Source: Paeniglutamicibacter kerguelensis | GTDB lineage: Bacteria > Actinomycetota > Actinomycetes > Actinomycetales > Micrococcaceae | Direction: 5' to 3' | NCBI RefSeq assembly: GCF_017876535.1 | Contig: NZ_JAGIOF010000001.1 | Location: 992,001 to 1,056,000 of the forward strand | Length of the DNA stretch: 64,000 bases | In this document: in pieces, positions 1-64,000 of the stretch | Position numbering within the stretch: position 1 is the first letter of the stretch | How the letters are laid out: the number at the start of each line of letters is the position of its first letter | Notes under the pieces: model-generated | Databases searched by the model: none | Seen by the model: only the letters and a program-made list of their open reading frames with translations | Told to the model about the DNA's origin: nothing | Made by a program: the position numbers and the translations under genes

Positions 1-75
1 AGCCAGAGCGATGGCAACGGCCATCACCTGGAATCGGCTCATTGCCGAATTGCGTATTTGCTCGAGTGTGTCCAT
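1..75 (-). CDS. MFS transporter, N-terminal fragment
   Basis: Only the first 25 codons lie in the window; the gene runs off the left edge. The translation starts MDTLEQIRNSAMSRFQVMAV and then enters a hydrophobic stretch. The R-N-S-x-M-S-x-F-Q pattern just before the first membrane helix is typical of major facilitator transporters of the aromatic-acid:H+ symporter type. The ATG is preceded on its strand by an AGGACA-like ribosome binding site. The substrate cannot be judged from so short a piece, and the family call rests on this motif alone. Confidence 0.5.
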   Translation of the reverse strand, partial: MDTLEQIRNSAMSRFQVMAVAIALA

Positions 76-715
76 GGGGAGTGTCCTAGGTTTGTCCGGC
101 GAGATATCGGACGACTTGACGACCGACGAATGTGACCCTAGCCATAGGAATTTGTTTGTTCCATGATTTTTGCCAACATTCCTTGATAAGGAATCTCAAA
201 CGCAACGCTTGGGTGCCGTCTATCTGGAGGTAGATGACATGGGTGGGTTGAAAATTCGCCAAACAAGATCAACAAACTGGTTCAGATTCCGACTGAAGGA
301 ATCTTGATCCGTGGTCGTTGAGGACCGATGGGTAGCAGCAATCGTGGACGCCAACCATGTACAAGGCGGTAGCACGTTCTTGCTGAAGTCGGGGCTTCAA
401 AGTACAGACTCAAGGTTCTTGGGTGAGTTGTCAGGGGACAACTACCGGCTGCTCGCTGTTCGATAGCCGGAGCGCCGGCTTAGGCAGCTGTGTCGGCGTC
501 AGCGATAGATTCCCCCGGTCACGGTTCTATCGCCACGGAATCGGGCTTCTGAGCGTCTCGCATTTGTGAGTCTTTCAGTCCCAGTCTCTTGGGCGCGCGA
601 CTCTCTTCCGACCGTGCAGGAGACTGATCTAGTGGCACCGAATTTATCGAACCCGGGTGGCTGGGAAGACCGGTGTGGGGCACAAGGATGACCCAGTCTA
701 ACGGCCAACGTGAAG
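76..715. other. Intergenic region with no recognisable gene
   Basis: About 640 bases between the MFS fragment and the hairpin after the cysteine-synthase-like gene. Base composition is lower in GC than the flanking genes and the reading frames are short. The sequence next to the MFS start is AT-rich and presumably holds its promoter. I see no RNA gene or repeat here. Confidence 0.5.
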
Positions 716-756
716 CTGGCCCATGGAATCGGGCGGACGCCGATTCCATGGGCCAG
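716..756. terminator. Perfect 17-bp hairpin beyond the Cds1-like gene
   Basis: Bases 716-732 and 740-756 are perfect reverse complements (CTGGCCCATGGAATCGG and its complement) around a 7-base loop. The hairpin lies 63 bases past the stop codon of the minus-strand gene ending at 820. It has no clear U-run, so it may be a U-less actinobacterial terminator or an mRNA 3'-end stabiliser. Confidence 0.5.
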
Positions 757-819
757 TAATGATGAAATGAAGAGCGGCACCGGACGCGATGCTCCACGCT
801 CGAACGCATTCGTGGCGAA

Positions 820-1932
820 CTAGCCCCAGCTGCCGGTTTCCAGCAGGCGTTCGATCCGTCCGGCATACGGTGCCGGGTCCAGCCCCGCCCCGGCCAGCCA
901 GGACTCGTTGTAGTAGGACGCGGCGTAGCGGTCCCCGTTGTCGCAGAGCAGCGTGACAACCGAGCCGCGCTCGCCCTTGGCGCGCATGTTGGCAATGATC
1001 TGCCAGGCCAGCCAGAGGTTGGTTCCCGTGGACGGGCCCGCGGACAGGTGCGCGAAATCCTGCAGGTGGCGCATGGCGGCCACGGAGGCGGCATCCGGCA
1101 CGGTGGCGATGAAATCGATGACCGAGGGCACGAAGCTCGGTTCCGGGCGGGCCCGGCCGATGCCCTCGATGCGGCTGGCGCGTCCGGTGGCGAGTGCCGG
1201 GTCGGTTCCCTGGTCCCAGGCGTGCCACGCGGGGGAGAACGCCGAGCCCTCCGGGTCGGCGACGGCCAGCCGGGTGGTGTGGCGGTGGTAGCGCGCGTAG
1301 CGGCCGATGGTTGCCGAGGTGCCGCCGGTTCCGGCGCCCACAACGATCCACGACGGGATCGGGTGTTCCTCCATGGCCAGCTGCTCGAAGATCGATTCGG
1401 CGATGTTGTTGTTGCCGCGCCAGTCGGTCGCCCGCTCCGCATAGGTGAACTGGTCCATGTAGTGGCCATTGGTTTTGGCCGCCAGCTGCTCGGCCACCTG
1501 GTACACGCTGGACGGGTCCTTGACCAGATGGCAGGTGCCCCCGGTGGCCTCGATCAGCGCGATCTTCTCACGGCTGGTGCTTGCCGCCATGACGGCGATG
1601 AACGGCAGCCCGAGCAGCTTGGCATAGTACGCCTCGGAGACGGCGGTGGAACCGCTCGAGGCCTCCACGATCGTGGTTCCCTCGGTGATCCAGCCGTTGA
1701 CCAGCCCGTACAGGAAGAGCGAGCGGGCCAGGCGGTGCTTGAGGCTGCCGGTGCGGTGCGTCGACTCGTCCTTGAGGTACAGGTCGATGCCCCATTCGCG
1801 GGGCAGCTCGAGTTTGTGCAGGTGGGTGTCGGCCGACCGCACGGATTCGGCGTCGATGGTGCGCACCGCTGCATCGACCCAGGTGCGGGAGGATGAGGGT
1901 TCGGGCAGTGAAATCAGGGGTGTTTTGTCCAC
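820..1932 (-). CDS. PLP-dependent cysteine-synthase-fold enzyme, probable L-cysteine desulfhydrase (Cds1-like)
   Basis: A 370-residue fold-type II PLP enzyme. The PLP lysine is probably K65 in [12 protein letters not shown], followed by a substrate loop [15 protein letters not shown] and the phosphate-binding stretch [18 protein letters not shown]. The motif [20 protein letters not shown] and the long C-terminal tail resemble the Mycobacterium Cds1 group, which releases H2S, pyruvate and ammonia from cysteine, rather than CysK/CysM. Translation starts at a GTG behind GGTGGAAGC. The gene is divergent from a rhodanese-type sulfurtransferase 107 bases away, which fits a role in cysteine/sulfide handling. 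The fold is clear; the exact reaction is inferred from motif similarity. Confidence 0.75.
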
Positions 1933-2039
1933 GCTTCCACCCTACATACATTCGTCCGTGGCTTGGAGTGGACACGGCATCGGGCGCGGGTAGAGTCGTG
2001 GTGCCGATTGCTTTTCGAAACCGTTCAAGGAGATTGTCC

Positions 2040-2888
2040 ATGGCACAGCATCCGCTCATCGAGGCACAGGAACTACGCGGACTGCTGGACGGGCAGCGGG
2101 ACGTTGTGCTGCTTGACGTACGCTGGGCGCTGGGGGATCCGGACGGCCACGCCCACTACCTGGCAGGGCACCTGCCCGGGGCCGTGTTCGTCGACCTGGA
2201 GCACGAGCTATCGGCCTCGGCGACCCCCGAGGCCGGCCGCCACCCGTTGCCCTCGGCACAGGATTTCCAGGCATCGGCGCAACGCTGGGGCATCAACCCC
2301 GGATCCGAAGTCATCGTCTATGACGCGACGCGTGCCCTAGCTGCGGCCCGCGCCTGGTGGCTGCTGCGCCATGCGGGTTTCGAGAACGTGCGCGTGCTCA
2401 ACGGCGGGCTGGATGCCTGGACCGGCGCCGGCTATCCGCTTGAACAGGGCGAGCACACAGCAACTGCAGGAACAGTGGAGCTGGACTGGGACCGGTTGCC
2501 GACCATCGACATCGACCAGGCCGAGCATTTTCCGGGCGCATTGCTCGATGCGCGCGCCTTCGAACGCTACACCGGTGCCACCGAACCCATCGACCCCCGC
2601 GCCGGCCACATTCCCGGCGCATTGAGCAATCCGACCACCGAAAACCTGGGCGTAGACGGCAGGTTCCTGTCTGCACAGAAACTCGCCGAGCGCTTCGCTG
2701 CCTTGGGAGTTCGTGTAGCGGATAGCGCTGTGAAGCCGGTGGCAGCCTATTGCGGGTCCGGAGTCACCGCGGCGCACCAGATCCTGGCCCTTGAAACCAT
2801 CGGCATCAAGGCAGCCCTTTTCCCGGGCTCCTGGTCGCAATATTCATCGGATCCAGCGCGCACCGCCGCCACCGGCGAAACCCCATAG
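2040..2888 (+). CDS. Thiosulfate/3-mercaptopyruvate-type sulfurtransferase (tandem rhodanese)
   Basis: A 282-residue protein made of two rhodanese domains. The first (about 10-130) is the inactive one, with the usual HLPGAVFVDLE and YDATRALAAARAWWLL stretches. The second (about 150-275) carries the catalytic loop CGSGVTA with the cysteine near residue 238, preceded by DPRAGHIPGA. The CGSGVTA loop is the type found in actinobacterial SseA-like mercaptopyruvate/thiosulfate sulfurtransferases, which pass sulfane sulfur to acceptors in the cytoplasm. The start was set at the ATG 7 bases after AAGGAG (2027-2032); longer in-frame extensions lack such a site. It is divergent from the Cds1-like gene, so both may share a control region. 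Confidence 0.88.
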   Translation: MAQHPLIEAQELRGLLDGQRDVVLLDVRWALGDPDGHAHYLAGHLPGAVFVDLEHELSASATPEAGRHPLPSAQDFQASAQRWGINPGSEVIVYDATRALAAARAWWLLRHAGFENVRVLNGGLDAWTGAGYPLEQGEHTATAGTVELDWDRLPTIDIDQAEHFPGALLDARAFERYTGATEPIDPRAGHIPGALSNPTTENLGVDGRFLSAQKLAERFAALGVRVADSAVKPVAAYCGSGVTAAHQILALETIGIKAALFPGSWSQYSSDPARTAATGETP

Positions 2889-2921
2889 CGCACGGTGTGC
2901 AGGACCGGGGCCGGAACCGAC

Positions 2922-3322
2922 TTAGAGCTTGCCGTTCACGGTGCATGTCCACACGTCGCCCCAAAAGTAATTCCAGCGGGTGGCGGGCGAGGAACAAATA
3001 TCGTCGATCTGCCGGAGCAAGTCGCTGCTTGGCGCATTGAGCGTCGTGACGGATATCTTGGTTTCCTCGGGTCCGGCTTCGGTGCCCACGGCCGAAGTGA
3101 CCTGTTGAAGTTGTCCAAGTTCGCCGGCGATGATGTCCGCCTTTTCTTCCCGGTTGGGTTGGGTGAGAAGCCCACGGGGAAGGCCGTATCGACGATGTAG
3201 CGGGCTTCCTTGGGAGTCCGCTCCAGCATGAATGCGCCGATTCCAACTACTGTTCCTACGCACAGCAAGGTCATGCCGAGTACGCCGGCAACGATTTTCG
3301 CCAAGATGGCCGGAGCCTTCAT
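2922..3322 (-). pseudogene. Small one-helix membrane protein, frameshifted
   Basis: Two overlapping frames form one sensible protein. The first begins MKAPAILAKIVAGVLG at 3322, continues as a membrane helix and reaches the stretch FPVGFSPNPTG. The second continues from about 3150 as EEKADIIAGELGQLQQ and ends with WNYFWGDVWTCTVNGKL at 2922. Adding one G to the GGG run at 3149-3151 (minus strand) joins them. The predicted product is about 134 residues with one N-terminal membrane segment and an outside domain with two cysteines; I do not recognise the family. The indel may be genuine decay or a sequence error. Confidence 0.5.
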
Positions 3323-3426
3323 GAAGCCCAGCCTAGCTGCCCGGCGCAGATGGGGTTTGATGGTCCAACCGATACGGCGGCGTAGCGCGCTGGCACCCGC
3401 GGCCGCCAAGGAGTAAGTTCAAAGGC

Positions 3427-4605
3427 ATGATTGGTCGCCCGGTACCCCCGCCACACAATGCCGCCCAACGCATCAACGCCCGCGCCGAGGCGCTCGCCCG
3501 GCAGGCCAAGGACGCAACGGATTCTCCGCCCCCCGGCCCGGAGAAAGTCAGGGCGATGGGCATCGTCGAAGAACACGGTCCGCTCACCGCGCTGGAAATC
3601 GAGCGACGGCAGCCCGGTGCACGCGACGTTGTCATCGAGCTGGAATACTGCGGGCTGTGCCACAGTGATGTCCACGCAGGCCGCGGCGAGTGGGGTGCCA
3701 CCAGGCTGCCGTTGGTCCCCGGCCACGAAATGGTCGGCATCGTCCGCGAGGTTGGCGGGCAGGTGCGCGACCTGGCCATTGGGGCGCGTGTGGGCGTCGG
3801 CTGCCTGGTGGATTCCTGCCGCAACTGCGATGCCTGCCGCGAGGGGCTGGAACAGTTCTGCCGGAACAGCGTCGGAACCTACGGGGCCACCGACCCGAAC
3901 ACCGGCGAATACACGCAGGGCGGCTATTCGCAGAGCATCGTGGTGAACCGCGACTTCGTGCTGCGCATCCCCGACGCGCTGGACCCGGCCGCCGCGGCCC
4001 CGCTGCTCTGCGCAGGCATCACCAGCTACTCGCCGCTGCGCCACCACAAGGTCGGAACCGGCAGCAAGGTCGGCGTGCTGGGCCTGGGCGGGCTTGGCCA
4101 CATGGCCGTCAAGCTGGCCGGGGCCATGGGCGCGAGCGTCACGGTGTTCACCCGCAGCGAGGACAAGCGCGAATCCGCGCTGGCGCTGGGTGCCGAAACC
4201 GTCGTCAACACCTCTGACGCGGAGCAGATGAAAGCCGCCGGCGACTTGCTGAACCTGGTCATCGACACGGTCTCCGCACCGCACGACATCGGCGTGTACC
4301 TTCGGACGCTCAAACGCGACGGGGCACTGGTGCAGCTCTCGCTACCTGCCGAGCCCATGCCCGCCTTCGACATCCGACCGTTTCTCTTCAAGCGCCTGAG
4401 CTACACCGGATCGCCCATCGGGTCGATCGCCGAAACACAGGAAATGCTGGACTTCTGCGCCGAGCACGGCATCGCCAGCGACATCGAACTCACCGACGCA
4501 AACCACATAAATGAGGCCTGGGACCGCATGGTCGCCTCCGACGTGAAGTACAGATTTGTCCTAGATATCGCCACACTCGGCGAGACAGCCAAGGAGGGTG
4601 CATGA
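3427..4605 (+). CDS. Zinc-dependent alcohol/aldehyde dehydrogenase (CAD/YahK-like MDR family)
   Basis: A medium-chain dehydrogenase of 392 residues. The catalytic zinc site is visible as CGLCHSDVHAG (C78) and GHEMVG (H100, E101). The structural zinc site is C131, C134, C137 and C145 in CRNCDACREGLEQFC. The Rossmann nucleotide loop is VLGLGGLGHMAVKLAG. The order of motifs and the GTYGATDPNTGEYTQGGYS segment match the cinnamyl-alcohol-dehydrogenase/YahK branch, which reduces aldehydes with NADPH. The product is about 40 residues longer than usual at its N-terminus, so an internal ATG at 3556 could be the true start. It overlaps the next gene by 4 bases, indicating translational coupling. Confidence 0.85.
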   Translation: MIGRPVPPPHNAAQRINARAEALARQAKDATDSPPPGPEKVRAMGIVEEHGPLTALEIERRQPGARDVVIELEYCGLCHSDVHAGRGEWGATRLPLVPGHEMVGIVREVGGQVRDLAIGARVGVGCLVDSCRNCDACREGLEQFCRNSVGTYGATDPNTGEYTQGGYSQSIVVNRDFVLRIPDALDPAAAAPLLCAGITSYSPLRHHKVGTGSKVGVLGLGGLGHMAVKLAGAMGASVTVFTRSEDKRESALALGAETVVNTSDAEQMKAAGDLLNLVIDTVSAPHDIGVYLRTLKRDGALVQLSLPAEPMPAFDIRPFLFKRLSYTGSPIGSIAETQEMLDFCAEHGIASDIELTDANHINEAWDRMVASDVKYRFVLDIATLGETAKEGA

Positions 4606-5030
4606 GCACACTGTTCACCAAGATCATCAACGGGGAAATCCCGGGCCGCTTCGTATGGAAGGACGAGCACGCCGTTGCGTTCCTGACCATCGGGCCGATC
4701 ACGCACGGCCACACCCTGGTGGTTCCGCGGGTGGAAGTCGACAAATGGACCGAGGCCCCGGCCGAGCTGATGAACCACCTCACCGACGTCGCGGGCAAGA
4801 TCGGTCAGGCCCAGGTGCGCGCCTTCGGTGCCGAACGCGCCGGGCTGATGATCGCGGGCTTCGAGGTTCCGCACCTCCACCTGCATGTGTGGCCGACCAA
4901 CTCGTTGGCGGACTACGACCTGGCCCGGGCGGATGCGAACCCTAACCCGGCCACGATGGATGAAAACGCCGAGAAGCTGCGCACCGCACTGCGCGAAGAC
5001 GGCCACGGGGAATTCGTTCCGGCCAGCTAG
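4602..5030 (+). CDS. HIT-family nucleotide-binding hydrolase
   Basis: A 142-residue histidine-triad protein. It opens with TLFTKIINGEIPGRFVWKDE and carries the active-site motif HLHLHVW at residues 91-97, whose second histidine of the triad is nucleophilic in this family. Members hydrolyse nucleoside phosphoramidates or dinucleoside polyphosphates; the substrate here is unknown. Its ATG overlaps the stop codon of the alcohol dehydrogenase gene (ATGA), so the two are likely one operon that ends at the terminator at 5052-5088. Confidence 0.9.
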   Translation: MSTLFTKIINGEIPGRFVWKDEHAVAFLTIGPITHGHTLVVPRVEVDKWTEAPAELMNHLTDVAGKIGQAQVRAFGAERAGLMIAGFEVPHLHLHVWPTNSLADYDLARADANPNPATMDENAEKLRTALREDGHGEFVPAS

Positions 5031-5051
5031 CCGACGCACAAAACGATCAGG

Positions 5052-5088
5052 CCTCCGGCAGGATCCGAACGATCAAGCCGGAGGTTTT
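5052..5088 (+). terminator. Intrinsic terminator after the adh-HIT pair
   Basis: CCTCCGGC (5052-5059) pairs with GCCGGAGG (5077-5084), followed by TTTT. It lies 22 bases after the HIT gene stop codon, and also sits beyond the convergent minus-strand gene ending at 5129. Confidence 0.75.
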
Positions 5089-5128
5089 CTGCTGCCCGGA
5101 CCCGCTTGCCGTTTGCCTGGCCAGATGG

Positions 5129-5362
5129 CTAGCGGTCCGAGGATTCGCCGTTGGCCGTTTCCTCGATCCAGTCCACTGCCGTATCCGAGAGGAAGAACCC
5201 CTCGGCATCGTCGGCCCCGGCCCATGAGTCACGTGCCGTGGATTTGCCCGCCACCGACATAATCCGCCCCAAGATCTCAGGCGGGACCGCATCCCCGTTG
5301 TTGTCGATCATCCATTGCCGGGTTTCGGGATCCAGCCGGGGCCACCAATCTTCAATGCGCAT
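5129..5362 (-). CDS. Hypothetical protein, 77 residues
   Basis: A short acidic protein starting MRIEDWWPRLDPETRQWMID and containing the segment AEGFFLSDTAVDWIEE near its end. It has no signal peptide or membrane helix. The chosen ATG follows GATGGGGGC; a longer in-frame version to 5485 reads through low-complexity, non-coding-like sequence and was not used. I do not recognise the family, although the W-x-R-L-x-P-x-x-x-x-W-L/M-I arrangement recurs in small conserved actinobacterial proteins of unknown role. Confidence 0.6.
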   Translation of the reverse strand: MRIEDWWPRLDPETRQWMIDNNGDAVPPEILGRIMSVAGKSTARDSWAGADDAEGFFLSDTAVDWIEETANGESSDR

Positions 5363-5453
5363 GCCCCCATCTTGGCATCGTCCAACCGCCATCGGAACCG
5401 GCGGGCGGAGTCCTGGTCGACACCCGCCCGCCGAGTCGACCGACATCGGGGCA

Positions 5454-6409
5454 TCAGTTCCAGAATTCCCTGAGCTGCCCGGCAAGGGCCTTGCCTTGGT
5501 CGTAGCCCGCCCGGGCGGCTGGCGGCCGCGTGGCCAGATCCATCATGTTGCTGCCGAAAGCATCCACGGAGGCGGCATCGGGCAAGATGGTCTCGACCCT
5601 GCTTCCGCCGGCGCGGAGCTCGGCGACCTGGGTGGCAAGATCCATGCCCCAGGCCAGCGACGCCCGTGACCGGCCACCCAATGGCGAGAGCACCAACACC
5701 CGCCCGTATCCGGCGGCCAGGTCGGCGTTCTCGCTGGACCGCCGGTAGCCGCCGTCGATGTACCAGCCCCCGCCGATGCGGTAGGGAGGGGCTCCGAAGC
5801 CGAATGAGGTGCTGGCGGCGACGGCATCCACCATGTCGACCCCGCTGTCCCGGTCGAACACCACGGGGTCGCCGGTCCCGGCATCGACCGCGGTGATGAG
5901 CACGTCTTGGTGCGGCCAGTGCGGGCCGGGCAGCCGGCCGGCAACGATGGAGCGCCACCGAGATTTCCAGGATCCCTCCGGATCCGCATCCATCTCGAGT
6001 GAAGCCGCTCCCAGCCGCCGGCGCATGTCCGCCGGATCGCTGGAAGCGGCGATGATCTCGCCGGTCCGGCGCATGTTGTCGGACGCCGACGCCGGGGGAA
6101 TTCGTCCATTGCCGCCGGATCCGGCCCCGCCCGTGGGTTGCGCGGGCGCAGCCGAGAGGATGTCGGCCAGCAACTGGGTCGGGCTCGCGCCGGTGATCTG
6201 GGCCGCGGCCGTCGCCCCGGCAGAGGTGCCGATGAGCAGGTCGGCAGTGGTCGCATCCAGCCCGCCCTCAAGCAGGCCTGCGATGACGCCGATCAACCAA
6301 GCATTGCCCGCCGATCCGCCGCCCCGAGGACCAGCGCCCGCCGGTCAGTGGCGTGCACCGGAGCGAGGGCGTCGAACAGCGGCTGTTCCCGGCCGGGCCC
6401 CGTCAGTCC
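5454..6409 (-). pseudogene. Patatin-like phospholipase, main part; 5' end cut off by IS110 and internally frameshifted
   Basis: The translation shows a patatin-like lipase: nucleophile elbow GTSAGATAAAQ and catalytic Asp loop DGGYRR, with the conserved NAWLIGVIAGLLEGG before the Ser. The expected glycine-rich oxyanion loop (VLGGGGSAGNAW) is only restored if one G is added to the G4 run at 6322-6325. Upstream of that the frame reads on as PLFDALAPVHATDRRALVLG to 6409, where it meets the IS110 element. Members hydrolyse acyl esters of lipids. With an insertion and an indel it is almost certainly inactive. A GTG at 6358 is a possible restart but has no good ribosome site. Confidence 0.75.
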
Positions 6410-6416
6410 GGGGGGG
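6410..6416. repeat. G7 tract at left boundary of the IS110 element
   Basis: Seven G at 6410-6416 match seven G at 8038-8044. The sequence outside this tract belongs to the patatin-like gene; that inside leads into the element. IS110 elements make no long target duplications but leave matching core bases at both ends. Confidence 0.5.
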
Positions 6417-6547
6417 TGCCCCTATCTTTTTCGCAAGCCCCTTTCGGGGGTTTTGCCGAAAATCCTTGGGCGACGTTTCCGGGCAGGCTTCGCGGTCCGG
6501 TTCAGCCGGCGTGAATCGGATGACGTGCCCTTTGCGGGGTTCGGTGC

Positions 6548-7765
6548 TCAGGCGACGGCGGCCTCCGGCGCCTCATAGACGGTGCCGTCGCGCAGCATCG
6601 CGAACAGGACGTTGCACCGGCGGCGGGCCAACGCGATCACGGCCTGGTTGTGTTTCTTTCCCTCGGCGCGCTTCTTCTCGTAATAGGTCCGGGACGTGTG
6701 GTCCTTGCATTTGAGCGAGGCGAACGCGGAAAGGAAGAAGGCCCGTTTGAGGGTCTTGTTGCCCTTGCGGGAGGAATGGTCCCCGCGGATGGAGGTCCCG
6801 GATCTCCACGTCACCGGCGCCAGCCCGGCGTAGGAGGCCAGATGGCCTGGTGTGGCGAATTCCTTGCCGACGACCTCGGTGAGGATCCTGGCTTGGGTGC
6901 GGATCCCGAACCCTGGCATGGAATCAAGGATGAGGTGCAGCGGGTGGGCCCGGACGATTTCCTCGACCCGGCCCAGGACCGCGGCGCGGGCTGCCCGGGT
7001 TTGGGCGAGCATGCGGGCGAGTTCGGGAAGGACGATTCCTGCCGCGTCGGTGCCTGAAACGACGACGCTTTGGGCTGCCAGCGCCGCGCTGATGTCCCTG
7101 GCCCAGCCCTTCCACGCCCGCGGTGCGTGCTTGCGCAGCAGGGCACCGATCCGGGCTTCCCCGGCCCGGCGCAGGGCGGCCGGCGTGGGGTATTTGGCCA
7201 TCAGCTCGGCCATGGCCACGTGGTCCAGGTGCTTGCCGATCACGCGTTCCAGGGCCGGGTGGACCTGGGTGAGCAGCCCGCGGATCCGGTTGGAGGTCGC
7301 GGTGGCCGCCTTGGCCAGGTCGTCGTCGAATCCGCAGAGCATGGCCAGCTCCGCCACCTGAGCCTCCGGGACCTCGACGGTGCGCAGGGCGTGCGGCATG
7401 GTGCGTGCCGCGTTGGCGATGATGAACGCGTCCCGGGCGTCGGTCTTGGCTTCGCCCGGGTGCAGCTCGGCGATCCTGCGCATTGCCAGCCCGGGCAGGT
7501 ATGCCACCGGAATGCCTTGGGCCTGGGCGACGGCGACGGGCAGGGCGCCGATGGTGGCCGGCTGGTCCACGACGAAGAGCAATCGCCCGTGCTTGGACAG
7601 GGATTTGATCAGGGCGTTGAGCTTGGCTTCGTCCTGCGGCAGGGCCTTGTCCAGCAGCTTCTTGCCCGCCCGGTTCAGGGCCACCGCGTGGTGGTTGGAC
7701 TTGCCGACATCGACGCCGATGAACACGTCGATGGTTTCATGGTCCTTGATCACTGCGCACCTCAT
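6548..7765 (-). CDS. IS110-family DEDD transposase
   Basis: A 405-residue recombinase. The N-terminal RuvC-like DEDD domain shows FIGVDVGKSNHHAVAL (first Asp), LLFVVDQPATIG, and EAKTDARDAFIIA (last acidic pair). The C-terminal Tnp_20 domain shows DSMPGFGIRTQARILTE and the serine-bearing YAGLAPVTWRSGTSIRG. IS110 enzymes cut and join the element through RNA-guided recombination using a bridge RNA made from the element's own non-coding end. Start choices are the ATG at 7765 or a GTG at 7753 that has GAGGTG in front; the latter may be the better one. No frameshift or stop is seen. Confidence 0.92.
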   Translation of the reverse strand: MRCAVIKDHETIDVFIGVDVGKSNHHAVALNRAGKKLLDKALPQDEAKLNALIKSLSKHGRLLFVVDQPATIGALPVAVAQAQGIPVAYLPGLAMRRIAELHPGEAKTDARDAFIIANAARTMPHALRTVEVPEAQVAELAMLCGFDDDLAKAATATSNRIRGLLTQVHPALERVIGKHLDHVAMAELMAKYPTPAALRRAGEARIGALLRKHAPRAWKGWARDISAALAAQSVVVSGTDAAGIVLPELARMLAQTRAARAAVLGRVEEIVRAHPLHLILDSMPGFGIRTQARILTEVVGKEFATPGHLASYAGLAPVTWRSGTSIRGDHSSRKGNKTLKRAFFLSAFASLKCKDHTSRTYYEKKRAEGKKHNQAVIALARRRCNVLFAMLRDGTVYEAPEAAVA

Positions 7766-8037
7766 TCGTGGGGCCACCGGTGGGCGGCATCGGATGAAAC
7801 GGTGCTGGCTTGTCCTGCGGCTCCACGGCTCGGCATCCACGTTACGACCGACAATTGGACGGGTGCTGTCCTGTCCCGATCCGGCCCCTATTTGCGATAT
7901 CCCCGGTGCCTCCCGGTCCCGGTGACAGCACCCCCGGATCATGGATGACAGGGGGAGTGAATCATGCCGGGACCGACAGGCCAGCAACCCCAATCCTTGC
8001 CCATGGGGCTCGGTTAAGGGATTACAAAAAAGGTAAC
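7766..8037 (-). ncRNA. Candidate bridge-RNA region of the IS110 element
   Basis: This 272-base stretch upstream of the transposase has no plausible protein. In the IS110 group the corresponding non-coding end encodes the bridge RNA. A perfect 10-bp inverted repeat, GGGTGCTGTC at 7861-7870 and GACAGCACCC at 7924-7933, frames a 53-base internal region rich in C and G, compatible with a stem holding an internal guide loop. Exact RNA ends and guide bases cannot be fixed by eye. Confidence 0.35.
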
Positions 8038-8044
8038 GGGGGGG
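8038..8044. repeat. G7 tract at right boundary of the IS110 element
   Basis: Matches the G7 tract at 6410-6416. Outside it (8045 onward) the minus strand reads back into the short coding fragment starting at 8089. Confidence 0.5.
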
Positions 8045-8089
8045 CGTGGTCGAGGTGATGTGCAGGGTTGAAAAAGGTGATGAGTTCAT
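8045..8089 (-). pseudogene. Probable 5' fragment of the IS110-disrupted patatin-like gene
   Basis: Fifteen codons starting MNSSPFSTLHITSTT, with AAAGG about eight bases before the ATG. After removing the IS110 element and taking six rather than seven C at the junction, this frame continues into PPGLTGPGREQPLF and the patatin-like sequence at 6409. The patatin core normally begins closer to its start, so a 35-40-residue extension would be unusual; the link is an inference. Confidence 0.4.
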
Positions 8090-8117
8090 GGGAGTCGCCT
8101 TTCGCGAATTGCCTGGC

Positions 8118-8175
8118 GGGCGCTCCCGGTCGCGGCTAGACCCGTCGCGCGATCGTGGACTGCGGGGGAGCGCCC
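8118..8175 (-). promoter_or_regulatory. Attenuator-like inverted repeat spanning a leader peptide
   Basis: GGGCGCTCCC (8118-8127) is the exact reverse complement of GGGAGCGCCC (8166-8175). On the minus strand the first arm lies inside the 19-codon leader ORF and the second just past its stop codon, so ribosome position on the leader would decide whether the stem forms. Confidence 0.4.
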
Positions 8176-8195
8176 ATTATGGACACTGCGTTCAT
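8136..8195 (-). CDS. Putative 19-residue leader peptide
   Basis: A very short ORF encoding MNAVSIMGAPPQSTIARRV. It is supported mainly by an unusually strong ribosome site, AGGAGGTGA, placed about five bases before its ATG. One arm of a 10-bp inverted repeat lies within codons 7-10 and the partner follows the stop codon, a layout typical of translation-controlled leaders. The downstream gene on the same strand is the start at 8089 that is now interrupted by IS110. I do not recognise the peptide as a known leader; no run of one amino acid codon is evident, although PP and RR pairs could slow ribosomes. Confidence 0.45.
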   Translation of the reverse strand: MNAVSIMGAPPQSTIARRV

Positions 8196-8391
8196 GGGTC
8201 TCACCTCCTGCCGATTGATCACGATCACCGGAAACCTAGCACGCCGGCGAAGTCGTGCGCAACGGGCATCTTGCCGGTCGTCGCCGACCTCGCTGCAGAC
8301 CGCCGGTTCCGGGATCCGAGATGGGCCAGCCAGCGCCAAGCGCCGTCGCAGGGGATTCCGCGGGGCGGTGTGGAATGACCTGATGCGGGAT
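8196..8391. other. Short intergenic region before the leader peptide
   Basis: Separates the leader-peptide ORF from the 3' remnant of the split membrane-protein gene. It presumably carries the promoter for the leader and patatin-like transcript. No gene is seen. Confidence 0.4.
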
Positions 8392-8440
8392 TCAACCCAC
8401 CGCGACGAGAACCGCCAGAATGCTCAAGGCCAGCGACACG
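8392..8440 (-). pseudogene. 3' remnant of a split membrane-protein gene
   Basis: On the minus strand this reads VSLALSILAVLVAVG then a stop. It is a hydrophobic ending that completes the membrane protein broken at about 12091: that gene reaches RLAMTPVV and then runs into unrelated IFRENQ. Together they give a natural C-terminal helix. The 3.65-kb segment 8441-12093 lies between the two halves. A precise target duplication is not visible. Confidence 0.6.
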
Positions 8441-8453
8441 GTTGTCATTTTCC
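8441..8453 (+). repeat. Left 13-bp inverted repeat of the 3.65-kb segment
   Basis: GTTGTCATTTTCC, perfectly inverted at 12081-12093. Bases 8442-8458 (TTGTCATTTTCCTCTAA) also recur in direct orientation at 12043-12059. Confidence 0.65.
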
Positions 8454-8456
8454 TCT

Positions 8457-8489
8457 AAGTCGACTGCACAGTCAGAAGTCGACTGCACA
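8457..8489 (+). repeat. Tandem 14-base repeat near the left end
   Basis: AAGTCGACTGCACA occurs at 8457-8470 and again at 8476-8489, a 19-base period. Repeated short blocks just inside the end are typical of transposase-binding sites in IS21-type elements. Confidence 0.6.
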
Positions 8490-9041
8490 AGCTCGAGGCC
8501 TGAACCGTTCGAAAAGGCACCGTACCCAGAGGGTGACCCATTGGTTGTGAATCGCAACGGTAAATGGTTCTGGCACGAATTTCGTGAACCGGGGACCGGT
8601 ATCCGCGGTCCGGCGCCGGCGACGGCGGCCGTGCGCCCGCCGCGACAGCACCCCGCGGTTCGGTCACGGGAACCCCAGCCACTGTCAGGCCAAGCGAGGC
8701 ATGGGCCGTCTTTCTATACTTCTTGCCCGCGGGGTGGTATGAACCAGACGAAACCAGACCAGCAGCCAGCGACACGGCGCCGCAGACCTGGAACAACCAA
8801 CCGGAGACTATCCCGACCCAGGTGGAGATGCGTTCGGCAACTCTTCCAATCTTTGCCCATCCCAGAAACCGGTGACTTCGTTTTTGTTGATGGGGTCTTG
8901 GGGGGCGTAGGTGATGTTGCCGCCGTGACGGGGTCGCGGGTAGTGAAGAGCCCGGCGAGGATGTTGTAGAGGCGGGCTCCCATGAGGATGCGTTGTCCGG
9001 ACGATGCCGTGGTGCGTGCGACCATATTGGGTGTGAATGAC
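8490..9041. other. Region with no intact gene; possible eroded coding traces on the minus strand
   Basis: No reading frame here is convincing as a whole. On the minus strand, short stretches in different frames look protein-like, for example NITYAPQDPINKNEVTGFWD near 8880-8930 and a hydrophobic WVGIVSGWLFQVCGAVSLAA near 8770-8830. This may be a heavily decayed membrane or plasmid-type gene. The right end holds the start region of the gene chimera at 9042. Confidence 0.35.
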
Positions 9042-9927
9042 ATGGGCATGGCGCAGGCCGAGCGGGAAGACATCGAGGACCTTCTGTCGACCTTCACGCC
9101 CGAGCAGTGGGACGAGGCCTCGCTGTGCGGGGGCTGGCGCGTGCGCGACGTGGTCGCCCCATATGGTGTCCTACGACGGCCTCGACCGCACCGGTCTCCT
9201 GCGCCGGTTCGCCAAGGGCCTCCTGATCCGGGCCAATCAGGTCGGGGTCGACGAGACGGCGCACCTGACGATCGACGGACTGCTCGACGTCGTCCGGGTC
9301 CACCTGCGGCCGTGTGGACTGACGGCCGGATTCGGTGGCCTGGTCGGGCTCGTCGACGCCACGATCCACCACCAGGACATCCGCCGTCCGCTCGGGCTCC
9401 CGCGGCAGATTCCGGCGGACCGGCTGGCACGCGTGCTCACGGCCGTGACGACTAATCCCCGCCTCGAGGTCTGGCGGCGGATCCGAGGCGTACGGCTCGT
9501 CGCGACGGACCTCGACTGGTCCCACGGAAAGTGGCCCGAGGTCCGCGGCACGGGCGAGTCGCTGCTCATGGCCATGATCGAATCGAACATGCTCGCTGTC
9601 GAATGCCACCTGCATCGCAAGCACGTCCCGCCGTGGTGCTACATCTCCATCCGGGACCCTGACCAGATCGGCAAGGAGCTCGCTCCGGGGGAGGGGGCCA
9701 TCGCCGTACTGGACGCCCTCAACACCAGCTACCCCGGTTTCCTCCTCACCGACGACGTGGGCGACGTCGAGACCGGTACCTGCGGGTGCGGGAGAACCGG
9801 CCAGGTCATCAACTTCCGCGGTCGGGGGCCGGGTGGCGGGCTTGGCCATTGCCCCGTCAGCATCGAGCGCTACCTCGGTTCGGGCACCACCGCCCACGAT
9901 GAGGCGGCGGCCCTCGTGAAGGCCTGA
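9042..9927 (+). pseudogene. Frameshifted chimera: maleylpyruvate-isomerase-like domain joined to LuxE-like C-terminal part
   Basis: The first part reads MGMAQAEREDIEDLL, then EQWDEASLCGGWRVRDVVA in one frame. After an extra C in the C4 run at 9157-9160 it continues HMVSYDGLDRTGLLRRFAKG, VDATIHHQDIRRPLGLP and VATDLDWSHGKWPEVRG, the pattern of mycothiol-dependent maleylpyruvate isomerase-like (DinB-fold) proteins. From about 9580 the sequence switches to ECHLHRKHVPPW, FLLTDDVGDVETGTCGCGRTG and so on, typical of the C-terminal region of LuxE-type acyl-protein synthetases/AMP ligases. The AMP-binding N-terminal part of LuxE is absent. A deletion or recombination fusion is more likely than a designed two-domain enzyme. 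Confidence 0.65.
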
Positions 9928-9939
9928 GTTCGCGGCGCC

Positions 9940-11028
9940 TCAGCCGGCGCCCTCCTCCGTTGCCGCGCCCATGGCCAGGCCGCCCTCGATGCTGCCGAGC
10001 GAAACCGTCGCGCTCATGAGCGTTTCGGTCATCTGCTCCAGCATGGCCATGTCGACGTTCTCGATGGTGTCGCAGGCCTGGTGGTAGCACTCGTCGTACT
10101 GCTCCCCGGCCTGCCCGCCGAAGGTGCGCGCCTCGGCCTCGCTCTTGGTCCCCGCGTCGCCGGTGAACAGGCCCCCGGTCGGGATGCCGCCCTTCACGAA
10201 CGCGTCGTAGTCCGAATCCTCGATGAACCCGAACGGCAGCGCCTGGACCCCCTCGGCCCGCAGGATGTCCTGGAACACCCGTTCGATGGCGCCAGACCCC
10301 TCGGGCCCGGCCTCCTCGCTGTCCGAGCCGTCGCCGTCGTACACGAAGACCACCGCGTTCGGCGAGCCCACCACGTCGACGTTCAAGTACGCGACGTGCG
10401 CGGCGGTTTCCTCGCGGGAGAGTTGCTCGACGTAGTATTCCGAGCCGTGCATTCCGTCCTCCTCGCCACCCCAGAACGCGAACCGGATCCGCTCCCGCGA
10501 CACGGCGCCCTCCTCCGCGAGCCGCAGCGCGACCTCGAGCACCGCGGCGACCCCGCTGCCGTTGTCGTTGAGCCCGGGTCCCTCCTCGACCGAGTCCAGG
10601 TGCGCGCCGAGTACCAGCACGCTGCCGGAGCTACTGCCGGTGTCGGCCAGGATGTTGAACGCGTCCACGGGGTTGCGCCGGCCGTAGCTGAACTCCTGAC
10701 GCCGCGGCTCGTACCCCGCCGCACGCAACTGCTCCTCGACGTACGCCGCGGACGCCTCGTAGCCCTTGGTGGCGTCGGCCCGGTTCCCACCAGTCGCGTC
10801 CGCCGCATCCTGGAACGCCTCCAGATGCCGGGTCAGCGCACTGGGCTCCACCACTTCCTGCACGAAAGAAGGGGCCGGCGGGGCCTCCACCCTCACAGGC
10901 GGCCGTGGCTCGCCCGAACATGCGGCAACGCCGCCAGCCAGTGCCGCGCACAGCGCAACGGTCCACAGCCGGGTGCGGCGATGAGGATGGTTGTGGAAAC
11001 GCTGCGGAACGGATTCTGCATGTCGCAT
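9940..11028 (-). CDS. Lipoprotein M28-family zinc aminopeptidase
   Basis: A 362-residue predicted lipoprotein. Arginine-rich N-terminus and hydrophobic core end in the lipobox GVAAC with the acylated cysteine near residue 37. The M28 zinc ligands are visible in order: GAHLDSVEEGPG (H143, Asp), LNDNGSGVAA (bridging Asp), WGGEEDGMHGSEYY (catalytic Glu pair), NVDVVGSPN (Asp) and HQACDTIEN (last His). The protein should remove N-terminal amino acids from peptides outside the membrane. Codon third positions are even more GC-rich than in neighbouring core genes, and the gene sits in a segment bounded by inverted repeats, so acquisition from another actinobacterium is plausible. Confidence 0.85.
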   Translation of the reverse strand: MRHAESVPQRFHNHPHRRTRLWTVALCAALAGGVAACSGEPRPPVRVEAPPAPSFVQEVVEPSALTRHLEAFQDAADATGGNRADATKGYEASAAYVEEQLRAAGYEPRRQEFSYGRRNPVDAFNILADTGSSSGSVLVLGAHLDSVEEGPGLNDNGSGVAAVLEVALRLAEEGAVSRERIRFAFWGGEEDGMHGSEYYVEQLSREETAAHVAYLNVDVVGSPNAVVFVYDGDGSDSEEAGPEGSGAIERVFQDILRAEGVQALPFGFIEDSDYDAFVKGGIPTGGLFTGDAGTKSEAEARTFGGQAGEQYDECYHQACDTIENVDMAMLEQMTETLMSATVSLGSIEGGLAMGAATEEGAG

Positions 11029-11121
11029 GTGATCTCCCCCAAGTCTGCGTCTTCGACGCTCATGGACACATTCTAGGGCGGGAGGGCTAGCCCCCTACAT
11101 AGCACCTGCCTGTGCCTTTGC
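11029..11121. other. Upstream region of the M28 peptidase gene
   Basis: Short region between the peptidase start and the transposase scrap; it should contain the peptidase promoter. A GGGGGAGATCACATG stretch on the minus strand before the start supplies the ribosome site. Confidence 0.35.
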
Positions 11122-11238
11122 TGTGAGCGGCTGGCCGGTGGCTGACCCTTGGGCGAGGTGTGCCCGCGGTGACGATTGTAGCCGTGCAGCCAGGCGCCGA
11201 TCGCTGCGACGCGTTCGACCTCTGACCCGAATCCGCGA
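11122..11238 (-). pseudogene. C-terminal scrap of an IS481/IS3-type integrase-core transposase
   Basis: The minus strand reads ERVAAIGAWLHGYNRHRGH followed by GQPPASR. This matches the W-x-x-x-Y-N-x-x-R-x-H...PP/TPA-x-R ending of DDE transposases of the IS481 and IS3 groups. The DDE catalytic part is absent. Only the family type, not the exact element, can be read. Confidence 0.55.
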
Positions 11239-11697
11239 GTAGTGGCTTTTGGGGCTGGATTTTCCGTGGGGGCCTGAATTTCGGTGGATTCTTGGGTCCG
11301 GGCCATGACGATGGCCCGGTTCCCGTGCCGGGTGGGCGGAGGTTCCATGGCCTCGGGTGGTCTTTCTCTTGGTGTGTGGAACAAGAGGAATCCGTGCGTC
11401 AGCCGGGGGACGGGGACGGCAGTTCTTGTAGGGGTGGGACCCAAGTAAGCCAGAAACCTGCCACGCTCCATGGCGGGGAATGCATGGTTCTAGATTCGGG
11501 ACAGACGGATGAGCGGTACGGAAATTCACGCTAAGCGGTTCAGCCCTGACCAGACCGTCCTTGCTCTGAACATAACCATCCCGTAAGGGGAACCTTCCAT
11601 CGGGATGGTGAAAGAACGAGGCTTCATCCCCTCGAAAAATCCCCTGAGTATTCTGGTTGTGAATACGTGGGATACTAATCGGTCGCTGGAAGGGTGC
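11239..11697. other. Region without a recognisable gene
   Basis: About 460 bases between the transposase scrap and the small membrane-protein gene. Reading frames here look non-coding. The last 100 bases fall in GC content and likely carry the promoter of the gene starting at 11698. Confidence 0.4.
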
Positions 11698-12027
11698 ATG
11701 AACGTGTGGAAGTGGACGGTAATGACGCCCGTTCAGGCATTGCGTTGGATGATTCCTGGCGGGCTGGCGTCACTGACCTTGTTCGGGCTCTTGGCCTTCA
11801 ATACGCATCCACTGATGATCCTGGTAGTTACGATCGTCGGCCTATTGCTTTCCCTGGTCGTGTTTGTTTGGGGGACCACCAAATTTCGCAGCTACTACGA
11901 GATTCAACGCACTCGAAGCGATTATTGGACAATGCTCTACGCGACCCTGATTCAGATAGCGGCAGTTGCTGTCTCGGCATTCTTGTATGTTCAATTACTC
12001 GGCGCAGCTGAACGCATGAATGCCTAG
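11698..12027 (+). CDS. Small integral membrane protein of unknown function
   Basis: A 109-residue protein starting MNVWKWTVMTPVQALRWM, with three probable membrane helices at about residues 16-36, 38-58 and 82-104, and a charged loop RSYYEIQRTRSDYW between the second and third. The ATG follows GGAAGGG at good spacing; an upstream in-frame ATG at 11605 lacks comparable support. GC content is clearly lower than that of neighbouring genes. I do not recognise the family. It lies inside the 3.65-kb segment, next to its right end. Confidence 0.55.
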   Translation: MNVWKWTVMTPVQALRWMIPGGLASLTLFGLLAFNTHPLMILVVTIVGLLLSLVVFVWGTTKFRSYYEIQRTRSDYWTMLYATLIQIAAVAVSAFLYVQLLGAAERMNA

Positions 12028-12042
12028 CATCAGGCCCTTGTA

Positions 12043-12092
12043 TTGTCATTTTCCTCTAATTCTTCTTCATTGGTTTTCCCGGAAAATGACAA
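12043..12092. repeat. 50-bp inverted-repeat-bounded unit at the right end of the segment
   Basis: TTGTCATTTTCC (12043-12054) is perfectly inverted at 12081-12092 around 26 bases. Its left half matches the left end of the 3.65-kb segment for 17 bases in direct orientation. It could be two abutting element ends or a very small non-autonomous element. Confidence 0.55.
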
Positions 12093-12442
12093 CAGGAGTC
12101 ATGGCCAGTCGTTCGCGGCTGCTTTTCGAGAAGAGGTTCTGCACGATGCTCAGTACCAGGAAAGCGGTGCTGGCCCTCATGGCTGCGGTGCTGAAGCCGG
12201 TCCCCGGGAACGAATGAATGATGCCGGCTCGGTCTAACGCCACCATGGCGAACAAGGCATAGATCAAGATCGCCAGGGCGCTGCCAACGCGCGTTCGAGA
12301 GGGGAGTACTTGGTGCCGGCCGCCCCAGGCGAAAGACCCCCCACGGTGCGCCAAGTACAAGCATGAGTTGTAACAGCGCCAAGAGGCCGAGCAGTCCGAG
12401 GAACAGCATCAGGGGAAGGATCATCATGCTCCGAAGACGCAT
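12067..12442 (-). pseudogene. Small membrane protein, frameshifted and truncated by the 3.65-kb segment
   Basis: The frame starting at 12442 gives MRLRSMMILPLMLFLGLLGL and reaches LVLGAPWG. It is then continued in another frame by SFAWGGRHQVLPSRTRVGSA. Removing one G from the G6 run at 12337-12342 joins them into the GAPWGxFAWGG..VLP..RxGSA pattern found in small four-helix membrane proteins of Micrococcaceae. The helices ALAILIYALFAMVALDRAG and STAFLVLSIVQNLFSK follow. The sequence then reads RLAMTPVV and passes into the inserted segment; the missing hydrophobic end is at 8392-8440. Function unknown. Confidence 0.65.
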
Positions 12443-12727
12443 GGAAAGCTACCGACGTCCCGTGTTCATGGTGCCCGCGCCTGATTGAGGTGCACAGCGG
12501 TGCAGTCCGAGTTAAGGAACCATTCCACGGGGTTGCCTGCACCCCAAGCAAATGGGCCATGCTCGGCCGAACGTGCAACCTGCCTGACCTTGCGGACCCG
12601 GCACTACGCATTGATCACAATGCCGCACCCAAATGCCAACATAGGATCCGACAGGGCAGGCAGTTAGCCGTGATCCACCAGAAACCCGGCAGCATGAAAG
12701 TTCGTGGCTAGCTCTTCGTGCCTCTCA
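12443..12727. other. Intergenic, no gene seen
   Basis: Upstream region of the disrupted membrane-protein gene and downstream of the gene ending at 12728. Nothing recognisable. Confidence 0.4.
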
Positions 12728-13357
12728 TCAATTGCGGAACTTGAGCTCAACTTCAATGTCAGAATCAATGCCCTGGACGATGTTCTTGTAGTAGACGGAC
12801 GTCTGATCTTTCAAATCCGCTTCATTGGAATCAATGTACTGGTCTTTGGCCTCGTCGCTGAGGATGTTGTTGACCATTTCGACAGCGTCAATTTCTGGCG
12901 TAATCCAACTCAGAACACCATTGTTCTCGGTGACCAACCGAAAAGTCTCATCGTCGTGGCCGATGAAGATGAACTTTGGAAAGGAAATAAGAATCTTGTC
13001 TCCAGACGACTCGTACTTCACGTCCTTGCCATCGAAGCCGAGTTTCGCCTTGAAGCCATACTGAATTAACGAGACTCTCGAACTTCCGGGAACTTCGATT
13101 CCGAAGAAATTGCTTTGACCGTTCTTTTCAGAAATGCCCTGGATGCCCAAACTCAGCAGTACGACCTGCTCCTCGCGGGTAAGGGAGTCGATGACTTGTG
13201 AATTGCGGCTTTCGGAATTGTTGCTAAAGGGAAGGAAATTGAGCATGCCCTGCGGTGCCCTCAGTGCGCCAACCGCAGCCAGCCCGAAAACCACAGCTAT
13301 GCAGAGACCGGTAAGCAGAGCACGCCACAAAGGCACTTCTTTTCTAAAGAAACTCAT
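12728..13357 (-). CDS. Membrane-anchored hypothetical protein of low GC content
   Basis: A 209-residue protein with one N-terminal membrane segment (about residues 10-32, LLTGLCIAVVFGLAAVGAL) and an outside domain of about 170 residues. The domain contains VVLLSLGIQGISEK, GDKILISFPKFIFIGH and a long acidic C-terminal region. The arrangement resembles DUF4230-type single-pass proteins, but I could not confirm this. Its codons are much less GC-rich than those of the surrounding genes, suggesting acquisition from a different host. The ATG at 13357 was chosen because it directly precedes the membrane segment; a longer version to 13399 is possible. Confidence 0.6.
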   Translation of the reverse strand: MSFFRKEVPLWRALLTGLCIAVVFGLAAVGALRAPQGMLNFLPFSNNSESRNSQVIDSLTREEQVVLLSLGIQGISEKNGQSNFFGIEVPGSSRVSLIQYGFKAKLGFDGKDVKYESSGDKILISFPKFIFIGHDDETFRLVTENNGVLSWITPEIDAVEMVNNILSDEAKDQYIDSNEADLKDQTSVYYKNIVQGIDSDIEVELKFRN

Positions 13358-13659
13358 TGATATTTCCAAACCTTCATTCGGCTGTTTTGCTTGTTGCAAC
13401 GGTCCATCGTAATACTCGCCTGAGGCTGTGACAGCGAGGAAACATGCAATGTTGCCTTCTCGTGGTCATGCGCGATTCCATCGACCACGGCAAGGTCGAA
13501 CACAACCACGTGAGCCACGGCATCATCGACAACGGTTCGGGCCACTGTTCCAGGGGCGCAACCGCGGGTCCGCCAAGCCAACGATGTTGGGATCCTTCAG
13601 GCCATCAGTTGCGCAGCTCTTCATGGTCACGTTCACATGAAGCTTGGAAGATGACAGGT
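13358..13659. other. Region between the low-GC gene and ISAs1; possible gene remains
   Basis: No complete gene. The minus strand contains a protein-like stretch, VARTVVDDAVAHVVVFDLAV, without start or family match. The ISAs1 copy inserted at its right edge, so any gene here was probably already broken. Confidence 0.35.
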
Positions 13660-13669
13660 GGGTCACGCG
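13660..13669. repeat. Target-site duplication, left copy
   Basis: GGGTCACGCG directly before the ISAs1 left end; repeated at 14964-14973. Confidence 0.9.
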
Positions 13670-13688
13670 CAGGGCGTCTGCAAAGTCG
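13670..13688 (+). repeat. ISAs1 left inverted repeat
   Basis: Nineteen bases, identical to the complement of 14945-14963. Confidence 0.95.
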
Positions 13689-13743
13689 CCAAGCAGCCTC
13701 GAGTCTTAAGATGTGAGACGAACCCGATGACCCCTTTTAATGA

Positions 13744-13801
13744 GTAGGAACCCCTGTTAAGCATGTGAATATCAGCCCACATGTTTTACAGGAGTTCCTA
13801 C
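13744..13801 (+). promoter_or_regulatory. Hairpin covering the ribosome site of the ISAs1 transposase
   Basis: Bases 13744-13767 can pair with 13778-13801 over 24 positions with two mismatches and one G-U pair, around a 10-base loop. The right arm contains the AGGAG ribosome site (13790-13794) and ends one base before the GTG start. Transcripts entering from outside the element would fold this hairpin and block translation, a known protection device of insertion sequences. Confidence 0.6.
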
Positions 13802-14944
13802 GTGCCATCTTCGCACCTGCAAGAGTTCATTGCCCAATTCGACGGCCACGCACCTGTAACCCTCAACCCGCAGGAGGTCCTTGCCGCGCTGGCCGGACTG
13901 CCGGATCCGCGGGCCAGGCGCGGTGTTCGCCACGGGTTCGCCCACCTGCTGGTGATCATGGTCTGCTCGGTGGTGGCCGGCGCGAAGACCCTGGTGGAAA
14001 TGGCCGAATGGGCCGCGGACACCGCACGGTCGGAGTTGGCAGTCCACGGAATCGGTTCACCGCATGCGACCACGCTCGCCCGGGTTTTCGAACGACTCGA
14101 TGCCGCGTCCATGGACCTGCTGGTCTCGGACTGGGCGCAGCAGCGGAGCAATCCGGCGGCGATCGCCGTGGACGGCAAGGAACTGCGCGGTGCCAAGAAT
14201 GGCAAGGGAACCCGCGTCCACCTCATGGCGGCCATCGACCAGGACACTCACGAGGTGCTGGCCCAGGTGTCGGTGGACGGGAAAACCAATGAGATCACGC
14301 AGTTCCCGTCGCTGATGGACCACTTCACCAACCTGAAGGGCGTGGTCGTCACCGCCGATGCCTTGCACACCCAGACGGGCCACGCCCGCTACCTGGCCGG
14401 CCGCGGAGCCCACTACATCTTCACCGTGAAGGGGAACCAGCCCACCCTGCTGGACCAGTTGGCGCAAAGCCCCTGGGAGCAGGTCCCGGCGGGCAACCGG
14501 AGCAGGTCCAAGGCCAACGGCCGGCAGATGATCCGCACGGTCAAATGCGCCACCCTGAACCCGGGCATCGGCTTCCCGCACGCGGAACAAGCCATCCAAA
14601 TCACCCGCAAATCACGGGTCGTCGGCGCCACTACCTGGCACCTCGAGACCGTCTACGCCGTCACCTCGCTGCCCACCCACCAGGCCAGCCCGGCGCAACT
14701 CGGCGCTTGGGTGCGTGGACACTGGGGCATCGAAAACGGCCTGCATTGGCGCAGGGATGTCGTTTGGCAGGAGGACAAATCCCAAATCCGCACCGGAAAC
14801 ACGCCCCGCGTGATGGCCATCCTGCGGAACATCGCCATCACCCTGCTCAAGCGCCACGGCCACAACAACATCGCCAAGGCCACCCGGAAACTCAGAAACC
14901 ACCCCGGCCAAGCGCTCGAAATCGCGGGAATCGGCTCACGCTAA
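13802..14944 (+). CDS. ISAs1-family transposase
   Basis: A 380-residue DDE transposase when started at the GTG seven bases after AGGAG; an upstream ATG at 13781 is inside the hairpin and lacks its own site. It has the N-terminal DUF4338/ISAs1 region with LAGLPDPRARRGVRHGFAHL, then the catalytic core: AIAVDGKELRGAKNGKGTRV (first Asp), VVVTADALHTQTGHARYL (second Asp), and the RGHWGIENGLHWRRDVVWQED block containing the catalytic Glu. It moves the element by cut-and-join using the 19-bp ends. No interruption is visible. Confidence 0.93.
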   Translation: MPSSHLQEFIAQFDGHAPVTLNPQEVLAALAGLPDPRARRGVRHGFAHLLVIMVCSVVAGAKTLVEMAEWAADTARSELAVHGIGSPHATTLARVFERLDAASMDLLVSDWAQQRSNPAAIAVDGKELRGAKNGKGTRVHLMAAIDQDTHEVLAQVSVDGKTNEITQFPSLMDHFTNLKGVVVTADALHTQTGHARYLAGRGAHYIFTVKGNQPTLLDQLAQSPWEQVPAGNRSRSKANGRQMIRTVKCATLNPGIGFPHAEQAIQITRKSRVVGATTWHLETVYAVTSLPTHQASPAQLGAWVRGHWGIENGLHWRRDVVWQEDKSQIRTGNTPRVMAILRNIAITLLKRHGHNNIAKATRKLRNHPGQALEIAGIGSR

Positions 14945-14963
14945 CGACTTTGCAGACGCCCTG
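14945..14963 (-). repeat. ISAs1 right inverted repeat
   Basis: Perfect complement of the left end at 13670-13688; begins directly after the transposase stop codon. Confidence 0.95.
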
Positions 14964-14973
14964 GGGTCACGCG
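14964..14973. repeat. Target-site duplication, right copy
   Basis: GGGTCACGCG, identical to 13660-13669. Confidence 0.9.
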
Positions 14974-15008
14974 ATGTCGACGGAATTGTCGTTGACGATG
15001 CCCTGCAC

Positions 15009-15037
15009 CCTCCGGTGTGCCAAGGGATAACCGGAGG
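15009..15037. terminator. Small hairpin next to ISAs1
   Basis: CCTCCGGT (15009-15016) pairs with ACCGGAGG (15030-15037) around 13 bases. No U-run follows, so a terminator role is uncertain. Confidence 0.3.
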
Positions 15038-15080
15038 CGTGGAAAGTTCTGTCATGTTCCCACGTGGCTTAAAGCCGAAT

Positions 15081-15116
15081 GGCCGGGCAGGCTGCGATGC
15101 CGCAGGCTGCCCGGCC
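15081..15116 (-). terminator. Terminator-like hairpin after hrpA
   Basis: GGCCGGGCAG (15081-15090) pairs with CTGCCCGGCC (15107-15116), with an inner CTGC/GCAG extension. It lies 37 bases beyond the hrpA stop codon on the minus strand. Confidence 0.6.
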
Positions 15117-15152
15117 ACCGTGGCGCGGAACAGGATCGAACTTTCAGCTGCC

Positions 15153-18100
15153 TTAGCGGGCGGCGGCCAAGCCTTCCTTGATGGCTAGGCGGATCCGCTT
15201 CTCGGAGACCGAATAAGCGGTTCCGAGTTCCTGGGCGAAGAGCGATACGCGGAATTCCTCCAGCATCCACTTCACCGAGGCCAGCAGCGGGGGAGTGCTC
15301 ATGCCCGGGATCAGCATGTCCAGCGCGGCGTCGTACTCGTCCTCGAGCGCCTGGATCTGCAGGGTTGCGGCATTGTCGCGGGTGACGTTGCCGGCCTTCA
15401 GCTTTTCCAGTCGCGTTTCGATCGCGGTGATGTAGCGCGGCAACTGGGCCAGCTGGGAGTAGCCGGTGGCAGCCACGAAGCCGGGGTAGACCAGCTGGGA
15501 CAGCTGGGTCTTCACGTCGTTGAGCGCGTTGATCAGCGCCATCGAGGACGCCGACTTGATCTCCTTGTTGATCCGGCGGGTGCCCGAAAGCACCTTCTCC
15601 ACGATGGCCGTCACTGCGAAGACCGTGTCGATCAGCTCGGCACGCACCCTCTCGTAGAGGGCGTCGAAGTCGGCCTTGTTGAACGGCAGGGCCTCGGGCA
15701 CCAGCTTGTCGACCGCCGCCATGGTGCAGTCCTGGATCAGCGACTCGACGCTGCCGTGCGGGTTCTGCGTGAAGACAAGCTTTTCCTTGTTGCTCAGGTG
15801 GTCCAGCACATACCGCGACGGGGACGGCACCTTGAGCAGCAGCAGGCGGATCACGCCGGTGCGGTGGGCCGCGAGCTGCTCGGCCTCGTTGCGGAACACG
15901 GTGAGCCGGACATTGGTCTTGTCATCGCGCAGGGCCGGGTAGGCGGTGACCTGCTGGCCGGCGACCTCGGAGACGACCTTGAGCGTGATGGTTCCATTGA
16001 TGCCGAGCTGGGCATCCCAGTCGGTGAGTCCCGTGCGTTCCCACACCGTGGTGGCCACCGCGGCGGACTTGCCGCGGGCTGCCTGGGAATTTGCGGGTGC
16101 GCGCTTCCCGTTCTTGCCGGCGGTTCCCTTGGCACCTTGGGGCCCGGCCGGCTTGCCCGAAGGCATCGAGGCACCCGGCTTCACACCGAGCGAGCGCGCA
16201 AGGGCGGAGCGGTTGGCCGCGGCAAGGGTCTGCTGCAGCATCGCCAGGTCCTTGGACTCGTCCAGGATCTTCGCGTCGGAGTCGATCACCTGAAAGGAGA
16301 ACTTCAGGTGCTCCGGAAGGGCATCCCAGTTCCAGGAACCGGGCGGGATCACCACGCCCTTGAGCCGGCGCAGCACCAGTTCCAGGGACTCGGCCAGGTC
16401 GTCGGTCTCCGGGTTGAAGTCCTTTTCCAGCGCGGCGACGGCAAGGCGCGCCACGTCGGGTGCCGGAACGAAGTTCTTGCGGATGACCTTGGGCAGCGAC
16501 TTGATCAGCGCGGTGACAAGTTCCACGCGCAGCCCGGGGATGAGCCAGCGGAAACGCACAGGATCGAGCTGGTTCAAGAAGAGCACGGGCACGCGCACGG
16601 ACACGCCGTCCGATTCCCCGGCCTTGGCCGCCGGGTTGTACTCGTAGGCCAGGTCCAGGTCCAGGGACCCGTGGCGCCAGGTACGCGGGAATGCGGTCTC
16701 GTCGAGTTCCTGGGCGTCGGCGAGCAGCAGGGCCTCGGGGTCGAAGTCCAGCAGTGTGGGGTCCTCGTGCCGGGCGGCCTTCCACCAGCGGTCGAAGTGC
16801 CGCTCGGAGACCACGTCGGGGCCGATCCGCTTGTCGTAGAACTCGAAGAGGTCCTCGTCGCTGACCCGCAGGTCGCGGCGGCGCATGCGGGTCTCGAGTT
16901 CCTCGATGTCCTCAAGCACTCGGCGGTTGCGGGCAAAGAATTTGTGGTGGGTCTTCCAGTCGCCCTCCACCAGCGCATGGCGGATGAACAGCTCGCGGCA
17001 GAGCTCGGGATCGACCCGCGAGTACTGGATGCGGCGGCGCGGGACGATCGGCAGGCCGAAGAGCGTGACCTTCTCGTACCCCATGACGGCGCCGTTGTTC
17101 CGCGACCAGTGCGGTTCCGAATAGCTGCGCTTGAGCAGGTCCCCGGCGACCTCCTCGACCCACTTGGGGTCCAGGCGGGCGGCGGTCCGGGCCCAGAGGC
17201 GGCTGGTTTCCACCAGCTCGGCGGCCATGACCCACTCTGTCGACTTCTTGAACAGGGCGGAGCCGGGGAAGACGGAGAAGCGGGTTCCGCGGGCGCCGAC
17301 GTACTCGCGCTTGCGCTCGTCCCAGGAGCCCACATGGCTCAGCAGGCCCGAGAGCAGGGAAATATGGATGGCGTCCTCGTGGCCGGCCGGGTCGACCGGC
17401 TCGGGGGAGAGTGTGATGCCCAGCGGCTTGGCCAGCTGGCGCAGCTGGGCAAAAAGGTCCTGCCATTCGCGCACACGCAGGTAGTTGATGTATTCGTTCT
17501 TGCACAGCCTGCGGAACGCGGAGGAGGAGAGTTCCTTTTGCTGCTCCTGCAGGTAGCGCCAGAGGTTCAGCAGGGAGGAGAAGTCAGATTTGTCGTCGAC
17601 GAAGCGCTTGTGCAGCTCCTGGGCGCGCTCGCGCTTGCCGGTTTCCTCGCTGGGGCGCTCGCGCGGGTCCTGGATGCTCAGTGCCGCGGCGAGCACCATG
17701 ACTTCCTTGGCGCAGCCCCGCTTGCCGGATTCGACGATCATGCGGCCCAGCCGTACATCGACCGGCAGCTGGGCCAGGTGCTTGCCCACCGCGGTGACGG
17801 TGGCGTCGGTGCCGGTGTTCAGGGCGCCGAGTTCGCGCAGCAGTGCCACGCCGTCGGCGATCGACTTGGAATCTGGCGGCTGGACAAAGGGGAAGTCTGC
17901 GACGTCGCGGGCGGTGCGGACAACGCCCATCGAGCTCATCTGCAGGATGACCGCGGCGAGGTTGGTGCGCAGGATTTCCGGGTCGGTGAACTCGGGGCGC
18001 GACTCGAAGTCTTCCTCGGAGTACAGGCGGATCGCGATGCCGTCGGACACGCGCCCGCAGCGGCCCGAGCGCTGGTTGGCGCTGGCCTGGGACACTCGTT

Positions 18101-19136
18101 CGATGGGCAGGCGCTGGACCTTGGTGCGGTGGGAGTAGCGCGAGATGCGGGCGGTGCCGGTATCGATCACGTACTTGATGCCGGGCACGGTCAGCGAGGT
18201 TTCTGCGACGTTGGTGGCCAGCACGATGCGCCGGGCGGAACCGGGGTGGAAGACCCGGTGCTGTTCGGCCAGCGAAAGCCGCGCAAACAGCGGCAGGATT
18301 TCGGTGCCGGAGAGACGCTTGTTGGTCTGCACGCGGGCGCGCAGGGCCTCGGCGGCGTCGCGGATTTCGCGTTCTCCGGAGAAGAAGATCAGGATGTCGC
18401 CGGGGGCTTCCTTGGCCAGTTCGTCGACCGCGTCGCAAATGGCGTCCAACGGGTCGCGGTCCTCGACCTGGGCGTCCGGGTCCAGCTCGTCCTCGTCCAT
18501 GCCGTCGGCCGGGTTCAGCGGCCGGTAGCGCAGCTCGACGGGGAAGGTTCGCCCGGAAACTTCGATGATGGGCGCCGGCACGGGCTCCGCGCCGTAGGCT
18601 CCTTCCGCCGCGAAGTGTTCGGCGAAGCGCTCCGGGTCGATGGTCGCGGAGGTGATGACGATCTTGAGGTCGGGGCGCTTGGGGAGGATGCGGCGCAGGT
18701 AGCCCAGCAGGAAGTCGATGTTGAGGCTGCGTTCGTGGGCCTCGTCGATGATGATGGCGTTGTACTTCTTGAGCAGCTTGTCGCGCTGGATCTCGGCCAG
18801 CAGGATGCCGTCGGTCATCACCTTGACCTTGGTGTTGCGCGAGGTTTCGCCGGTGAATCGCACGTGGAAGCCGACCTCGTCGCCGATGGTGGTGCCAAGT
18901 TCCTCGGCGATGCGTTCGGCCACGGTGCGCGCGGCAAGACGGCGCGGCTGGGTGTGGCCGATCATGCCCTTTTCGCCCAAACCGAGCTCGAGCAGCATCT
19001 TGGGCAACTGGGTGGTCTTGCCCGATCCGGTTTCGCCGGCCACGATGACCACCTGGTGGTCCTTGATCGCCGACTTGATGTCGTCACGACGTGCGGAAAC
19101 GGGCAGTGATTCGGGATATGAAATCGTCAGAGCCAT
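15153..19136 (-). CDS. hrpA: ATP-dependent RNA helicase HrpA
   Basis: A 1327-residue DEAH-box helicase, the usual size for bacterial HrpA. Walker A GETGSGKT is at residues 34-41 and the DEAH box (IIIDEAHERS) at 131-134. Motif III SAT lies in VITSATIDPERF, and the C-terminal RecA domain shows ATNVAETSLTVPGIKYVIDTG and QRSGRCGRVSDG (motif VI). The helicase-associated and OB-type regions follow, and the C-terminal half is the long DUF3418 domain of HrpA. The Ala/Gly/Lys-rich linker around residue 1000 is typical of actinobacterial versions. In E. coli HrpA acts on mRNA and stalled ribosomes. It is a single-gene unit with its own terminator. Confidence 0.95.
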   Translation of the reverse strand: MALTISYPESLPVSARRDDIKSAIKDHQVVIVAGETGSGKTTQLPKMLLELGLGEKGMIGHTQPRRLAARTVAERIAEELGTTIGDEVGFHVRFTGETSRNTKVKVMTDGILLAEIQRDKLLKKYNAIIIDEAHERSLNIDFLLGYLRRILPKRPDLKIVITSATIDPERFAEHFAAEGAYGAEPVPAPIIEVSGRTFPVELRYRPLNPADGMDEDELDPDAQVEDRDPLDAICDAVDELAKEAPGDILIFFSGEREIRDAAEALRARVQTNKRLSGTEILPLFARLSLAEQHRVFHPGSARRIVLATNVAETSLTVPGIKYVIDTGTARISRYSHRTKVQRLPIERVSQASANQRSGRCGRVSDGIAIRLYSEEDFESRPEFTDPEILRTNLAAVILQMSSMGVVRTARDVADFPFVQPPDSKSIADGVALLRELGALNTGTDATVTAVGKHLAQLPVDVRLGRMIVESGKRGCAKEVMVLAAALSIQDPRERPSEETGKRERAQELHKRFVDDKSDFSSLLNLWRYLQEQQKELSSSAFRRLCKNEYINYLRVREWQDLFAQLRQLAKPLGITLSPEPVDPAGHEDAIHISLLSGLLSHVGSWDERKREYVGARGTRFSVFPGSALFKKSTEWVMAAELVETSRLWARTAARLDPKWVEEVAGDLLKRSYSEPHWSRNNGAVMGYEKVTLFGLPIVPRRRIQYSRVDPELCRELFIRHALVEGDWKTHHKFFARNRRVLEDIEELETRMRRRDLRVSDEDLFEFYDKRIGPDVVSERHFDRWWKAARHEDPTLLDFDPEALLLADAQELDETAFPRTWRHGSLDLDLAYEYNPAAKAGESDGVSVRVPVLFLNQLDPVRFRWLIPGLRVELVTALIKSLPKVIRKNFVPAPDVARLAVAALEKDFNPETDDLAESLELVLRRLKGVVIPPGSWNWDALPEHLKFSFQVIDSDAKILDESKDLAMLQQTLAAANRSALARSLGVKPGASMPSGKPAGPQGAKGTAGKNGKRAPANSQAARGKSAAVATTVWERTGLTDWDAQLGINGTITLKVVSEVAGQQVTAYPALRDDKTNVRLTVFRNEAEQLAAHRTGVIRLLLLKVPSPSRYVLDHLSNKEKLVFTQNPHGSVESLIQDCTMAAVDKLVPEALPFNKADFDALYERVRAELIDTVFAVTAIVEKVLSGTRRINKEIKSASSMALINALNDVKTQLSQLVYPGFVAATGYSQLAQLPRYITAIETRLEKLKAGNVTRDNAATLQIQALEDEYDAALDMLIPGMSTPPLLASVKWMLEEFRVSLFAQELGTAYSVSEKRIRLAIKEGLAAAR

Positions 19137-19549
19137 GGTCCCTCCAGTCTAGGCCAGCCCCGGCTCCCTCCCCGTTCCGTCGGCTCCGCCCGTGCCGGAG
19201 CCGACGGAAAACCAAGGCCGAACGGCAGGTGGCTTGCGGTTTTAGTGTTGGGTGCCCGAAATCATGGCGAAATTCCCGAGTATCCGTCTGAAAGATGGTG
19301 CGGTGAGATACAAAATGTCCATTTTGGCCGTCTTTGGATTGTATTTTTCACCGAAGGGGTTATTTTCAAGATCAATTCGTCTTGTATTTCACGGTCGATG
19401 GAAGAAATGTGAGTTGATTCACATGTAGTATCTAGGTGATTCATGAGGAGAACTTCCGGCCGCAGGCAGGGACGTACGAATCCTGAACACGCCCCGACGC
19501 GGCAATTGTCGAAGACCGGGCATGACTCGCATGTCGTGAAAGGAAAAAC
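19137..19549. other. Intergenic control region between hrpA and the ABC transporter
   Basis: About 410 bases, with an AT-rich core from 19290 to 19440. It probably holds the divergent promoters of hrpA and of the transporter operon, including a dyad at 19407-19424. GTGAAAGGAAAAAC supplies the ribosome site just before the lipoprotein gene. No coding sequence is seen. Confidence 0.5.
19407..19424. promoter_or_regulatory. Possible operator dyad upstream of the ABC transporter
   Basis: ATGTGA and TCACAT are perfect inverted hexamers separated by six bases, about 126 bases before the lipoprotein start. The TGTGA-N6-TCACA shape resembles CRP/FNR-family sites. This is a visual match only. Confidence 0.35.
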
Positions 19550-20572
19550 ATGAAACTCTTCAAGTCCGCCCAGATCGCTGCCGGCCTCGCCGCCACCGCT
19601 CTGGTGCTCTCCGCCTGTGGCGGTTCGACCCCCGAGCCGGGCGCCTCGGGCGCTGCTTCGAGCCCCGCAGCCGAGGGGCCGGTTGTCATCGGCATCGGCC
19701 AGTACGTCTCCCACCCGTCCCTCGACGCCGTTGTCACGGGATTCAAGAAGGGCATGGCAGATGCCGGCTACACCGGCGACGACAAGGTGAAGTACGACTT
19801 CGCCAACGCCCAGGCCGACCAGGCCAACAACACCGCCATGATCGGCAAGTTCGCCGCCGACAAGGACATGGACCTCGTGCTTGCCGTCGCAACGCCGACC
19901 GCCCAGGCCGCGGCCCAGGCCGTCACCACCATTCCGGTGCTTTTCTCTGCAGTGACCGATCCCCTGGCGGCCAAGCTCGTTCAGAGCCTTGAAGCCCCGG
20001 GCGGCAACGTCACCGGCACCTCGGACAAGAACCCGGTCAAGGAGCAGCTCGAACTTCTCAAGAAGATCAAGCCGGAAGCCAAGACCGTCGGCATCGTCTA
20101 CTCCTCGGGTGAAGTGAACTCGCAGGTACAGGTCGAATGGGCCAAGGAAGCCGCTGCAGAGCTCGGCTTGACCATCGAAGCGAAGGCCATTTCGGCTTCC
20201 TCCGAGGTCCAGCAGGCCGCCGCCGGCCTGAACGTCGACGCCTTCTACGTACCGACCGACAACGCGGTTGTTTCGGCACTCGAGGGCCTGCTGCAGGTCT
20301 CCCAGGACAAGAAGATCCCCGTCATCTCCGCCGACGGCGAGTCCGTCAAGCGCGGCGCCACCGCCACCTACGGCCTGAACTACGAGAAGCTCGGCGAGCA
20401 GACCGCTGCCATGGCCGTGAAGCTGCTCAAGGGCGAGGCAAAGCCGGAAACCATGCCGGTTGAGACCATCACCAAGGTCGAGCTGTACATCAACACCGCC
20501 GCCGCGGAAAAGATCGGCCTGACCTTCCCGGCCGACGTGCTTTCCGAGGCAGTCGAGACCTACACCAAGTAA
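19550..20572 (+). CDS. ABC transporter substrate-binding lipoprotein (TrpX/PF04392-like)
   Basis: A 340-residue lipoprotein. The signal peptide MKLFKSAQIAAGLAATALVL ends in lipobox LSAC with Cys23, followed by a flexible S/T/P/G/A-rich linker. The mature domain starts VVIGIGQYVSHPSLDAV and contains the motifs FANAQADQANN, LVLAVATPTAQAAAQ and VTGTSDKNPVKEQLELL, typical of the ABC_sub_bind family that includes the tryptophan-binding TrpX of Gram-positive bacteria. The next genes are a matching permease and ATPase. The ligand is probably a small molecule such as an aromatic amino acid or related compound, but substrate assignment within this family is unreliable. Confidence 0.85.
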   Translation: MKLFKSAQIAAGLAATALVLSACGGSTPEPGASGAASSPAAEGPVVIGIGQYVSHPSLDAVVTGFKKGMADAGYTGDDKVKYDFANAQADQANNTAMIGKFAADKDMDLVLAVATPTAQAAAQAVTTIPVLFSAVTDPLAAKLVQSLEAPGGNVTGTSDKNPVKEQLELLKKIKPEAKTVGIVYSSGEVNSQVQVEWAKEAAAELGLTIEAKAISASSEVQQAAAGLNVDAFYVPTDNAVVSALEGLLQVSQDKKIPVISADGESVKRGATATYGLNYEKLGEQTAAMAVKLLKGEAKPETMPVETITKVELYINTAAAEKIGLTFPADVLSEAVETYTK

Positions 20573-20596
20573 TCCCGACCGGATTCTCGGTCTTCC

Positions 20597-20628
20597 GGTG
20601 GCCGGTCGGTCAACACCGACCGGCCACC
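20597..20628 (+). terminator. Intra-operon hairpin between binding protein and permease
   Basis: A perfect 14-bp stem, GGTGGCCGGTCGGT (20597-20610) with its complement at 20615-20628, and a CAAC loop. It lacks a U-run. Such hairpins commonly protect the upstream mRNA or reduce read-through, giving more binding protein than membrane components. Confidence 0.6.
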
Positions 20629-20665
20629 GACATTAACCCAACACTCGAAACGCAAGGATCCACCC

Positions 20666-21586
20666 ATGATCACCGCGGTTGAACTAGGCCTGATCTACGC
20701 GATCATGGCACTCGGGGTCTACTTGACCTTCCGCATTCTCGACTTCCCGGACCTGACGGTCGACGGAAGCTTCACCACGGGCGCGGCTGTCGCCTCCATC
20801 TCGATCGTCAATGGCGTCAACCCGTACATTGCCACGATCCTCGCCTTCTTCGTCGGCTCACTCGCCGGCGTTGTCACGGGCCTGCTCCACACCAAGGGCA
20901 AGATCGATGGCCTGCTTGCAGGCATCCTGACGATGATTGCCCTGTACTCGATCAACCTGCGCATCATGGGCAAGGCCAACACGCCGCTGTTGGGCGAAAC
21001 AACCGTCATGTCGTTCCTGCGCGAAAACAAGCTGCTGGGCACCTGGACCTCGGTTGCGCTCATGTTCCTCGGCTGCATGGTCGTCGTGGCACTGATCGTC
21101 TGGTTCCTGCGCACCGACGTCGGACTGGCCATGCGCGCCACCGGCGACAACGAGGAAATGATCCGTTCCTTCGGCGTCAGCACCGACAACCAGAAGATCC
21201 TGGGCCTGGCCATCTCCAACGGCTTTGTTGGCCTCTCCGGAGCCCTCATCGCCCAGTACCAGGGCTTCGCCGACATCGGCATGGGCATCGGCGTCATCCT
21301 GATCGGCCTGGCCTCGGTCATCGTCGGCCAAGCGATCTTCGGCCAGAAGGCCATCTGGATTGCCTGCATCGCCGTGGTCTTCGGCTCCGTCATCTACCGC
21401 CTGGTCATCCAGCTGGCGCTGAACGCGGGCTTGGAGGTCAACGACATGAAGCTGATCTCCGCAGTACTGGTTGTAGTCGCGCTGATCCTGCCACAATGGA
21501 AGGGCTTTTCGAAGTTCGGCAACCGCATCCGCATCAACGGAAAAGCGGTTGCTCCAAAGGAAGACGCGGTGAAGACCAATGCTTGA
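20666..21586 (+). CDS. ABC transporter permease (TrpY-like)
   Basis: A 306-residue integral membrane protein with eight or more hydrophobic helices, starting MITAVELGLIYAIMALGVYL. The DFPDLTVDGSFTTGAAVA stretch and the conserved loop LAMRATGDNEEMIRSFGV, likely contacting the ATPase, place it in the branched-chain/ribose-type permease superfamily used by TrpXYZ-like and related systems. It precedes its ATPase with an 8-base overlap, so the two are translated together. It should form the membrane channel for the ligand delivered by the upstream lipoprotein. Confidence 0.88.
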   Translation: MITAVELGLIYAIMALGVYLTFRILDFPDLTVDGSFTTGAAVASISIVNGVNPYIATILAFFVGSLAGVVTGLLHTKGKIDGLLAGILTMIALYSINLRIMGKANTPLLGETTVMSFLRENKLLGTWTSVALMFLGCMVVVALIVWFLRTDVGLAMRATGDNEEMIRSFGVSTDNQKILGLAISNGFVGLSGALIAQYQGFADIGMGIGVILIGLASVIVGQAIFGQKAIWIACIAVVFGSVIYRLVIQLALNAGLEVNDMKLISAVLVVVALILPQWKGFSKFGNRIRINGKAVAPKEDAVKTNA

Positions 21587-22370
21587 GATCAAGAACATCA
21601 ACAAGACATTCTTCCCCGGCACCGTCAATGAGCGTAAGGCCCTGCGTGATGTGAACCTCACGCTCAACGACGCCGAATTCGTCACGGTCATCGGTTCCAA
21701 CGGCGCAGGCAAGTCGACAATCCTGAACATGGTTGGCGGCAAGCTGCGCCCGGACACCGGTAGCGTGACCATCGCCGGCAAGGACGTCACCAGGCTTCCA
21801 GACCATGCGCGCGCCAAGTACATCGGCCGGGTCTTCCAGGACCCGATGGCCGGCACCGCCCCGAACATGTCGATCGAGGAGAACATGTCGCTGGCCCTGG
21901 GCCGCGGCAAGCTCCGCGGCCTGGCCATGGGCGTGAACAAGGCCAAGCGCGAGTTGTTCGTCGAGGAACTGAAGTCCCTTGAGCTCGGGCTGGAAAAGCG
22001 GCTCAAGTCCAAGGTGGGCCTGCTCTCCGGCGGACAGCGCCAGGCGCTGAGCCTGCTCATGGCCACGTTCTCCGGACCGAAGATCCTGTTGCTCGATGAG
22101 CACACCGCGGCGCTTGACCCGCAGCGTGCCGCCCTGGTGGCCCGGCTGACCGAGGAAATCGTCGAGCGCCACAAGCTGACCACGTTGATGGTCACGCACA
22201 ACATGGAACAGGCGCTGCGCCTAGGCAGCCGCTTGATCATGATGCACGACGGTCAGATCATCCTGGACCTGGATGCGGAGCAGAAGGCCAAGATGACGGT
22301 TCCGGACCTGCTGCACGAGTTCGAGAAGATCAAGGGCGCACAGCTCGATGACCGGACCCTGCTCCAGTAG
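21579..22370 (+). CDS. ABC transporter ATP-binding protein (TrpZ-like)
   Basis: A 263-residue ABC ATPase. Walker A is GSNGAGKS at residues 39-46, Q-loop VFQDPMAGTAP, signature LLSGGQRQALSLLMA, Walker B KILLLDEHTAALDP and H-loop TLMVTHNMEQA. It drives uptake through the permease encoded just upstream, with which it overlaps by eight bases. The Gln after SGG and the helical subdomain NMSLALGRGKLRG match ATPases of the lipoprotein/TrpXYZ-type importers. The operon closes at the hairpin at 22400-22435. Confidence 0.93.
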   Translation: MLEIKNINKTFFPGTVNERKALRDVNLTLNDAEFVTVIGSNGAGKSTILNMVGGKLRPDTGSVTIAGKDVTRLPDHARAKYIGRVFQDPMAGTAPNMSIEENMSLALGRGKLRGLAMGVNKAKRELFVEELKSLELGLEKRLKSKVGLLSGGQRQALSLLMATFSGPKILLLDEHTAALDPQRAALVARLTEEIVERHKLTTLMVTHNMEQALRLGSRLIMMHDGQIILDLDAEQKAKMTVPDLLHEFEKIKGAQLDDRTLLQ

Positions 22371-22399
22371 CTCCGGAACGATCAACAAGACATAAACAA

Positions 22400-22435
22400 C
22401 GCAGGAGCCGCACCCCACCGGGTACGGCTCCTGCG
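22400..22435. terminator. Terminator hairpin between convergent units
   Basis: CGCAGGAGCCG (22400-22410) and CGGCTCCTGCG (22425-22435) form a perfect 11-bp stem. It lies 30 bases after the ABC ATPase stop and 36 bases beyond the minus-strand gene ending at 22471. Confidence 0.7.
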
Positions 22436-22470
22436 TCGTCTGTGCGCCTGGCGGGAATCGCGGCGGCGCC

Positions 22471-22779
22471 TCACCCGGCCAAGCGCTTGCGCAGGGCAAG
22501 GACGCTGCGCGGGGTCAAGCCCATCCCGAGCACCGCCACCTCGGTTCGTCCCTCGCCGCCGAGGTGGCCGTGGAACACCAGTTCCAAGCCCTTGGCATGG
22601 GGCAGGATTTCCGTCCATGCGGGGCAGAGGTCGACGAAGATCGACAGGCTGTAGTTATGGGCCGGCGCGGAGATCACGCCGTCGCGTTCCAGCGGGGACA
22701 GGACGTCCAGACGCCACCCGCCGATGCCCGCGTTCCGGGTGACGCCCGTGATGACTCCGGAATCGCTAACGAAGGCCAT
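22471..22779 (-). CDS. Hypothetical protein, 102 residues
   Basis: Starts MAFVSDSGVITGVTRNAGIG and has a mixed alpha/beta composition without membrane segments. Notable stretches are HNYSLSIFVDLCPAWTEI and EVAVLGMGLTPRSVLALRK. The start overlaps the upstream gene by 14 bases, so they are probably translated as a pair. I do not recognise a family. Codon use matches the neighbouring core genes, which supports the frame. Confidence 0.55.
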   Translation of the reverse strand: MAFVSDSGVITGVTRNAGIGGWRLDVLSPLERDGVISAPAHNYSLSIFVDLCPAWTEILPHAKGLELVFHGHLGGEGRTEVAVLGMGLTPRSVLALRKRLAG

Positions 22780-23071
22780 GTCGGTTTCCCCTCAAGGCCA
22801 GGGCGTGATCGAGGCCGAGGCTCAGGGCCGTGACGTGGAAGGCGCCCGGCCCGGTCATGCGGAGGTAGCCGCCGAAGACGATGTAAGCCCCGACAAGCTC
22901 GTCGGCAAGCTCGAGCAGGTAGGTGGCATCTTCGGCCTCAGCCGGAACCAGGTCGACGGTCATGCCGTTCGAACACTCGGCACGCAGGCGGATGGCATCC
23001 CCGGCAACTTCGACCCCAAGGATGCGTGCCCGGTCGTGGATGAAGGCCATCGCCGACTTGTGGTTGTCCAT
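22766..23071 (-). CDS. Hypothetical protein, 101 residues
   Basis: Starts MDNHKSAMAFIHDRARILGV and contains VDLVPAEAEDATYLLELADE followed by LVGAYIVFGGYLRMTGPGAF. It is soluble by appearance. The ATG at 23071 was chosen because the longer frame to 23182 reads through the 3' end of the cardiolipin synthase gene. It overlaps the next gene and lies 41 bases after cls on the same strand, so the three could be co-transcribed. Function unknown. Confidence 0.55.
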   Translation of the reverse strand: MDNHKSAMAFIHDRARILGVEVAGDAIRLRAECSNGMTVDLVPAEAEDATYLLELADELVGAYIVFGGYLRMTGPGAFHVTALSLGLDHALALRGNRHGLR

Positions 23072-23112
23072 GCGGGAGTCCGTTTCGGCGTCGTCGCTGC
23101 GCGGAAGGGAGC

Positions 23113-24621
23113 CTATTGCAGTGCCGAGGTGAGGCGGGCGAGGTTGTCCAGCACCGTGGAGCGCAGCGGCTGCTTGAGCCATTCGTCGAGGGTCAGCAGC
23201 CGGCTGATATCCCGGTAGTGGCCTTCGACCTCGCGCATTTGGTGCACGAAGCCGACATCGCGGACTAGCATCGAGACCTCCATGTTCAGGCCGAACGAGC
23301 GCATGTCCATGTTGCTGGACCCGATCAGGGCCACGTCGTCGTCGACGGTGAAGTGCTTGGCATGCAGGATGTAGGGCGCCGGGTACATGTAGATGCGCAC
23401 CCCGGCCCGCAACAGCTCCTCGTAGTAGGAACGCTGTGCGTGGTAGACCAGAGCCTGGTCGCCGATTTCGGAGACAAACAGGTCAACCGGAACGCCGCGG
23501 GCCACAGCCGAGGTGATCGCGTACATCAGCGCCTCGTCGGGCACAAAGTACGGCGAGGTGATCACGATGCGCTGCTGGGCTGCGTGGATCATGCCCAGGA
23601 ACAGGCGGAGGTTGTTCTCGCGTTCGAACCCGGGGCCCGAGGGGACCACCTGGGTGAGCATCGTTCCCCGGTCCTCCCGGTGGTCGATCAGCGACCCGCC
23701 GAGCCGGCTCAGCGAGTCGCCCGCGGCGACAAGTTCGGCGCGGCGCACGCTCTCGGTGAGCACCTCCCCGGTTTCCGAGTACCAGTCGGAAATGAACACG
23801 GCGTCCAGGGCCGCGACGCCGGGCCCGCGGAGTTCGAGGACCAGTTCCTGCCACTTGAGGCCGCGCTCGATGTTCTTCTTCACGTTGTAGGTACGGTCGA
23901 TCATGTTCAGCGAGCCCATGTAGCCCACGCTGCCGTCGACGACGAGGATCTTGCGGTGGTTGCGCAGGTCCGGGCGCTGGTACTTTCCCTCCAGGGGGAG
24001 CAGCGGGAGCATCAGCGCCCACTTGGCGCCCATGCTGTCCAGGCGTGCCTTGGTTTCCTTGTAGAACGGCTTGCCGCGGCAGGCCCAGTGGTCGAAGAGG
24101 ACGTTGACCCGCACGCCGCGCGCAACCGCGCGTTCGAGCGCATCGAAGAACGGGCTGGTCGTCGCGTCCATGCTGAAGATGTAGAACTGCACGTGGACAT
24201 AGTCCGTGGCGCCGTCCACCGCCTCGGTCATGACCGCGATGGTGTCCTCGTAGTCTTCCAGCAGGCGGCCGCTGCTTCCGTGCGTCAGGGGGAGCCCGCC
24301 GTAGGTCGTGTTCATTTCGGACAGGGAATTGAACCAGGCAGGGTTTCCCGAGAGGTCCTGGTTGCGGCGTTCCTCGATGGAGACGGCGCGCATGAAGGCG
24401 TTGATTTCGTCTTGGATCTCGCGGCGTTTGCGGGGGAGCTTGGGGCTTCCGATCAGGAGGAAGAAAATCACCCCGACGTAGGGGATCAGGAAGATCGCCA
24501 GCAGCCAGGCCATGCCGGAGGTCGGACGGCGGTTGCGCGGCACGAAAATGATTGCCAACACGCGAATCGTGATGTCAATGACGATGAGCGTGATGGCCCA
24601 CCACAGCGCGTTGTTGAACAT
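23113..24621 (-). CDS. cls: Cardiolipin synthase (phospholipase D superfamily)
   Basis: A 502-residue ClsA-type enzyme. Two N-terminal membrane helices (about residues 3-25 and 35-58, the second around AWLLAIFLIPYVGVIFFLL) are followed by two PLD domains. Each has an HxK motif: RNHRKILVVDGSVGYMGS (about 230) and LHAKHFTVDDDVALIGSSN (about 420), with MDMRSFGLNMEVSML after the second. It condenses two phosphatidylglycerol molecules into cardiolipin and glycerol at the inner face of the membrane, or a related phosphatidyl transfer. All catalytic His, Lys and Asp positions are present. Confidence 0.93.
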   Translation of the reverse strand: MFNNALWWAITLIVIDITIRVLAIIFVPRNRRPTSGMAWLLAIFLIPYVGVIFFLLIGSPKLPRKRREIQDEINAFMRAVSIEERRNQDLSGNPAWFNSLSEMNTTYGGLPLTHGSSGRLLEDYEDTIAVMTEAVDGATDYVHVQFYIFSMDATTSPFFDALERAVARGVRVNVLFDHWACRGKPFYKETKARLDSMGAKWALMLPLLPLEGKYQRPDLRNHRKILVVDGSVGYMGSLNMIDRTYNVKKNIERGLKWQELVLELRGPGVAALDAVFISDWYSETGEVLTESVRRAELVAAGDSLSRLGGSLIDHREDRGTMLTQVVPSGPGFERENNLRLFLGMIHAAQQRIVITSPYFVPDEALMYAITSAVARGVPVDLFVSEIGDQALVYHAQRSYYEELLRAGVRIYMYPAPYILHAKHFTVDDDVALIGSSNMDMRSFGLNMEVSMLVRDVGFVHQMREVEGHYRDISRLLTLDEWLKQPLRSTVLDNLARLTSALQ

Positions 24622-24711
24622 TCGTGCTTCTTTCCCCTACTGAGAACCGTGATCTTAGGGTTCACGCTAGTCGATGGGGGAAGGTTTCGGGGAGTGCCCG
24701 GAAGGACACAG

Positions 24712-26178
24712 TTACCCGAGTGCCTCGCATTCGTCGTCGCGAGGGGAGAAGAGAACCGGATTTTTCTTCCCGTCAAAGGTCTTCACCGGCCGGCTGAAGT
24801 CCCAGGCCGGCCATCCAGGATCGCCCATGGTTGCAAAGCAGACCCAGGCCTCGTGCATGGAGCTGGCCAGGGAATGGGGTGCGGCATTGCCAACCAACCC
24901 AACGGAATCGGGCAATGTGACGTTGTCGAAGACAAAGGGAAGATCCACCGCATGGGCCGCGCCAAGTTCCTCGACAGGGCTCTTCCAAGCGAATTCATAG
25001 ACGTGGGTTTGTGCCCGGGCGTGGTAGCGGGCGTCGGCAACCTTGCTCATCGGCACCCGAAGCAGTTTGTCCGTCAGCAGGGCACCGAGGATCTCTCCCG
25101 GAGTGGCACCGGGGCGGTTCCGTTGGAACAGTTTCAGGGCGGAGCGTGGAATCCCGGCTTTCCGTCTGGCCATCGCCAGATAGAGTCCGTTGATCCGGGC
25201 GTCCAAACCCGTGGGGACCAGCCACAGCCGGGCCTCCTCGGTGGTGGTTCCGATCATGAGCGGCACGTTGCTGCCCTCCCCGTCAATCAGCGCGGCCAGC
25301 GGATCAATGGGAACCAACTCCGGGTCGATGGCCAAGGCGAATTGGGGCCCGCCGGACAGCGCGGTGACCCCGGAGAGGACCCTGGCTTGCGAAGCGAGAA
25401 GTTCGGCAGGGGTCTTCGCCATGAAATCCTCACGGGCATCCTGGATTCCAAGATCCTGGGCGATACGCTGGGAAATCCGCCGGGCCTTTGAGGCGGGCTG
25501 CGCACTCAACGGGGCGCTTTGGATAATCGCCCGCGCCATCAGGCTGTTGGCCCGGGGATGGGCCAGCAAGGCGGCAAGTGTATTGCCGCCAGCGGATTGC
25601 CCACATGCCGTGACCTGGGCGGGATCCCCGCCAAAGGCAGAGATATTGGCCTTGACCCACTCAAGGGCTGCAATTTGATCGGCAAGTCCAAGGTTCAACG
25701 GTGCATCCTCAAGCACCGAAAAGCCTTCGACGCCCAAGCGGTAATTCACCGAAACGAAAACAACAGCATCCCGCGCAAAAGCGCTCCCGTCGTACCCGGG
25801 GAGTGCGTTGGACCCGTGGCTCAAGGAACCGCCATGAAACCAGACCAGGACCGGCCGCAAGGTGTCACCGCGGCGCGGCGGGGCAAAGATGTTCACATTC
25901 AGGTAGTCGTCTCCTGAAATGATGACCGTGGGCAGGAGTCGTCCCAGGGGTCCTTCGTAGGCAACCTGCGGTGCCGTGGGCCCGGGGTCCGTGGCGGGAC
26001 GGGGCTCGGTCCAACGCTGTGGCAGGACCGGCAGCGCGAAGCGAAGTTCCCCGACCGGCGCCGCTGCGTAGGGGATGCCCATGAAGCGCTCGATCCCGCC
26101 GGCCAGGACTCCCTCGACCGGACCGGAGAGCGTTCGCCTGATCACCGGAACGACTTGCTGTTGATCGCTTACGCTCAT
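24712..26178 (-). CDS. Type-B carboxylesterase/lipase family protein
   Basis: A 488-residue alpha/beta-hydrolase. The oxyanion motif is in VLVWFHGGSLSHGSN, the nucleophile elbow in VTACGQSAGGNTLAALL (GxSxG), and the charge-relay His is likely the one in GAAHAVDLPFVFDN. The N-terminal GPVEGVLAGGIERFMGIPYA is the usual opening of para-nitrobenzyl-esterase-like enzymes. It hydrolyses carboxylic esters in the cytoplasm; the natural substrate is unknown. The ATG at 26178 follows GGGAGGG; upstream in-frame sequence to 26568 has no protein character. It stands alone between cls and a VanY-like gene. Confidence 0.88.
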   Translation of the reverse strand: MSVSDQQQVVPVIRRTLSGPVEGVLAGGIERFMGIPYAAAPVGELRFALPVLPQRWTEPRPATDPGPTAPQVAYEGPLGRLLPTVIISGDDYLNVNIFAPPRRGDTLRPVLVWFHGGSLSHGSNALPGYDGSAFARDAVVFVSVNYRLGVEGFSVLEDAPLNLGLADQIAALEWVKANISAFGGDPAQVTACGQSAGGNTLAALLAHPRANSLMARAIIQSAPLSAQPASKARRISQRIAQDLGIQDAREDFMAKTPAELLASQARVLSGVTALSGGPQFALAIDPELVPIDPLAALIDGEGSNVPLMIGTTTEEARLWLVPTGLDARINGLYLAMARRKAGIPRSALKLFQRNRPGATPGEILGALLTDKLLRVPMSKVADARYHARAQTHVYEFAWKSPVEELGAAHAVDLPFVFDNVTLPDSVGLVGNAAPHSLASSMHEAWVCFATMGDPGWPAWDFSRPVKTFDGKKNPVLFSPRDDECEALG

Positions 26179-26580
26179 GAGTTTTCCCTCCCACCTGTTT
26201 GTGTGGCCAGTCCCCAAGACCAGATTAGCGGTGCAAGGTGGACATTGGCAGGGGGCGTATGCGACCGAATCCTCCCGCTCCGGAGTGCGGGGTTTCACGG
26301 ACCGTGCCGGGGCTTTGCAGCGTTCTGGCCGGGAAAGCGAGACTGGCCGCACGGCTGCGGCGAATTCTATTGGCGCGTGAACGCACAGGTGGTCTGGCGA
26401 TTGGAGGGGATGACCGGCTCGCCCGCGGCCGGGAACGCGCATGAAGCTATCTGGCTGCGCTCGCCGAAGCACCGCTACCCGAACGTTTCGCGGCGATATC
26501 CCCGGATGCCCCGATCGGCTTCGAATCGTGTTTGTGGCATGCGGCAAGGACGAACCACTCACGTGCACGCCGGGGCAGGC
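26179..26580. other. Intergenic, no gene seen
   Basis: About 400 bases between the esterase start and the carboxypeptidase end. The esterase promoter should lie here. Reading frames across it are not protein-like and no RNA or repeat was noticed. Confidence 0.4.
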
Positions 26581-27168
26581 TTAGCGGTCGCCCATATAGG
26601 TCCAGTGCCACGGTTCGCCTTGGACCGTGTTCTTGAATCCAAAAGATCCGGCCCGCGTTTCCATCCACTGCAGCGCCTCGCTGGAGAGCTTCAGGTCGAC
26701 GCTCAGTCCCAAACCGTGCTCGCTTTCGCCCGCGGGTGCCGCGGTTCCTCCGTCCGAAAGCAAGCCCTGGCGCTTGACGAGCCGTTCTTGCTCGGCCAGG
26801 GTTCGGTATGCGGAATTGACCTGAAGCTCGTGCCCGTCCTTGTGCAAGGCCTTTTTCATTTGGATGAAATGCTCGGCCGCCGCGGGTACCAATTTGCGGC
26901 CGGGAGCTATTTCCTCCAGCTCGTTTGTGGGGATTTTCCCGTTGCCGTATTTCGCACCGAGCAGGCCGATATTCTCTGTGCCATGCCCGACCGCCGTGGC
27001 GGACGTTGGATTCGCAAATCCGGAGGCCACCAGCTCCTTCTGTGGCCACAACGCGTATGCGAAACCGATCAACGACGCAATGACTATCGTCAGCGAGGTC
27101 GCCACAATGCCAATTCGCAGGATTCGGGAGAAGAGCGAGCGTGGTGTTTGCGAAGGAAATCTCATCAT
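26581..27168 (-). CDS. VanY-type D-alanyl-D-alanine carboxypeptidase, membrane-anchored
   Basis: A 195-residue protein with an N-terminal membrane helix (ILRIGIVATSLTIVIASLIG) and an extracellular LAS-type peptidase domain. The zinc motif appears as SEHGLGLSVDLK (SxHxxGxxxD) and the second as EPWHWTY, with NSAYRTLAEQ upstream supplying the substrate-binding Arg. Such enzymes trim the terminal D-Ala from peptidoglycan stem peptides. The start at 27168 (ATG-ATG) was picked because it precedes the helix; a GTG at 27201 is the alternative. It is divergent from the two-component genes, which might control it. Confidence 0.85.
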   Translation of the reverse strand: MMRFPSQTPRSLFSRILRIGIVATSLTIVIASLIGFAYALWPQKELVASGFANPTSATAVGHGTENIGLLGAKYGNGKIPTNELEEIAPGRKLVPAAAEHFIQMKKALHKDGHELQVNSAYRTLAEQERLVKRQGLLSDGGTAAPAGESEHGLGLSVDLKLSSEALQWMETRAGSFGFKNTVQGEPWHWTYMGDR

Positions 27169-27394
27169 GTTCCAATTCTTCGCGTTTCCGGGTTCTGGCA
27201 CATCAGGCCACGGTAGCTACATGAAAAGGCGCATATGGTACCCAAGGCTGAGGCTCCCGGTACCGCAGGCCGATAACGCCGGCACGCAACTACGCATAAC
27301 GTTGGAGTATGCAGATCCCTGTTTTTTTCGTCGTCGGCGTGGTGCCGCTTCCGCAAACCTGTGCGTCGGCTCGATTGGATTCAGGCATTTGGGC

Positions 27395-28708
27395 GTGAAG
27401 AAGTCCCGGCCCGACAAGCCAACGCGTTCCTGGATCCGATGGCAGCCCGACGCAATAATTGCCGTTGTATTCATCTCCGTCGTGGTTTTCGGGCATGAGT
27501 ATCTTCTTGGATGGCCCGGTGTTTGGAGATGGTTCCAGCCCACCAACCCCGCCGACGCCGTCGTGTTCATCGGTATCGCCGCGCTCGCGGTGGCATGCGC
27601 CAGGGCCATGCCGGGCCTGGCGATTTCCTTGGTCTGGCTTTCGACATTGCTGCAAGTGAACAGCAGGTTCGATATCCTGCTCAGCCAGCTGGCCGCACTC
27701 TATGTGGTGGGCATGGCCGCACGTTGCGGCAGCCGAACCTGGGTTGCGCTTTCGGGATTGTCAATCCTCGTGGGCTCAGTGCTCGGCACGCTGTACATGA
27801 TTCGCATCGACTCATGGCTCGTGGGTCCGGTCATCCGTGCGGTGGAGTACAACCAATGGCCCAGCAACAACCAAGTGATCGCGGTGTTTGTCGCGACGGC
27901 GTCGATGATGACCCTGCCCTGGCTGCTTGGTTTGATGATCAGGCTCTTTGCCGGCAAACAATCGGCCGAGCTGTACACGGCCCAGGCACGTGAAGAGGCC
28001 GACAACGCGCTGGAACTTGCCCGGCTGCGCGCCGAGAACGCCGCGCTGGCACGCGACGTACATGACGTGGTGGGACACTCCCTGGCCGTGATCATCGCCC
28101 AGGCGGATGCAATCCGCTTTATCCCGGATTCGGATGTCGCAAAGATCCGTGAAACGACGGGAACCATAGCCGACGCGGCTCGCCGTTCCCTGGGGGAAGT
28201 GCGCCACGTGCTGTCGCAAACGGCCGAGGCGACGACGCCCGATCCGGGGAACGATCGCAGCATGGCCCTCAAAACGGCGCAGCTCGGTCTCCTGCCGCCG
28301 AGGACCTCGGACGTCTCGGCGATCCTGCACAACGTCAGGGCGACAGGATACGAAGTCACGGAGGAAACCCTAGGCGAGCCCGTGCCGTTGCCGGCTGGGC
28401 TGCTGCCGGTCATCAGGCGCATCGTCCAGGAGATGCTGGCCAACGCCCTGCATCACGGGACGGAAACCACGCCCATCTACGTGCGCCATTACTGGGGCAC
28501 CACAAGCTACACCCTCAGCGTGACAAACTATTTTGAGGTTTCCGCACCGAATCCGCGGAGCGGAACCGGCCTCGGAGGCATGCGTGAACGGCTTGCCTCC
28601 GTCGCCGGAACGCTCAGCATCGATACGGATGAAGGCGTCGAAGGTGCCCCGAGCATATTCACGATCGCCGCGACTTTCCCGCTAAACAATGAATGGACAG
28701 CCCGTTGA
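27395..28708 (+). CDS. Sensor histidine kinase (HisKA_3 type)
   Basis: A 437-residue kinase. The N-terminal half has about six membrane helices and no large outside domain. A coiled region (YTAQAREEADNALELARL) leads to the dimerisation motif ARDVHDVVGHSLAVIIAQAD, with the phosphorylated His at about 223. The ATPase N-box is IVQEMLANALHHG, and the G-box GTGLGGMRERLASV. The GTG at 27395 is the best start; upstream in-frame sequence overlaps the divergent gene and looks non-coding. The stop codon overlaps the regulator gene by 16 bases. The signal is unknown; a cell-envelope cue is possible given the divergent peptidoglycan carboxypeptidase. Confidence 0.88.
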   Translation: MKKSRPDKPTRSWIRWQPDAIIAVVFISVVVFGHEYLLGWPGVWRWFQPTNPADAVVFIGIAALAVACARAMPGLAISLVWLSTLLQVNSRFDILLSQLAALYVVGMAARCGSRTWVALSGLSILVGSVLGTLYMIRIDSWLVGPVIRAVEYNQWPSNNQVIAVFVATASMMTLPWLLGLMIRLFAGKQSAELYTAQAREEADNALELARLRAENAALARDVHDVVGHSLAVIIAQADAIRFIPDSDVAKIRETTGTIADAARRSLGEVRHVLSQTAEATTPDPGNDRSMALKTAQLGLLPPRTSDVSAILHNVRATGYEVTEETLGEPVPLPAGLLPVIRRIVQEMLANALHHGTETTPIYVRHYWGTTSYTLSVTNYFEVSAPNPRSGTGLGGMRERLASVAGTLSIDTDEGVEGAPSIFTIAATFPLNNEWTAR

Positions 28709-29370
28709 ACGACCAAGAGATCAGTGTGGTGTTGGTCGATGACCAGCAGCTTTTCCGTTCCGGGCTGGCGATCATCGTAGGTGCGCAAAAGGACATGGAA
28801 GTCGTGGGGCAGGCCGCAGACGGCACCGAAGCGCTGGAAGCCATTGCCGCGCACCAACCGGACGTGGTGCTCATGGACGTACAGATGTCGCCCATGGGCG
28901 GCGTCGAGGCAACGCGCAAGATCTTCTCGGACACCACCGGCCGATTCGGGAAGGTCCCGAAGGTCATCATGCTCACCACCTTCGACTGGGACCAGCATGC
29001 CGCCATGGCGGTCCGGCATGGAGCCAGCGGGTTCCTGCTGAAGGACAGCACCCCGGAATTCGTGTGCGAATCCATCCGGGCGGTGCATGCGGGGAATTCG
29101 GTGATTGCACCGCAGAATCTTGCCGCGCTGCTTGAAGCCGAACCGGTGCCCGTTCCCGAAGTTCCCGCGCTTTTCGACGACCTCACGGAGCGGGAAAAGG
29201 AAGTGTTCGCGGCTGTGGCGCTGGGGCTGGCGAACCAGGAAATCTCGGCAAAGCTGTTTCTGAGCGAATCGACGGTCAAAACCCACATCGGGGCGATCTT
29301 GCGCAAGCTCGACCTGCGCGACCGGGTCCAGATTGTCGTTTACTCATACGAAAGCGGGATCCGCCGCTAA
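28693..29370 (+). CDS. NarL/LuxR-family response regulator
   Basis: A 225-residue regulator. The receiver domain begins ISVVLVDDQQLFRSGLAIIV with acidic pocket DD, phospho-acceptor Asp62 in VVLMDVQMSPMGG and Lys in GFLLKDSTPE. The C-terminal LuxR helix-turn-helix is LTEREKEVFAAVALGLANQE followed by STVKTHIGAILRKL. It overlaps the kinase gene by 16 bases and is its cognate partner. Targets are not evident; the unit ends at the terminator at 29495-29540. Confidence 0.95.
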   Translation: MDSPLNDQEISVVLVDDQQLFRSGLAIIVGAQKDMEVVGQAADGTEALEAIAAHQPDVVLMDVQMSPMGGVEATRKIFSDTTGRFGKVPKVIMLTTFDWDQHAAMAVRHGASGFLLKDSTPEFVCESIRAVHAGNSVIAPQNLAALLEAEPVPVPEVPALFDDLTEREKEVFAAVALGLANQEISAKLFLSESTVKTHIGAILRKLDLRDRVQIVVYSYESGIRR

Positions 29371-29735
29371 CCGGAATCGGCCCGCCGCCTGGCCGATGTA
29401 TCGAGCATCACGTGGCGAGGATGCGGGCTATTGCAGGCATTGGCTGTAAAGTTCGAAGCAGCCAATACGCCTTTCTCAAGGTTTGTTGCGGCTAGGCCCC
29501 CACTGAGATTCGCCGTCGCTGTGGGGGCCGCTTTATTTAAGTTGTGCCGGCGGATCCGGCAGTTCAAGCAGCGACCAAGTCGCTTCCCGTGAGAGTTCCC
29601 GGGGGAACGTGCGCCGCGCGCACCGGCCATGCCCCAGCCTGTGACCTCCACCCCAATTGGGTGATGATTTCCCGGCCGAGATGCCTATACCTTCGCAATA
29701 GCGGGTGTGCCTATGCCCGGACGAAGGTAGTCACT
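29371..29735. other. Intergenic with terminator, no further gene
   Basis: Contains the terminator of the two-component operon and about 190 bases of sequence leading to the doubtful ORF at 29736. Nothing else seen. Confidence 0.45.
29495..29540 (+). terminator. Terminator after the two-component operon
   Basis: GGCCCCCAC (29495-29503) pairs with GTGGGGGCC (29521-29529), followed by the T-rich GCTTTATTTAA. Confidence 0.75.
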
Positions 29736-30542
29736 ATGGCCGAGATGCTTGATTCGATGAACAATGACGTCTCCCCTCAGCGAGACGCCATGCCCCTGGC
29801 TGGTCCGTGCCTCCTGCAATGCCTTGGCGTTGTGCGGCAGCGGTTCCGGCTGACAACGAACCCGCGAAATGCACTGGCCGGAACTCCTCTGGCATTCCCT
29901 TCGATTGGCTTTGGAACGAACACGGCCCATCCTGCTTCGATCCATCCGTCGGCGGCCGACCCGATGCCTCGTCCAGACACGATATCGCCCGGGAAGCAAC
30001 CGGTATTCGCGGGAGCCGATGCGAACCACGCGCGGGTGCAACCCGCCCCTCCTTTTGCCACAGACCCTGTCGCCCCCTTCGAAACGAACGGAACTGTCGT
30101 GACAACAGCGAAGTCCGTGGAGGGTACCCTCTTCCAATTCGCCGGATCGGTTGAAGATTCGCCGGTTTCCGGCGTGTTTGTTGCGACTGGTGAGAAGGCC
30201 GGGATCGTAGACGGTCTCGAGTCCGCGGAAGATGGCGCGCTCACCGGCGCGGGCCGCATTCCAGACACCACCACTGAGGACGGTCTCCCTGTCACCTCGC
30301 GGTCCAGCGGGCCCTTCGGGGCCGGTCTCGCAGCGGAGGCCGAATCGATCGCGCTCGCGACGAACGCTGGCTTCACGCCGCTTGCGCTGCCGGCAGGCTC
30401 TCCCCATTTCCCGCAGGACGAGGCTCTCTTCGCCGGCGGTTCCGTACCGTCCCGACTTTGCTCGAAGTCCGGAACCGTCCCACCCACGAGTGCGGCTCCG
30501 AGGACCGTTTGCCAATTCGCTGACCACTTCGCCACCAACTGA
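29736..30542 (+). CDS. Doubtful ORF, 268 residues, unrecognised
   Basis: An open frame starting MAEMLDSMNNDVSPQRDAM after GAAGGTAG, and ending 16 bases before the next gene. The product is rich in Ala, Thr, Pro, Gly and Ser, with stretches such as VEGTLFQFAGSVEDSPVSG and ALTGAGRIPDTTTEDGLPV. It has no clear signal peptide, membrane helix or known domain. A long open frame also exists on the opposite strand, so the true coding strand is uncertain. The ribosome site, position in front of a same-strand gene and acceptable codon use favour this one. Confidence 0.35.
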   Translation: MAEMLDSMNNDVSPQRDAMPLAGPCLLQCLGVVRQRFRLTTNPRNALAGTPLAFPSIGFGTNTAHPASIHPSAADPMPRPDTISPGKQPVFAGADANHARVQPAPPFATDPVAPFETNGTVVTTAKSVEGTLFQFAGSVEDSPVSGVFVATGEKAGIVDGLESAEDGALTGAGRIPDTTTEDGLPVTSRSSGPFGAGLAAEAESIALATNAGFTPLALPAGSPHFPQDEALFAGGSVPSRLCSKSGTVPPTSAAPRTVCQFADHFATN

Positions 30543-30558
30543 CAAGGGGAAACATCGT

Positions 30559-31938
30559 ATGCCTGGCGTATCGAACGAAGAGCTCGCGAAGCGCATCGCG
30601 GAGCTTGAGGAAGAGAACCGCATCCTCAAGAACAAGGGCGGTGTATCGCCTCCGGGGTCCCTGCAGGCGACCACCGAACCCACGCCCCGCAAACCGCGCA
30701 GCTGGCCGTGGACGTTGCTGGCGACCGTTCTGATCGTGATCGGGGCGCTCCTCGCCCCGACGGCGATTGCTGCCTCCTGGGCGAAGATCGAGCTCACCGC
30801 CACCGACCGCTTCGTCGCCGCATATGCCCCGCTGGCCGACAATCCTGCGGTTCAAGCGTTCGTGGCGGACGAAGCGTCCAAAGCCATCGACCAGCACATT
30901 GACGTCCACAAATTGACTTCGGATATTATCGACGGCGTCACGGCACTCGGCACCGGCCCGTTGGCGACGAAGGCGCTCGAGTCCATGAAAGGTCCGGCTG
31001 CAGCGGGCATCCAAAACCTCATGCACAGCACCGTCGCCAACTTCGTCTCCTCAGATGCCTTCGCCGTCGTCTGGAGGGAAGCCCTGCGGGTCTCCCACAG
31101 CCAATTTGCCGGCGCCATGCAGAACGACCCGAATGCTGCGTTGCAGGTCGGCGGGGACGGAAGCCTTGGCATTGAACTCTCGCCGGTGATCGCCGCAGTC
31201 AAGAAAGCGCTTGTGGCGCAGGGCATCGACATCGCCAACCAAGTTCCCGAAGTAAACAGGACGATCGTCGTTGCCCAGTCGGATGCGGTGCCACGGATCC
31301 AACTCGCCTACGGGTTGGCTGTCGCGGCCGGCACCTGGTTGCCGTGGGCGTCGCTGCTCTTCCTTGCGGCGGGCGTCCTTGTTGCCCGGCGCAAGGTGGT
31401 GGCATTGATCTGGGCGGCCATCGCGTTGGCGCTGGCGATGGCGATCACGGTGGCGGCTCTCGCGGCCGGAAACATCGTCTTCCTTGCATCCGTCAGCCCG
31501 TCGCTGCTCCCGGGTGACGTCGCCGGCCCGGTGTATGCAACTGTGGTGGAATTACTGCAGACAGTCAGTACGGCCATCCTTGTGCTCGCCGTCGCTGTCG
31601 CCGTTGTCGCTTGGTACGCCGGGCCGTTCCGCACGCCACGGCGCCTTCGTGGATTCTTCGGGCAGGGGATGAAGCAGGTCCGCGAAGCCGCACAACGCCA
31701 CGGAATAAGCACCGGACGCACGGGGGAGTGGCTCTATCGCCAACGGCTACTGCTCCGCCTCGTGATCGCCGTTGCAGGGGCACTGGTCATTCTCTTCGTG
31801 CGGCCGCTGACGGCAGGCGTGGTCATCTGGACGCTGGTGGCAGCCGTCATTGCTGTGGTGGTTCTTGAATTGCTCCAGCGTCCGGCCGGCGATGCGCTCC
31901 CGGCTGCGGATGCGGAAACACAGGTCCCGGTGGCGTAG
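30559..31938 (+). CDS. Coiled-coil multi-pass membrane protein, unknown function
   Basis: A 459-residue protein. The first 28 residues form a leucine-zipper-like coiled coil (SNEELAKRIAELEEENRILK), followed by a Pro-rich linker and a membrane helix (WTLLATVLIVIGALLAPTAI). An outside domain of about 190 residues (FVAAYAPLADNPAVQAFVAD and onward) precedes two or three further helices, a basic loop FRTPRRLRGFFGQGMKQVRE and two last helices. Similar proteins are widespread but uncharacterised in actinobacteria. The ATG follows AAGGGGA. It may have a role in envelope organisation, but nothing here proves it. Confidence 0.75.
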   Translation: MPGVSNEELAKRIAELEEENRILKNKGGVSPPGSLQATTEPTPRKPRSWPWTLLATVLIVIGALLAPTAIAASWAKIELTATDRFVAAYAPLADNPAVQAFVADEASKAIDQHIDVHKLTSDIIDGVTALGTGPLATKALESMKGPAAAGIQNLMHSTVANFVSSDAFAVVWREALRVSHSQFAGAMQNDPNAALQVGGDGSLGIELSPVIAAVKKALVAQGIDIANQVPEVNRTIVVAQSDAVPRIQLAYGLAVAAGTWLPWASLLFLAAGVLVARRKVVALIWAAIALALAMAITVAALAAGNIVFLASVSPSLLPGDVAGPVYATVVELLQTVSTAILVLAVAVAVVAWYAGPFRTPRRLRGFFGQGMKQVREAAQRHGISTGRTGEWLYRQRLLLRLVIAVAGALVILFVRPLTAGVVIWTLVAAVIAVVVLELLQRPAGDALPAADAETQVPVA

Positions 31939-32287
31939 CGGCAGGCAAACCCTGGACCGCCGGCGGCCGCTGCAAGATCCTTCGCCAAGTCTTAGAGGGC
32001 GCATTGTTTCCCGGGAGGGGGCCGTTGGCATCGGGCCGACCCGGACCGGAGGCATGTTTGCGGAGTGCGACGCGTCAATTGGCAGCTTCCCCGCCAGCGG
32101 TGCCGGATGCATTTTTCGTACCGCATAGGGCCTTTGGACCCTCTGCCGGCATCGACGACGGGCCTACATTTAAGGTATAGATCCAAGCGCTTCAAGCGTA
32201 ACCTTCGCGGCGACGGGTAATGACCGGCCGCCGGCGGTTCCCTGTGAGTTCAACGTCTGGATAGAGCAGTCGTCCCAAGGACATGCC
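31939..32287. other. Intergenic region upstream of the slipin gene
   Basis: About 350 bases without a gene. It carries the DosR-like dyad at 32127-32142, an AT-rich stretch around 32168-32180 (ACATTTAAGGTATAGAT) that could be a promoter -10 region, and AAGGA before the slipin ATG. Confidence 0.45.
32127..32142. promoter_or_regulatory. Possible DosR/DevR-like box
   Basis: AGGGCCTTTGGACCCT is an imperfect dyad close to the GGGACTTTAGTCCC core bound by DosR-type NarL regulators. It lies about 145 bases before the slipin start. The match was made by eye and is only suggestive. Confidence 0.3.
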
Positions 32288-33136
32288 ATGGTACTCACCA
32301 TCGTCATCTACGTGGTTGTCATTTTGCTGGCAATCCTGCTTGCCGTGCTTGCCATCCACGTGGTCAAGCAATATGAAAAGGGCGTGGTCTTCCGTCTGGG
32401 CCGCGTCATCGGCGCAAGGAAACCGGGTCTGGTGATCATCATCCCCGTGATCGACCGGCTGACGAAGGTCTCCCTGCGAATCATCACGCTGCCCATCCAG
32501 TCCCAGGGCATCATCACGCGGGACAACGTCAGCGTCGATGTCTCGGCAGTCGCGTACTTCCGTGTCGTTGATGCTGTGAAGTCGGTGGTTGCCATCGAAA
32601 ACGTCAACGCGGCCATCGACCAAATCGCCCAGACTACCTTGCGCAAGGTGGTTGGCCAGCACACCCTTGATGAAACGCTGGCCGAGACGGACGTCATCAA
32701 CTCGGGGATCCGCGAAGTCCTGGATGTGACGACGCTCGAATGGGGGGTCGAAGTGACCCTGGTCGAACTCAAGGACATCCAGCTTCCGGACAGCATGAAA
32801 CGTGCCATGGCCCGCCAAGCTGAGGCCGAACGTGAAAAGCGGGCAAAGATCATTGCCGCGGAGGGCGAGTCCCTGGCCGCCGCGGCGCTCGGCAAGGCCT
32901 CGGACACCATGATGGCCCACCCGTTGGCCCTTCAATTGCGGAATCTCCAGACGCTGGTGGAGCTGGGGGTGGACAAGAACTCCACGGTTGTCTTCCCCGC
33001 CCCGTTGATGAGCACCATCAGCGAATTGGGAACGTTCCTGGCCCGCGAAAACGATTCGGCAAGCCGTGCCGCGGGATCCGTGGCGGCGCTTGCCGTGAAG
33101 CCTGCCGAGGAGGAAGGGCGCCACCTGGCCGCATAG
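32288..33136 (+). CDS. Slipin / SPFH (Band 7) membrane protein
   Basis: A 282-residue stomatin-like protein. One N-terminal membrane hairpin or helix ([20 protein letters not shown]) is followed by the SPFH domain: [60 protein letters not shown] and [19 protein letters not shown] coiled region [19 protein letters not shown] and the C-terminal [16 protein letters not shown] complete the slipin pattern. Such proteins oligomerise on the inner membrane and organise membrane microdomains. There is no adjacent NfeD gene, which often accompanies one slipin subgroup. Confidence 0.9.
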
Positions 33137-33174
33137 GGCGGGGTCCGGCCCCGGGCTGGATCCTGGCAAAACAA

Positions 33175-33219
33175 AAAACCCCTTGCTCCGCGCATGATTG
33201 CCGCGAAACAAGGGGTTTT
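33175..33219. terminator. Bidirectional terminator between slipin and tRNA-Arg
   Basis: AAAACCCCTTG (33175-33185) is a perfect inverted match of CAAGGGGTTTT (33209-33219), giving T-runs on both strands. It ends the slipin transcript and the oppositely transcribed tRNA. Confidence 0.85.
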
Positions 33220-33222
33220 CCT

Positions 33223-33298
33223 TGGTGCCCTCGAAAGGATTCGAACCTTCGACCTTCCGCTCCGGAGGCGGACGCTCTATCCCCTGAGCTACGAGGGC
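33223..33298 (-). tRNA. tRNA-Arg(CCG)
   Basis: The minus strand folds as a tRNA: acceptor arm GCCCTCG (33298-33292) with CGAGGGC (33233-33227), D arm GCTCAGGGGATAGAGC, anticodon stem TCCGC/GCGGA with loop CTCCGGA, T arm with TTCGAAT, discriminator A and an encoded CCA (33225-33223). The anticodon CCG reads CGG arginine codons. It is divergent from argS, 200 bases away, the gene for its own charging enzyme. Confidence 0.95.
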
Positions 33299-33499
33299 GT
33301 GCCGGACTTCGACAACCGATTTCTCGGAAAACGAATCATTTCCAGCTGGGAACGTAAAAGAGCTTAGCAGGTGTGAAGTGCCGAATCACAAATTGGCGGC
33401 CAGCGCGGCGGGGGAGCGGGTCAAATGCGGTGTTGATGTGTGCGACGTCGCGGCGTCACAACGTCGGTGGAGCCGTTGCGCCCCGGTTATCCTTGAGGG

Positions 33500-35140
33500 G
33501 TGACTCCTGAAGAACTCTCCACAGCCATTTCCGCTTGCCTCCGCGACGCTGTCGACGCTGGCCAGATTTCCGTTGAAGTACCCGAGATTGTGCGTGTGGA
33601 GCGACCGAAGAGTCGCGAGCACGGCGATTGGGCCACCAACATCGCCCTGCAGCTGGGCAAGAAGGCCGGGATGAACCCGCGCGACTTCGCCCAGATCCTT
33701 GCCACGCGCCTGGCAGACGCCAGCGGCGTCGCCAAGGTTGACATCGCCGGTCCTGGCTTCCTGAACATCACCCTCGAGGCCGGTGCCGCGGGCGAGCTCG
33801 CCAAGACCATCGTCGAGGCCGGTGCCGCCTACGGCACCAACGAGGCCCTGGTCGGCCACAACATCAACATGGAGTTCGTCTCCGCGAACCCGACCGGCCC
33901 GCTGCACATCGGCCACACCCGCTGGGCCGCCTTGGGCGACTCGATCGCACGCGTGCTCAAGGCCAGCGGCGCAACCGTCACTTCCGAGTACTACATCAAC
34001 GACGCCGGCAACCAGATGAACATCTTTGCCCTCTCCGTCTACAACCGCCTGCACGGCCTGCCGGTGCCGGAGGGCGGCTACCCGGGCGAGTACATCAAGG
34101 AGCTGTCCCACGCCGTTACCTCGGCGCACCCGGACATCCGCATGCTCACCAAGGAAGCGGCCCTGCCGATCATCCGCCACGCCGCCTACGTGGCGCAGAT
34201 GGCCGACATCAAGGAGACGCTGAACGACTTCGGCGTCGAGTTCGACGTGTTCTTCTCCGAGGAGGAGCTGCATGCCGGGGGCGCCGTCGAGGACGCCGTG
34301 GCACGCCTGCGCGAACAGGGACACATCGACGACACCGACGGCGCCGTGTGGCTGCGCACCACGGACTTCGGCGACGACAAGGACCGCGTGCTGATCCGTG
34401 CCAACGGCGAGCCCACCTACTTCGCCGCCGACGCCGCCTACTACCTTTCCAAGAAGGACCGCGGCTATTCCGAGAAGATCTACCTGCTCGGTGCCGACCA
34501 CCACGGCTACGTCAAGCGCCTGGAGGCCATTGCCGCCGCCGCGGGCGACGACCCGAAGGTCAACATCGAGGTGCTGATCGGCCAGCTGATCTCCGTGAAC
34601 GGCGCCCGCCTGTCCAAACGCGCCGGCAACATCATCGAGCTGCGCGACTTGATCAACTGGCTCGGCGCCGACGCGCTGCGCTACTCGCTGGGCCGCTACC
34701 CGGCCGATTCGCCGATGACGATCGACCCGGCGCAGCTGAAGAAGAACACCAACGACAACCCCGTGTTCTACGTCCAGTACGCCCACGCGCGCTCGGCCGC
34801 AGCGGCCCGCAACGCCGTCGAGAAGGGTGTCACCCGCACCGACTTCGATGCAACGCTGCTGACCCACGAAACCGAAAACGACCTGCTGGCCGCGCTCGGG
34901 CAGTTCCCGTCCGTGGTCGCCCAGGCCGCGACGCACCGCGAGCCGCACCGCGTGGCCCGCCACATCGAGCTGCTCGCCGGCGCCTACCACTCCTGGTACG
35001 CCGCCTGCCGCGTCACCCCGATCGGCGACGAGCCGGTCGAGGCCATCCACCGCACCCGACTATGGCTGAACGACGCCACCACCCAGGTCCTGGCCAACGG
35101 CCTTGGCCTGCTGGGCGTGTCCGCGCCGGAGAAGATGTAA
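33500..35140 (+). CDS. argS: Arginyl-tRNA synthetase
   Basis: A 546-residue class I synthetase starting at GTG. It has the N-terminal Add-1 domain (recognising the tRNA D-loop), the HIGH motif as PTGPLHIGHTRWAALGDSI (about residues 131-150), the KMSKS-like loop NGARLSKRAGNIIEL, and the C-terminal DALR anticodon-binding domain (FYVQYAHARSAAAARNAVE). It charges tRNA-Arg in the cytoplasm. It heads a row of plus-strand amino-acid genes; lysA starts four bases after its stop codon, the argS-lysA pairing known in other actinobacteria. Confidence 0.97.
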   Translation: MTPEELSTAISACLRDAVDAGQISVEVPEIVRVERPKSREHGDWATNIALQLGKKAGMNPRDFAQILATRLADASGVAKVDIAGPGFLNITLEAGAAGELAKTIVEAGAAYGTNEALVGHNINMEFVSANPTGPLHIGHTRWAALGDSIARVLKASGATVTSEYYINDAGNQMNIFALSVYNRLHGLPVPEGGYPGEYIKELSHAVTSAHPDIRMLTKEAALPIIRHAAYVAQMADIKETLNDFGVEFDVFFSEEELHAGGAVEDAVARLREQGHIDDTDGAVWLRTTDFGDDKDRVLIRANGEPTYFAADAAYYLSKKDRGYSEKIYLLGADHHGYVKRLEAIAAAAGDDPKVNIEVLIGQLISVNGARLSKRAGNIIELRDLINWLGADALRYSLGRYPADSPMTIDPAQLKKNTNDNPVFYVQYAHARSAAAARNAVEKGVTRTDFDATLLTHETENDLLAALGQFPSVVAQAATHREPHRVARHIELLAGAYHSWYAACRVTPIGDEPVEAIHRTRLWLNDATTQVLANGLGLLGVSAPEKM

Positions 35141-35144
35141 TCAC

Positions 35145-36566
35145 ATGGCTTTTTCCCCCCTTGCACCCCAGTGGCTGTCCTTCCCCGAGGACGCCAACGC
35201 CCTGCGCCCCATCGAGTGGGCCGCGGGCGTGGCCCGTACTGCCGGCGGGGAACTGGCCGTCCAGGGCCTGCCGGTCTCGGAACTCGCCAAGGAGTTCGGC
35301 ACCCCGCTGTTCGTGCTTGACGAAAACGACTTCCGGGCCCGAGCCCGCGGATTCAAGCAGGCATTCGACGCCGCCTTTGCCGAGTTGTGCGGCGGCGTGG
35401 ATGTCTACTACGCCGGCAAGGCGTTCCTGAGCACCGAGGTGGCCCGCTGGGTCACCGCCGAGGGCCTGCGCCTGGACACCTGCTCCGGCGGCGAAATGGC
35501 GGTCGCCCGCGTGGCCGGCGTGCCCGCGGAGAACCTCTCGCTGCACGGCAACAACAAATCGGTCACCGAGATCAGCACGGCAATCGAGGCGGGCCTGGGC
35601 CGCATCGTCGTCGACTCGCTCGACGAGCTCGAGCGCGTCGCGGTGCTGGCCCGGGGAACCGGCAAGCGCGCCAACGTCATGCTGCGGCTGACCCCCGGCG
35701 TGCACGCCAGCACCCACGAGTTCATCGCCACCGCGCACGAGGACCAGAAGTTCGGGCTCTCCATGATCCCGGTGGGCGGGGACGTTTCCCCGGCCGCCGC
35801 GGCCGTCAGCTTTGCGCTGGAGCACGAGGAGCTGAACCTGCTGGGCCTGCACGCCCACATCGGCTCCCAGATCTTCGAGGCCGAGGGCTTTGCCCTGGCC
35901 GCGCAGAAGATGCTCGGCTTCCTGGCCGGGATCAAGGAAATCCACGGCGTGGAACTCCCGGAACTGGACCTGGGCGGCGGCTACGGCATTGCCTACACCG
36001 AGGTTGACACCCCGAGCGCCCCGGCAACGCTTGCGGCCGCCATGGCCAAGGTCGTCGGCGAAACCGCCCTCGAGCTGGGCATCGCCGTGCCGCGCATCTC
36101 CATCGAACCGGGCCGCGCCATTGCCGGCACCTCCACCTTCACCCTCTACGAGGCCGGCGTGCGCAAGAGCGTCCAGGTGGAGACCGGGGACGGCACCCTG
36201 GTGCCGCGCCGCTACGTTTCGGTCGACGGCGGCATGAGCGACAACGCCCGCCCGGTGCTCTACGACGCCGACTACACCGCCGTGCTGGCGTCCCGTGTGA
36301 CGGCAAGTGAACCGATTATTTCCCGCGTGGTTGGCAAACACTGCGAGTCCGGTGACATAGTCGTAAGGGACGTTTACCTGCCCGAGGATGTTGCCGCCGG
36401 CGATCTGCTCGCCGTACCGGGAACCGGGGCGTACTGCTGGGCATTGGCCAGCAACTACAACTACCTGGGCCGCCCGGCCGTCGTTGCGGTGCGGGACGGT
36501 GCCGCACGCGCCATCATCCGCAGGGAAACCGAAGCCGATCTGTTGGCCCGCGACTTGGGAGCATAG
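35145..36566 (+). CDS. lysA: Diaminopimelate decarboxylase
   Basis: A 473-residue fold-type III PLP enzyme. The PLP lysine is in DVYYAGKAFLSTEVARWV (about residue 91). Further marks are LHGNNKSVTEI, HAHIGSQIFEAEGF, LDLGGGYGIAYTE, EPGRAIAGTSTFTLYE and the active-site CESGDIVVRDVYLPE. It performs the last step of lysine synthesis, turning meso-diaminopimelate into lysine and CO2. The start at 35145 is four bases after the argS stop. Eight bases separate it from hom, so argS-lysA-hom-thrC-thrB is likely one transcript. Confidence 0.97.
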   Translation: MAFSPLAPQWLSFPEDANALRPIEWAAGVARTAGGELAVQGLPVSELAKEFGTPLFVLDENDFRARARGFKQAFDAAFAELCGGVDVYYAGKAFLSTEVARWVTAEGLRLDTCSGGEMAVARVAGVPAENLSLHGNNKSVTEISTAIEAGLGRIVVDSLDELERVAVLARGTGKRANVMLRLTPGVHASTHEFIATAHEDQKFGLSMIPVGGDVSPAAAAVSFALEHEELNLLGLHAHIGSQIFEAEGFALAAQKMLGFLAGIKEIHGVELPELDLGGGYGIAYTEVDTPSAPATLAAAMAKVVGETALELGIAVPRISIEPGRAIAGTSTFTLYEAGVRKSVQVETGDGTLVPRRYVSVDGGMSDNARPVLYDADYTAVLASRVTASEPIISRVVGKHCESGDIVVRDVYLPEDVAAGDLLAVPGTGAYCWALASNYNYLGRPAVVAVRDGAARAIIRRETEADLLARDLGA

Positions 36567-36574
36567 TTAGAAAC

Positions 36575-37861
36575 GTGAAGACACTGAAGGTGGCCCTGCT
36601 CGGCTGCGGCAACGTGGGTGCCCAGGTGGCACGCATCCTGCTGGAAGACGCATCGGTGCTTGCCGACCGCGCAGGGGCAAAACTCGAATTGACGGGCATT
36701 GCAGTACGCAATGTAGCAACCCAGCGCGACGGGCAGATTCCCGCCGAGCTGTTCACCACCGACTCGGCCGCCCTGGTCGACGACGCGGACATCGTCATCG
36801 AGCTGCTCGGCGGCCTCGAGCCCGCCGGCGAGCTGATCGGCCGCGCACTGAGCCGCGGCGCCTCGGTCATCACCGGAAACAAGGCGCTGCTGGCGGCCCG
36901 CGGTGCGGAACTGAGCGCCCTGGCCTTCGCCAACGACGCCCAGCTACGCTACGAGGCAGCCGTCGCCGGCGCCATCCCGATCCTGCGCCCGATCTCCGAC
37001 TCGCTCTCCGGCGACCGGATCACCAAGGTCATGGGCATCGTCAACGGCACCACCAACTTCATCCTCGACGCCATGGACACCACCGGCGCCCAGTTCGACG
37101 ACGTGCTCGCCGAGGCCCAGGCCCTGGGTTACGCCGAGGCGGACCCGACGGCCGACGTCGAGGGGCACGATGCCGCGGCCAAGGCCGCGATCCTCGCCTC
37201 GCTGGCCTTCCACACCGATTTCGCCCTGGAAAACGTGTACTGCGAAGGCATCTCGAAGATCACCGCCGGCGACGTGGCTGCCGCCAAGGACGCCGGAATG
37301 GTCATCAAGCTGCTGGCCATCGCCGAACGCGGCGAGAACGGCATCGGCGTGCGCGTGCACCCGACGCTGCTGCCCCGCACTCACCCGCTGGCCGCCGTGC
37401 ACGGCGCGTTCAACGCGGTCTTCGTCGAGGCGGAAAACGCCGGCGAACTGATGTTCTACGGCCGCGGCGCCGGCGGATCGCCGACCGCCTCCGCGGTGCT
37501 GGGCGACACCGTCGCCGTGGCACGCCGCGTGGTTTCCGGCGGCCCGCTGCCGGCCATCGCCACCCAACAGTCCGTGCAGGTCATGGACTTCGCGCAGGCC
37601 GCCACCAGCTACGCCATCGGCCTGCGGGTCTCCGACGAACCGGGCGTGCTTGCCTCGATCGCCTCGATCTTTGCCACGAACGGCGTCTCCATCGAGGCCC
37701 TGCGCCAGACCGTGAACCGGGACTCGGCGCCTGCTGTCGCCGAGCTGCGCATCGTCACCCACCGCTCCACCGAATCCGCCCTCTCCGCCACCGTTGCGGC
37801 AGTGGCGGAGTTGGCTGCCGTCCAAGAAGTAATCTCTGTCCTGCGAGTTGAAGGAAACTAA
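36575..37861 (+). CDS. hom: Homoserine dehydrogenase
   Basis: A 428-residue enzyme starting at GTG. The NAD(P)-binding loop is LLGCGNVGAQVARILLED, followed by GGLEPAGELIGRALSRGASV and the catalytic-domain motif GIVNGTTNFILDAMDTTGAQ with EADPTADVEGHDAAAKA. The C-terminal 80 residues are an ACT regulatory domain (YAIGLRVSDEPGVLASIASI), consistent with threonine feedback. It reduces aspartate semialdehyde to homoserine, the branch leading to threonine and methionine. thrC starts one base after its stop codon. Confidence 0.97.
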   Translation: MKTLKVALLGCGNVGAQVARILLEDASVLADRAGAKLELTGIAVRNVATQRDGQIPAELFTTDSAALVDDADIVIELLGGLEPAGELIGRALSRGASVITGNKALLAARGAELSALAFANDAQLRYEAAVAGAIPILRPISDSLSGDRITKVMGIVNGTTNFILDAMDTTGAQFDDVLAEAQALGYAEADPTADVEGHDAAAKAAILASLAFHTDFALENVYCEGISKITAGDVAAAKDAGMVIKLLAIAERGENGIGVRVHPTLLPRTHPLAAVHGAFNAVFVEAENAGELMFYGRGAGGSPTASAVLGDTVAVARRVVSGGPLPAIATQQSVQVMDFAQAATSYAIGLRVSDEPGVLASIASIFATNGVSIEALRQTVNRDSAPAVAELRIVTHRSTESALSATVAAVAELAAVQEVISVLRVEGN

Positions 37862-38962
37862 GTGGCCCACCAGTGGCGCGGAGTCATCCGCGAATACGCC
37901 GACCGCCTGCCCGTTGACGAAAACACCAAGATCGTCACCCTCGGCGAGGGCGGAACACCCCTGGTGTTCGCCCCGGCGCTGAGTGAACTTACCGGTTCAA
38001 CCGTCTACCTGAAGGTCGAGGGCATGAACCCGACCGGGTCCTTCAAGGACCGCGGCATGACCATGGCCATGACCGCCGCCGTTGCGGCCGGCGCCAAGGC
38101 CGTTGTCTGCGCCTCCACCGGCAACACCTCGGCCTCCGCCGCCGCCTACGCAACCCAGGCCGGCCTCAAGTGCGCCGTGCTGGTCCCGGACGGAAAGATC
38201 TCCATGGGCAAGATGTCCCAGGCGATCGCCCACGGCGCGGACATCATCCAGATCGACGGCAACTTCGACAACTGCCTCGAGGTCGCCCGCAAGCTGAGCG
38301 AAAACTACCCGGTGTTCCTGGTGAACTCGGTGAACCCGGCACGCATCGAGGGCCAGAAGACCGGCGCGTTTGAGGTTGTCGACTACCTGGGCGACGCCCC
38401 GGACTACCACGTGCTGCCGGTGGGCAACGCGGGCAACATCACCGCCTACTGGAAGGGCTACAAGGAGTACTCCTCCGAGTACACCAACCAGGCCGGCGAC
38501 GTGCTCGCACCGGTGTCCACCAAGACCCCGATCATGTGGGGCTTCCAGGCCGCCGGCGCCGCACCCATCGTGCTGGGCCACCCGGTGACCGAGCCGGATA
38601 CCATCGCCACCGCCATCCGCATCGGCAACCCCGCATCCTGGAAGCAGGCCGAGGAGGCCCGCGACGAGTCCGGCGGAATCATCGACTCGGTGACCGACGA
38701 GGAAATCCTCGCGGCCCACCGCTGGCTCTCCTCCCGCGAGGGCGTCTTCGTGGAGCCGGGCTCCGCGGCGGGAGTCGCCGGGTTGATCAAGCACCACGCC
38801 GCGGGCGACGTGCCAACGGGCAAGACCATCGTGATCACCGTGACCGGCCACGGCCTGAAGGACCCGGACTGGGCCCTGAAGACCGCAGACGGTTCCGAGG
38901 TTTCACCGACCAAGGTCGAATTCGATGTTGTCGCCGTAGCCGGCGCACTCGGCCTTGCCTAA
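37862..38962 (+). CDS. thrC: Threonine synthase
   Basis: A 366-residue PLP enzyme starting at GTG immediately after hom. The PLP lysine is K61 in [18 protein letters not shown], the phosphate loop is [19 protein letters not shown], and other blocks are [15 protein letters not shown] and [19 protein letters not shown]. It converts phosphohomoserine to threonine. Length and motif layout match the short (class II-type) actinobacterial enzyme. It lies between hom and thrB in the expected pathway cluster. Confidence 0.97.
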
Positions 38963-38991
38963 ACGCAATTCACCAAGGGAATAAACGCAAC

Positions 38992-39939
38992 ATGGCGCAA
39001 ATACAGGCCGGACAGACCATTGCCGTGCACGTGCCGGCAACGACGGCCAACCTGGGGCCGGGCTTCGACGTGTTGGGCATGGCGTTGTCGGTGTTCGACA
39101 CGCTGGTGGTCCACACGCTTGCGGAGCCCGGGGTCGTGGTCCGGATGACGGGGGAGGGCGCGGAGTCGCTGCCCACCGACGAGACCCACCTGATCGCCAA
39201 GACCATCCTGGAACGCTGGGCCGAGCTCGGCTACGAGGCCTGCGGCCTGCGCCTTGAAGCGACAAACCGCATTCCCCACGGCCGCGGCATGGGCTCCAGC
39301 GCCGCTGCCATGGTCAGTGCGTTGGCGGCAGCCAACGCACTGCTTCCCGCCGACGCGCAGGAGGGCCTGGAGGAAATCTTCCAGGCCGCCGCGCGCTGGG
39401 AAGGCCACCCGGACAACGTGGCCCCGGCCATCTTCGGGGGGCTCACTCTGTCCTGGGTTGCCGGGAGCGGATTCGGCACCCTCAACGGGGTGCTGCACGA
39501 ATCGATCGTCCCGGTCATTGCCATTCCGGACGTCGAACTTTCCACCCATGCGGCCCGCGGCCTGCTGCCGGAGACGGTTCCGCATGCAGTTGCCGCCGCA
39601 AACGGCGGGCGCGTGGGGCTATTGATCCACGCATTGGCCCACGAGCCAAGCGCGTTGCTGCTTGGAACCGAGGACTTCCTGCACCAGTCGTTCAGGGCCC
39701 CGGCCATGGCCCCGAGCGCCGCACTGATCACACACCTGCGGGCCCTTGGCCACGCGGCGGTCGTATCGGGTGCCGGTCCCACGGTGTTGGTGCTGTGTGC
39801 GGGGAACGAGGAGGCCGAGGCCGTGGCGCGGGCCATCGCGGGACATGCCGCGGATCACCGCGAAACTTCTTGGCGTGTCCAGATTCCGTCTGTGCCGCAA
39901 AGCGGTGTTAGAGTAGAAGTGCTTAGCACAAGTCCCTAA
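38992..39939 (+). CDS. thrB: Homoserine kinase
   Basis: A 315-residue GHMP kinase. It opens with VHVPATTANLGPGFDVLGMA, has the ATP loop IPHGRGMGSSAAAMVSALAA and the C-terminal motif GAGPTVLVLCAGNEEAE. It phosphorylates homoserine to supply ThrC. The ATG at 38992 follows AAGGGA. The longer open frame to 38536 overlaps thrC in another frame and was rejected. It ends the threonine cluster 29 bases after thrC begins its own 3' spacer. Confidence 0.96.
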   Translation: MAQIQAGQTIAVHVPATTANLGPGFDVLGMALSVFDTLVVHTLAEPGVVVRMTGEGAESLPTDETHLIAKTILERWAELGYEACGLRLEATNRIPHGRGMGSSAAAMVSALAAANALLPADAQEGLEEIFQAAARWEGHPDNVAPAIFGGLTLSWVAGSGFGTLNGVLHESIVPVIAIPDVELSTHAARGLLPETVPHAVAAANGGRVGLLIHALAHEPSALLLGTEDFLHQSFRAPAMAPSAALITHLRALGHAAVVSGAGPTVLVLCAGNEEAEAVARAIAGHAADHRETSWRVQIPSVPQSGVRVEVLSTSP

Positions 39940-40253
39940 AAGAACCATCCCAGATCTTGGGAATGATTCATTGCGTTTAGTGCAATCGTCGATCGCCGCG
40001 TTTTCGCGGCGCCTGACCGCCGCCAAACCACTTTTAGCCAGGCGCGCAAGCACCCTCACACCATCCGATTGAGTTCATCGTCTTTGATGGGCATCCAATC
40101 CTTTGATGTGTCCCACGCAAGATCGACCGAGGTATTGGCCTTCACCGGGTCCATGCACGGTTCAACCTTTTCCGCATCTGACGCGGGCAAAGGGCAGTCA
40201 AACGTTGCGGATCTCTCTGATGCGATCCGCCCGACGAGGGGGAAGGAACCTTC
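39940..40253 (+). promoter_or_regulatory. Long rho leader region
   Basis: Just over 310 bases between thrB and rho without a gene. GCCGCG (39995-40000) and CGCGGC (40005-40010) form a hairpin with a TTTT loop, probably closing the thrB transcript. The remainder, C-rich and unstructured in part, is a plausible Rho-binding leader for autoregulation of rho; AGGGGGAAGGAA precedes the start. Confidence 0.45.
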
Positions 40254-42416
40254 GTGACCGAAACCACCAGCCTGAATGCAGGCGTGGAAGAAAACAACGC
40301 ATCCAAGGGCGGCGGACTTGCCGGCCTTAAGCTTGCACAATTGCAGGCGCTTGCGTCCCAGCTGGGTATCACCGGCGGATCCCGGATGCGCAAGAGCGAT
40401 CTTGTCACCGCGATTTCCAGCCACCAGCGCGGTGGCTCCGTAGCCGACCGCGATGCCAAGGCCAAGGCCAAGGCCGAACCGAAGGTGGAAGCGGCAGCGG
40501 AAACCAAGACAGAGGCCAAGGCCCCGGCCAAGCGCACCGCCAAGGCTGCCGCGGAAACCAAGACCGAAGCTCCGGCCGAGGCTTCAGAGGCGCCCGCCTC
40601 CGAGGACCGCGTACCGCGCCGCGGCCGCAGCCGTCGTGCCGAATCCACCGGAACCGTGGCCGCTCCGGCCGTGGCAACGGAAACCGCCGAGGTCGCCGAG
40701 GCGCCCGCCGCCGAGGAACGCGCACCGCGTCGCAACTCCCGCAACCGCCGCGCCGAGTCCGCTCCCAGCGCGCCCGCAGCCGAAGGCAAGCCTGCGGCGG
40801 CAACCGCCGAGACCGCCGAGTCCGCGACCGCCGTTGCAAGCGAGGGCGAGACCGCCGAGGGCACCCACGAGGGCCGCCCGGAGCGAAGCGAGCGCAACGA
40901 CCGCAACCGCAACCGCCGCGACCGCAACCGCAACCGCCGCGAGAGCAACGTTGAACAGGCCGAATCCGTGGAGGCCCCCGAGGCCGCCGAGGAAAAGGCC
41001 GTCGAAAAGCCTGCCGAGAAGGCCGAGGAGCGCGTGCGCGAGTCCGCCGAGGACCGCAACGCCAACCGCCGCGAGCGCAACCGCGAACGCAACGAACGCA
41101 ACCGCGAGCGCAACCGCGAACGCAACGAGCGTGGCGGCAACGAGCGCGGCAACGACCGTGGCGAACGCAATGAACGTGGCGATCGCAACGACCGCAATGA
41201 CCGTAACTCCCGCAACCGCCGCAACCGCAACCAGCCGGATGTCGACGACACCGAGATGAACGAGAACGACGTGCTGCTGCCCGTCGCCGGCATCTTGGAC
41301 GTGCTGGACAACTACGCGTTCATCCGCACCACCGGCTACCTTGCCGGCCCGAACGACGTCTACGTGACCCTGAACCAGGTCAAGAAGTACAACCTGCGCA
41401 AGGGCGACGCCGTCGTTGGTGCCATCCGTGCACCGCGCGAGAACGAGAACGCCAACACCCGCGCCAAGTTCAATGCCCTGGTGAAGCTGACGGCCATCAA
41501 CGGCAAGACCCCGGAAGAGAACGCCAACCGCGTTGACTTCTCCAAGCTGGTCCCGCTGTACCCGAAGGACCGCCTGCGCCTGGAGACCGACCCGAAGCTG
41601 GTCGGCCCGCGTGTCATCGACCTGGTTGCCCCGATCGGCAAGGGCCAGCGCGGCCTGATCGTTTCGCCGCCGAAGGCCGGCAAGACGCTGATCCTGCAGT
41701 CGATCGCGAACGCCATCACCATCAACAACCCCGAGGTCCACCTCATGATGGTGTTGGTTGACGAGCGTCCCGAAGAAGTCACCGACATGCAGCGCACCGT
41801 CAAGGGCGAGGTCATTGCCTCGACCTTCGACCGCCCGGCCGACGACCACACCACCGTCGCCGAGCTCGCCATCGAGCGCGCCAAGCGCCTGGTGGAAATG
41901 GGCATGGACGTCGTGGTCCTGCTGGACTCGATGACCCGCCTGGGCCGTGCGTACAACCTGGCGGCCCCGGCCTCCGGACGCATCCTCTCCGGCGGCGTCG
42001 ATTCCTCGGCGCTGTACCCGCCGAAGCGCTTCTTCGGTGCAGCCCGCAACATCGAAAACGGCGGCTCGCTGACCATCCTGGCCACCGCGCTCGTCGAGAC
42101 CGGTTCCAAGATGGACGAGGTCATCTTCGAGGAGTTCAAGGGCACCGGCAACATGGAACTCCGCCTGTCCCGCAAGCTCGCGGACAAGCGCATCTTCCCG
42201 GCCGTCGATGTCAACGAGTCGGGCACCCGCCGCGAAGAGAACCTGCTGTCCCCGGACGAGGTTCGCATCATGTGGCGCCTGCGCCGCGTGCTCTCGGGCC
42301 TCGACACGCAGCAGGCACTGGAAACCCTCACGGGCAAGATCCGCGAGACCTCCTCGAACGCCGAGTTCCTGATGCTCATCAACAAGACCACGCTGGGTTC
42401 CAAGAACGACGCCTAG
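40254..42416 (+). CDS. rho: Transcription termination factor Rho
   Basis: A 720-residue Rho, far longer than the 419 of E. coli. Residues 1-50 hold the Rho_N helix bundle (LKLAQLQALASQLGITGGSR). Residues about 65-335 are a low-complexity Ala/Glu/Lys then Arg/Asn-rich insertion, with repeats such as RERNRERNERNRERN. The RNA-binding cold-shock domain begins near LLPVAGILDVLDNYAFIRT. The ATPase has Walker A VSPPKAGKT (about 470-478), Walker B VVVLLDSMTRLGRA and the Q-loop region. Such insertions are typical of high-GC actinobacteria and alter RNA binding. Start is GTG after a strong AGGGGGAAGG site. Confidence 0.97.
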   Translation: MTETTSLNAGVEENNASKGGGLAGLKLAQLQALASQLGITGGSRMRKSDLVTAISSHQRGGSVADRDAKAKAKAEPKVEAAAETKTEAKAPAKRTAKAAAETKTEAPAEASEAPASEDRVPRRGRSRRAESTGTVAAPAVATETAEVAEAPAAEERAPRRNSRNRRAESAPSAPAAEGKPAAATAETAESATAVASEGETAEGTHEGRPERSERNDRNRNRRDRNRNRRESNVEQAESVEAPEAAEEKAVEKPAEKAEERVRESAEDRNANRRERNRERNERNRERNRERNERGGNERGNDRGERNERGDRNDRNDRNSRNRRNRNQPDVDDTEMNENDVLLPVAGILDVLDNYAFIRTTGYLAGPNDVYVTLNQVKKYNLRKGDAVVGAIRAPRENENANTRAKFNALVKLTAINGKTPEENANRVDFSKLVPLYPKDRLRLETDPKLVGPRVIDLVAPIGKGQRGLIVSPPKAGKTLILQSIANAITINNPEVHLMMVLVDERPEEVTDMQRTVKGEVIASTFDRPADDHTTVAELAIERAKRLVEMGMDVVVLLDSMTRLGRAYNLAAPASGRILSGGVDSSALYPPKRFFGAARNIENGGSLTILATALVETGSKMDEVIFEEFKGTGNMELRLSRKLADKRIFPAVDVNESGTRREENLLSPDEVRIMWRLRRVLSGLDTQQALETLTGKIRETSSNAEFLMLINKTTLGSKNDA

Positions 42417-42437
42417 CTACGCCATACGCCCGGTTTT

Positions 42438-42464
42438 GCCGTGCCCGCTTTTCGCGGGCACGGC
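42438..42464 (+). terminator. Hairpin after rho
   Basis: GCCGTGCCCGC (42438-42448) pairs perfectly with GCGGGCACGGC (42454-42464). No U-run follows; an outer CGCCCG/CGGGCG pair lengthens the stem region. Confidence 0.55.
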
Positions 42465-42548
42465 GGGATCGGGCGTCGGTCGTTAACACCGAATTCCCCC
42501 TTTCGTTCCTTAGAATGGAACCAGTCGTCGTGAAAGAAGTTGAAACCC

Positions 42549-43631
42549 ATGTTTGAGTCCGTCAAGGGACTACTCGATGAGCACGCTGCCCTGCAGGCCC
42601 AGCTCTCGGACCCCGCCGTTTACCAGGACCAGGGCCTTGCCCGCAAGCTCGGACGCCGCTCCGCCCAGCTCAACGGCATCGTCGAGGCGCACAAGCGCTG
42701 GAAGCAGATGACCGAGGACCTCGAGGCAGCCCGCGAAATGGCCGAGGAAGACCCGGACTTCGCCGACGAGGTCGCCGAGCTCGAGGAGGCCATGCCGGCA
42801 GCCGAGGAAAAGCTCCGCCGCCTGCTGATCCCGCGCGACCCCAACGATGCACGCGACGTCATCCTCGAGGTCAAGGGTGGCGAAGGCGGCGACGAGGCCG
42901 CGCTGTTCGCGGCGGATCTGCTGCGCATGTACACCCGCTACGCGGAAGCCAAGGGCTGGAAGACCGAGATGATCTCGTTCAACGAGTCGGACCTCGGCGG
43001 CTACAAGGACGCCCAGGTTGCCATCAAGGGTAAGTCGAACGACCCGGCTGAGGGCGTGTACGCGCACCTGAAGTTCGAGGGCGGCGTGCACCGAGTGCAG
43101 CGCGTGCCGCAGACCGAGTCCCAGGGACGCATCCACACCTCGGCCGCCGGCGTGTTGATCCTTCCCGAGGTCGACGAGCCCGAAGAGGTCGAGATCCACG
43201 CGAACGACCTGAAGATCGACGTGTACCGGTCCTCGGGCCCCGGCGGCCAGTCCGTGAACACCACCGACTCCGCGGTGCGCATCACCCACCTTCCCACGGG
43301 CATCGTGGTGGCAATGCAGAACGAGAAGTCGCAGCTGCAGAACCGCGAGGCGGGCATGCGCGTGCTGCGTTCGCGCATCCTTGCGCACCAGCAGGCAATC
43401 ATCGACGCGGAGAACTCCGACATCCGCAAGTCGCAGGTGCGCACCATGGACCGCTCCGAGCGCATCCGCACCTACAACTACCCCGAAAACCGCATCGCCG
43501 ACCACCGCACAGGGTACAAGGCCTACAACCTTGATGCGGTCATGAACGGCGACCTTGATCCGTTGATCAACTCCTGCATCGAAATGGACGAGCAGCAGCG
43601 TCTGGACGCCATCGGCGGGGACAAGGACTAA
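42549..43631 (+). CDS. prfA: Peptide chain release factor 1
   Basis: A 360-residue class I release factor starting [20 protein letters not shown]. The codon-recognition tripeptide of RF1 is the PxT in [19 protein letters not shown] (PQT), and the peptidyl-transfer motif is GGQ in [17 protein letters not shown] at about residue 231. It ends translation at UAA and UAG. The ATG at 42549 was preferred over one at 42540 because the family starts here. prmC, whose product methylates the GGQ glutamine, begins six bases after the stop codon. Confidence 0.97.
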
Positions 43632-43637
43632 ACAGCC

Positions 43638-44507
43638 ATGTCCGACAAGTGTTTCGGCCAGCCCCTGGCTGAGGTGTTGGCCGAAGCCACGGCAACCCTG
43701 GCCGCGGCCGGCGTCCCCTCCCCGGCGGTGGACGCCGAGCTGCTGGCCGCCCACGTGCTGAACACCAGCCGCGGGCGGCTCAAGAGCCTGCAGATGATGG
43801 GGGAGTCCTTCTCCGTCGCGGACGATGCCGCCTATGGCCGACTGGTGGCGCGGCGGGCAACCCGCGTCCCGCTGCAGCACCTCACCGGCGTCGCCTACTT
43901 CAGGTACCTGGAGCTCGCGGTGGGCCCCGGGGTGTTTGTGCCGCGTCCGGAGACGGAGACCGTGGTGCAGATCGCCGTCGACTTCGCCCGGGAACTGCCG
44001 GCCCCGCGCCTGGTAGACCTGGGCACGGGTTCCGGCGCCATCGCCGGTTCGCTGGCCCACGAGCTGGCCGGCGCCGAGGTGCACGCGGTCGAACTTTCCG
44101 ACCTCGCCTTCCCCTATGCACAACGCAACCTTGCCCCGTTGGGGGTGCACCTCATCCAGGGCGACATGCGGGACGCGTTTGCGGAACTGGACGGCACCTG
44201 CGACGTGGTGGTCTCCAACCCCCCGTACATCCCGGCCAACGCCGTTCCGCGCGAGCCCGAGGCCCGGGAGCATGACCCGCAGATGGCACTCTACGGCGGA
44301 GGCGACGACGGCATGGTCATGCCGCGTGCCGCCGAGCGCTCCGCGGCAAGGCTGCTGCGCCCCGGCGGGCTGTTCGTGATGGAGCACGCGGAGGTCCAGG
44401 CACCCCAAATGGCCGCCCTGTTTGAGGAGGGCGGCGTCTGGAGCAACATCCAGACGCACCGCGATCTGACCGGCCGCGATCGCTCGACCAGCGGAATCCG
44501 CCGCTAG
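43638..44507 (+). CDS. prmC: Release factor glutamine methyltransferase
   Basis: A 289-residue SAM-dependent enzyme. The N-terminal helical domain (AEATATLAAAGVPSPAVDAE) precedes the SAM loop LVDLGTGSGAIAGSLAHE. The substrate motif is VVVSNPPYIPANAVPREPEA with NPPY at about 195. It methylates the GGQ glutamine of RF1 and RF2. The tight prfA-prmC link is standard. Confidence 0.95.
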   Translation: MSDKCFGQPLAEVLAEATATLAAAGVPSPAVDAELLAAHVLNTSRGRLKSLQMMGESFSVADDAAYGRLVARRATRVPLQHLTGVAYFRYLELAVGPGVFVPRPETETVVQIAVDFARELPAPRLVDLGTGSGAIAGSLAHELAGAEVHAVELSDLAFPYAQRNLAPLGVHLIQGDMRDAFAELDGTCDVVVSNPPYIPANAVPREPEAREHDPQMALYGGGDDGMVMPRAAERSAARLLRPGGLFVMEHAEVQAPQMAALFEEGGVWSNIQTHRDLTGRDRSTSGIRR

Positions 44508-44528
44508 CAGGACCCTACACATGGAAGA

Positions 44529-45311
44529 ATGGACCGCGTGACTTCACGTTTTGACGCCCTAGATAGCCAGCAACGCGATGCCGGACTGGCGGCCGCGCAA
44601 ACCGCGCTCTCCGCGCAGCGTTGCATTGTGATGCCCACGGACACCGTCTACGGCATCGCCGCCGACGCATTTTCCGCCCAGGCGGTGTCCACATTGCTGG
44701 CTTGCAAGGGCAGGGGACGGAACATGCCGCCTCCGGTCCTGATTCCCGCGATCCAGACCATGGACGGGCTTGCCGTCGATGTGCCGGAGGACGCCCGGGC
44801 GCTTGCCGAGGAATTCTGGCCCGGCGCACTCACCCTGATCCTGCAGGCCCAGCCGTCGCTGACCTGGGACCTGGGGGAGACCCGCGGAACCGTGGCGTTG
44901 CGGGTTCCCGACGACGAGGTGGCCCGCGACCTGCTGGCAGTCACCGGCCCGCTGGCCGTGTCCTCGGCCAACCGCACTGGCCATCCCGCCGCGGCCACCG
45001 CGGCCGAGGCCTTCGAGCAGCTTGGCGAATCAGTCGACGTCTACCTCGAGGCGGGGCCGCGCCCCGTCAGCGGCGAAGCCCTGAGCTCCACCATCATCGA
45101 CTGCACCCTGAACCCGCCGCGCGTGGTTCGCGAGGGCGCGCTCGGCCTGGAAGCATTGCGCGTGGTCGTTCCCGGCCTGCTGGGCCTGGGCGAAGTGCCT
45201 CCGGCGGAGACCCCCGACGACAGCGCCGAAGCCGACGCAGCCCCCGAATCCGACGCGCCTGAAGATACCGGGGAAACCCGCGGGGCAATGGAGTCGACCA
45301 CCGACTCATGA
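44529..45311 (+). CDS. Threonylcarbamoyl-AMP synthase (Sua5/YciO/YrdC/YwlC family)
   Basis: A 260-residue protein with the YrdC fold over residues 1-205: CIVMPTDTVYGIAADAFSAQ, ALLACKGRG-like KGRGRNMPPPVLI, EEFWPGALTLILQ and GPLAVSSANRTGHPAA. The C-terminal 40 residues are an acidic Pro/Ala-rich tail seen in actinobacterial copies. It makes threonylcarbamoyl-AMP for the t6A37 modification of tRNAs. The ATG at 44529 is used; a GTG nine bases later is possible. Its end overlaps wecA by four bases (ATGA). Confidence 0.92.
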   Translation: MDRVTSRFDALDSQQRDAGLAAAQTALSAQRCIVMPTDTVYGIAADAFSAQAVSTLLACKGRGRNMPPPVLIPAIQTMDGLAVDVPEDARALAEEFWPGALTLILQAQPSLTWDLGETRGTVALRVPDDEVARDLLAVTGPLAVSSANRTGHPAAATAAEAFEQLGESVDVYLEAGPRPVSGEALSSTIIDCTLNPPRVVREGALGLEALRVVVPGLLGLGEVPPAETPDDSAEADAAPESDAPEDTGETRGAMESTTDS

Positions 45312-46426
45312 GAACTTATCTCCTGCTGATCGGGGTCGCGTTCATAACCTCATACTTGCTGACGCCGGTGCTGCGCGCCGTCGGCGCCCGGTTCCTGCCC
45401 GAGGATTCGGTGCGCAAGCGTGACATGCACAAGCGTCCGACGCCCAAGCTCGGCGGCGTGGCAATAATCGGCGCGATCTACCTCGGTCTCGCGATGGCCA
45501 GCCGGATCCCATTTCTGGACGGAGTGTTCAGGAACACCGAACCGGTCCAGGGCGTGGCCATCGCGCTGGCCGTGGTGCTGGTCATGGGGGTCCTCGACGA
45601 CCTGATGGACCTGAAATGGTGGATCAAGCTGATCGGGCAGATATCCATCGGCCTGATCATCGCCAGCCACGGGATCGTCATCAAGGCGCTGCCCGTCGGA
45701 TCGGTGCATTTCGATTCACAAGTGGCGCGAGTGGCGGTCACGATCCTCCTGATCGTCTTGATCATGAATGCCATCAATTTCATGGACGGCCTCGATGGGC
45801 TGGCCGCCGGGGTTTCCGCAATTGGCGCGGCAACGTTCTTCATCTACAGCTACTACCTTGCGACGCGCGTGGACGCCGAGGACTACTCAAACTTCTCCGC
45901 ACTACTGTGCGCGATACTCCTGGGCGCCACGCTCGGATTCCTGCCGCACAACTTCAACCCGGCCTCCATCTTCATGGGGGAGAGTGGTGTGTTGGCGATC
46001 GGGTTGCTGCTTGCCGTTTCCTCAATCGCTGTCACGGGCGACGTGCTGGGGGAGGACGCTTTCCGATTCCGCAACGTGCCTGCCTACATGCCGGTCATCC
46101 TCCCCGCAGCGGTGATCATGCTCCCGCTCTTGGACCTGGGGCTATCCGTCATCCGGCGCATGTCCCGGGGGCAGTCGCCGTTCCACGCCGACCAGGGGCA
46201 CATGCACCACCGCATGGTCCAGGGCGGGCACAGCGAGCAGACCACGGTCATCCTGATGTATCTGTGGGCGGCGCTGTGTGCCTCCGGGGTGATGGCTTTC
46301 TCGCTGGGGAACCGGCGAATCGTTGTTCCCGTTTATGTTGCGGCAATTGTTTTTGTGGGATTGGCCACGTGGTGGCCGAAGATCCGGGAAGGCTACACGC
46401 AGCTGAAGGCCGATCGCGAGAAGTAG
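45308..46426 (+). CDS. wecA: Polyprenyl-phosphate GlcNAc/sugar-1-phosphate transferase (WecA/MraY family)
   Basis: A 372-residue membrane enzyme with about eleven helices. The conserved acidic loops are KRPTPKLGGVAIIGAIY, VLDDLMDLKWWIKLIGQ, NAINFMDGLDGLAAGVSAI and the His-rich cytoplasmic loop SPFHADQGHMHHRMVQGGHS. It moves a sugar-1-phosphate to undecaprenyl or decaprenyl phosphate, starting wall polysaccharide linkage synthesis. The location between the YrdC gene and the atp operon equals that of WecA (Rfe) in mycobacteria. MraY lies elsewhere in the cell-division cluster, supporting the WecA call. Confidence 0.92.
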   Translation: MRTYLLLIGVAFITSYLLTPVLRAVGARFLPEDSVRKRDMHKRPTPKLGGVAIIGAIYLGLAMASRIPFLDGVFRNTEPVQGVAIALAVVLVMGVLDDLMDLKWWIKLIGQISIGLIIASHGIVIKALPVGSVHFDSQVARVAVTILLIVLIMNAINFMDGLDGLAAGVSAIGAATFFIYSYYLATRVDAEDYSNFSALLCAILLGATLGFLPHNFNPASIFMGESGVLAIGLLLAVSSIAVTGDVLGEDAFRFRNVPAYMPVILPAAVIMLPLLDLGLSVIRRMSRGQSPFHADQGHMHHRMVQGGHSEQTTVILMYLWAALCASGVMAFSLGNRRIVVPVYVAAIVFVGLATWWPKIREGYTQLKADREK

Positions 46427-46462
46427 CCGGTGCGGCGATCGGGCAGGGGAGGAACCCCCAAG

Positions 46463-46491
46463 TCGAGCAGTCGTTCTATCTCGTGTAGAAT
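46463..46491 (+). promoter_or_regulatory. Possible atp operon promoter
   Basis: TCGAGC (46463-46468) and TAGAAT (46486-46491) lie 17 bases apart, about 92 bases before the first small membrane gene of the operon. The -10 element fits the housekeeping consensus; the -35 fits weakly. Confidence 0.35.
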
Positions 46492-46582
46492 TCAATGAGG
46501 CTTCCACTGGAGGTCAATCCCCATCAAACTCCTTGTTGCGCAGATACCCTGTGCCAGGGGCCGCTGTATACAAGGGAATAGG

Positions 46583-47089
46583 ATGCAGATGATCAAGCCG
46601 GTTCGCGGCTCGAAAGCCAACGGTGCGCTTGCCGCGTCGTCGGCTCCGCGTTCCCCTTGGGCGGGCATCCTGAAGACCTGCACCGCCTACACGATCAGTG
46701 TCGGCGCTGCCGTTTCCCTGGTGCTTTGGCCGATTCTTGGCGCAGACATGGCTGGTTCCATTGGGTTTGCCGTGGGTCTGGTTATCATCTTCTTTGGCGT
46801 CAGCCTGCTCATCGCCGAACTGGTTGGCCGATATCGCAGCAGCTGGGCCTTGCCGGCCTTCTTGTTCACCTATGTGCTCAAGATCTTCGGCATGGGTTTC
46901 CTAGTGCTCTTTTCCGGGCTTCCCGACTGGGTTAACCGTCCCGCATTCATGTGGGGGGCCATCGGTTCCTTGGTCCTTTGGCAAATTGGTGAGATCCGCG
47001 CCTTCTCCAAGGCCCGCCTCCCCATCTTTGCCGACGAGGAGCCGACCCCGCCCGGAAGTGGGGAGGACCAGCATGGAAGCCCACGCTAA
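46583..47089 (+). CDS. AtpI-like small membrane protein of the ATP synthase operon
   Basis: A 168-residue protein with a basic N-terminus and four membrane helices, including ISVGAAVSLVLWPILGADMA, GFAVGLVIIFFGVSLLIAEL and LPAFLFTYVLKIFGMGFLVL. The position directly before the ATP synthase genes and the four-helix layout match the AtpI-type proteins thought to help c-ring assembly, although the sequence is not strongly conserved. An ATG six bases later is an alternative start. It overlaps the next gene by 17 bases. Confidence 0.65.
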   Translation: MQMIKPVRGSKANGALAASSAPRSPWAGILKTCTAYTISVGAAVSLVLWPILGADMAGSIGFAVGLVIIFFGVSLLIAELVGRYRSSWALPAFLFTYVLKIFGMGFLVLFSGLPDWVNRPAFMWGAIGSLVLWQIGEIRAFSKARLPIFADEEPTPPGSGEDQHGSPR

Positions 47090-47306
47090 GCACCCCGATG
47101 AAATGCCTCATGAACGCCCGGTGCGTGAATTCATCAACTACATCGTTGGCGGGCTCATCGCTTGGGGTTTGATAGGCTGGGGTCTGGATCTTTTACTGGA
47201 CACCCGATGGATACTCTTCGTTGGTGCGCTGCTTGGTGCCACCGCGGGATACTTCTTGGCTAGCCATCATCAACGGCACCGACGCCGCGAAGACAGTACC
47301 GAGTAA
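47073..47306 (+). CDS. AtpZ/AtpI-family small membrane protein
   Basis: A 77-residue protein with two membrane helices, EFINYIVGGLIAWGLIGWGL and RWILFVGALLGATAGYFLA, joined by DLLLDT. The G-W-G-x-D-x-x-x-D-T pattern followed by a glycine-rich second helix is typical of the AtpZ group encoded at the start of F-type operons. Members interact with AtpI and affect assembly or ion supply of the enzyme. The start ATG lies inside the end of the upstream gene after GGGGAGGAC. Confidence 0.8.
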   Translation: MEAHAKHPDEMPHERPVREFINYIVGGLIAWGLIGWGLDLLLDTRWILFVGALLGATAGYFLASHHQRHRRREDSTE

Positions 47307-47400
47307 TGAGATCGACCACCAGAACTTCACACGGTGAGCGGTGCCCTGCGCCGAGTCACCAACTTTGCCCCATGACCGAAACTGCAGAGAGGACAGCGCG

Positions 47401-48207
47401 TTGACCGCGTTTGCGCTTCCGACGGCCACAGAACCATATGTCCCGCCGACAATTTCCGACACCCACCTTCCCGAGGTGTTTCCTTGGCTAGCCGAGTACG
47501 GGACCGGTTTCGGCAAGCAGATGATCATGATCATCCTTTCGATCATCTTGATCGTGTGGTTCTTCAAGTCCGCAATTAAGAACCCGAAGTTGGTTCCAGG
47601 CAAGGCTCAGTTCCTTGCAGAGAGCGCCTACGGATTTGTTCGCAACTCCGTGGGCCGCGACATCATCGGCGAAAAGAACTTCCGCCCCTGGGTGCCGCTG
47701 CTTTTCGCAACCTTCTTCTTCGTCCTGCTGAACAACCTCTTCGGCGCGATTCCGTTCCTTCAGATCCCATCGTTCTCGCACGCTGGTTCGGCGTACGCCA
47801 TGGCGATCATCATCTACGGCACCTGGATTGCCGTCGGCGTGAAGAACCACGGTATCCGCTACTTCAAGCTCGCAGTCGTTCCTTCCGGCGTGCCGGGCTG
47901 GATCTTGCCGCTGATGGTGCCGTTGGAAATCATCTCCAACTTCATCGTTCGCCCGCTGACCCACTCGCTGCGTTTGATGGCCACCATGCTGGCCGGCCAC
48001 ATGATCGTGATGCTCGCCGCCACCGGCGCCCGTTACCTGATCATGGTCCAGGATTCGCTGGCAATGAACGCCGTTGGCGTTGCGGTAATCGCCGGCTCCG
48101 TAGCGATGTACTTCCTTGAACTCTTGATCATGGTCCTGCAGGCCTTCGTATTCACCCTGCTGACCGCCATCTACATCCAGGGTGCCCTGGATGCAGACGC
48201 CCACTAA
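47401..48207 (+). CDS. atpB: ATP synthase subunit a
   Basis: A 268-residue proton-channel subunit. The TTG start nine bases after AGAGGA is preferred to an upstream ATG at 47341, whose extension is not conserved in character. Five or six helices are present. The essential Arg lies in PLTHSLRLMATMLAGHMIVM; the C-terminal helix contains YFLELLIMVLQAFVFTLLTA with the conserved Glu and Gln. It forms the proton half-channels next to the c ring. Confidence 0.95.
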   Translation: MTAFALPTATEPYVPPTISDTHLPEVFPWLAEYGTGFGKQMIMIILSIILIVWFFKSAIKNPKLVPGKAQFLAESAYGFVRNSVGRDIIGEKNFRPWVPLLFATFFFVLLNNLFGAIPFLQIPSFSHAGSAYAMAIIIYGTWIAVGVKNHGIRYFKLAVVPSGVPGWILPLMVPLEIISNFIVRPLTHSLRLMATMLAGHMIVMLAATGARYLIMVQDSLAMNAVGVAVIAGSVAMYFLELLIMVLQAFVFTLLTAIYIQGALDADAH

Positions 48208-48306
48208 ACATTCGGGCTCGCACTAAACCAACACAAAGCTTTCCCCTTCAACAGGGAATGACCTCACAACCTGCCGACAAAGTGTCGGTATCTTGAAAGG
48301 AACGAA

Positions 48307-48522
48307 ATGGAACTCCACGGCTCCCTCAACATGATCGGCTACGGCCTGGCTGCTATCGGTTCGGCCATCGGCGTGGGCATGATCTTCGCTGCCTACATCA
48401 ACGGTGTGGCTCGTCAGCCGGAAGCACAGCGCATCCTTCAGCCAATCGCCATGCTGGGCTTCGCCCTTGCAGAAGCACTGGCAATCCTGGGCTTGGTCTT
48501 CGCCTTCGTCATCGGCGCTTAG
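48307..48522 (+). CDS. atpE: ATP synthase subunit c
   Basis: A 71-residue hairpin of two helices. The first is glycine-rich ([20 protein letters not shown]), the loop carries the conserved ARQPEA, and the second helix holds the proton-binding Glu56 in [19 protein letters not shown]. The carboxylate with no adjacent sodium-ligand set indicates proton coupling. About 100 bases separate it from atpB, and GAAAGGAACGAA precedes its start, which suits its need for high expression. Confidence 0.97.
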
Positions 48523-48595
48523 TTTCTTTGGTGGTGGCCCTGCCACTATCGCAGGGCTATTGCAATTGGAACCTAAGAGATAAGGAAGAGTGAGA

Positions 48596-49150
48596 ATGAT
48601 CAGCAACGAATTGATCCTCGCTGCAGGTGAGGGTGCCAACCCTCTGCTTCCGAACCCGTGGGAAATTCTTGTCACTGCTGCAGGCTTCGCTGTCCTGTTG
48701 TTCATCGTGGTCAAGTACATTGCCCCGGCATTCGAGAAGTCCTACCAGGACCGCGTTACGGCCATCGAAGGTGGACTTGAGAAGGCTGAAGCCGCACAGG
48801 CAGAAGCCAACGCCACCCTTGAGCAGTACAAGGCCCAGCTGCTGGAAGCACGCACCGAAGCCAACCGCATCCGTGAGGACGCGCGCGAAGAAGGTGCCCA
48901 GATCCTGGCTGAGCTGAAGACCAAGGCCTCCGAGGAGTCCGCTCGCATCACTGAGCAGGCCCACCGTCAGATCGAAGCCGAGCGCGTTGCAGCAGTTACC
49001 TCGCTGCGCGCCGAGGTCGGAACCCTGGCAACTTCGCTGGCCAGCAAGATCGTCGACGACGCTCTTGAGAACGACGAGCGCGCAGCTCGCGTGGTCGATA
49101 AGTTCCTGGCAGATCTGGAAAACCAGCAGAACGCAGGTGCATCGAACTAA
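48596..49150 (+). CDS. atpF: ATP synthase subunit b
   Basis: A 184-residue stator subunit: one N-terminal helix (ILVTAAGFAVLLFIVVKYIA) and a long coiled coil (AQAEANATLEQYKAQLLEAR and onward) that reaches to the delta subunit. The ATG at 48596 sits eight bases after AAGGAAG; a GTG at 48590 is possible. Its stop overlaps the atpH start by one base (TAATG). Confidence 0.95.
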   Translation: MISNELILAAGEGANPLLPNPWEILVTAAGFAVLLFIVVKYIAPAFEKSYQDRVTAIEGGLEKAEAAQAEANATLEQYKAQLLEARTEANRIREDAREEGAQILAELKTKASEESARITEQAHRQIEAERVAAVTSLRAEVGTLATSLASKIVDDALENDERAARVVDKFLADLENQQNAGASN

Positions 49151-49962
49151 TGGCAGGTGTATCGAGCGAGTCACTCGCCGCGGCGCTGGCGTCGTTGGAA
49201 ACCAAGCTTGCACACGCGTCCTTGGAATTGTCGACAGAGCTGTTCGGTGCCCTTCGGGTCATCGACGGCGATGCAGGCCTGCGTCGCGCACTGACTGATC
49301 CCGCCCGTGGGGCTTCGGACAAGGCGGGGCTTGTAGCCCAGCTGTTGCGCGGAAAGGTTTCGGCCGACGCCGAGGCCACCGTCGCTGGTCTTGCCACTTC
49401 GCGCTGGAGCTCGGCACGAGACATTGGCGATGCATTGGAGATCGTGGCAGCTAACGCTGCAATCATGGTCGCCGAACGTCAGGGCGGTTCCGCTGGCTTG
49501 GAGAGGCTCGAAGAAGACCTCTTCGCGTTCATCCGTGTTGTTGGGTCCAGTCATGATCTGCAGCGTGCACTTGATGATGCTCAGGCAACGACGGAAGCGA
49601 AATGCGCCTTGGCGCTGAAGCTTGTCCCGACTGCCAGTGAAGCATCGGCACTGCTGATCCGCCAGGCCGTCGCTTCGCCGCGTGGGCTCAAGCCCGTCGC
49701 ACTTCTGGAGCGCTTCGTGGAATTGGTGGCTAAGCGTCAGGATCGCTGGATTGCCCAGGTAAGCGTCACTCGTGACCTCACCGCCGAGCAGTTCGCGCGC
49801 CTGCAGGCAGGCCTGAATAACCTTTACGGTCGAGACTTGAAAATCAATGTCAACATCGACCCGGAACTAGTCGGCGGCATCCGCGTGAAGGTGGGCGATG
49901 AAGTGGTAGACGCTTCCATCGCAACCCGCGTGTCGGATCTTCGCCGCCGGTTGGCAGGCTAG
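49150..49962 (+). CDS. atpH: ATP synthase subunit delta
   Basis: A 270-residue OSCP/delta subunit, larger than the 177 residues of E. coli. The OSCP-conserved C-terminal block appears as VSVTRDLTAEQFARLQAGLN, KINVNIDPELVGGIRVKVGD and VVDASIATRVSDLRRRL. The extra N-terminal length (starting SLAAALASLETKLAHASLEL) is characteristic of actinobacteria. It links the b stator to the top of the alpha3beta3 head. It is translationally coupled to atpF by the TAATG overlap. Confidence 0.95.
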   Translation: MAGVSSESLAAALASLETKLAHASLELSTELFGALRVIDGDAGLRRALTDPARGASDKAGLVAQLLRGKVSADAEATVAGLATSRWSSARDIGDALEIVAANAAIMVAERQGGSAGLERLEEDLFAFIRVVGSSHDLQRALDDAQATTEAKCALALKLVPTASEASALLIRQAVASPRGLKPVALLERFVELVAKRQDRWIAQVSVTRDLTAEQFARLQAGLNNLYGRDLKINVNIDPELVGGIRVKVGDEVVDASIATRVSDLRRRLAG

Positions 49963-49987
49963 GTAGACCCCCTTCAGGGGTCTACCT
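49961..49987 (+). terminator. Intra-operon hairpin between atpH and atpA
   Basis: AGGTAGACCCC (49961-49971) pairs with GGGGTCTACCT (49977-49987) around CTTCA, starting in the atpH stop codon. No U-run; more likely an mRNA processing or stability element than a terminator. Confidence 0.5.
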
Positions 49988-50076
49988 GCCAGCCAGTCAC
50001 CATAGACTGAATCAATTTTCGGTTACCGCACACGATTGATCGCGGTAATCACAACTTAGGAGAGCAGGGACTGCAG

Positions 50077-51714
50077 ATGGCCGATTTGACCATCAACGCC
50101 GACGACGTCCGCAATGCCTTGAATGAGTTCGCAGCGTCCTACGAACCGGGCAAAGCTGAGCGCACCGAGGTCGGCCGCGTAACCACGGCAAGTGACGGTA
50201 TCGCCAAGGTGGAGGGTCTTCCCTCCGTCATGGCAAATGAGCTGCTTCGCTTCGAAGACGGCACCCTGGGCCTGGCCCAGAACCTTGACACCCGCGAGAT
50301 CGGTGTCGTCGTCTTGGGCGACTTCACCGGCATCGCCGAAGGCCAGCGCGTAGAGCGCACCGGCGAGATCCTCTCGGTACCAGTGGGCGACGCCTTCCTG
50401 GGACGCGTGGTTGACCCGCTGGGCGAGCCTATCGATGACCTGGGACCGATCGCGTCCACCGGACGTCGCGTACTGGAAGCTCAGGCTCCAGGCGTCACCG
50501 AGCGCAAGTCGGTTCACGAACCGCTGCAGACCGGCATGAAGGCCATCGACGCGATGATCCCGATCGGCCGTGGCCAGCGTCAGCTGATCATTGGCGACCG
50601 TCAGACCGGCAAGACCGCTCTGGCCGTGGATGCCATCATCAACCAGAAGGCCAACTGGGCTTCGGGCGACACCAACAAGCAGGTCCGCTGCATCTACGTG
50701 GCAATTGGTCAGAAGGCTTCGACCATTGCCGCAGTGCGCCAGACCCTTGAAGACCACGGAGCACTGGAATACACCACGATCGTTGCCTCCCCGGCATCCG
50801 ATCCGGCTGGCTTCAAGTACCTGGCACCGTACGCCGGTTCGGCCATTGGCCAGCAGTGGATGTACGACGGCAAGCACGTTCTGATCGTCTTCGATGATCT
50901 GTCCAAGCAGGCCGAAGCCTACCGCGCCGTTTCCCTGTTGCTGCGCCGTCCGCCAGGACGCGAAGCTTACCCGGGCGACGTGTTCTACTTGCACTCCCGC
51001 TTGCTTGAGCGTTGTGCAAAGCTCTCCGACGAACTCGGTGCGGGCTCGATGACCGGTCTTCCGATCATCGAAACCAAGGCAAACGACGTATCGGCGTTCA
51101 TCCCGACCAACGTCATTTCCATCACCGATGGCCAGATCTTCTTGCAGTCGGACCTCTTCAACGCCAACCAGCGTCCGGCAGTCGACGTGGGCGTTTCGGT
51201 GTCCCGTGTTGGTGGCTCGGCGCAGATCAAGGCCATGAAGAAGGTTGCCGGTACGTTGAAGCTTGAATTGGCTCAGTACCGCGACATGCAGGCCTTCGCC
51301 ATGTTCGCCTCGGACCTCGATGCCGCTTCCAAGCAGCAGCTGACCCGTGGTGCACGCCTGATGGAACTGCTCAAGCAGGGACAGTACGCACCGTTCGCGG
51401 TCGAGGATCAGGTTGTCTCCGTGTGGGCCGGTACCAACGGCTACCTGGACGATGTCCCGGTTGAAGACGTTCGCCGCTTCGAGACCGACTTCCTGGCTCA
51501 CTTGCGTCACCGCACCAACGTGCTGACCGTGATCGCCGAGACCGGCAAGCTCGAAGATGAGACCGTTGAATCGCTCAAGTCGAACATTGCCGATTTCAAG
51601 GCCGGCTTCTTCGGTGAAGGCGACGACAAGCTTGTCGCCGCTGGCCACGAAGAATTCGACGCCTTGGCCGAGGGATCCGTCGACCAGGAAAAGATCGTCA
51701 AGCAAAAGCGCTGA
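50077..51714 (+). CDS. atpA: ATP synthase subunit alpha
   Basis: A 545-residue subunit. It has the N-terminal beta-barrel, the nucleotide loop [18 protein letters not shown] (Walker A) and the visit motif [20 protein letters not shown]. The C-terminus extends about 30 residues past the E. coli end ([20 protein letters not shown]), the actinobacterial extension known in mycobacteria to limit ATP hydrolysis. It forms non-catalytic nucleotide sites of the head. Confidence 0.98.
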
Positions 51715-51730
51715 CATCGCCTTTGAGTAA

Positions 51731-51765
51731 GGGTTGCCGCGCCACCTTGCGCGGCGCGGCAACCC
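51731..51765 (+). terminator. Intra-operon hairpin between atpA and atpG
   Basis: GGGTTGCCGCGC (51731-51742) pairs perfectly with GCGCGGCAACCC (51754-51765). There is no U-run and the operon continues, so a stability or partial-attenuation role is likely. Confidence 0.5.
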
Positions 51766-51792
51766 CTACAAAGGGATAAGGAAAGGACAAAC

Positions 51793-52686
51793 ATGGGAGC
51801 CCAGATCCGGGTCTACCGCCAGAAGATTGCATCGACGACGTCGATGGGCAAGATCTTCAAGGCGATGGAACTGATCGCTACTTCCCGTATTGGCAAGGCA
51901 CGTGCGCGTGTCTCGGCATCGCTGCCGTACGCCAATGCGATTACCCGTGCTGTTACTGCCGTCGCGTCACAGTCCGAGATCGATCACCCACTGACCACCG
52001 AGCCGGAGTCAATCCGTCGCGCGGCAGTCTTGGTAATGACCTCGGACCGCGGGCTCGCCGGGTCCTACTCCGCCAGCGTCTTGAAGCAGGCAGAGCACCT
52101 CGTTGAATTGCTCCATGAAGAAGGCAAGGACGTCAAGACCTACTTGGTCGGCCGCAAGGCTCAGGCGTACTTTGAATTCCGCGGACGCGAATACGCGAAG
52201 GTGTGGACCGGTGGAACCGACGCCCCGGAGTTTGAAACCGCACGCGAACTGCGCGAGGTCCTGCTCAAGGACTTCGCCGACGAATTTGAAGTGGGCGGCG
52301 TGGATGAAATCCACGTTGTATTCACCCAGTTCAAGTCCATGGTCGTTCAGGAACCGACGGTCATTCGTTTGCTGCCGCTCGAGGTCGTCGAGGAGGAGTC
52401 CGAGACTCCTGCCGATGAACTGTTGCCGCTCTACGAATACGAGCCGGAACCGGAGCAGGTGCTTGACGCACTGCTTCCGCGTTACATCGAGTCGCGCATC
52501 TTCAATGCAATGTTGCAGGCAGCAGCTTCCGAGCTTGCCGCACGCCAGCGTGCCATGAAGACCGCCGGTGACAACGCCAAGGAACTGATCAAGAAGTACA
52601 CGCGTCTTCGTAACAACGCCCGCCAGGCCGAGGTTACCCAGGAACTCTCCGAAATCGTTGCCGGCGCTGACGCGCTGAACGGCTAA
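51793..52686 (+). CDS. atpG: ATP synthase subunit gamma
   Basis: A 297-residue rotor subunit. It begins [20 protein letters not shown] with the conserved N-terminal helix, contains [19 protein letters not shown], and ends in [20 protein letters not shown] and [18 protein letters not shown], the C-terminal helix that turns inside the head. The insert [18 protein letters not shown] is an actinobacteria-type loop. GGAAAGGAC precedes the ATG. Confidence 0.97.
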
Positions 52687-52732
52687 CCGAGATCTTCCCA
52701 AACACTTACATCCACGCCATCTACACAAATGA

Positions 52733-54202
<1,470 letters not shown>

Positions 54203-54204
54203 TC

Positions 54205-54489
54205 ATGGCCGAACTCCAAGTCGAAATTGTTGCTGCCGACCACTTCGTGTGGTCCGGCGCGGCAAAACTGGTCAAGGGACGTTCCAGCGAAGGCGAGATC
54301 GGGATCCTTCCCGACCACGCGCCGATGTTGGCCGTGCTAGCTGCCGGTGATCTGGAAATCGTCCCGGTTTCCGGTCCCCGGTTCACGGTCCAGGTTGACG
54401 GCGGGTTCTTCTCCGTTGATGCCAACCGCGTTGTGATCGTTGCCGATAACGCCGTCATGGCCGAATCTGCCCCGGCGGGAACTCGATAG
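54205..54489 (+). CDS. atpC: ATP synthase subunit epsilon
   Basis: A 94-residue subunit limited to the N-terminal beta-sandwich (LQVEIVAADHFVWSGAAK, GEIGILPDHAPMLAVLAAGD, GFFSVDANRVVIVADNA). The C-terminal two-helix inhibitory domain of other bacteria is essentially absent, a recurrent trait of short actinobacterial forms. The ATG at 54205 is two bases after the atpD stop; a longer frame to 54172 overlaps atpD and was not used. Confidence 0.95.
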   Translation: MAELQVEIVAADHFVWSGAAKLVKGRSSEGEIGILPDHAPMLAVLAAGDLEIVPVSGPRFTVQVDGGFFSVDANRVVIVADNAVMAESAPAGTR

Positions 54490-54496
54490 TCCTGCC

Positions 54497-54934
54497 TTGA
54501 ACGAACTCGGCATTCCTGTACTCATCGTTCTGGCAGCCTTGCTGCTGGTGGTGATGTTCTTGGGCGCCATGGGAGTGCGCCGTATTCAATTACGGCGCAC
54601 TCTTGGCACATTCGACGCTTCGATCTCCACGGCCCCCGGGAAGTGGATGATGGTTGTCGCTCGTTATGGAGCCGGAGAGCTTGAGTTTCTCAAGCTCTTT
54701 TCCGTCTCCCCGATTGCGGTGCACAAGTTTTTGCGAAGTTCCATCGAACTCAATGGATGGCGAAAGCCCGCAGAAGAGGAAAAGCACCTGGTACAGCCTG
54801 GTAGCGTCATCGTGATGGTGACCTACGAAGGCCGAGAAATATTGATTGCCATGGACTACGGGACCTATAACGGTCTCTCGGCCTGGCTGGAGGCCGGCCC
54901 CGTTGCGGGCGTCGGCACCTGGCGGCAAGACTAA
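54497..54934 (+). CDS. DUF2550 membrane protein
   Basis: A 145-residue protein with one N-terminal helix (IPVLIVLAALLLVVMFLGAM) and a cytoplasmic domain containing LGTFDASISTAPGKWMMVVA and YGTYNGLSAWLEAGPVAGV. The TTG at 54497, seven bases after the atpC stop, is chosen; the longer frame to 54440 overlaps atpC. DUF2550 genes follow atpC in many actinobacteria, including mycobacteria, with no assigned role. The operon ends just after it. Confidence 0.88.
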   Translation: MNELGIPVLIVLAALLLVVMFLGAMGVRRIQLRRTLGTFDASISTAPGKWMMVVARYGAGELEFLKLFSVSPIAVHKFLRSSIELNGWRKPAEEEKHLVQPGSVIVMVTYEGREILIAMDYGTYNGLSAWLEAGPVAGVGTWRQD

Positions 54935-54941
54935 ACGCAGT

Positions 54942-54987
54942 AAAGCAGTGGGGCGGGATGATAAACATCATCCCGCCCCACTGCTTT
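54942..54987. terminator. Terminator of the atp operon
   Basis: A perfect 21-bp stem, bases 54942-54962 with 54967-54987, and an AAAC loop. Both outer edges carry AAA/TTT, so it can also act on the opposite strand after the cold-shock gene. Confidence 0.9.
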
Positions 54988-55084
54988 AACTATTCTTCGG
55001 CCCGGGCCGCGCTGGCACCCTTGGCCAGCGTGTGAAACGCCGGGGTGTTGCAACGGCCCGAGGGTTCAAAGAGGTTGTGAAGTC

Positions 55085-55288
55085 CTAGAGACCGACAACG
55101 CCGGTTGCCTGAGGACCCTTGGCACCCTGGCCAACTTCGAATTCCACGCGCTGGTTTTCTTCCAGCGTACGGAAGCCATTGGTCTGGATCTCCGAGTAGT
55201 GAACGAAAACGTCAGCCTCGGCGCCATCCGGAGTGATAAAGCCAAATCCCTTTTCGGCGTTAAACCACTTCACGGTTCCCTGAGCCAT
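55085..55288 (-). CDS. cspA: Cold-shock protein (CspA family)
   Basis: A 67-residue single cold-shock domain. RNP1 is KGFGFITP (about residues 13-20) and RNP2 is VFVHYSEI (about 28-35), with FNAEKGFGF and [17 protein letters not shown] around them. It binds single-stranded RNA/DNA and melts RNA secondary structure. GAGGAGAAATAC precedes the ATG. A stem followed by a U-run lies about 30 bases upstream in the leader. Confidence 0.97.
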
Positions 55289-55499
55289 GTATTTCTCCTC
55301 ATTTAGTGCGAAAAACCGACCGGCGCACCGTGCGCCGGTCGTGATTGGTACAGAAGTGAGAAGAACACTGACGTGGATTGAACCGCATCAGTCGCTTCAC
55401 ACCCGCAACCTAGCTTTGGCGGGTATGACTAACCAACACAAAGACTGAGTCCAGCATCACATAGGCATGTGATCTGGGTCAACACCTTTGGTATTGGTG
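55289..55499. other. cspA leader and nagA downstream region
   Basis: About 210 bases that include the untranslated leader of the cold-shock gene, with its terminator-like hairpin, and probably the promoter. No gene is seen. Confidence 0.5.
55310..55340 (-). promoter_or_regulatory. Terminator-like hairpin in the cspA leader
   Basis: On the minus strand GACCGGCGCA (55340-55331) pairs with TGCGCCGGTC (55327-55318) around three bases, followed by GGTTTTT. It sits between promoter region and ribosome site, the layout of a transcription attenuator. Confidence 0.55.
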
Positions 55500-56735
55500 C
55501 TAAACAGAAACTTCATAAATTGTTTCACCGTTGCGGATGACCTGCATCAGGTTGAGATTCTCATCCAGCAAGAGCAGGTCGGCGACGAATCCCTGGTGGA
55601 GCTGCCCCGCCTCGTCGACCAGCCCAAGCACCTCGGCCGGGACCTTGGTGGCGGAGGTCAGGGCCTCGGAAAGCGGGACCCCTCCGGCAACGGTAGAACG
55701 AAGGACATCGAGCATGGTTGCAGTGCCTCCGGCCAGCGAGCCGTTGGAGGCCAGGCGTGCCTCGCCGTTGGCAACGGTCACCTGTGCCGGGCCCAGTGCA
55801 TAGTCCCCGTCGACCAGGCCGGCTGCGGCCATGGAGTCGGTGACGAGCGCGATCGAGTCTGCGCCGACCAGGTTGAACACGGTGCGCACCGTCACGGGGT
55901 CGAGGTGCACGCCGTCGGCGATGAGCTCGACGATGATCTTGTCTGCCGCGGCAAGTTCCAGGCAAGCGGCAACCGGGCCGGGGGAGCGGTGGTGCAGCGA
56001 CGGCATGCCGTTGAACAGGTGTGTCACGGTGGGGCGTTCGGTGAATCCGTCGACCCCGGCGCTGCCAAGCTCCTCCCGGGCAAGTTCCAGCGAACTTGTG
56101 ACCGCGGTGGCATCGGCATCGGTGTGGCCCAGGGAGGGCACGACGCCCTGGGAGACCAGCTGCTCGAGCAACGCGTCCGAGCCCTGGCGTTCCGGGGCGT
56201 AGGTCATGGTGCGCAGTTGCCCGGCCGCAGCCTCGATCAATGCATCGACGAAAGCGGGTTCCGGATCTGACAGGAAGGCCGGGTCCTGCGCGCCGCAGCG
56301 GACGTCCGAGAGATACGGGCCTTCGGCATGGATGCCGGCAATGTCTCCGCGCTCTGCGAACTCGGCGAGCACCCTGGCGGAGGTGAGCATGTCGTCGCGG
56401 TCCGCCGTGACAAGGGATGCCAGCAGCGTGGTGGTCCCGGCGCGGTGCAGGAAGTCGATGGCCTTGCCGATGGCCTGCGCGTCTCCGGACGGGAAGTCCC
56501 CGCCCACGGCGCCGTGGCAGTGCAAGTCGATCAGGCCCGGGGTGATGATGGTTCCCTCCGGGGTCGTTAGCAGTTCAAAGCTCTCGGCCTCCTCGAGGAA
56601 GGCAAACTCCGTTGCGTTCCCGGCAAAGGCGATGCGGTTGCCGTCGACTGCAACGATGCCGTCGGTGATTTCGGTTCCGTGCGAGAGAAGGCGTCCGGTG
56701 AGCGCGTAGCGGGCCGGGGAGGCTGATGGAGTCAT
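55500..56735 (-). CDS. nagA: N-acetylglucosamine-6-phosphate deacetylase
   Basis: A 411-residue amidohydrolase. The metal and substrate marks are ITPGLIDLHCHGAVGGDF, AGIHAEGPYLSD (metal Glu), VPSLGHTDADATAVTSSLE, VTHLFNGMPSLHHRSPG, LIADGVHLDPVTVRTVF and ALVTDSMAAAGLVDGDYALG (catalytic Asp). It deacetylates GlcNAc-6-phosphate from wall recycling or chitin use. It is a single gene here with no NagB neighbour. Confidence 0.95.
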   Translation of the reverse strand: MTPSASPARYALTGRLLSHGTEITDGIVAVDGNRIAFAGNATEFAFLEEAESFELLTTPEGTIITPGLIDLHCHGAVGGDFPSGDAQAIGKAIDFLHRAGTTTLLASLVTADRDDMLTSARVLAEFAERGDIAGIHAEGPYLSDVRCGAQDPAFLSDPEPAFVDALIEAAAGQLRTMTYAPERQGSDALLEQLVSQGVVPSLGHTDADATAVTSSLELAREELGSAGVDGFTERPTVTHLFNGMPSLHHRSPGPVAACLELAAADKIIVELIADGVHLDPVTVRTVFNLVGADSIALVTDSMAAAGLVDGDYALGPAQVTVANGEARLASNGSLAGGTATMLDVLRSTVAGGVPLSEALTSATKVPAEVLGLVDEAGQLHQGFVADLLLLDENLNLMQVIRNGETIYEVSV

Positions 56736-56828
56736 GACCCCATTCTAGGTGTGCGTGCCCGGCTGGCCACGGATTGACGTCAGCAAATGGCTGCGCGCCA
56801 ATCGGTGCCGCGGTGCCGGCGCCTACGA

Positions 56829-56869
56829 CGAAGGGTTGCAGTTCTCCGCTGGAGAGCTGCAACCCTTCG
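56829..56869. terminator. Terminator between nucS and nagA
   Basis: CGAAGGGTTGCAG (56829-56841) pairs with CTGCAACCCTTCG (56857-56869), with inner TCTCC/GGAGA. It lies 15 bases beyond the nucS stop codon on the minus strand. Confidence 0.75.
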
Positions 56870-56883
56870 GTTCGTGAACGCGT

Positions 56884-57579
56884 CTAGAAAAGCCGTGCGG
56901 CGCTGTCATCGACTCCGCGCATGGCGTCGTAGTCCAGCACGAGGCAATCGATGCCGCGGTCGGTGGCCAGCGTGCGAGCCTGAGGCTTGATCTTCTGCGC
57001 GGCAAATACCCCCCGCACCGGCTTGAGCAACGGGTCGCGGTTGAGCAGTTCCAGGTACCGGGTCAGCTGCTCTACGCCGTCGATGTCGCCAACGCGCTTG
57101 AGCTCGATGGCGACGGTGGAGCCCCCGGCATCGCGGGCCAGGATGTCCACCGGGCCGATCGCCGTCATGTATTCGCGGCGGATCAGGGTGAACCCTGCGC
57201 CGACGGTCTCGATCTGGTCGGCCAGCAGGCGCTGCAGGTCGGATTCGACGCCGTCCTTGATCAGGCCCGGGTCGGTGCCGAGGTTGTGCTCGGTGTCGTG
57301 GATGATTTCCTTGATGTGGACCACCAAGCGGTCATCGGACTTCTGGTGGGCGACGTGCCAGAGCTCGACGTCGCCCTCGGCGGCCTGCTCCTCGTCCGGT
57401 TCCACGATCCGCATGACGGCGGGCGGGCTCATCCAGTTCAGCGGCTTGTAGCTGCCGCCGTCCGAATGGACCAGGACCGAGCCGTCGGCCTTCACCATCA
57501 ACAGGCGGGTCGCCAGGGGGAGGTGGGCACGCAAACGGCCCTCATAATCAACTGAACACTTGGCAATCACTAAACGCAC
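56884..57579 (-). CDS. nucS: Endonuclease NucS (non-canonical mismatch repair)
   Basis: A 231-residue nuclease starting at GTG ([20 protein letters not shown]). The N-terminal half is the DNA-binding beta domain. The C-terminal PD-(D/E)XK site reads [20 protein letters not shown] followed by KR, and [13 protein letters not shown] follows. The last residues, SAARLF, fit a sliding-clamp-binding tail. NucS replaces MutS-MutL mismatch repair in actinobacteria and cuts both strands at mismatches. The longer frame to 57669 lacks protein character. Confidence 0.95.
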
Positions 57580-57669
57580 ACCGTGCACTCTACCGGGTTT
57601 CGGGCCCCGGCAATGGCCAAGAGTGGGCAGCGGCACAGGCGCCGCTGAGACTTGGGGGAGAATTGACAT

Positions 57670-58020
57670 ATGGCCCGCTCGAATCGCCCCCGACGTTCAA
57701 CCGCCCCCGCACCGCGTGGGGGACGGTCCAACAAATGGACCCGCCCGGAACTCGGAAGCGACGAGCCCTGGCTGGAGAAGGCCCGCTACGGCGTGCAGCG
57801 CCTGCAGGACGCGCCGGACGGGCAGTGGCACGTGCGCAAGATTTCGGCCACGGGGGCCGCCAAGACCTACAAGTGCCCGGGCTGCGACCAATTCATCAAG
57901 CCAGGAATCGAACACGTCGTGGCATGGCGCGCAGACCACTGGTCCGGTGACGACGCCTCTGCCGCCGCCCGCAGGCACTGGCATTCCAAGTGCTGGGACT
58001 CCCGTTCCTACAAGTACTAG
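57670..58020 (+). CDS. Small basic protein with a Cys/His cluster, unknown function
   Basis: A 116-residue protein. The N-terminal 25 residues are rich in Arg and Pro. The C-terminal half contains [20 protein letters not shown] and [17 protein letters not shown], giving a C-x2-C ... H-x2/3-C cluster likely to bind zinc. It is common next to nucS in actinobacteria and often labelled only as an ATP/GTP-binding or hypothetical protein. I would favour a nucleic-acid-binding role. It is divergent from nucS and starts nine bases after GGGGGAG. Confidence 0.75.
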
Positions 58021-58049
58021 CCGGTACTAGCCGGCGCCACCTGCTGCGG

Positions 58050-59372
58050 CTAGCGGTGGTCCTGACGGGCGATGAAGACCTCGCGCAGCAGCAACATGGC
58101 GGCGGCGGCCGTGGGAATGGCCATCAAAGCCCCGGCCACGCCCATGAGGGTGCCGCCGGCGATCACGGAGATGACGGCCACCGCACCGGGCACGGAGACG
58201 GCCTTCTGCATGATTCTCGGGGAGATGAAGTAGGCCTCGAGCTGCAGGTAGCCGAAGTAGCAAATCGCGTAGACGGCCGCGGTCTGCCATCCCAGGGTCA
58301 GCGAGATCAGCGACACCAGGATGCCGGCAATTGCCGCGCCGACCATCGGGATGAACGCCAGGATGGCGACCATCAGGGTGAGCAGGGCGGCGAACGGGAC
58401 GTTGAGGATGCTCATGAGGATCAGCGCGACCGTGGCGTTCAGCACCGCGACAACGGCCTGGCCCATGACGTAGTTGCCGACCGAGCGGGTGATGGTGTTG
58501 CCAAGCTTCTCGGTCCTGGCCCGCTTGGAGCGCGGGGCAAGCCTGTAGCAGAAGGCCATGAACGCCGGAAGCGAGGCGAGGAAGTAGATCGCCAACACCA
58601 GCACAATGAAGACGCCGAACAGGCCCTGCGCCACCACGCTGCCGACACCCAGGACGCCGCCGAAGATTCCGCCCACGGCACCGGTGTCGGTGAAGAACTT
58701 GCCGATTTCCTGGCTGATGCGGTCGGAGACCTGGTATTGCCGGTCCAGGGAAACGAAGAATTCCGACTTCAGGAAATCGTCGACGATGCTCGGGGCCCGT
58801 TCGATGAACTGTGCCGTCTGGGTCACGATCGTCGGGATGATGATGCCGATGAATCCTCCGGCGACTCCCAGAAGCAAGGCCATGGTGATCAAGACGGCGG
58901 CGATGCGTGAAAGGCCCCTGCCCACAAAGTAGCGCACCACCGGATCCAGGCCCAGCGCGATGAACAGGGCGATGGATATCCAAATCATCAGTGAACCCAC
59001 GTTGGTGAGCAGGAAGAATCCAAGCAATGCGAGCCCGACACCGACGGTAAAGAGGAATCCGAAGGCCACCGGGTGCGACCGGGAACCGTTGAGGGTTTCG
59101 GGCTCTGGTTCCCCGAGCTCGTGTCCGGGATCCGGAGGGAACCCGAAATTCTCCGGAGGCTTGATGCGCGAATCCAAGGTGTGTTGTGCCCGGCCGATCA
59201 CGCGACGCCACCACGGTGCCGTCGATGCTGCGCCATCTCCCGCTTGGGTGCCGGACTGCGTCGGGTTATCCGTGAGTTTCCCGGGAATCTCGGGGGTCGC
59301 GTCGGTGGAGTCGTTTGGGCCGTTGGGGGGCACTGCCGGTCCTTTTGCTTCGTCCCCATCATGAGTAGTCAC
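58050..59372 (-). CDS. AI-2E family transporter
   Basis: A 440-residue membrane protein with about eight helices. The acidic/proline-rich N-terminal 90 residues are cytoplasmic and variable. Family marks are IALFIALGLDPVVRYFVGRG, VAGGFIGIIIPTIVTQTAQF, and the C-terminal AFIPMVGAAIAGILVSLISL with YFISPRIMQKAVSVPGAVAV. The family was named after an autoinducer-2 exporter, but many members carry other solutes or act as ion exchangers, so the substrate is open. The gene is convergent with the small Cys/His gene. Confidence 0.9.
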   Translation of the reverse strand: MTTHDGDEAKGPAVPPNGPNDSTDATPEIPGKLTDNPTQSGTQAGDGAASTAPWWRRVIGRAQHTLDSRIKPPENFGFPPDPGHELGEPEPETLNGSRSHPVAFGFLFTVGVGLALLGFFLLTNVGSLMIWISIALFIALGLDPVVRYFVGRGLSRIAAVLITMALLLGVAGGFIGIIIPTIVTQTAQFIERAPSIVDDFLKSEFFVSLDRQYQVSDRISQEIGKFFTDTGAVGGIFGGVLGVGSVVAQGLFGVFIVLVLAIYFLASLPAFMAFCYRLAPRSKRARTEKLGNTITRSVGNYVMGQAVVAVLNATVALILMSILNVPFAALLTLMVAILAFIPMVGAAIAGILVSLISLTLGWQTAAVYAICYFGYLQLEAYFISPRIMQKAVSVPGAVAVISVIAGGTLMGVAGALMAIPTAAAAMLLLREVFIARQDHR

Positions 59373-59596
59373 AGCCCGAGCCTAGTACCTTTTGCGCTTT
59401 GCCAGAGGCATTGGGCGGTGGCGTGTAGGGGCATCGAACCGGCTGGGTCCGGCGTCGAATACTGTGGTGGTTCTGGTTACATCTTGGAACACTTGGTGGT
59501 GCCCACTCGTTAGACTTGGGGTGTGCCACCATTTCGAATTATTTTCGGTTGGCGCACTGAGGCCGATTCTCGACCCCCGTTCCGTTAGGTGTAATT

Positions 59597-61306
59597 GTGC
59601 GAAAGATCTTTTCAGCGATCGCGATCATTCTTGGGCTGGTAGCCCTGGTAGTGGGCATCGGTCAGCGTACCATCTGGGCTCCGCCCGAGACGCTGACCGC
59701 TTCCTTCTCCCAGCCTCCGGCCGCAGCCCCAGTGACTCTCATCCAGTCCGACGTGGGCAAGGTTTCCGGGCAGCCGGCGGTGATCACCATCAACGGCGAA
59801 GGCAAATTCAGCGCATCGATGGTGCGTAGCTCCGACGCCGAGGCATGGGTGGGCAAGGCTGCGCACACCAACGTCACGGGCGTCAACGCCGCCGACCAAG
59901 TGCTTGAAGCGAGCGCCGTGACTGGCGAGGAAAGCGTGCCGGATCCCGTCGGGGGCGACATCTTCGAAGCCACCGAAACGGCCGACAAAACCCTGACATA
60001 CCACTGGACGAACCCCGACGACGGTTCCTGGACTCTGCTTGTGGCCGCAGACGGCAAGGCCGCTGCTCCGACCGATATCACCGTCACCTGGCCCGGCGAC
60101 ACGGCGACCCCGCTGTCGATGCCACTGATCATCATCGGTGCGCTCCTGATTGCCGGCGGCCTGGCCGGGATGGTTTTCCGCCCCAAGCCGCGTGGCGGTT
60201 CCGGCGGCGGACGCCGTGCGGCAAGCCGTGAAGCCGAAGCTGCAACCGGGACGCTTCCGCAGGTTGAGGAACCCCAGGACCCCAAGGGCTCCTCGGCCAC
60301 GCAGAAGGTTGTGGCAACCCTTGGCGTCCTCGCCCTGGTTGTGCTGCCCTCAACCCCGGCACTGGCCAGTGCTGCCCCGAGCCCCAAGGAGAGCGCGAAC
60401 AAGGAGCAGGAGGTCTACCCCGTGGTGATGCAGGCCCAGCTCGAGCGGATCCTTGAAGCCATCTCGACATCCGTTGCAACCGCCGACAAGTCCAAGGACG
60501 CCAAGGACCTCGACGAACGCACCGCGGGTGCACTGAAGATCCTGCGCGCCGAAAACTACGGACTCCGCAACGACGGGGTGAAGCTTGATCCCCTGCCGGC
60601 GGTCAACACCTCTGTCATCCGGTCGGCGGCCGTGCCGACCCAGAGTGCCTCCACGTTCCCGCGTTCCATCATGGTTGTCACGGCCAAGGACTCCGAGGCT
60701 TCGACGATCCCCATGGCGATGACCCTGACGCAGGCCGGACCCCGCGAGGACTACAAGCTCGTATTTGCAACGCCAATGCTCCCGGGTTCGACCTTCCCGG
60801 GCATTGCCGTGGGCGACCCGGCGGTGCAGATGGCAACCAGCGATGCCGAGGGCCTGACCATGACCCCGCAGGAGGCGTTGACCCGCCTGGCAAGCGTCAT
60901 GGATGACGAGAAGTCCAAGTTTGCCGACGACTTCTCCAAGAGCGCCTTCCTGACTCTCAACGCCAAGGGCCAGGCCGACCTGGTGAAGGCCAACAAGGAC
61001 GCGAAGATCGCGTTCAAGCGCACGGTCAACGACAAGCAGACCACCGTTCTGGCCGTTCCCGGCGGCGGTGCACTGGTCTCCGGCCACATCACGTCCGAGA
61101 CCACTGCCAGGCCCAAGGAAACCGGCGGAACCATCGGGCTGGATTCGACAACGGCAAAGATCACCGGGGCCAAGGAAACCAAGAAGGGCATTTCCATCAC
61201 CTACGGCGAGCCGATGTTGCTGTTCATCCCGGCCGCGGATTCCAAGGAGAAGGTGAGCGTCGTTGCTGCCGAAGTCGTCACCAGGCGTGCCAGCCTGCTG
61301 AAGTAA
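59597..61306 (+). CDS. Large membrane-anchored protein of unknown function
   Basis: A 569-residue protein starting at GTG. Helix 1 (residues 5-23, FSAIAIILGLVALVVGIG), an outside domain of about 150 residues (VITINGEGKFSASMVRSSDA, YHWTNPDDGSWTLLVAADG), helix 2 (about 176-195), a basic cytoplasmic loop RPKPRGGSGGGRRAASRE, helix 3 (about 238-258, ending STPALASAAP, possibly cleavable) and a long C-terminal outside domain (EVYPVVMQAQLERILEAIST onward) make it look like two exported modules on one chain. Related proteins occur in Micrococcaceae without known role. Confidence 0.75.
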   Translation: MRKIFSAIAIILGLVALVVGIGQRTIWAPPETLTASFSQPPAAAPVTLIQSDVGKVSGQPAVITINGEGKFSASMVRSSDAEAWVGKAAHTNVTGVNAADQVLEASAVTGEESVPDPVGGDIFEATETADKTLTYHWTNPDDGSWTLLVAADGKAAAPTDITVTWPGDTATPLSMPLIIIGALLIAGGLAGMVFRPKPRGGSGGGRRAASREAEAATGTLPQVEEPQDPKGSSATQKVVATLGVLALVVLPSTPALASAAPSPKESANKEQEVYPVVMQAQLERILEAISTSVATADKSKDAKDLDERTAGALKILRAENYGLRNDGVKLDPLPAVNTSVIRSAAVPTQSASTFPRSIMVVTAKDSEASTIPMAMTLTQAGPREDYKLVFATPMLPGSTFPGIAVGDPAVQMATSDAEGLTMTPQEALTRLASVMDDEKSKFADDFSKSAFLTLNAKGQADLVKANKDAKIAFKRTVNDKQTTVLAVPGGGALVSGHITSETTARPKETGGTIGLDSTTAKITGAKETKKGISITYGEPMLLFIPAADSKEKVSVVAAEVVTRRASLLK

Positions 61307-61339
61307 CCACGGCGGGCCCGTTCGGGCCTGTCTGGCCAG

Positions 61340-61384
61340 GGCGAAGTGGATCGAAAGAAAATTTCGGTCCACTTCGCCTTTCTT
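61340..61384 (+). terminator. Terminator after the large membrane-anchored protein
   Basis: GGCGAAGTGGA (61340-61350) pairs with TCCACTTCGCC (61368-61378), inner CGAAA/TTTCG, then TTTCTT. Confidence 0.8.
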
Positions 61385-61432
61385 GTCGGCGCAGGTTTTC
61401 CCAGCGGGCGTGCAGCGGCCTAAAGTAGAGGC

Positions 61433-62356
61433 ATGACCTCCAGCATGCCTGAACCCACTGCACCATCGTCGCGCGGCGCCATTGATCTGGCGGCCCTGAA
61501 AAAGGTTCACCCGGAGCGGATCGATGCTCCGGAGAACAACGCCCCCAGCTGGGTGCGCACGATCAACCAGGAACTCTTCCCGGAAATCGTTGCCATTTCC
61601 CAGCAGGTTCCGGTGATCGTGTCCCTCGGCAGCCCGCGCTCTCCCGCCTCGGTCCAGCTCGACGGGCTGCTGGCCTCGGTGGTCAACGCCAAGAACGGCT
61701 CCGTCGTCATGGCCACCGTGGATGCCGAAACCGAATCGACGATCGCCCAGGCGTTCCAGGTCACCCAGGTTCCCTCGGTCATCGCGCTGATCAACGGGCA
61801 GCCCGTTCCGATGTTCCAGGGCAGCGCCGAGGTCTCCCAGATCCAGTCGCTGCTCGACGAATTGCTGTCGTTGGGCATCCAGCACGGTGTCTCGGGAACC
61901 GTTGCGCCCTTCAGCACCGGGGCGGCGCCCGCAGAGGCGCCGCTGCCGCCGCTGCACCAGGCGGCCCTTGACGCCATCGAGGCGGGGGACTTCCAGGCAG
62001 CCGAGATCGCGTACAAGCACGCCCTGAACGACAAGCCCAATGACACCGACGCCGCCATCGGCCTGAACCAGGTGCGCCTGCTCATGCGCACCCAGGACCA
62101 GGACCTGGCCGCGGTCCGCGCCGCGGGCGCCGCGAACCCCGACGACCTGGAGGCCCAGCTGGCCGTGGCCGACATGGACGTCGTGGGCGGCCACGTCGAG
62201 GACGCCTTTGGCCGGCTGGTGAATTTCATCGGCCGCAACTTCGGCGACGAGCGCGAGGTTGCCCGGGCTCGCCTGGTCGAGCTGTACTCGATCGTGGGCG
62301 TCCACGACGAGCGCGTCGTGGCATCGCGCCAGAAGCTTGCACGCGTGCTCTTCTAG
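61433..62356 (+). CDS. YbbN-like co-chaperone (thioredoxin fold plus TPR-like repeats)
   Basis: A 307-residue protein. Residues about 45-155 are a thioredoxin-like domain (PVIVSLGSPRSPASVQLDGL, FQVTQVPSVIALINGQPV with the cis-Pro), but the CxxC pair is replaced by SPRS, so it cannot act as a disulfide reductase. Residues about 175-305 form TPR-like helices (QAALDAIEAGDFQAAEIAYK). This matches the actinobacterial tetratricopeptide/CnoX-YbbN group, which hold unfolded proteins for the chaperone machinery. It stands between two strong terminators as a single-gene unit. Confidence 0.88.
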   Translation: MTSSMPEPTAPSSRGAIDLAALKKVHPERIDAPENNAPSWVRTINQELFPEIVAISQQVPVIVSLGSPRSPASVQLDGLLASVVNAKNGSVVMATVDAETESTIAQAFQVTQVPSVIALINGQPVPMFQGSAEVSQIQSLLDELLSLGIQHGVSGTVAPFSTGAAPAEAPLPPLHQAALDAIEAGDFQAAEIAYKHALNDKPNDTDAAIGLNQVRLLMRTQDQDLAAVRAAGAANPDDLEAQLAVADMDVVGGHVEDAFGRLVNFIGRNFGDEREVARARLVELYSIVGVHDERVVASRQKLARVLF

Positions 62357-62390
62357 CAGGACCCGGCGGTCGGATCCGCCAAGGCAAGCG

Positions 62391-62428
62391 AATGGGGAGG
62401 CCGGTCTTGGACCGGCCTCCCCATTTTG
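62391..62428. terminator. Terminator between ybbN-like gene and the convergent gene
   Basis: AATGGGGAGGCCGGT (62391-62405) and ACCGGCCTCCCCATT (62411-62425) form a 15-bp stem, followed by TTG. It serves both converging genes. Confidence 0.85.
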
Positions 62429-62452
62429 CGTGTTTTCAGCTTCCGGACCTTC

Positions 62453-63121
62453 TCAGTTTCCGGTCCAGCGCCGCAGCGTGCTGTTGAGCAGGCCGATGAG
62501 CACCGCTGTCCACCAGCAGGCCTGGGACACGGTGAGGGCGACCATCAGCCGGGCGCGCAGGCCGCGGGCGACCTCGCCGAACCGGGTGGTGCTGGGCATG
62601 GCCAGCAGCCAGTGCATGAGCGGCGCGATGGCCAGGCCATTGAGCATCAGCACCAGCACGCACACCAGCTTCACGCGGGTGGGAATGCTGCCCAGGTCCG
62701 GGTTGATGAACGCGCCGGAGGCCAGCAGCATGGCCAGCCCTCCCCAGATCAACGGCTTGGCGGCCGACTCAAGCCGTCCGGGTTCGTGGATCTCGCGCTT
62801 GCCCATGAGCCAGAGCAGGCCGATCCAGTCGATCACCAGGATGGTGCCGAACGAGATGACCAGCGCCAGGATGTGCACGGCCAGCCCGATGCGGTGCACC
62901 TCCTGGGCGGTGTCCATGTTGTGGCCGACCAGCACCGACGCCGACCAGCCCGCCATGCAAAGGCCGGCGAGCGCCGCGCGCCGGGCCTGTGCTTTCCCGG
63001 AAGCCCGCAAGGCACGGGATGCACGGGCCTTGCGGGAAGGGGCCGGCTCGGGGCTGGTCACTTCCCCGACAGGGAGCACGGGCTGCTCGGCGGCAGGCGC
63101 CTGTGCCAGGGAATCGATCAT
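62453..63121 (-). CDS. Integral membrane protein of unknown function
   Basis: A 222-residue protein with an Ala/Arg-rich N-terminal tail (about 45 residues, SRKARASRALRASGKAQARR) and five or six helices: AALAGLCMAGWSASVLVGH, AVHILALVISFGTILVIDWI, LIWGGLAMLLASGAFI, VKLVCVLVLMLNGLAIAPLM and the last near SQACWWTAVLIGLLNS. Histidines in the helices (GHN, VHILAL, LMHWLL) could be metal or haem ligands, as in DUF2269-like or cytochrome-b-like membrane proteins. Its ATG overlaps the stop of the acyltransferase gene by four bases, so the two form an operon. Confidence 0.7.
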   Translation of the reverse strand: MIDSLAQAPAAEQPVLPVGEVTSPEPAPSRKARASRALRASGKAQARRAALAGLCMAGWSASVLVGHNMDTAQEVHRIGLAVHILALVISFGTILVIDWIGLLWLMGKREIHEPGRLESAAKPLIWGGLAMLLASGAFINPDLGSIPTRVKLVCVLVLMLNGLAIAPLMHWLLAMPSTTRFGEVARGLRARLMVALTVSQACWWTAVLIGLLNSTLRRWTGN

Positions 63122-64000
63122 GGTTGTTCCTTCGGGATGCTCTCTGTGCTGCGGCCGGACCGCCGGTTTGCGAGGAAGCATTCGGCCAGGTTCATGGCCC
63201 GGGTGGCGAGGGTGCCGTAGACGATGCCGACAACCAGCGAGACCGCGACGGCCAGGGCCGGGTACTTCTTGTCGAACAGCGGGAAGACCAGCCAATGGGA
63301 AACGTAGATGTACAGCGAGGCGCCGGCCAGCACCGATACCGCGCGGTGCAGGAAACGCGGGACGGGGATGGTGGCGATCCAGATGACCATCAGCATGCCG
63401 ACCATGATGGTGGCGTTGCGCAGGTCGTTGTCGAACAGCCCGGGAACGGAGAGCAGCGTCACCGCCGAGACGGCCGCGCGCTGCCACGCCGTGCGGGAGG
63501 CCGCGGCGGCCCAGCCCAGGGCAAAGAGCCACAGCATCGGGCCCTGCCACGGCATCCGGAGGACAATCACATCGAAGCGCAGCAGCAGATCGAGCCCGAC
63601 AAGCGCCATCGGGAACGCCCAGGGCCACCTGCGCAAGGCCCTGTCGGCGGCGGGGACGGCCAGCAGCACGGCAAGCCCCAGCAGGATGTAGACAAGGGCC
63701 TCCACGAACCAGAAATGCTCGTTGGTGCCGAATTTCGGTGTTCCCAGCAGCGAGTTCAGCAGGAGTATGTTGGTCCAGTTGTACTTCTCTGTCACCATCA
63801 AGCCCAGCGCGACGATCGACACGGTGGGAACCACGATCCGCACCACGGCGCGCAGCTGCCGGCGCAACCGTTCGGGCCGCGTGCCCGCCAGCATGAAGCG
63901 CGCAAAGTTGTAGCCGGCAAGTCCCATGAGCACATGTGCGGTGCCCTGCCATTCAAACAGGTCGATGTGCGAGGAGATGATGAAGACGATTGCTACGGCG
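63118..64000 (-). CDS. Acyltransferase-family membrane protein, C-terminal part (runs off right edge)
   Basis: At least 293 residues, continuing past the window edge. The visible part is a chain of about nine helices: GLAGYNFARFMLAGT, IVVPTVSIVALGLMVTEKYN, EHFWFVEALVYILLGLAVLL, ALGWAAAASRTAWQRAAVS, and AVSVLAGASLYIYVSHWLVF, the last being the typical C-terminal signature of acyltransferase-3 (OafA-like) proteins. An ATG at 63933 is internal, because in-frame sequence such as FIISSHIDLFEWQGTAHVLM continues upstream. Such enzymes transfer acyl groups to cell-surface molecules or lipids. The conserved N-terminal His is outside the window. Confidence 0.75.
   Translation of the reverse strand, partial: AVAIVFIISSHIDLFEWQGTAHVLMGLAGYNFARFMLAGTRPERLRRQLRAVVRIVVPTVSIVALGLMVTEKYNWTNILLLNSLLGTPKFGTNEHFWFVEALVYILLGLAVLLAVPAADRALRRWPWAFPMALVGLDLLLRFDVIVLRMPWQGPMLWLFALGWAAAASRTAWQRAAVSAVTLLSVPGLFDNDLRNATIMVGMLMVIWIATIPVPRFLHRAVSVLAGASLYIYVSHWLVFPLFDKKYPALAVAVSLVVGIVYGTLATRAMNLAECFLANRRSGRSTESIPKEQP

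What the first reader, a model, noticed from the sequence alone, without database searches (positions are those of the whole stretch)
8392..12442. A membrane-protein gene split in two by a 3.65-kb segment with 13-bp inverted-repeat ends
Seen directly: GTTGTCATTTTCC (8441-8453) is perfectly inverted at 12081-12093. The minus-strand gene from 12442 reads to RLAMTPVV at the right end. The strand just outside the left end reads VSLALSILAVLVAVG then stop, a natural hydrophobic ending for it. Inside are unrelated genes with different codon use. IS21-type ends begin TGT-CA in this way, but no IstA/IstB genes are present. Either this is a non-autonomous transposon carrying cargo or the product of two element copies.
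Basis: partly seen in the sequence, partly recalled or inferred. Interest (0 to 1): 0.72.

Follow-up and report, generated by a model that had tools for sequence, protein, structure and literature searches.

The report
Stranded Tn402-like transposon inside a gene
A 3.65-kb DNA segment that split a small membrane-protein gene in a soil-type bacterium looks like a transposon of the family that carries class 1 integrons, now without its own jumping genes; it is a new member of a known kind.

Summary
The split gene is real. A relative in the same genus (G001, L019) keeps the membrane-protein gene whole between the same neighbours, and the two window flanks align with it gap-free across the join once exactly 5 bp are dropped. 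The ends are not IS21-type. The left end, TGTCATTTTCC plus two GTCGACTGCAC repeats, is of the Tn402/Tn5053 (TniABQ) kind: a model built without it finds it at E 1.4e-12. A complete tniR-tniQ-tniB-tniA element with such ends and a 5-bp target duplication lies in the congener G005, Paeniglutamicibacter psychrophenolicus. Best reading: a non-autonomous Tn402-family composite, a cargo module plus a transposition core collapsed to 48 bp. Weak points: the flanking 5-mers agree at 3 of 5 only; the right terminus keeps 11 bp; the 13-bp inverted repeat alone is unremarkable (25% of simulations). Known mechanism, new member; interest modest.

The parts
8443..8489 (+). Left end of the element: TGTCATTTTCC plus two GTCGACTGCAC repeats (8457-8470 and 8476-8489), Tn402/Tn5053 type
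   Evidence: Alignment with 10 other ends, 16 invariant columns; model built without it E 1.4e-12, model from 5 plasmid ends E 4e-11; direct repeat D14
12081..12091 (-). Right terminus TGTCATTTTCC; only 11 bp kept, no internal repeats
   Evidence: Inverted repeat I14; only 5.1 bits with the end model; its position fits the 5-bp geometry of the split gene
12044..12082 (+). IRt-type (tniA-side) end core pointing right, inside the right terminus; with 12081-12091 it makes a 48-bp unit
   Evidence: 12056-12082 matches the IRt of the autonomous G005 element at 23 of 27 bases; best place in the window on either strand, next best 18 of 27
8438..8442 (.). Left flanking 5-mer ACGGT (candidate half of a decayed target duplication)
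   Evidence: Sequence; a 5-bp surplus at the join
12092..12096 (.). Right flanking 5-mer ACAGG (agrees with ACGGT at 3 of 5 positions)
   Evidence: Sequence
8392..8442 (-). 3' part of the interrupted membrane-protein gene (VSLALSILAVLVAVG, stop)
   Evidence: Joined-flank alignment with L019 808-1188
12092..12442 (-). 5' part of the interrupted membrane-protein gene, with a one-base frameshift at about 12337-12342
   Evidence: Matches in 12 of 15 genus genomes, own included; alignment with L019
8982..9576 (+). Cargo: frameshifted mycothiol maleylpyruvate isomerase-like gene (MDMPI_N), cut at 9576
   Evidence: PF11716, E 5.9e-6; 68-70% DNA identity from 9034 with G004, G007 and G009, all ending at 9576-9577
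9574..9881 (+). Cargo: fragment of a luxE-like gene, 96% identical to the own chromosome at C1:2633857-2634167
9940..11028 (-). Cargo: intact M28-family peptidase, 362 aa
   Evidence: PF04389 E 1.7e-42; 9929-11180 is 94% identical in G013, 9743-11190 is 93% in G006
11127..11225 (-). Cargo: fragment like the 319-aa transposase ORF at own C1:1993077-1993175 (71%)
   Evidence: 'IS481-like' is my reading of the ORF, not a family search
11605..12027 (+). Cargo: 140-aa membrane-type ORF without a Pfam or NCBIfam match

Best explanation
8443-12091 is a non-autonomous remnant of a Tn402/Tn5053-family transposon. SHOWN: it interrupts a gene that is whole in a congener; its left end is of the Tn402 type; a piece of a tniA-side end (IRt) lies at 12044; no tni gene was found in it; a related autonomous TniABQ-R element exists in the genus. 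INFERRED: a TniA/TniB/TniQ complex, in cis before the tni genes were lost or in trans from another copy, paired the outer ends 8443 and 12091 and inserted the unit, with a staggered 5-bp cut, into the membrane-protein gene. Also inferred: the unit was a composite, as in G005 (6291 + 8557 ... 13405), of a cargo module with its own left end (8443) stacked on a transposition core whose two ends were 12044 and 12091; the core later collapsed to 48 bp, apparently by a deletion joining at GG. The cargo is a mosaic, largely of DNA found elsewhere in the genus (a peptidase gene, gene fragments, a transposase fragment).
For: Uninterrupted orthologue with the same neighbours: the HIT gene (84% identical protein; HIT domain) and the 12728-13399 gene (72%); exact 5-bp surplus at the join. 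Eleven-end alignment. Without the window row E 1.4e-12, plasmid ends alone E 4e-11. G005 element L094 6291-13405: TniA (Mu-transpos_C over its cut-off; rve just under it), TniB E 3e-74, TniQ E 3.2e-20, resolvase E 6.7e-43, TTTTC on both outer sides, a second left end inside; 25 listed plasmid transposases match its TniA over the full length at 63.1-63.7%. 12056-12082 matches the G005 IRt at 23 of 27. Of five exact TTGTCATTTTCC copies in the own genome, three are these and two are other ends of the type; the reversed control pattern occurs once.
Against: The flanking 5-mers ACGGT and ACAGG agree at 3 of 5, so no target duplication is shown. The right terminus has 11 bp and no repeats, and the IRt core next to it points the wrong way. 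The own genome has one Mu-transpos_C match, a 722-aa protein only 24% identical over 336 aa to the G005 TniA, in a cluster with a TniB-like protein (21%); a second TniB match on C4 was not examined. The insertion is not beside a resolvase gene, the family's preferred target. The plasmid ends in the models were fetched by similarity to 8443 (4 of 12 hit records opened), so they are not an independent sample. No copy of the whole unit was found in the other 14 genus genomes.
Confidence: 0.86

Rival explanations
1. A simple, non-composite Tn402-type element whose right-end region (12044-12091) was flipped: the spacer between two inverted TGTCATTTTCC copies inverted, for example by template switching, so the IRt core now points outward.
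For: Read by eye, reversing 12044-12091 would give the expected IRt reading inward from 12091; two inverted 12-bp copies 26 bp apart are a natural substrate (pair I20).
Against: The G005 IRt is not followed by a second inverted TGTCATTTTCC, so an inner copy would have had to exist first; homology with the G005 IRt stops at CCCGG, which looks like a junction.
Confidence: 0.25
2. Two independent insertions (one end at 8443, another element represented by 12044-12091) with later deletion between or beside them; the present segment never moved as one unit.
For: Three ends are present, and the flanking 5-mers differ. Several same-orientation end clusters without a matching duplication exist in the own genome.
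Against: The gene halves meet with an exact 5-bp surplus and no other gap at the join, which two unrelated events plus deletion would match only by luck.
Confidence: 0.12
3. IS21-family non-autonomous element.
For: TGT...CA termini; the G005 TniA has a weak IS21 match (22.7 bits against a cut-off of 160).
Against: Tandem GTCGACTGCAC repeats and the IRt core match a TniABQ element; no IS21 transposase over the cut-off in the own genome.
Confidence: 0.03
4. Not a transposon: an ordinary accessory stretch with a chance 13-bp inverted repeat.
For: 13-bp inverted repeats occur by chance in 25% of simulations; the peptidase block occurs in G006 and G013 without such ends in the 4.3-4.4 kb read.
Against: Interrupted gene with an uninterrupted syntenic orthologue and 5-bp geometry; family-level homology of the left end and of the 12044 core.
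Confidence: 0.02

Closest known systems
Tn5053/Tn402 family of res-site hunter transposons (tniABQ-res-tniR, 25-bp inverted repeats, 5-bp duplications; PMC7765201, passages read)
   Same: TGTCATTTTC terminus with GTCGACTGCAC-type repeats; cargo between the ends; the related G005 element has tniR, tniQ, tniB, tniA, an end beside tniA and a 5-bp duplication.
   Different: The window copy has no tni genes, a truncated right end, no resolvase gene in the segment, and no exact 5-bp duplication.
Tn6006 = Tn6007 + Tn6008, a composite of two Tn402-like units with several IRi/IRt ends that appears to have moved as one (PMC5460862, passages read)
   Same: More than two ends in one unit; cargo module stacked on a core; in G005 too the duplication is at the outer ends.
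   Different: Actinobacterial host, no integron; in the window the core is collapsed to 48 bp and reversed.
tni-deleted Tn402 derivatives (clinical class 1 integrons); movement with machinery supplied in trans is a hypothesis cited in PMC5460862 (passages read)
   Same: Lost transposition genes, kept end, would need TniABQ in trans.
   Different: No integrase, cassette or resistance gene was seen in the segment (Pfam).
IS21 family
   Same: TGT...CA termini.
   Different: No istA/istB found; different subterminal repeats.

Membership tests
Tn402/Tn5053 family | Terminal inverted repeats of about 25 bp beginning TGTC, with subterminal repeats (the 19-bp figure is recalled) | tested here: inconclusive
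   Left end: met, with two repeats. Right end: only 11 bp of terminus; IRt core present but reversed.
Tn402/Tn5053 family | tniA, tniB, tniQ genes (and tniR) | tested here: not met
   None among the 6 ORFs of the segment scanned. Met in the related G005 element. The window copy can only be a non-autonomous derivative.
Tn402/Tn5053 family | 5-bp target duplication | tested here: inconclusive
   The geometry needs exactly 5 bp to be dropped, but ACGGT/ACAGG agree at 3 of 5. G005: TTTTC on both sides.
Tn402/Tn5053 family | Insertion at a res site beside a resolvase gene | tested here: not met
   The target is a membrane-protein gene. Chromosomal non-res insertions, some without duplications, are reported for the family (PMC7765201, passages).
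Tn402/Tn5053 family | Transposition depends on TniABQ | not testable with these tools
   Needs experiment.
IS21 family | istA and istB genes | tested here: not met
   None among the 6 ORFs of the segment scanned; no IstA match over the cut-off in the own genome. istB was not searched for.
IS21 family | TGT...CA termini | tested here: met
   TGTCA...TGACA, but shared with the Tn402-type elements seen here.

The most novel reading that the evidence does not exclude
Paeniglutamicibacter genomes hold many Tn402-type left ends, several of them in same-direction clusters with genes between them (22 matches at E 0.01 or better in this genome). Cargo would be gathered by stacking modules, each with its own left end, next to one TniABQ core, any left end pairing with the single far end; the window segment would be such a stack whose core has collapsed.
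Probability: 0.3. Interest if true: 0.55.

Novelty: new member of a known kind. Interest (0 to 1): 0.36.

Why it matters
It places the class-1-integron type of transposon, best known (recalled) from Gram-negative plasmids, in the chromosomes of a soil actinobacterial genus, with a complete autonomous member and many stranded ends. That makes the stacking of cargo modules by such transposons open to comparison. The window element itself is a decayed example.

Tried and rejected
IS21: rejected. The own genome's cluster at C1:1986.5-1992.5 kb as the mobiliser: it holds a Mu-transpos_C protein, a TniB-like AAA protein, a DUF4379 protein and a 254-aa ORF without a Pfam match; 'Tn7-like' is my reading. 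The first two are only 24% and 21% identical to the G005 TniA and TniB over the aligned parts, and repeats near L034 10620-10740 look different by eye. Against this, two partial matches to the end model lie at L034 2359-2392 beside the cluster (E 0.14 and 0.28), and that stretch resembles the end at C1:3753040 by eye; so a link is not excluded. Hairpin next to the ends: they share a GTCCG...GGAAC...GGGAC block, but RNAalifold on the 28-sequence alignment predicts no pair; no structure is claimed. Five-mers of other end pairs: 1643931/1644896 and 1524116 against 1501218, 1503893 and 1508071 did not match; a G004 pair, read by eye, did not match either. Only the G005 outer pair matched. Orientation of neighbouring ends: 21 same against 9 opposite within 25 kb, p 0.043, hits not independent, so weak. 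IRt-like core in nine own-genome stretches (not the whole genome): none with up to 1 mismatch, two unrelated-looking ones with 2. Whole segment on plasmids: one match of about 70 bp. Right-end stretch on plasmids: six matches in unrelated hosts, taken as chance. The plasmid matches that led to the family had poor E-values one by one (0.5 to 6, 12 records, 4 opened); the claim rests on the alignment and models. Literature: the listings (20, 20, 15 and 1 rows shown) named no Tn402-like element of Paeniglutamicibacter or Arthrobacter in a title; three papers were opened, passages only. PMC3382206 reports intI1 pseudogene or qacE signals in some Arthrobacter isolates, with 0 for tniC in the Arthrobacter rows shown. 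One search matched 4,494 papers, so absence from print is not claimed.
Full report
WHERE IT IS. The window is G000:C1:992001-1056000, a 4.8-Mb genome in 5 contigs. Its genus set contains G005, whose contig C11 (140,544 bases) corresponds in length and in the end found to NZ_JAUSSH010000011.1, Paeniglutamicibacter psychrophenolicus CC174. So the genus is most likely Paeniglutamicibacter.

THE OBSERVATION. The 13-bp inverted repeat 8441-8453/12081-12093 is there. In first-order Markov simulations of the same 5.2 kb, 25% of 200 runs hold at least one such pair, so the repeat alone proves nothing. A third copy, TTGTCATTTTCC at 12043-12054 on the + strand, lies 26 nt from the right arm. In the own genome the 12-mer occurs five times: these three and two at other ends of the same type; the reversed control pattern occurs once.

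THE SPLIT GENE. The right-hand half matches 12 of 15 genus genomes, own included. The nearest homologue, G001 L019 808-1188 (126 aa), lies between the same neighbours as in the window: a HIT-domain gene (window 4602-5030; proteins 84% identical) and the gene at window 12728-13399 (72%). Aligned to it, the two window flanks with all bases kept need a gap of exactly 5 bp at the join; with 5 bp dropped the alignment runs through the join without a gap, and the protein ends MTPVSLALSILAVLVAVG against MAPASLVLSILAVLIAIS. This is the mark of an insertion with a 5-bp stagger. The two 5-mers (ACGGT, ACAGG) agree at 3 of 5 only, so the duplication itself is not shown. The 5' half also carries a one-base frameshift at about 12337-12342.

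THE ENDS. From 8443 the segment reads TGTCATTTTCCTCTAAGTCGACTGCACAGTCAGAAGTCGACTGCAC. Short matches in 12 plasmid records (E 0.5 to 6), four of which I opened, one on a Pseudomonas plasmid named p_intI1_positive, showed the same layout. Eleven such ends align with 16 invariant columns. Model R1 made from them includes 8443 itself, so its 47.7 bits are by construction. Without that row the other ten find 8443 at E 1.4e-12 and the five plasmid ends alone at E 4e-11; the next places in the window have E 0.073 and 0.38. These plasmid ends were fetched by likeness to 8443, which helps the score. The right terminus 12091 keeps only TGTCATTTTCC (5 bits).

THE AUTONOMOUS RELATIVE. In G005 (L094) an end at 6291(+) and one at 13405(-) enclose, from left to right, a cargo pair (TetR regulator, FAD-binding protein), a second left end at 8557(+), a resolvase (E 6.7e-43), TniQ (E 3.2e-20), TniB (E 3e-74) and TniA (Mu-transpos_C over its cut-off, rve at 31.2 bits against 32.6). 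TTTTC flanks both outer ends. This is the gene set described for the Tn5053/Tn402 family in PMC7765201 (passages read), with a composite layout like Tn6006 (PMC5460862, passages read): the duplication spans the outer ends, so module and core probably moved together.

THE THIRD END. Bases 12056-12082 match the G005 IRt at 23 of 27; the next best place in the window on either strand matches at 18 of 27. A gapped pattern for this IRt found one stretch in the genome contig collection, the G005 contig itself (records of the window's own genome may be left out there). So 12044 is a tniA-side end, but it points right, away from the cargo. Homology stops at CCCGG, where the terminal GGAAAATGACA begins. 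I read this as a core (12044 to 12091) reduced to 48 bp by a deletion at GG; a flip of the short spacer is the main rival. On the Pseudomonas plasmid (L037 7001-7062) a similar 62-bp pair, a full end plus a short inverted terminus, was seen.

THE CARGO. It is a mosaic. 8982-9576: frameshifted MDMPI_N gene, 68-70% like G004, G007 and G009, whose matches all end at 9576-9577. 9574-9881: luxE-like fragment, 96% like own C1:2633857. 9929-11190: M28 peptidase block, 93-94% in G006 and G013 and broken in G012, with no end-model match better than E 0.7 in the stretches read. 11127-11225: transposase fragment. 11605-12027: orphan membrane-type ORF. The peptidase protein matches in 4 of 15 genomes, own included. 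None of the other 14 genomes holds the whole stretch; the longest match is 1448 of 3541 bases.

HOW IT WORKS. Most likely a TniABQ complex paired 8443 with 12091 and inserted the unit into the gene (inferred). Today the segment has no transposase gene that I found and a poor right end. The own genome's single Mu-transpos_C match is a 722-aa protein 24% identical over 336 aa to the G005 TniA, so no close TniA is at hand, although two partial end repeats lie beside that cluster. The segment is probably stranded.

BEYOND THE FINDING. R1 gives 26 matches at E 1 or better in the own genome and 22 at 0.01 or better, and at least one in 14 of 15 genus genomes (6 own-genome ends are in the model, and only the 150 best first-look candidates per genome were scored). 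Several lie in same-direction clusters with genes between them. Neighbours within 25 kb point the same way 21 times and opposite ways 9 times, which is weak. Whether these are stacks of cargo modules or decayed single ends is open.

Noticed in passing
G000:C1:165675-178950 and 1489559-1524116 (L087, L088, L030, L031): Clusters of Tn402-type left ends in the same orientation with genes between them; four spacings of about 1.3 kb in the first cluster.
   Followed up: partly
L030 8492-9061 and 9072: A resolvase gene (PF00239) with a Tn402-type end about 10 bp upstream of its start and a partial end repeat at 8464 beyond its stop, like a one-gene module.
   Followed up: partly
A3 alignment, columns after the second repeat: A conserved GTCCG...GGAAC...GGGAC block follows many of the ends in this genus; the window end 8443 lacks an obvious copy. 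RNAalifold supported no structure.
   Followed up: partly
G000:C1:1986.5-1992.5 kb (L034): Cluster with a Mu-transpos_C protein, a TniB-like AAA protein, a DUF4379 protein and a 254-aa ORF, other end-like repeats near L034 10620-10740, and two partial Tn402-type repeats at L034 2359-2392.
   Followed up: partly
G000:C4:509279-509734: Second TniB (PF05621) match in the own genome, in an 842-aa open frame.
   Followed up: no
window 8546-8672: Repeat with GTTCTGGCACGAATTTCGTGAA; relatives at own C1:1964870, 1965027, 1097431 and in G009 C25.
   Followed up: no
window 11430-11500: 70-bp repeat also at own C1:747142, three places on G006 C12 (one partial), and on a Paenarthrobacter plasmid at 92%.
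   Followed up: no
window 6548-7750 and 13781-14944: An IS110-type transposase gene and a DDE_Tnp_1 transposase gene lie on either side of the split gene: an insertion-rich spot.
   Followed up: no
L037 7001-7062: 62-bp unit on a Pseudomonas plasmid: a complete Tn402-type end followed directly by a short inverted terminus, near a recombinase gene; looks like another collapsed core.
   Followed up: no
window 30995-31028: Weak match to the second half of the end model (11.1 bits, E 0.02), with a further piece at 30869-30888.
   Followed up: no
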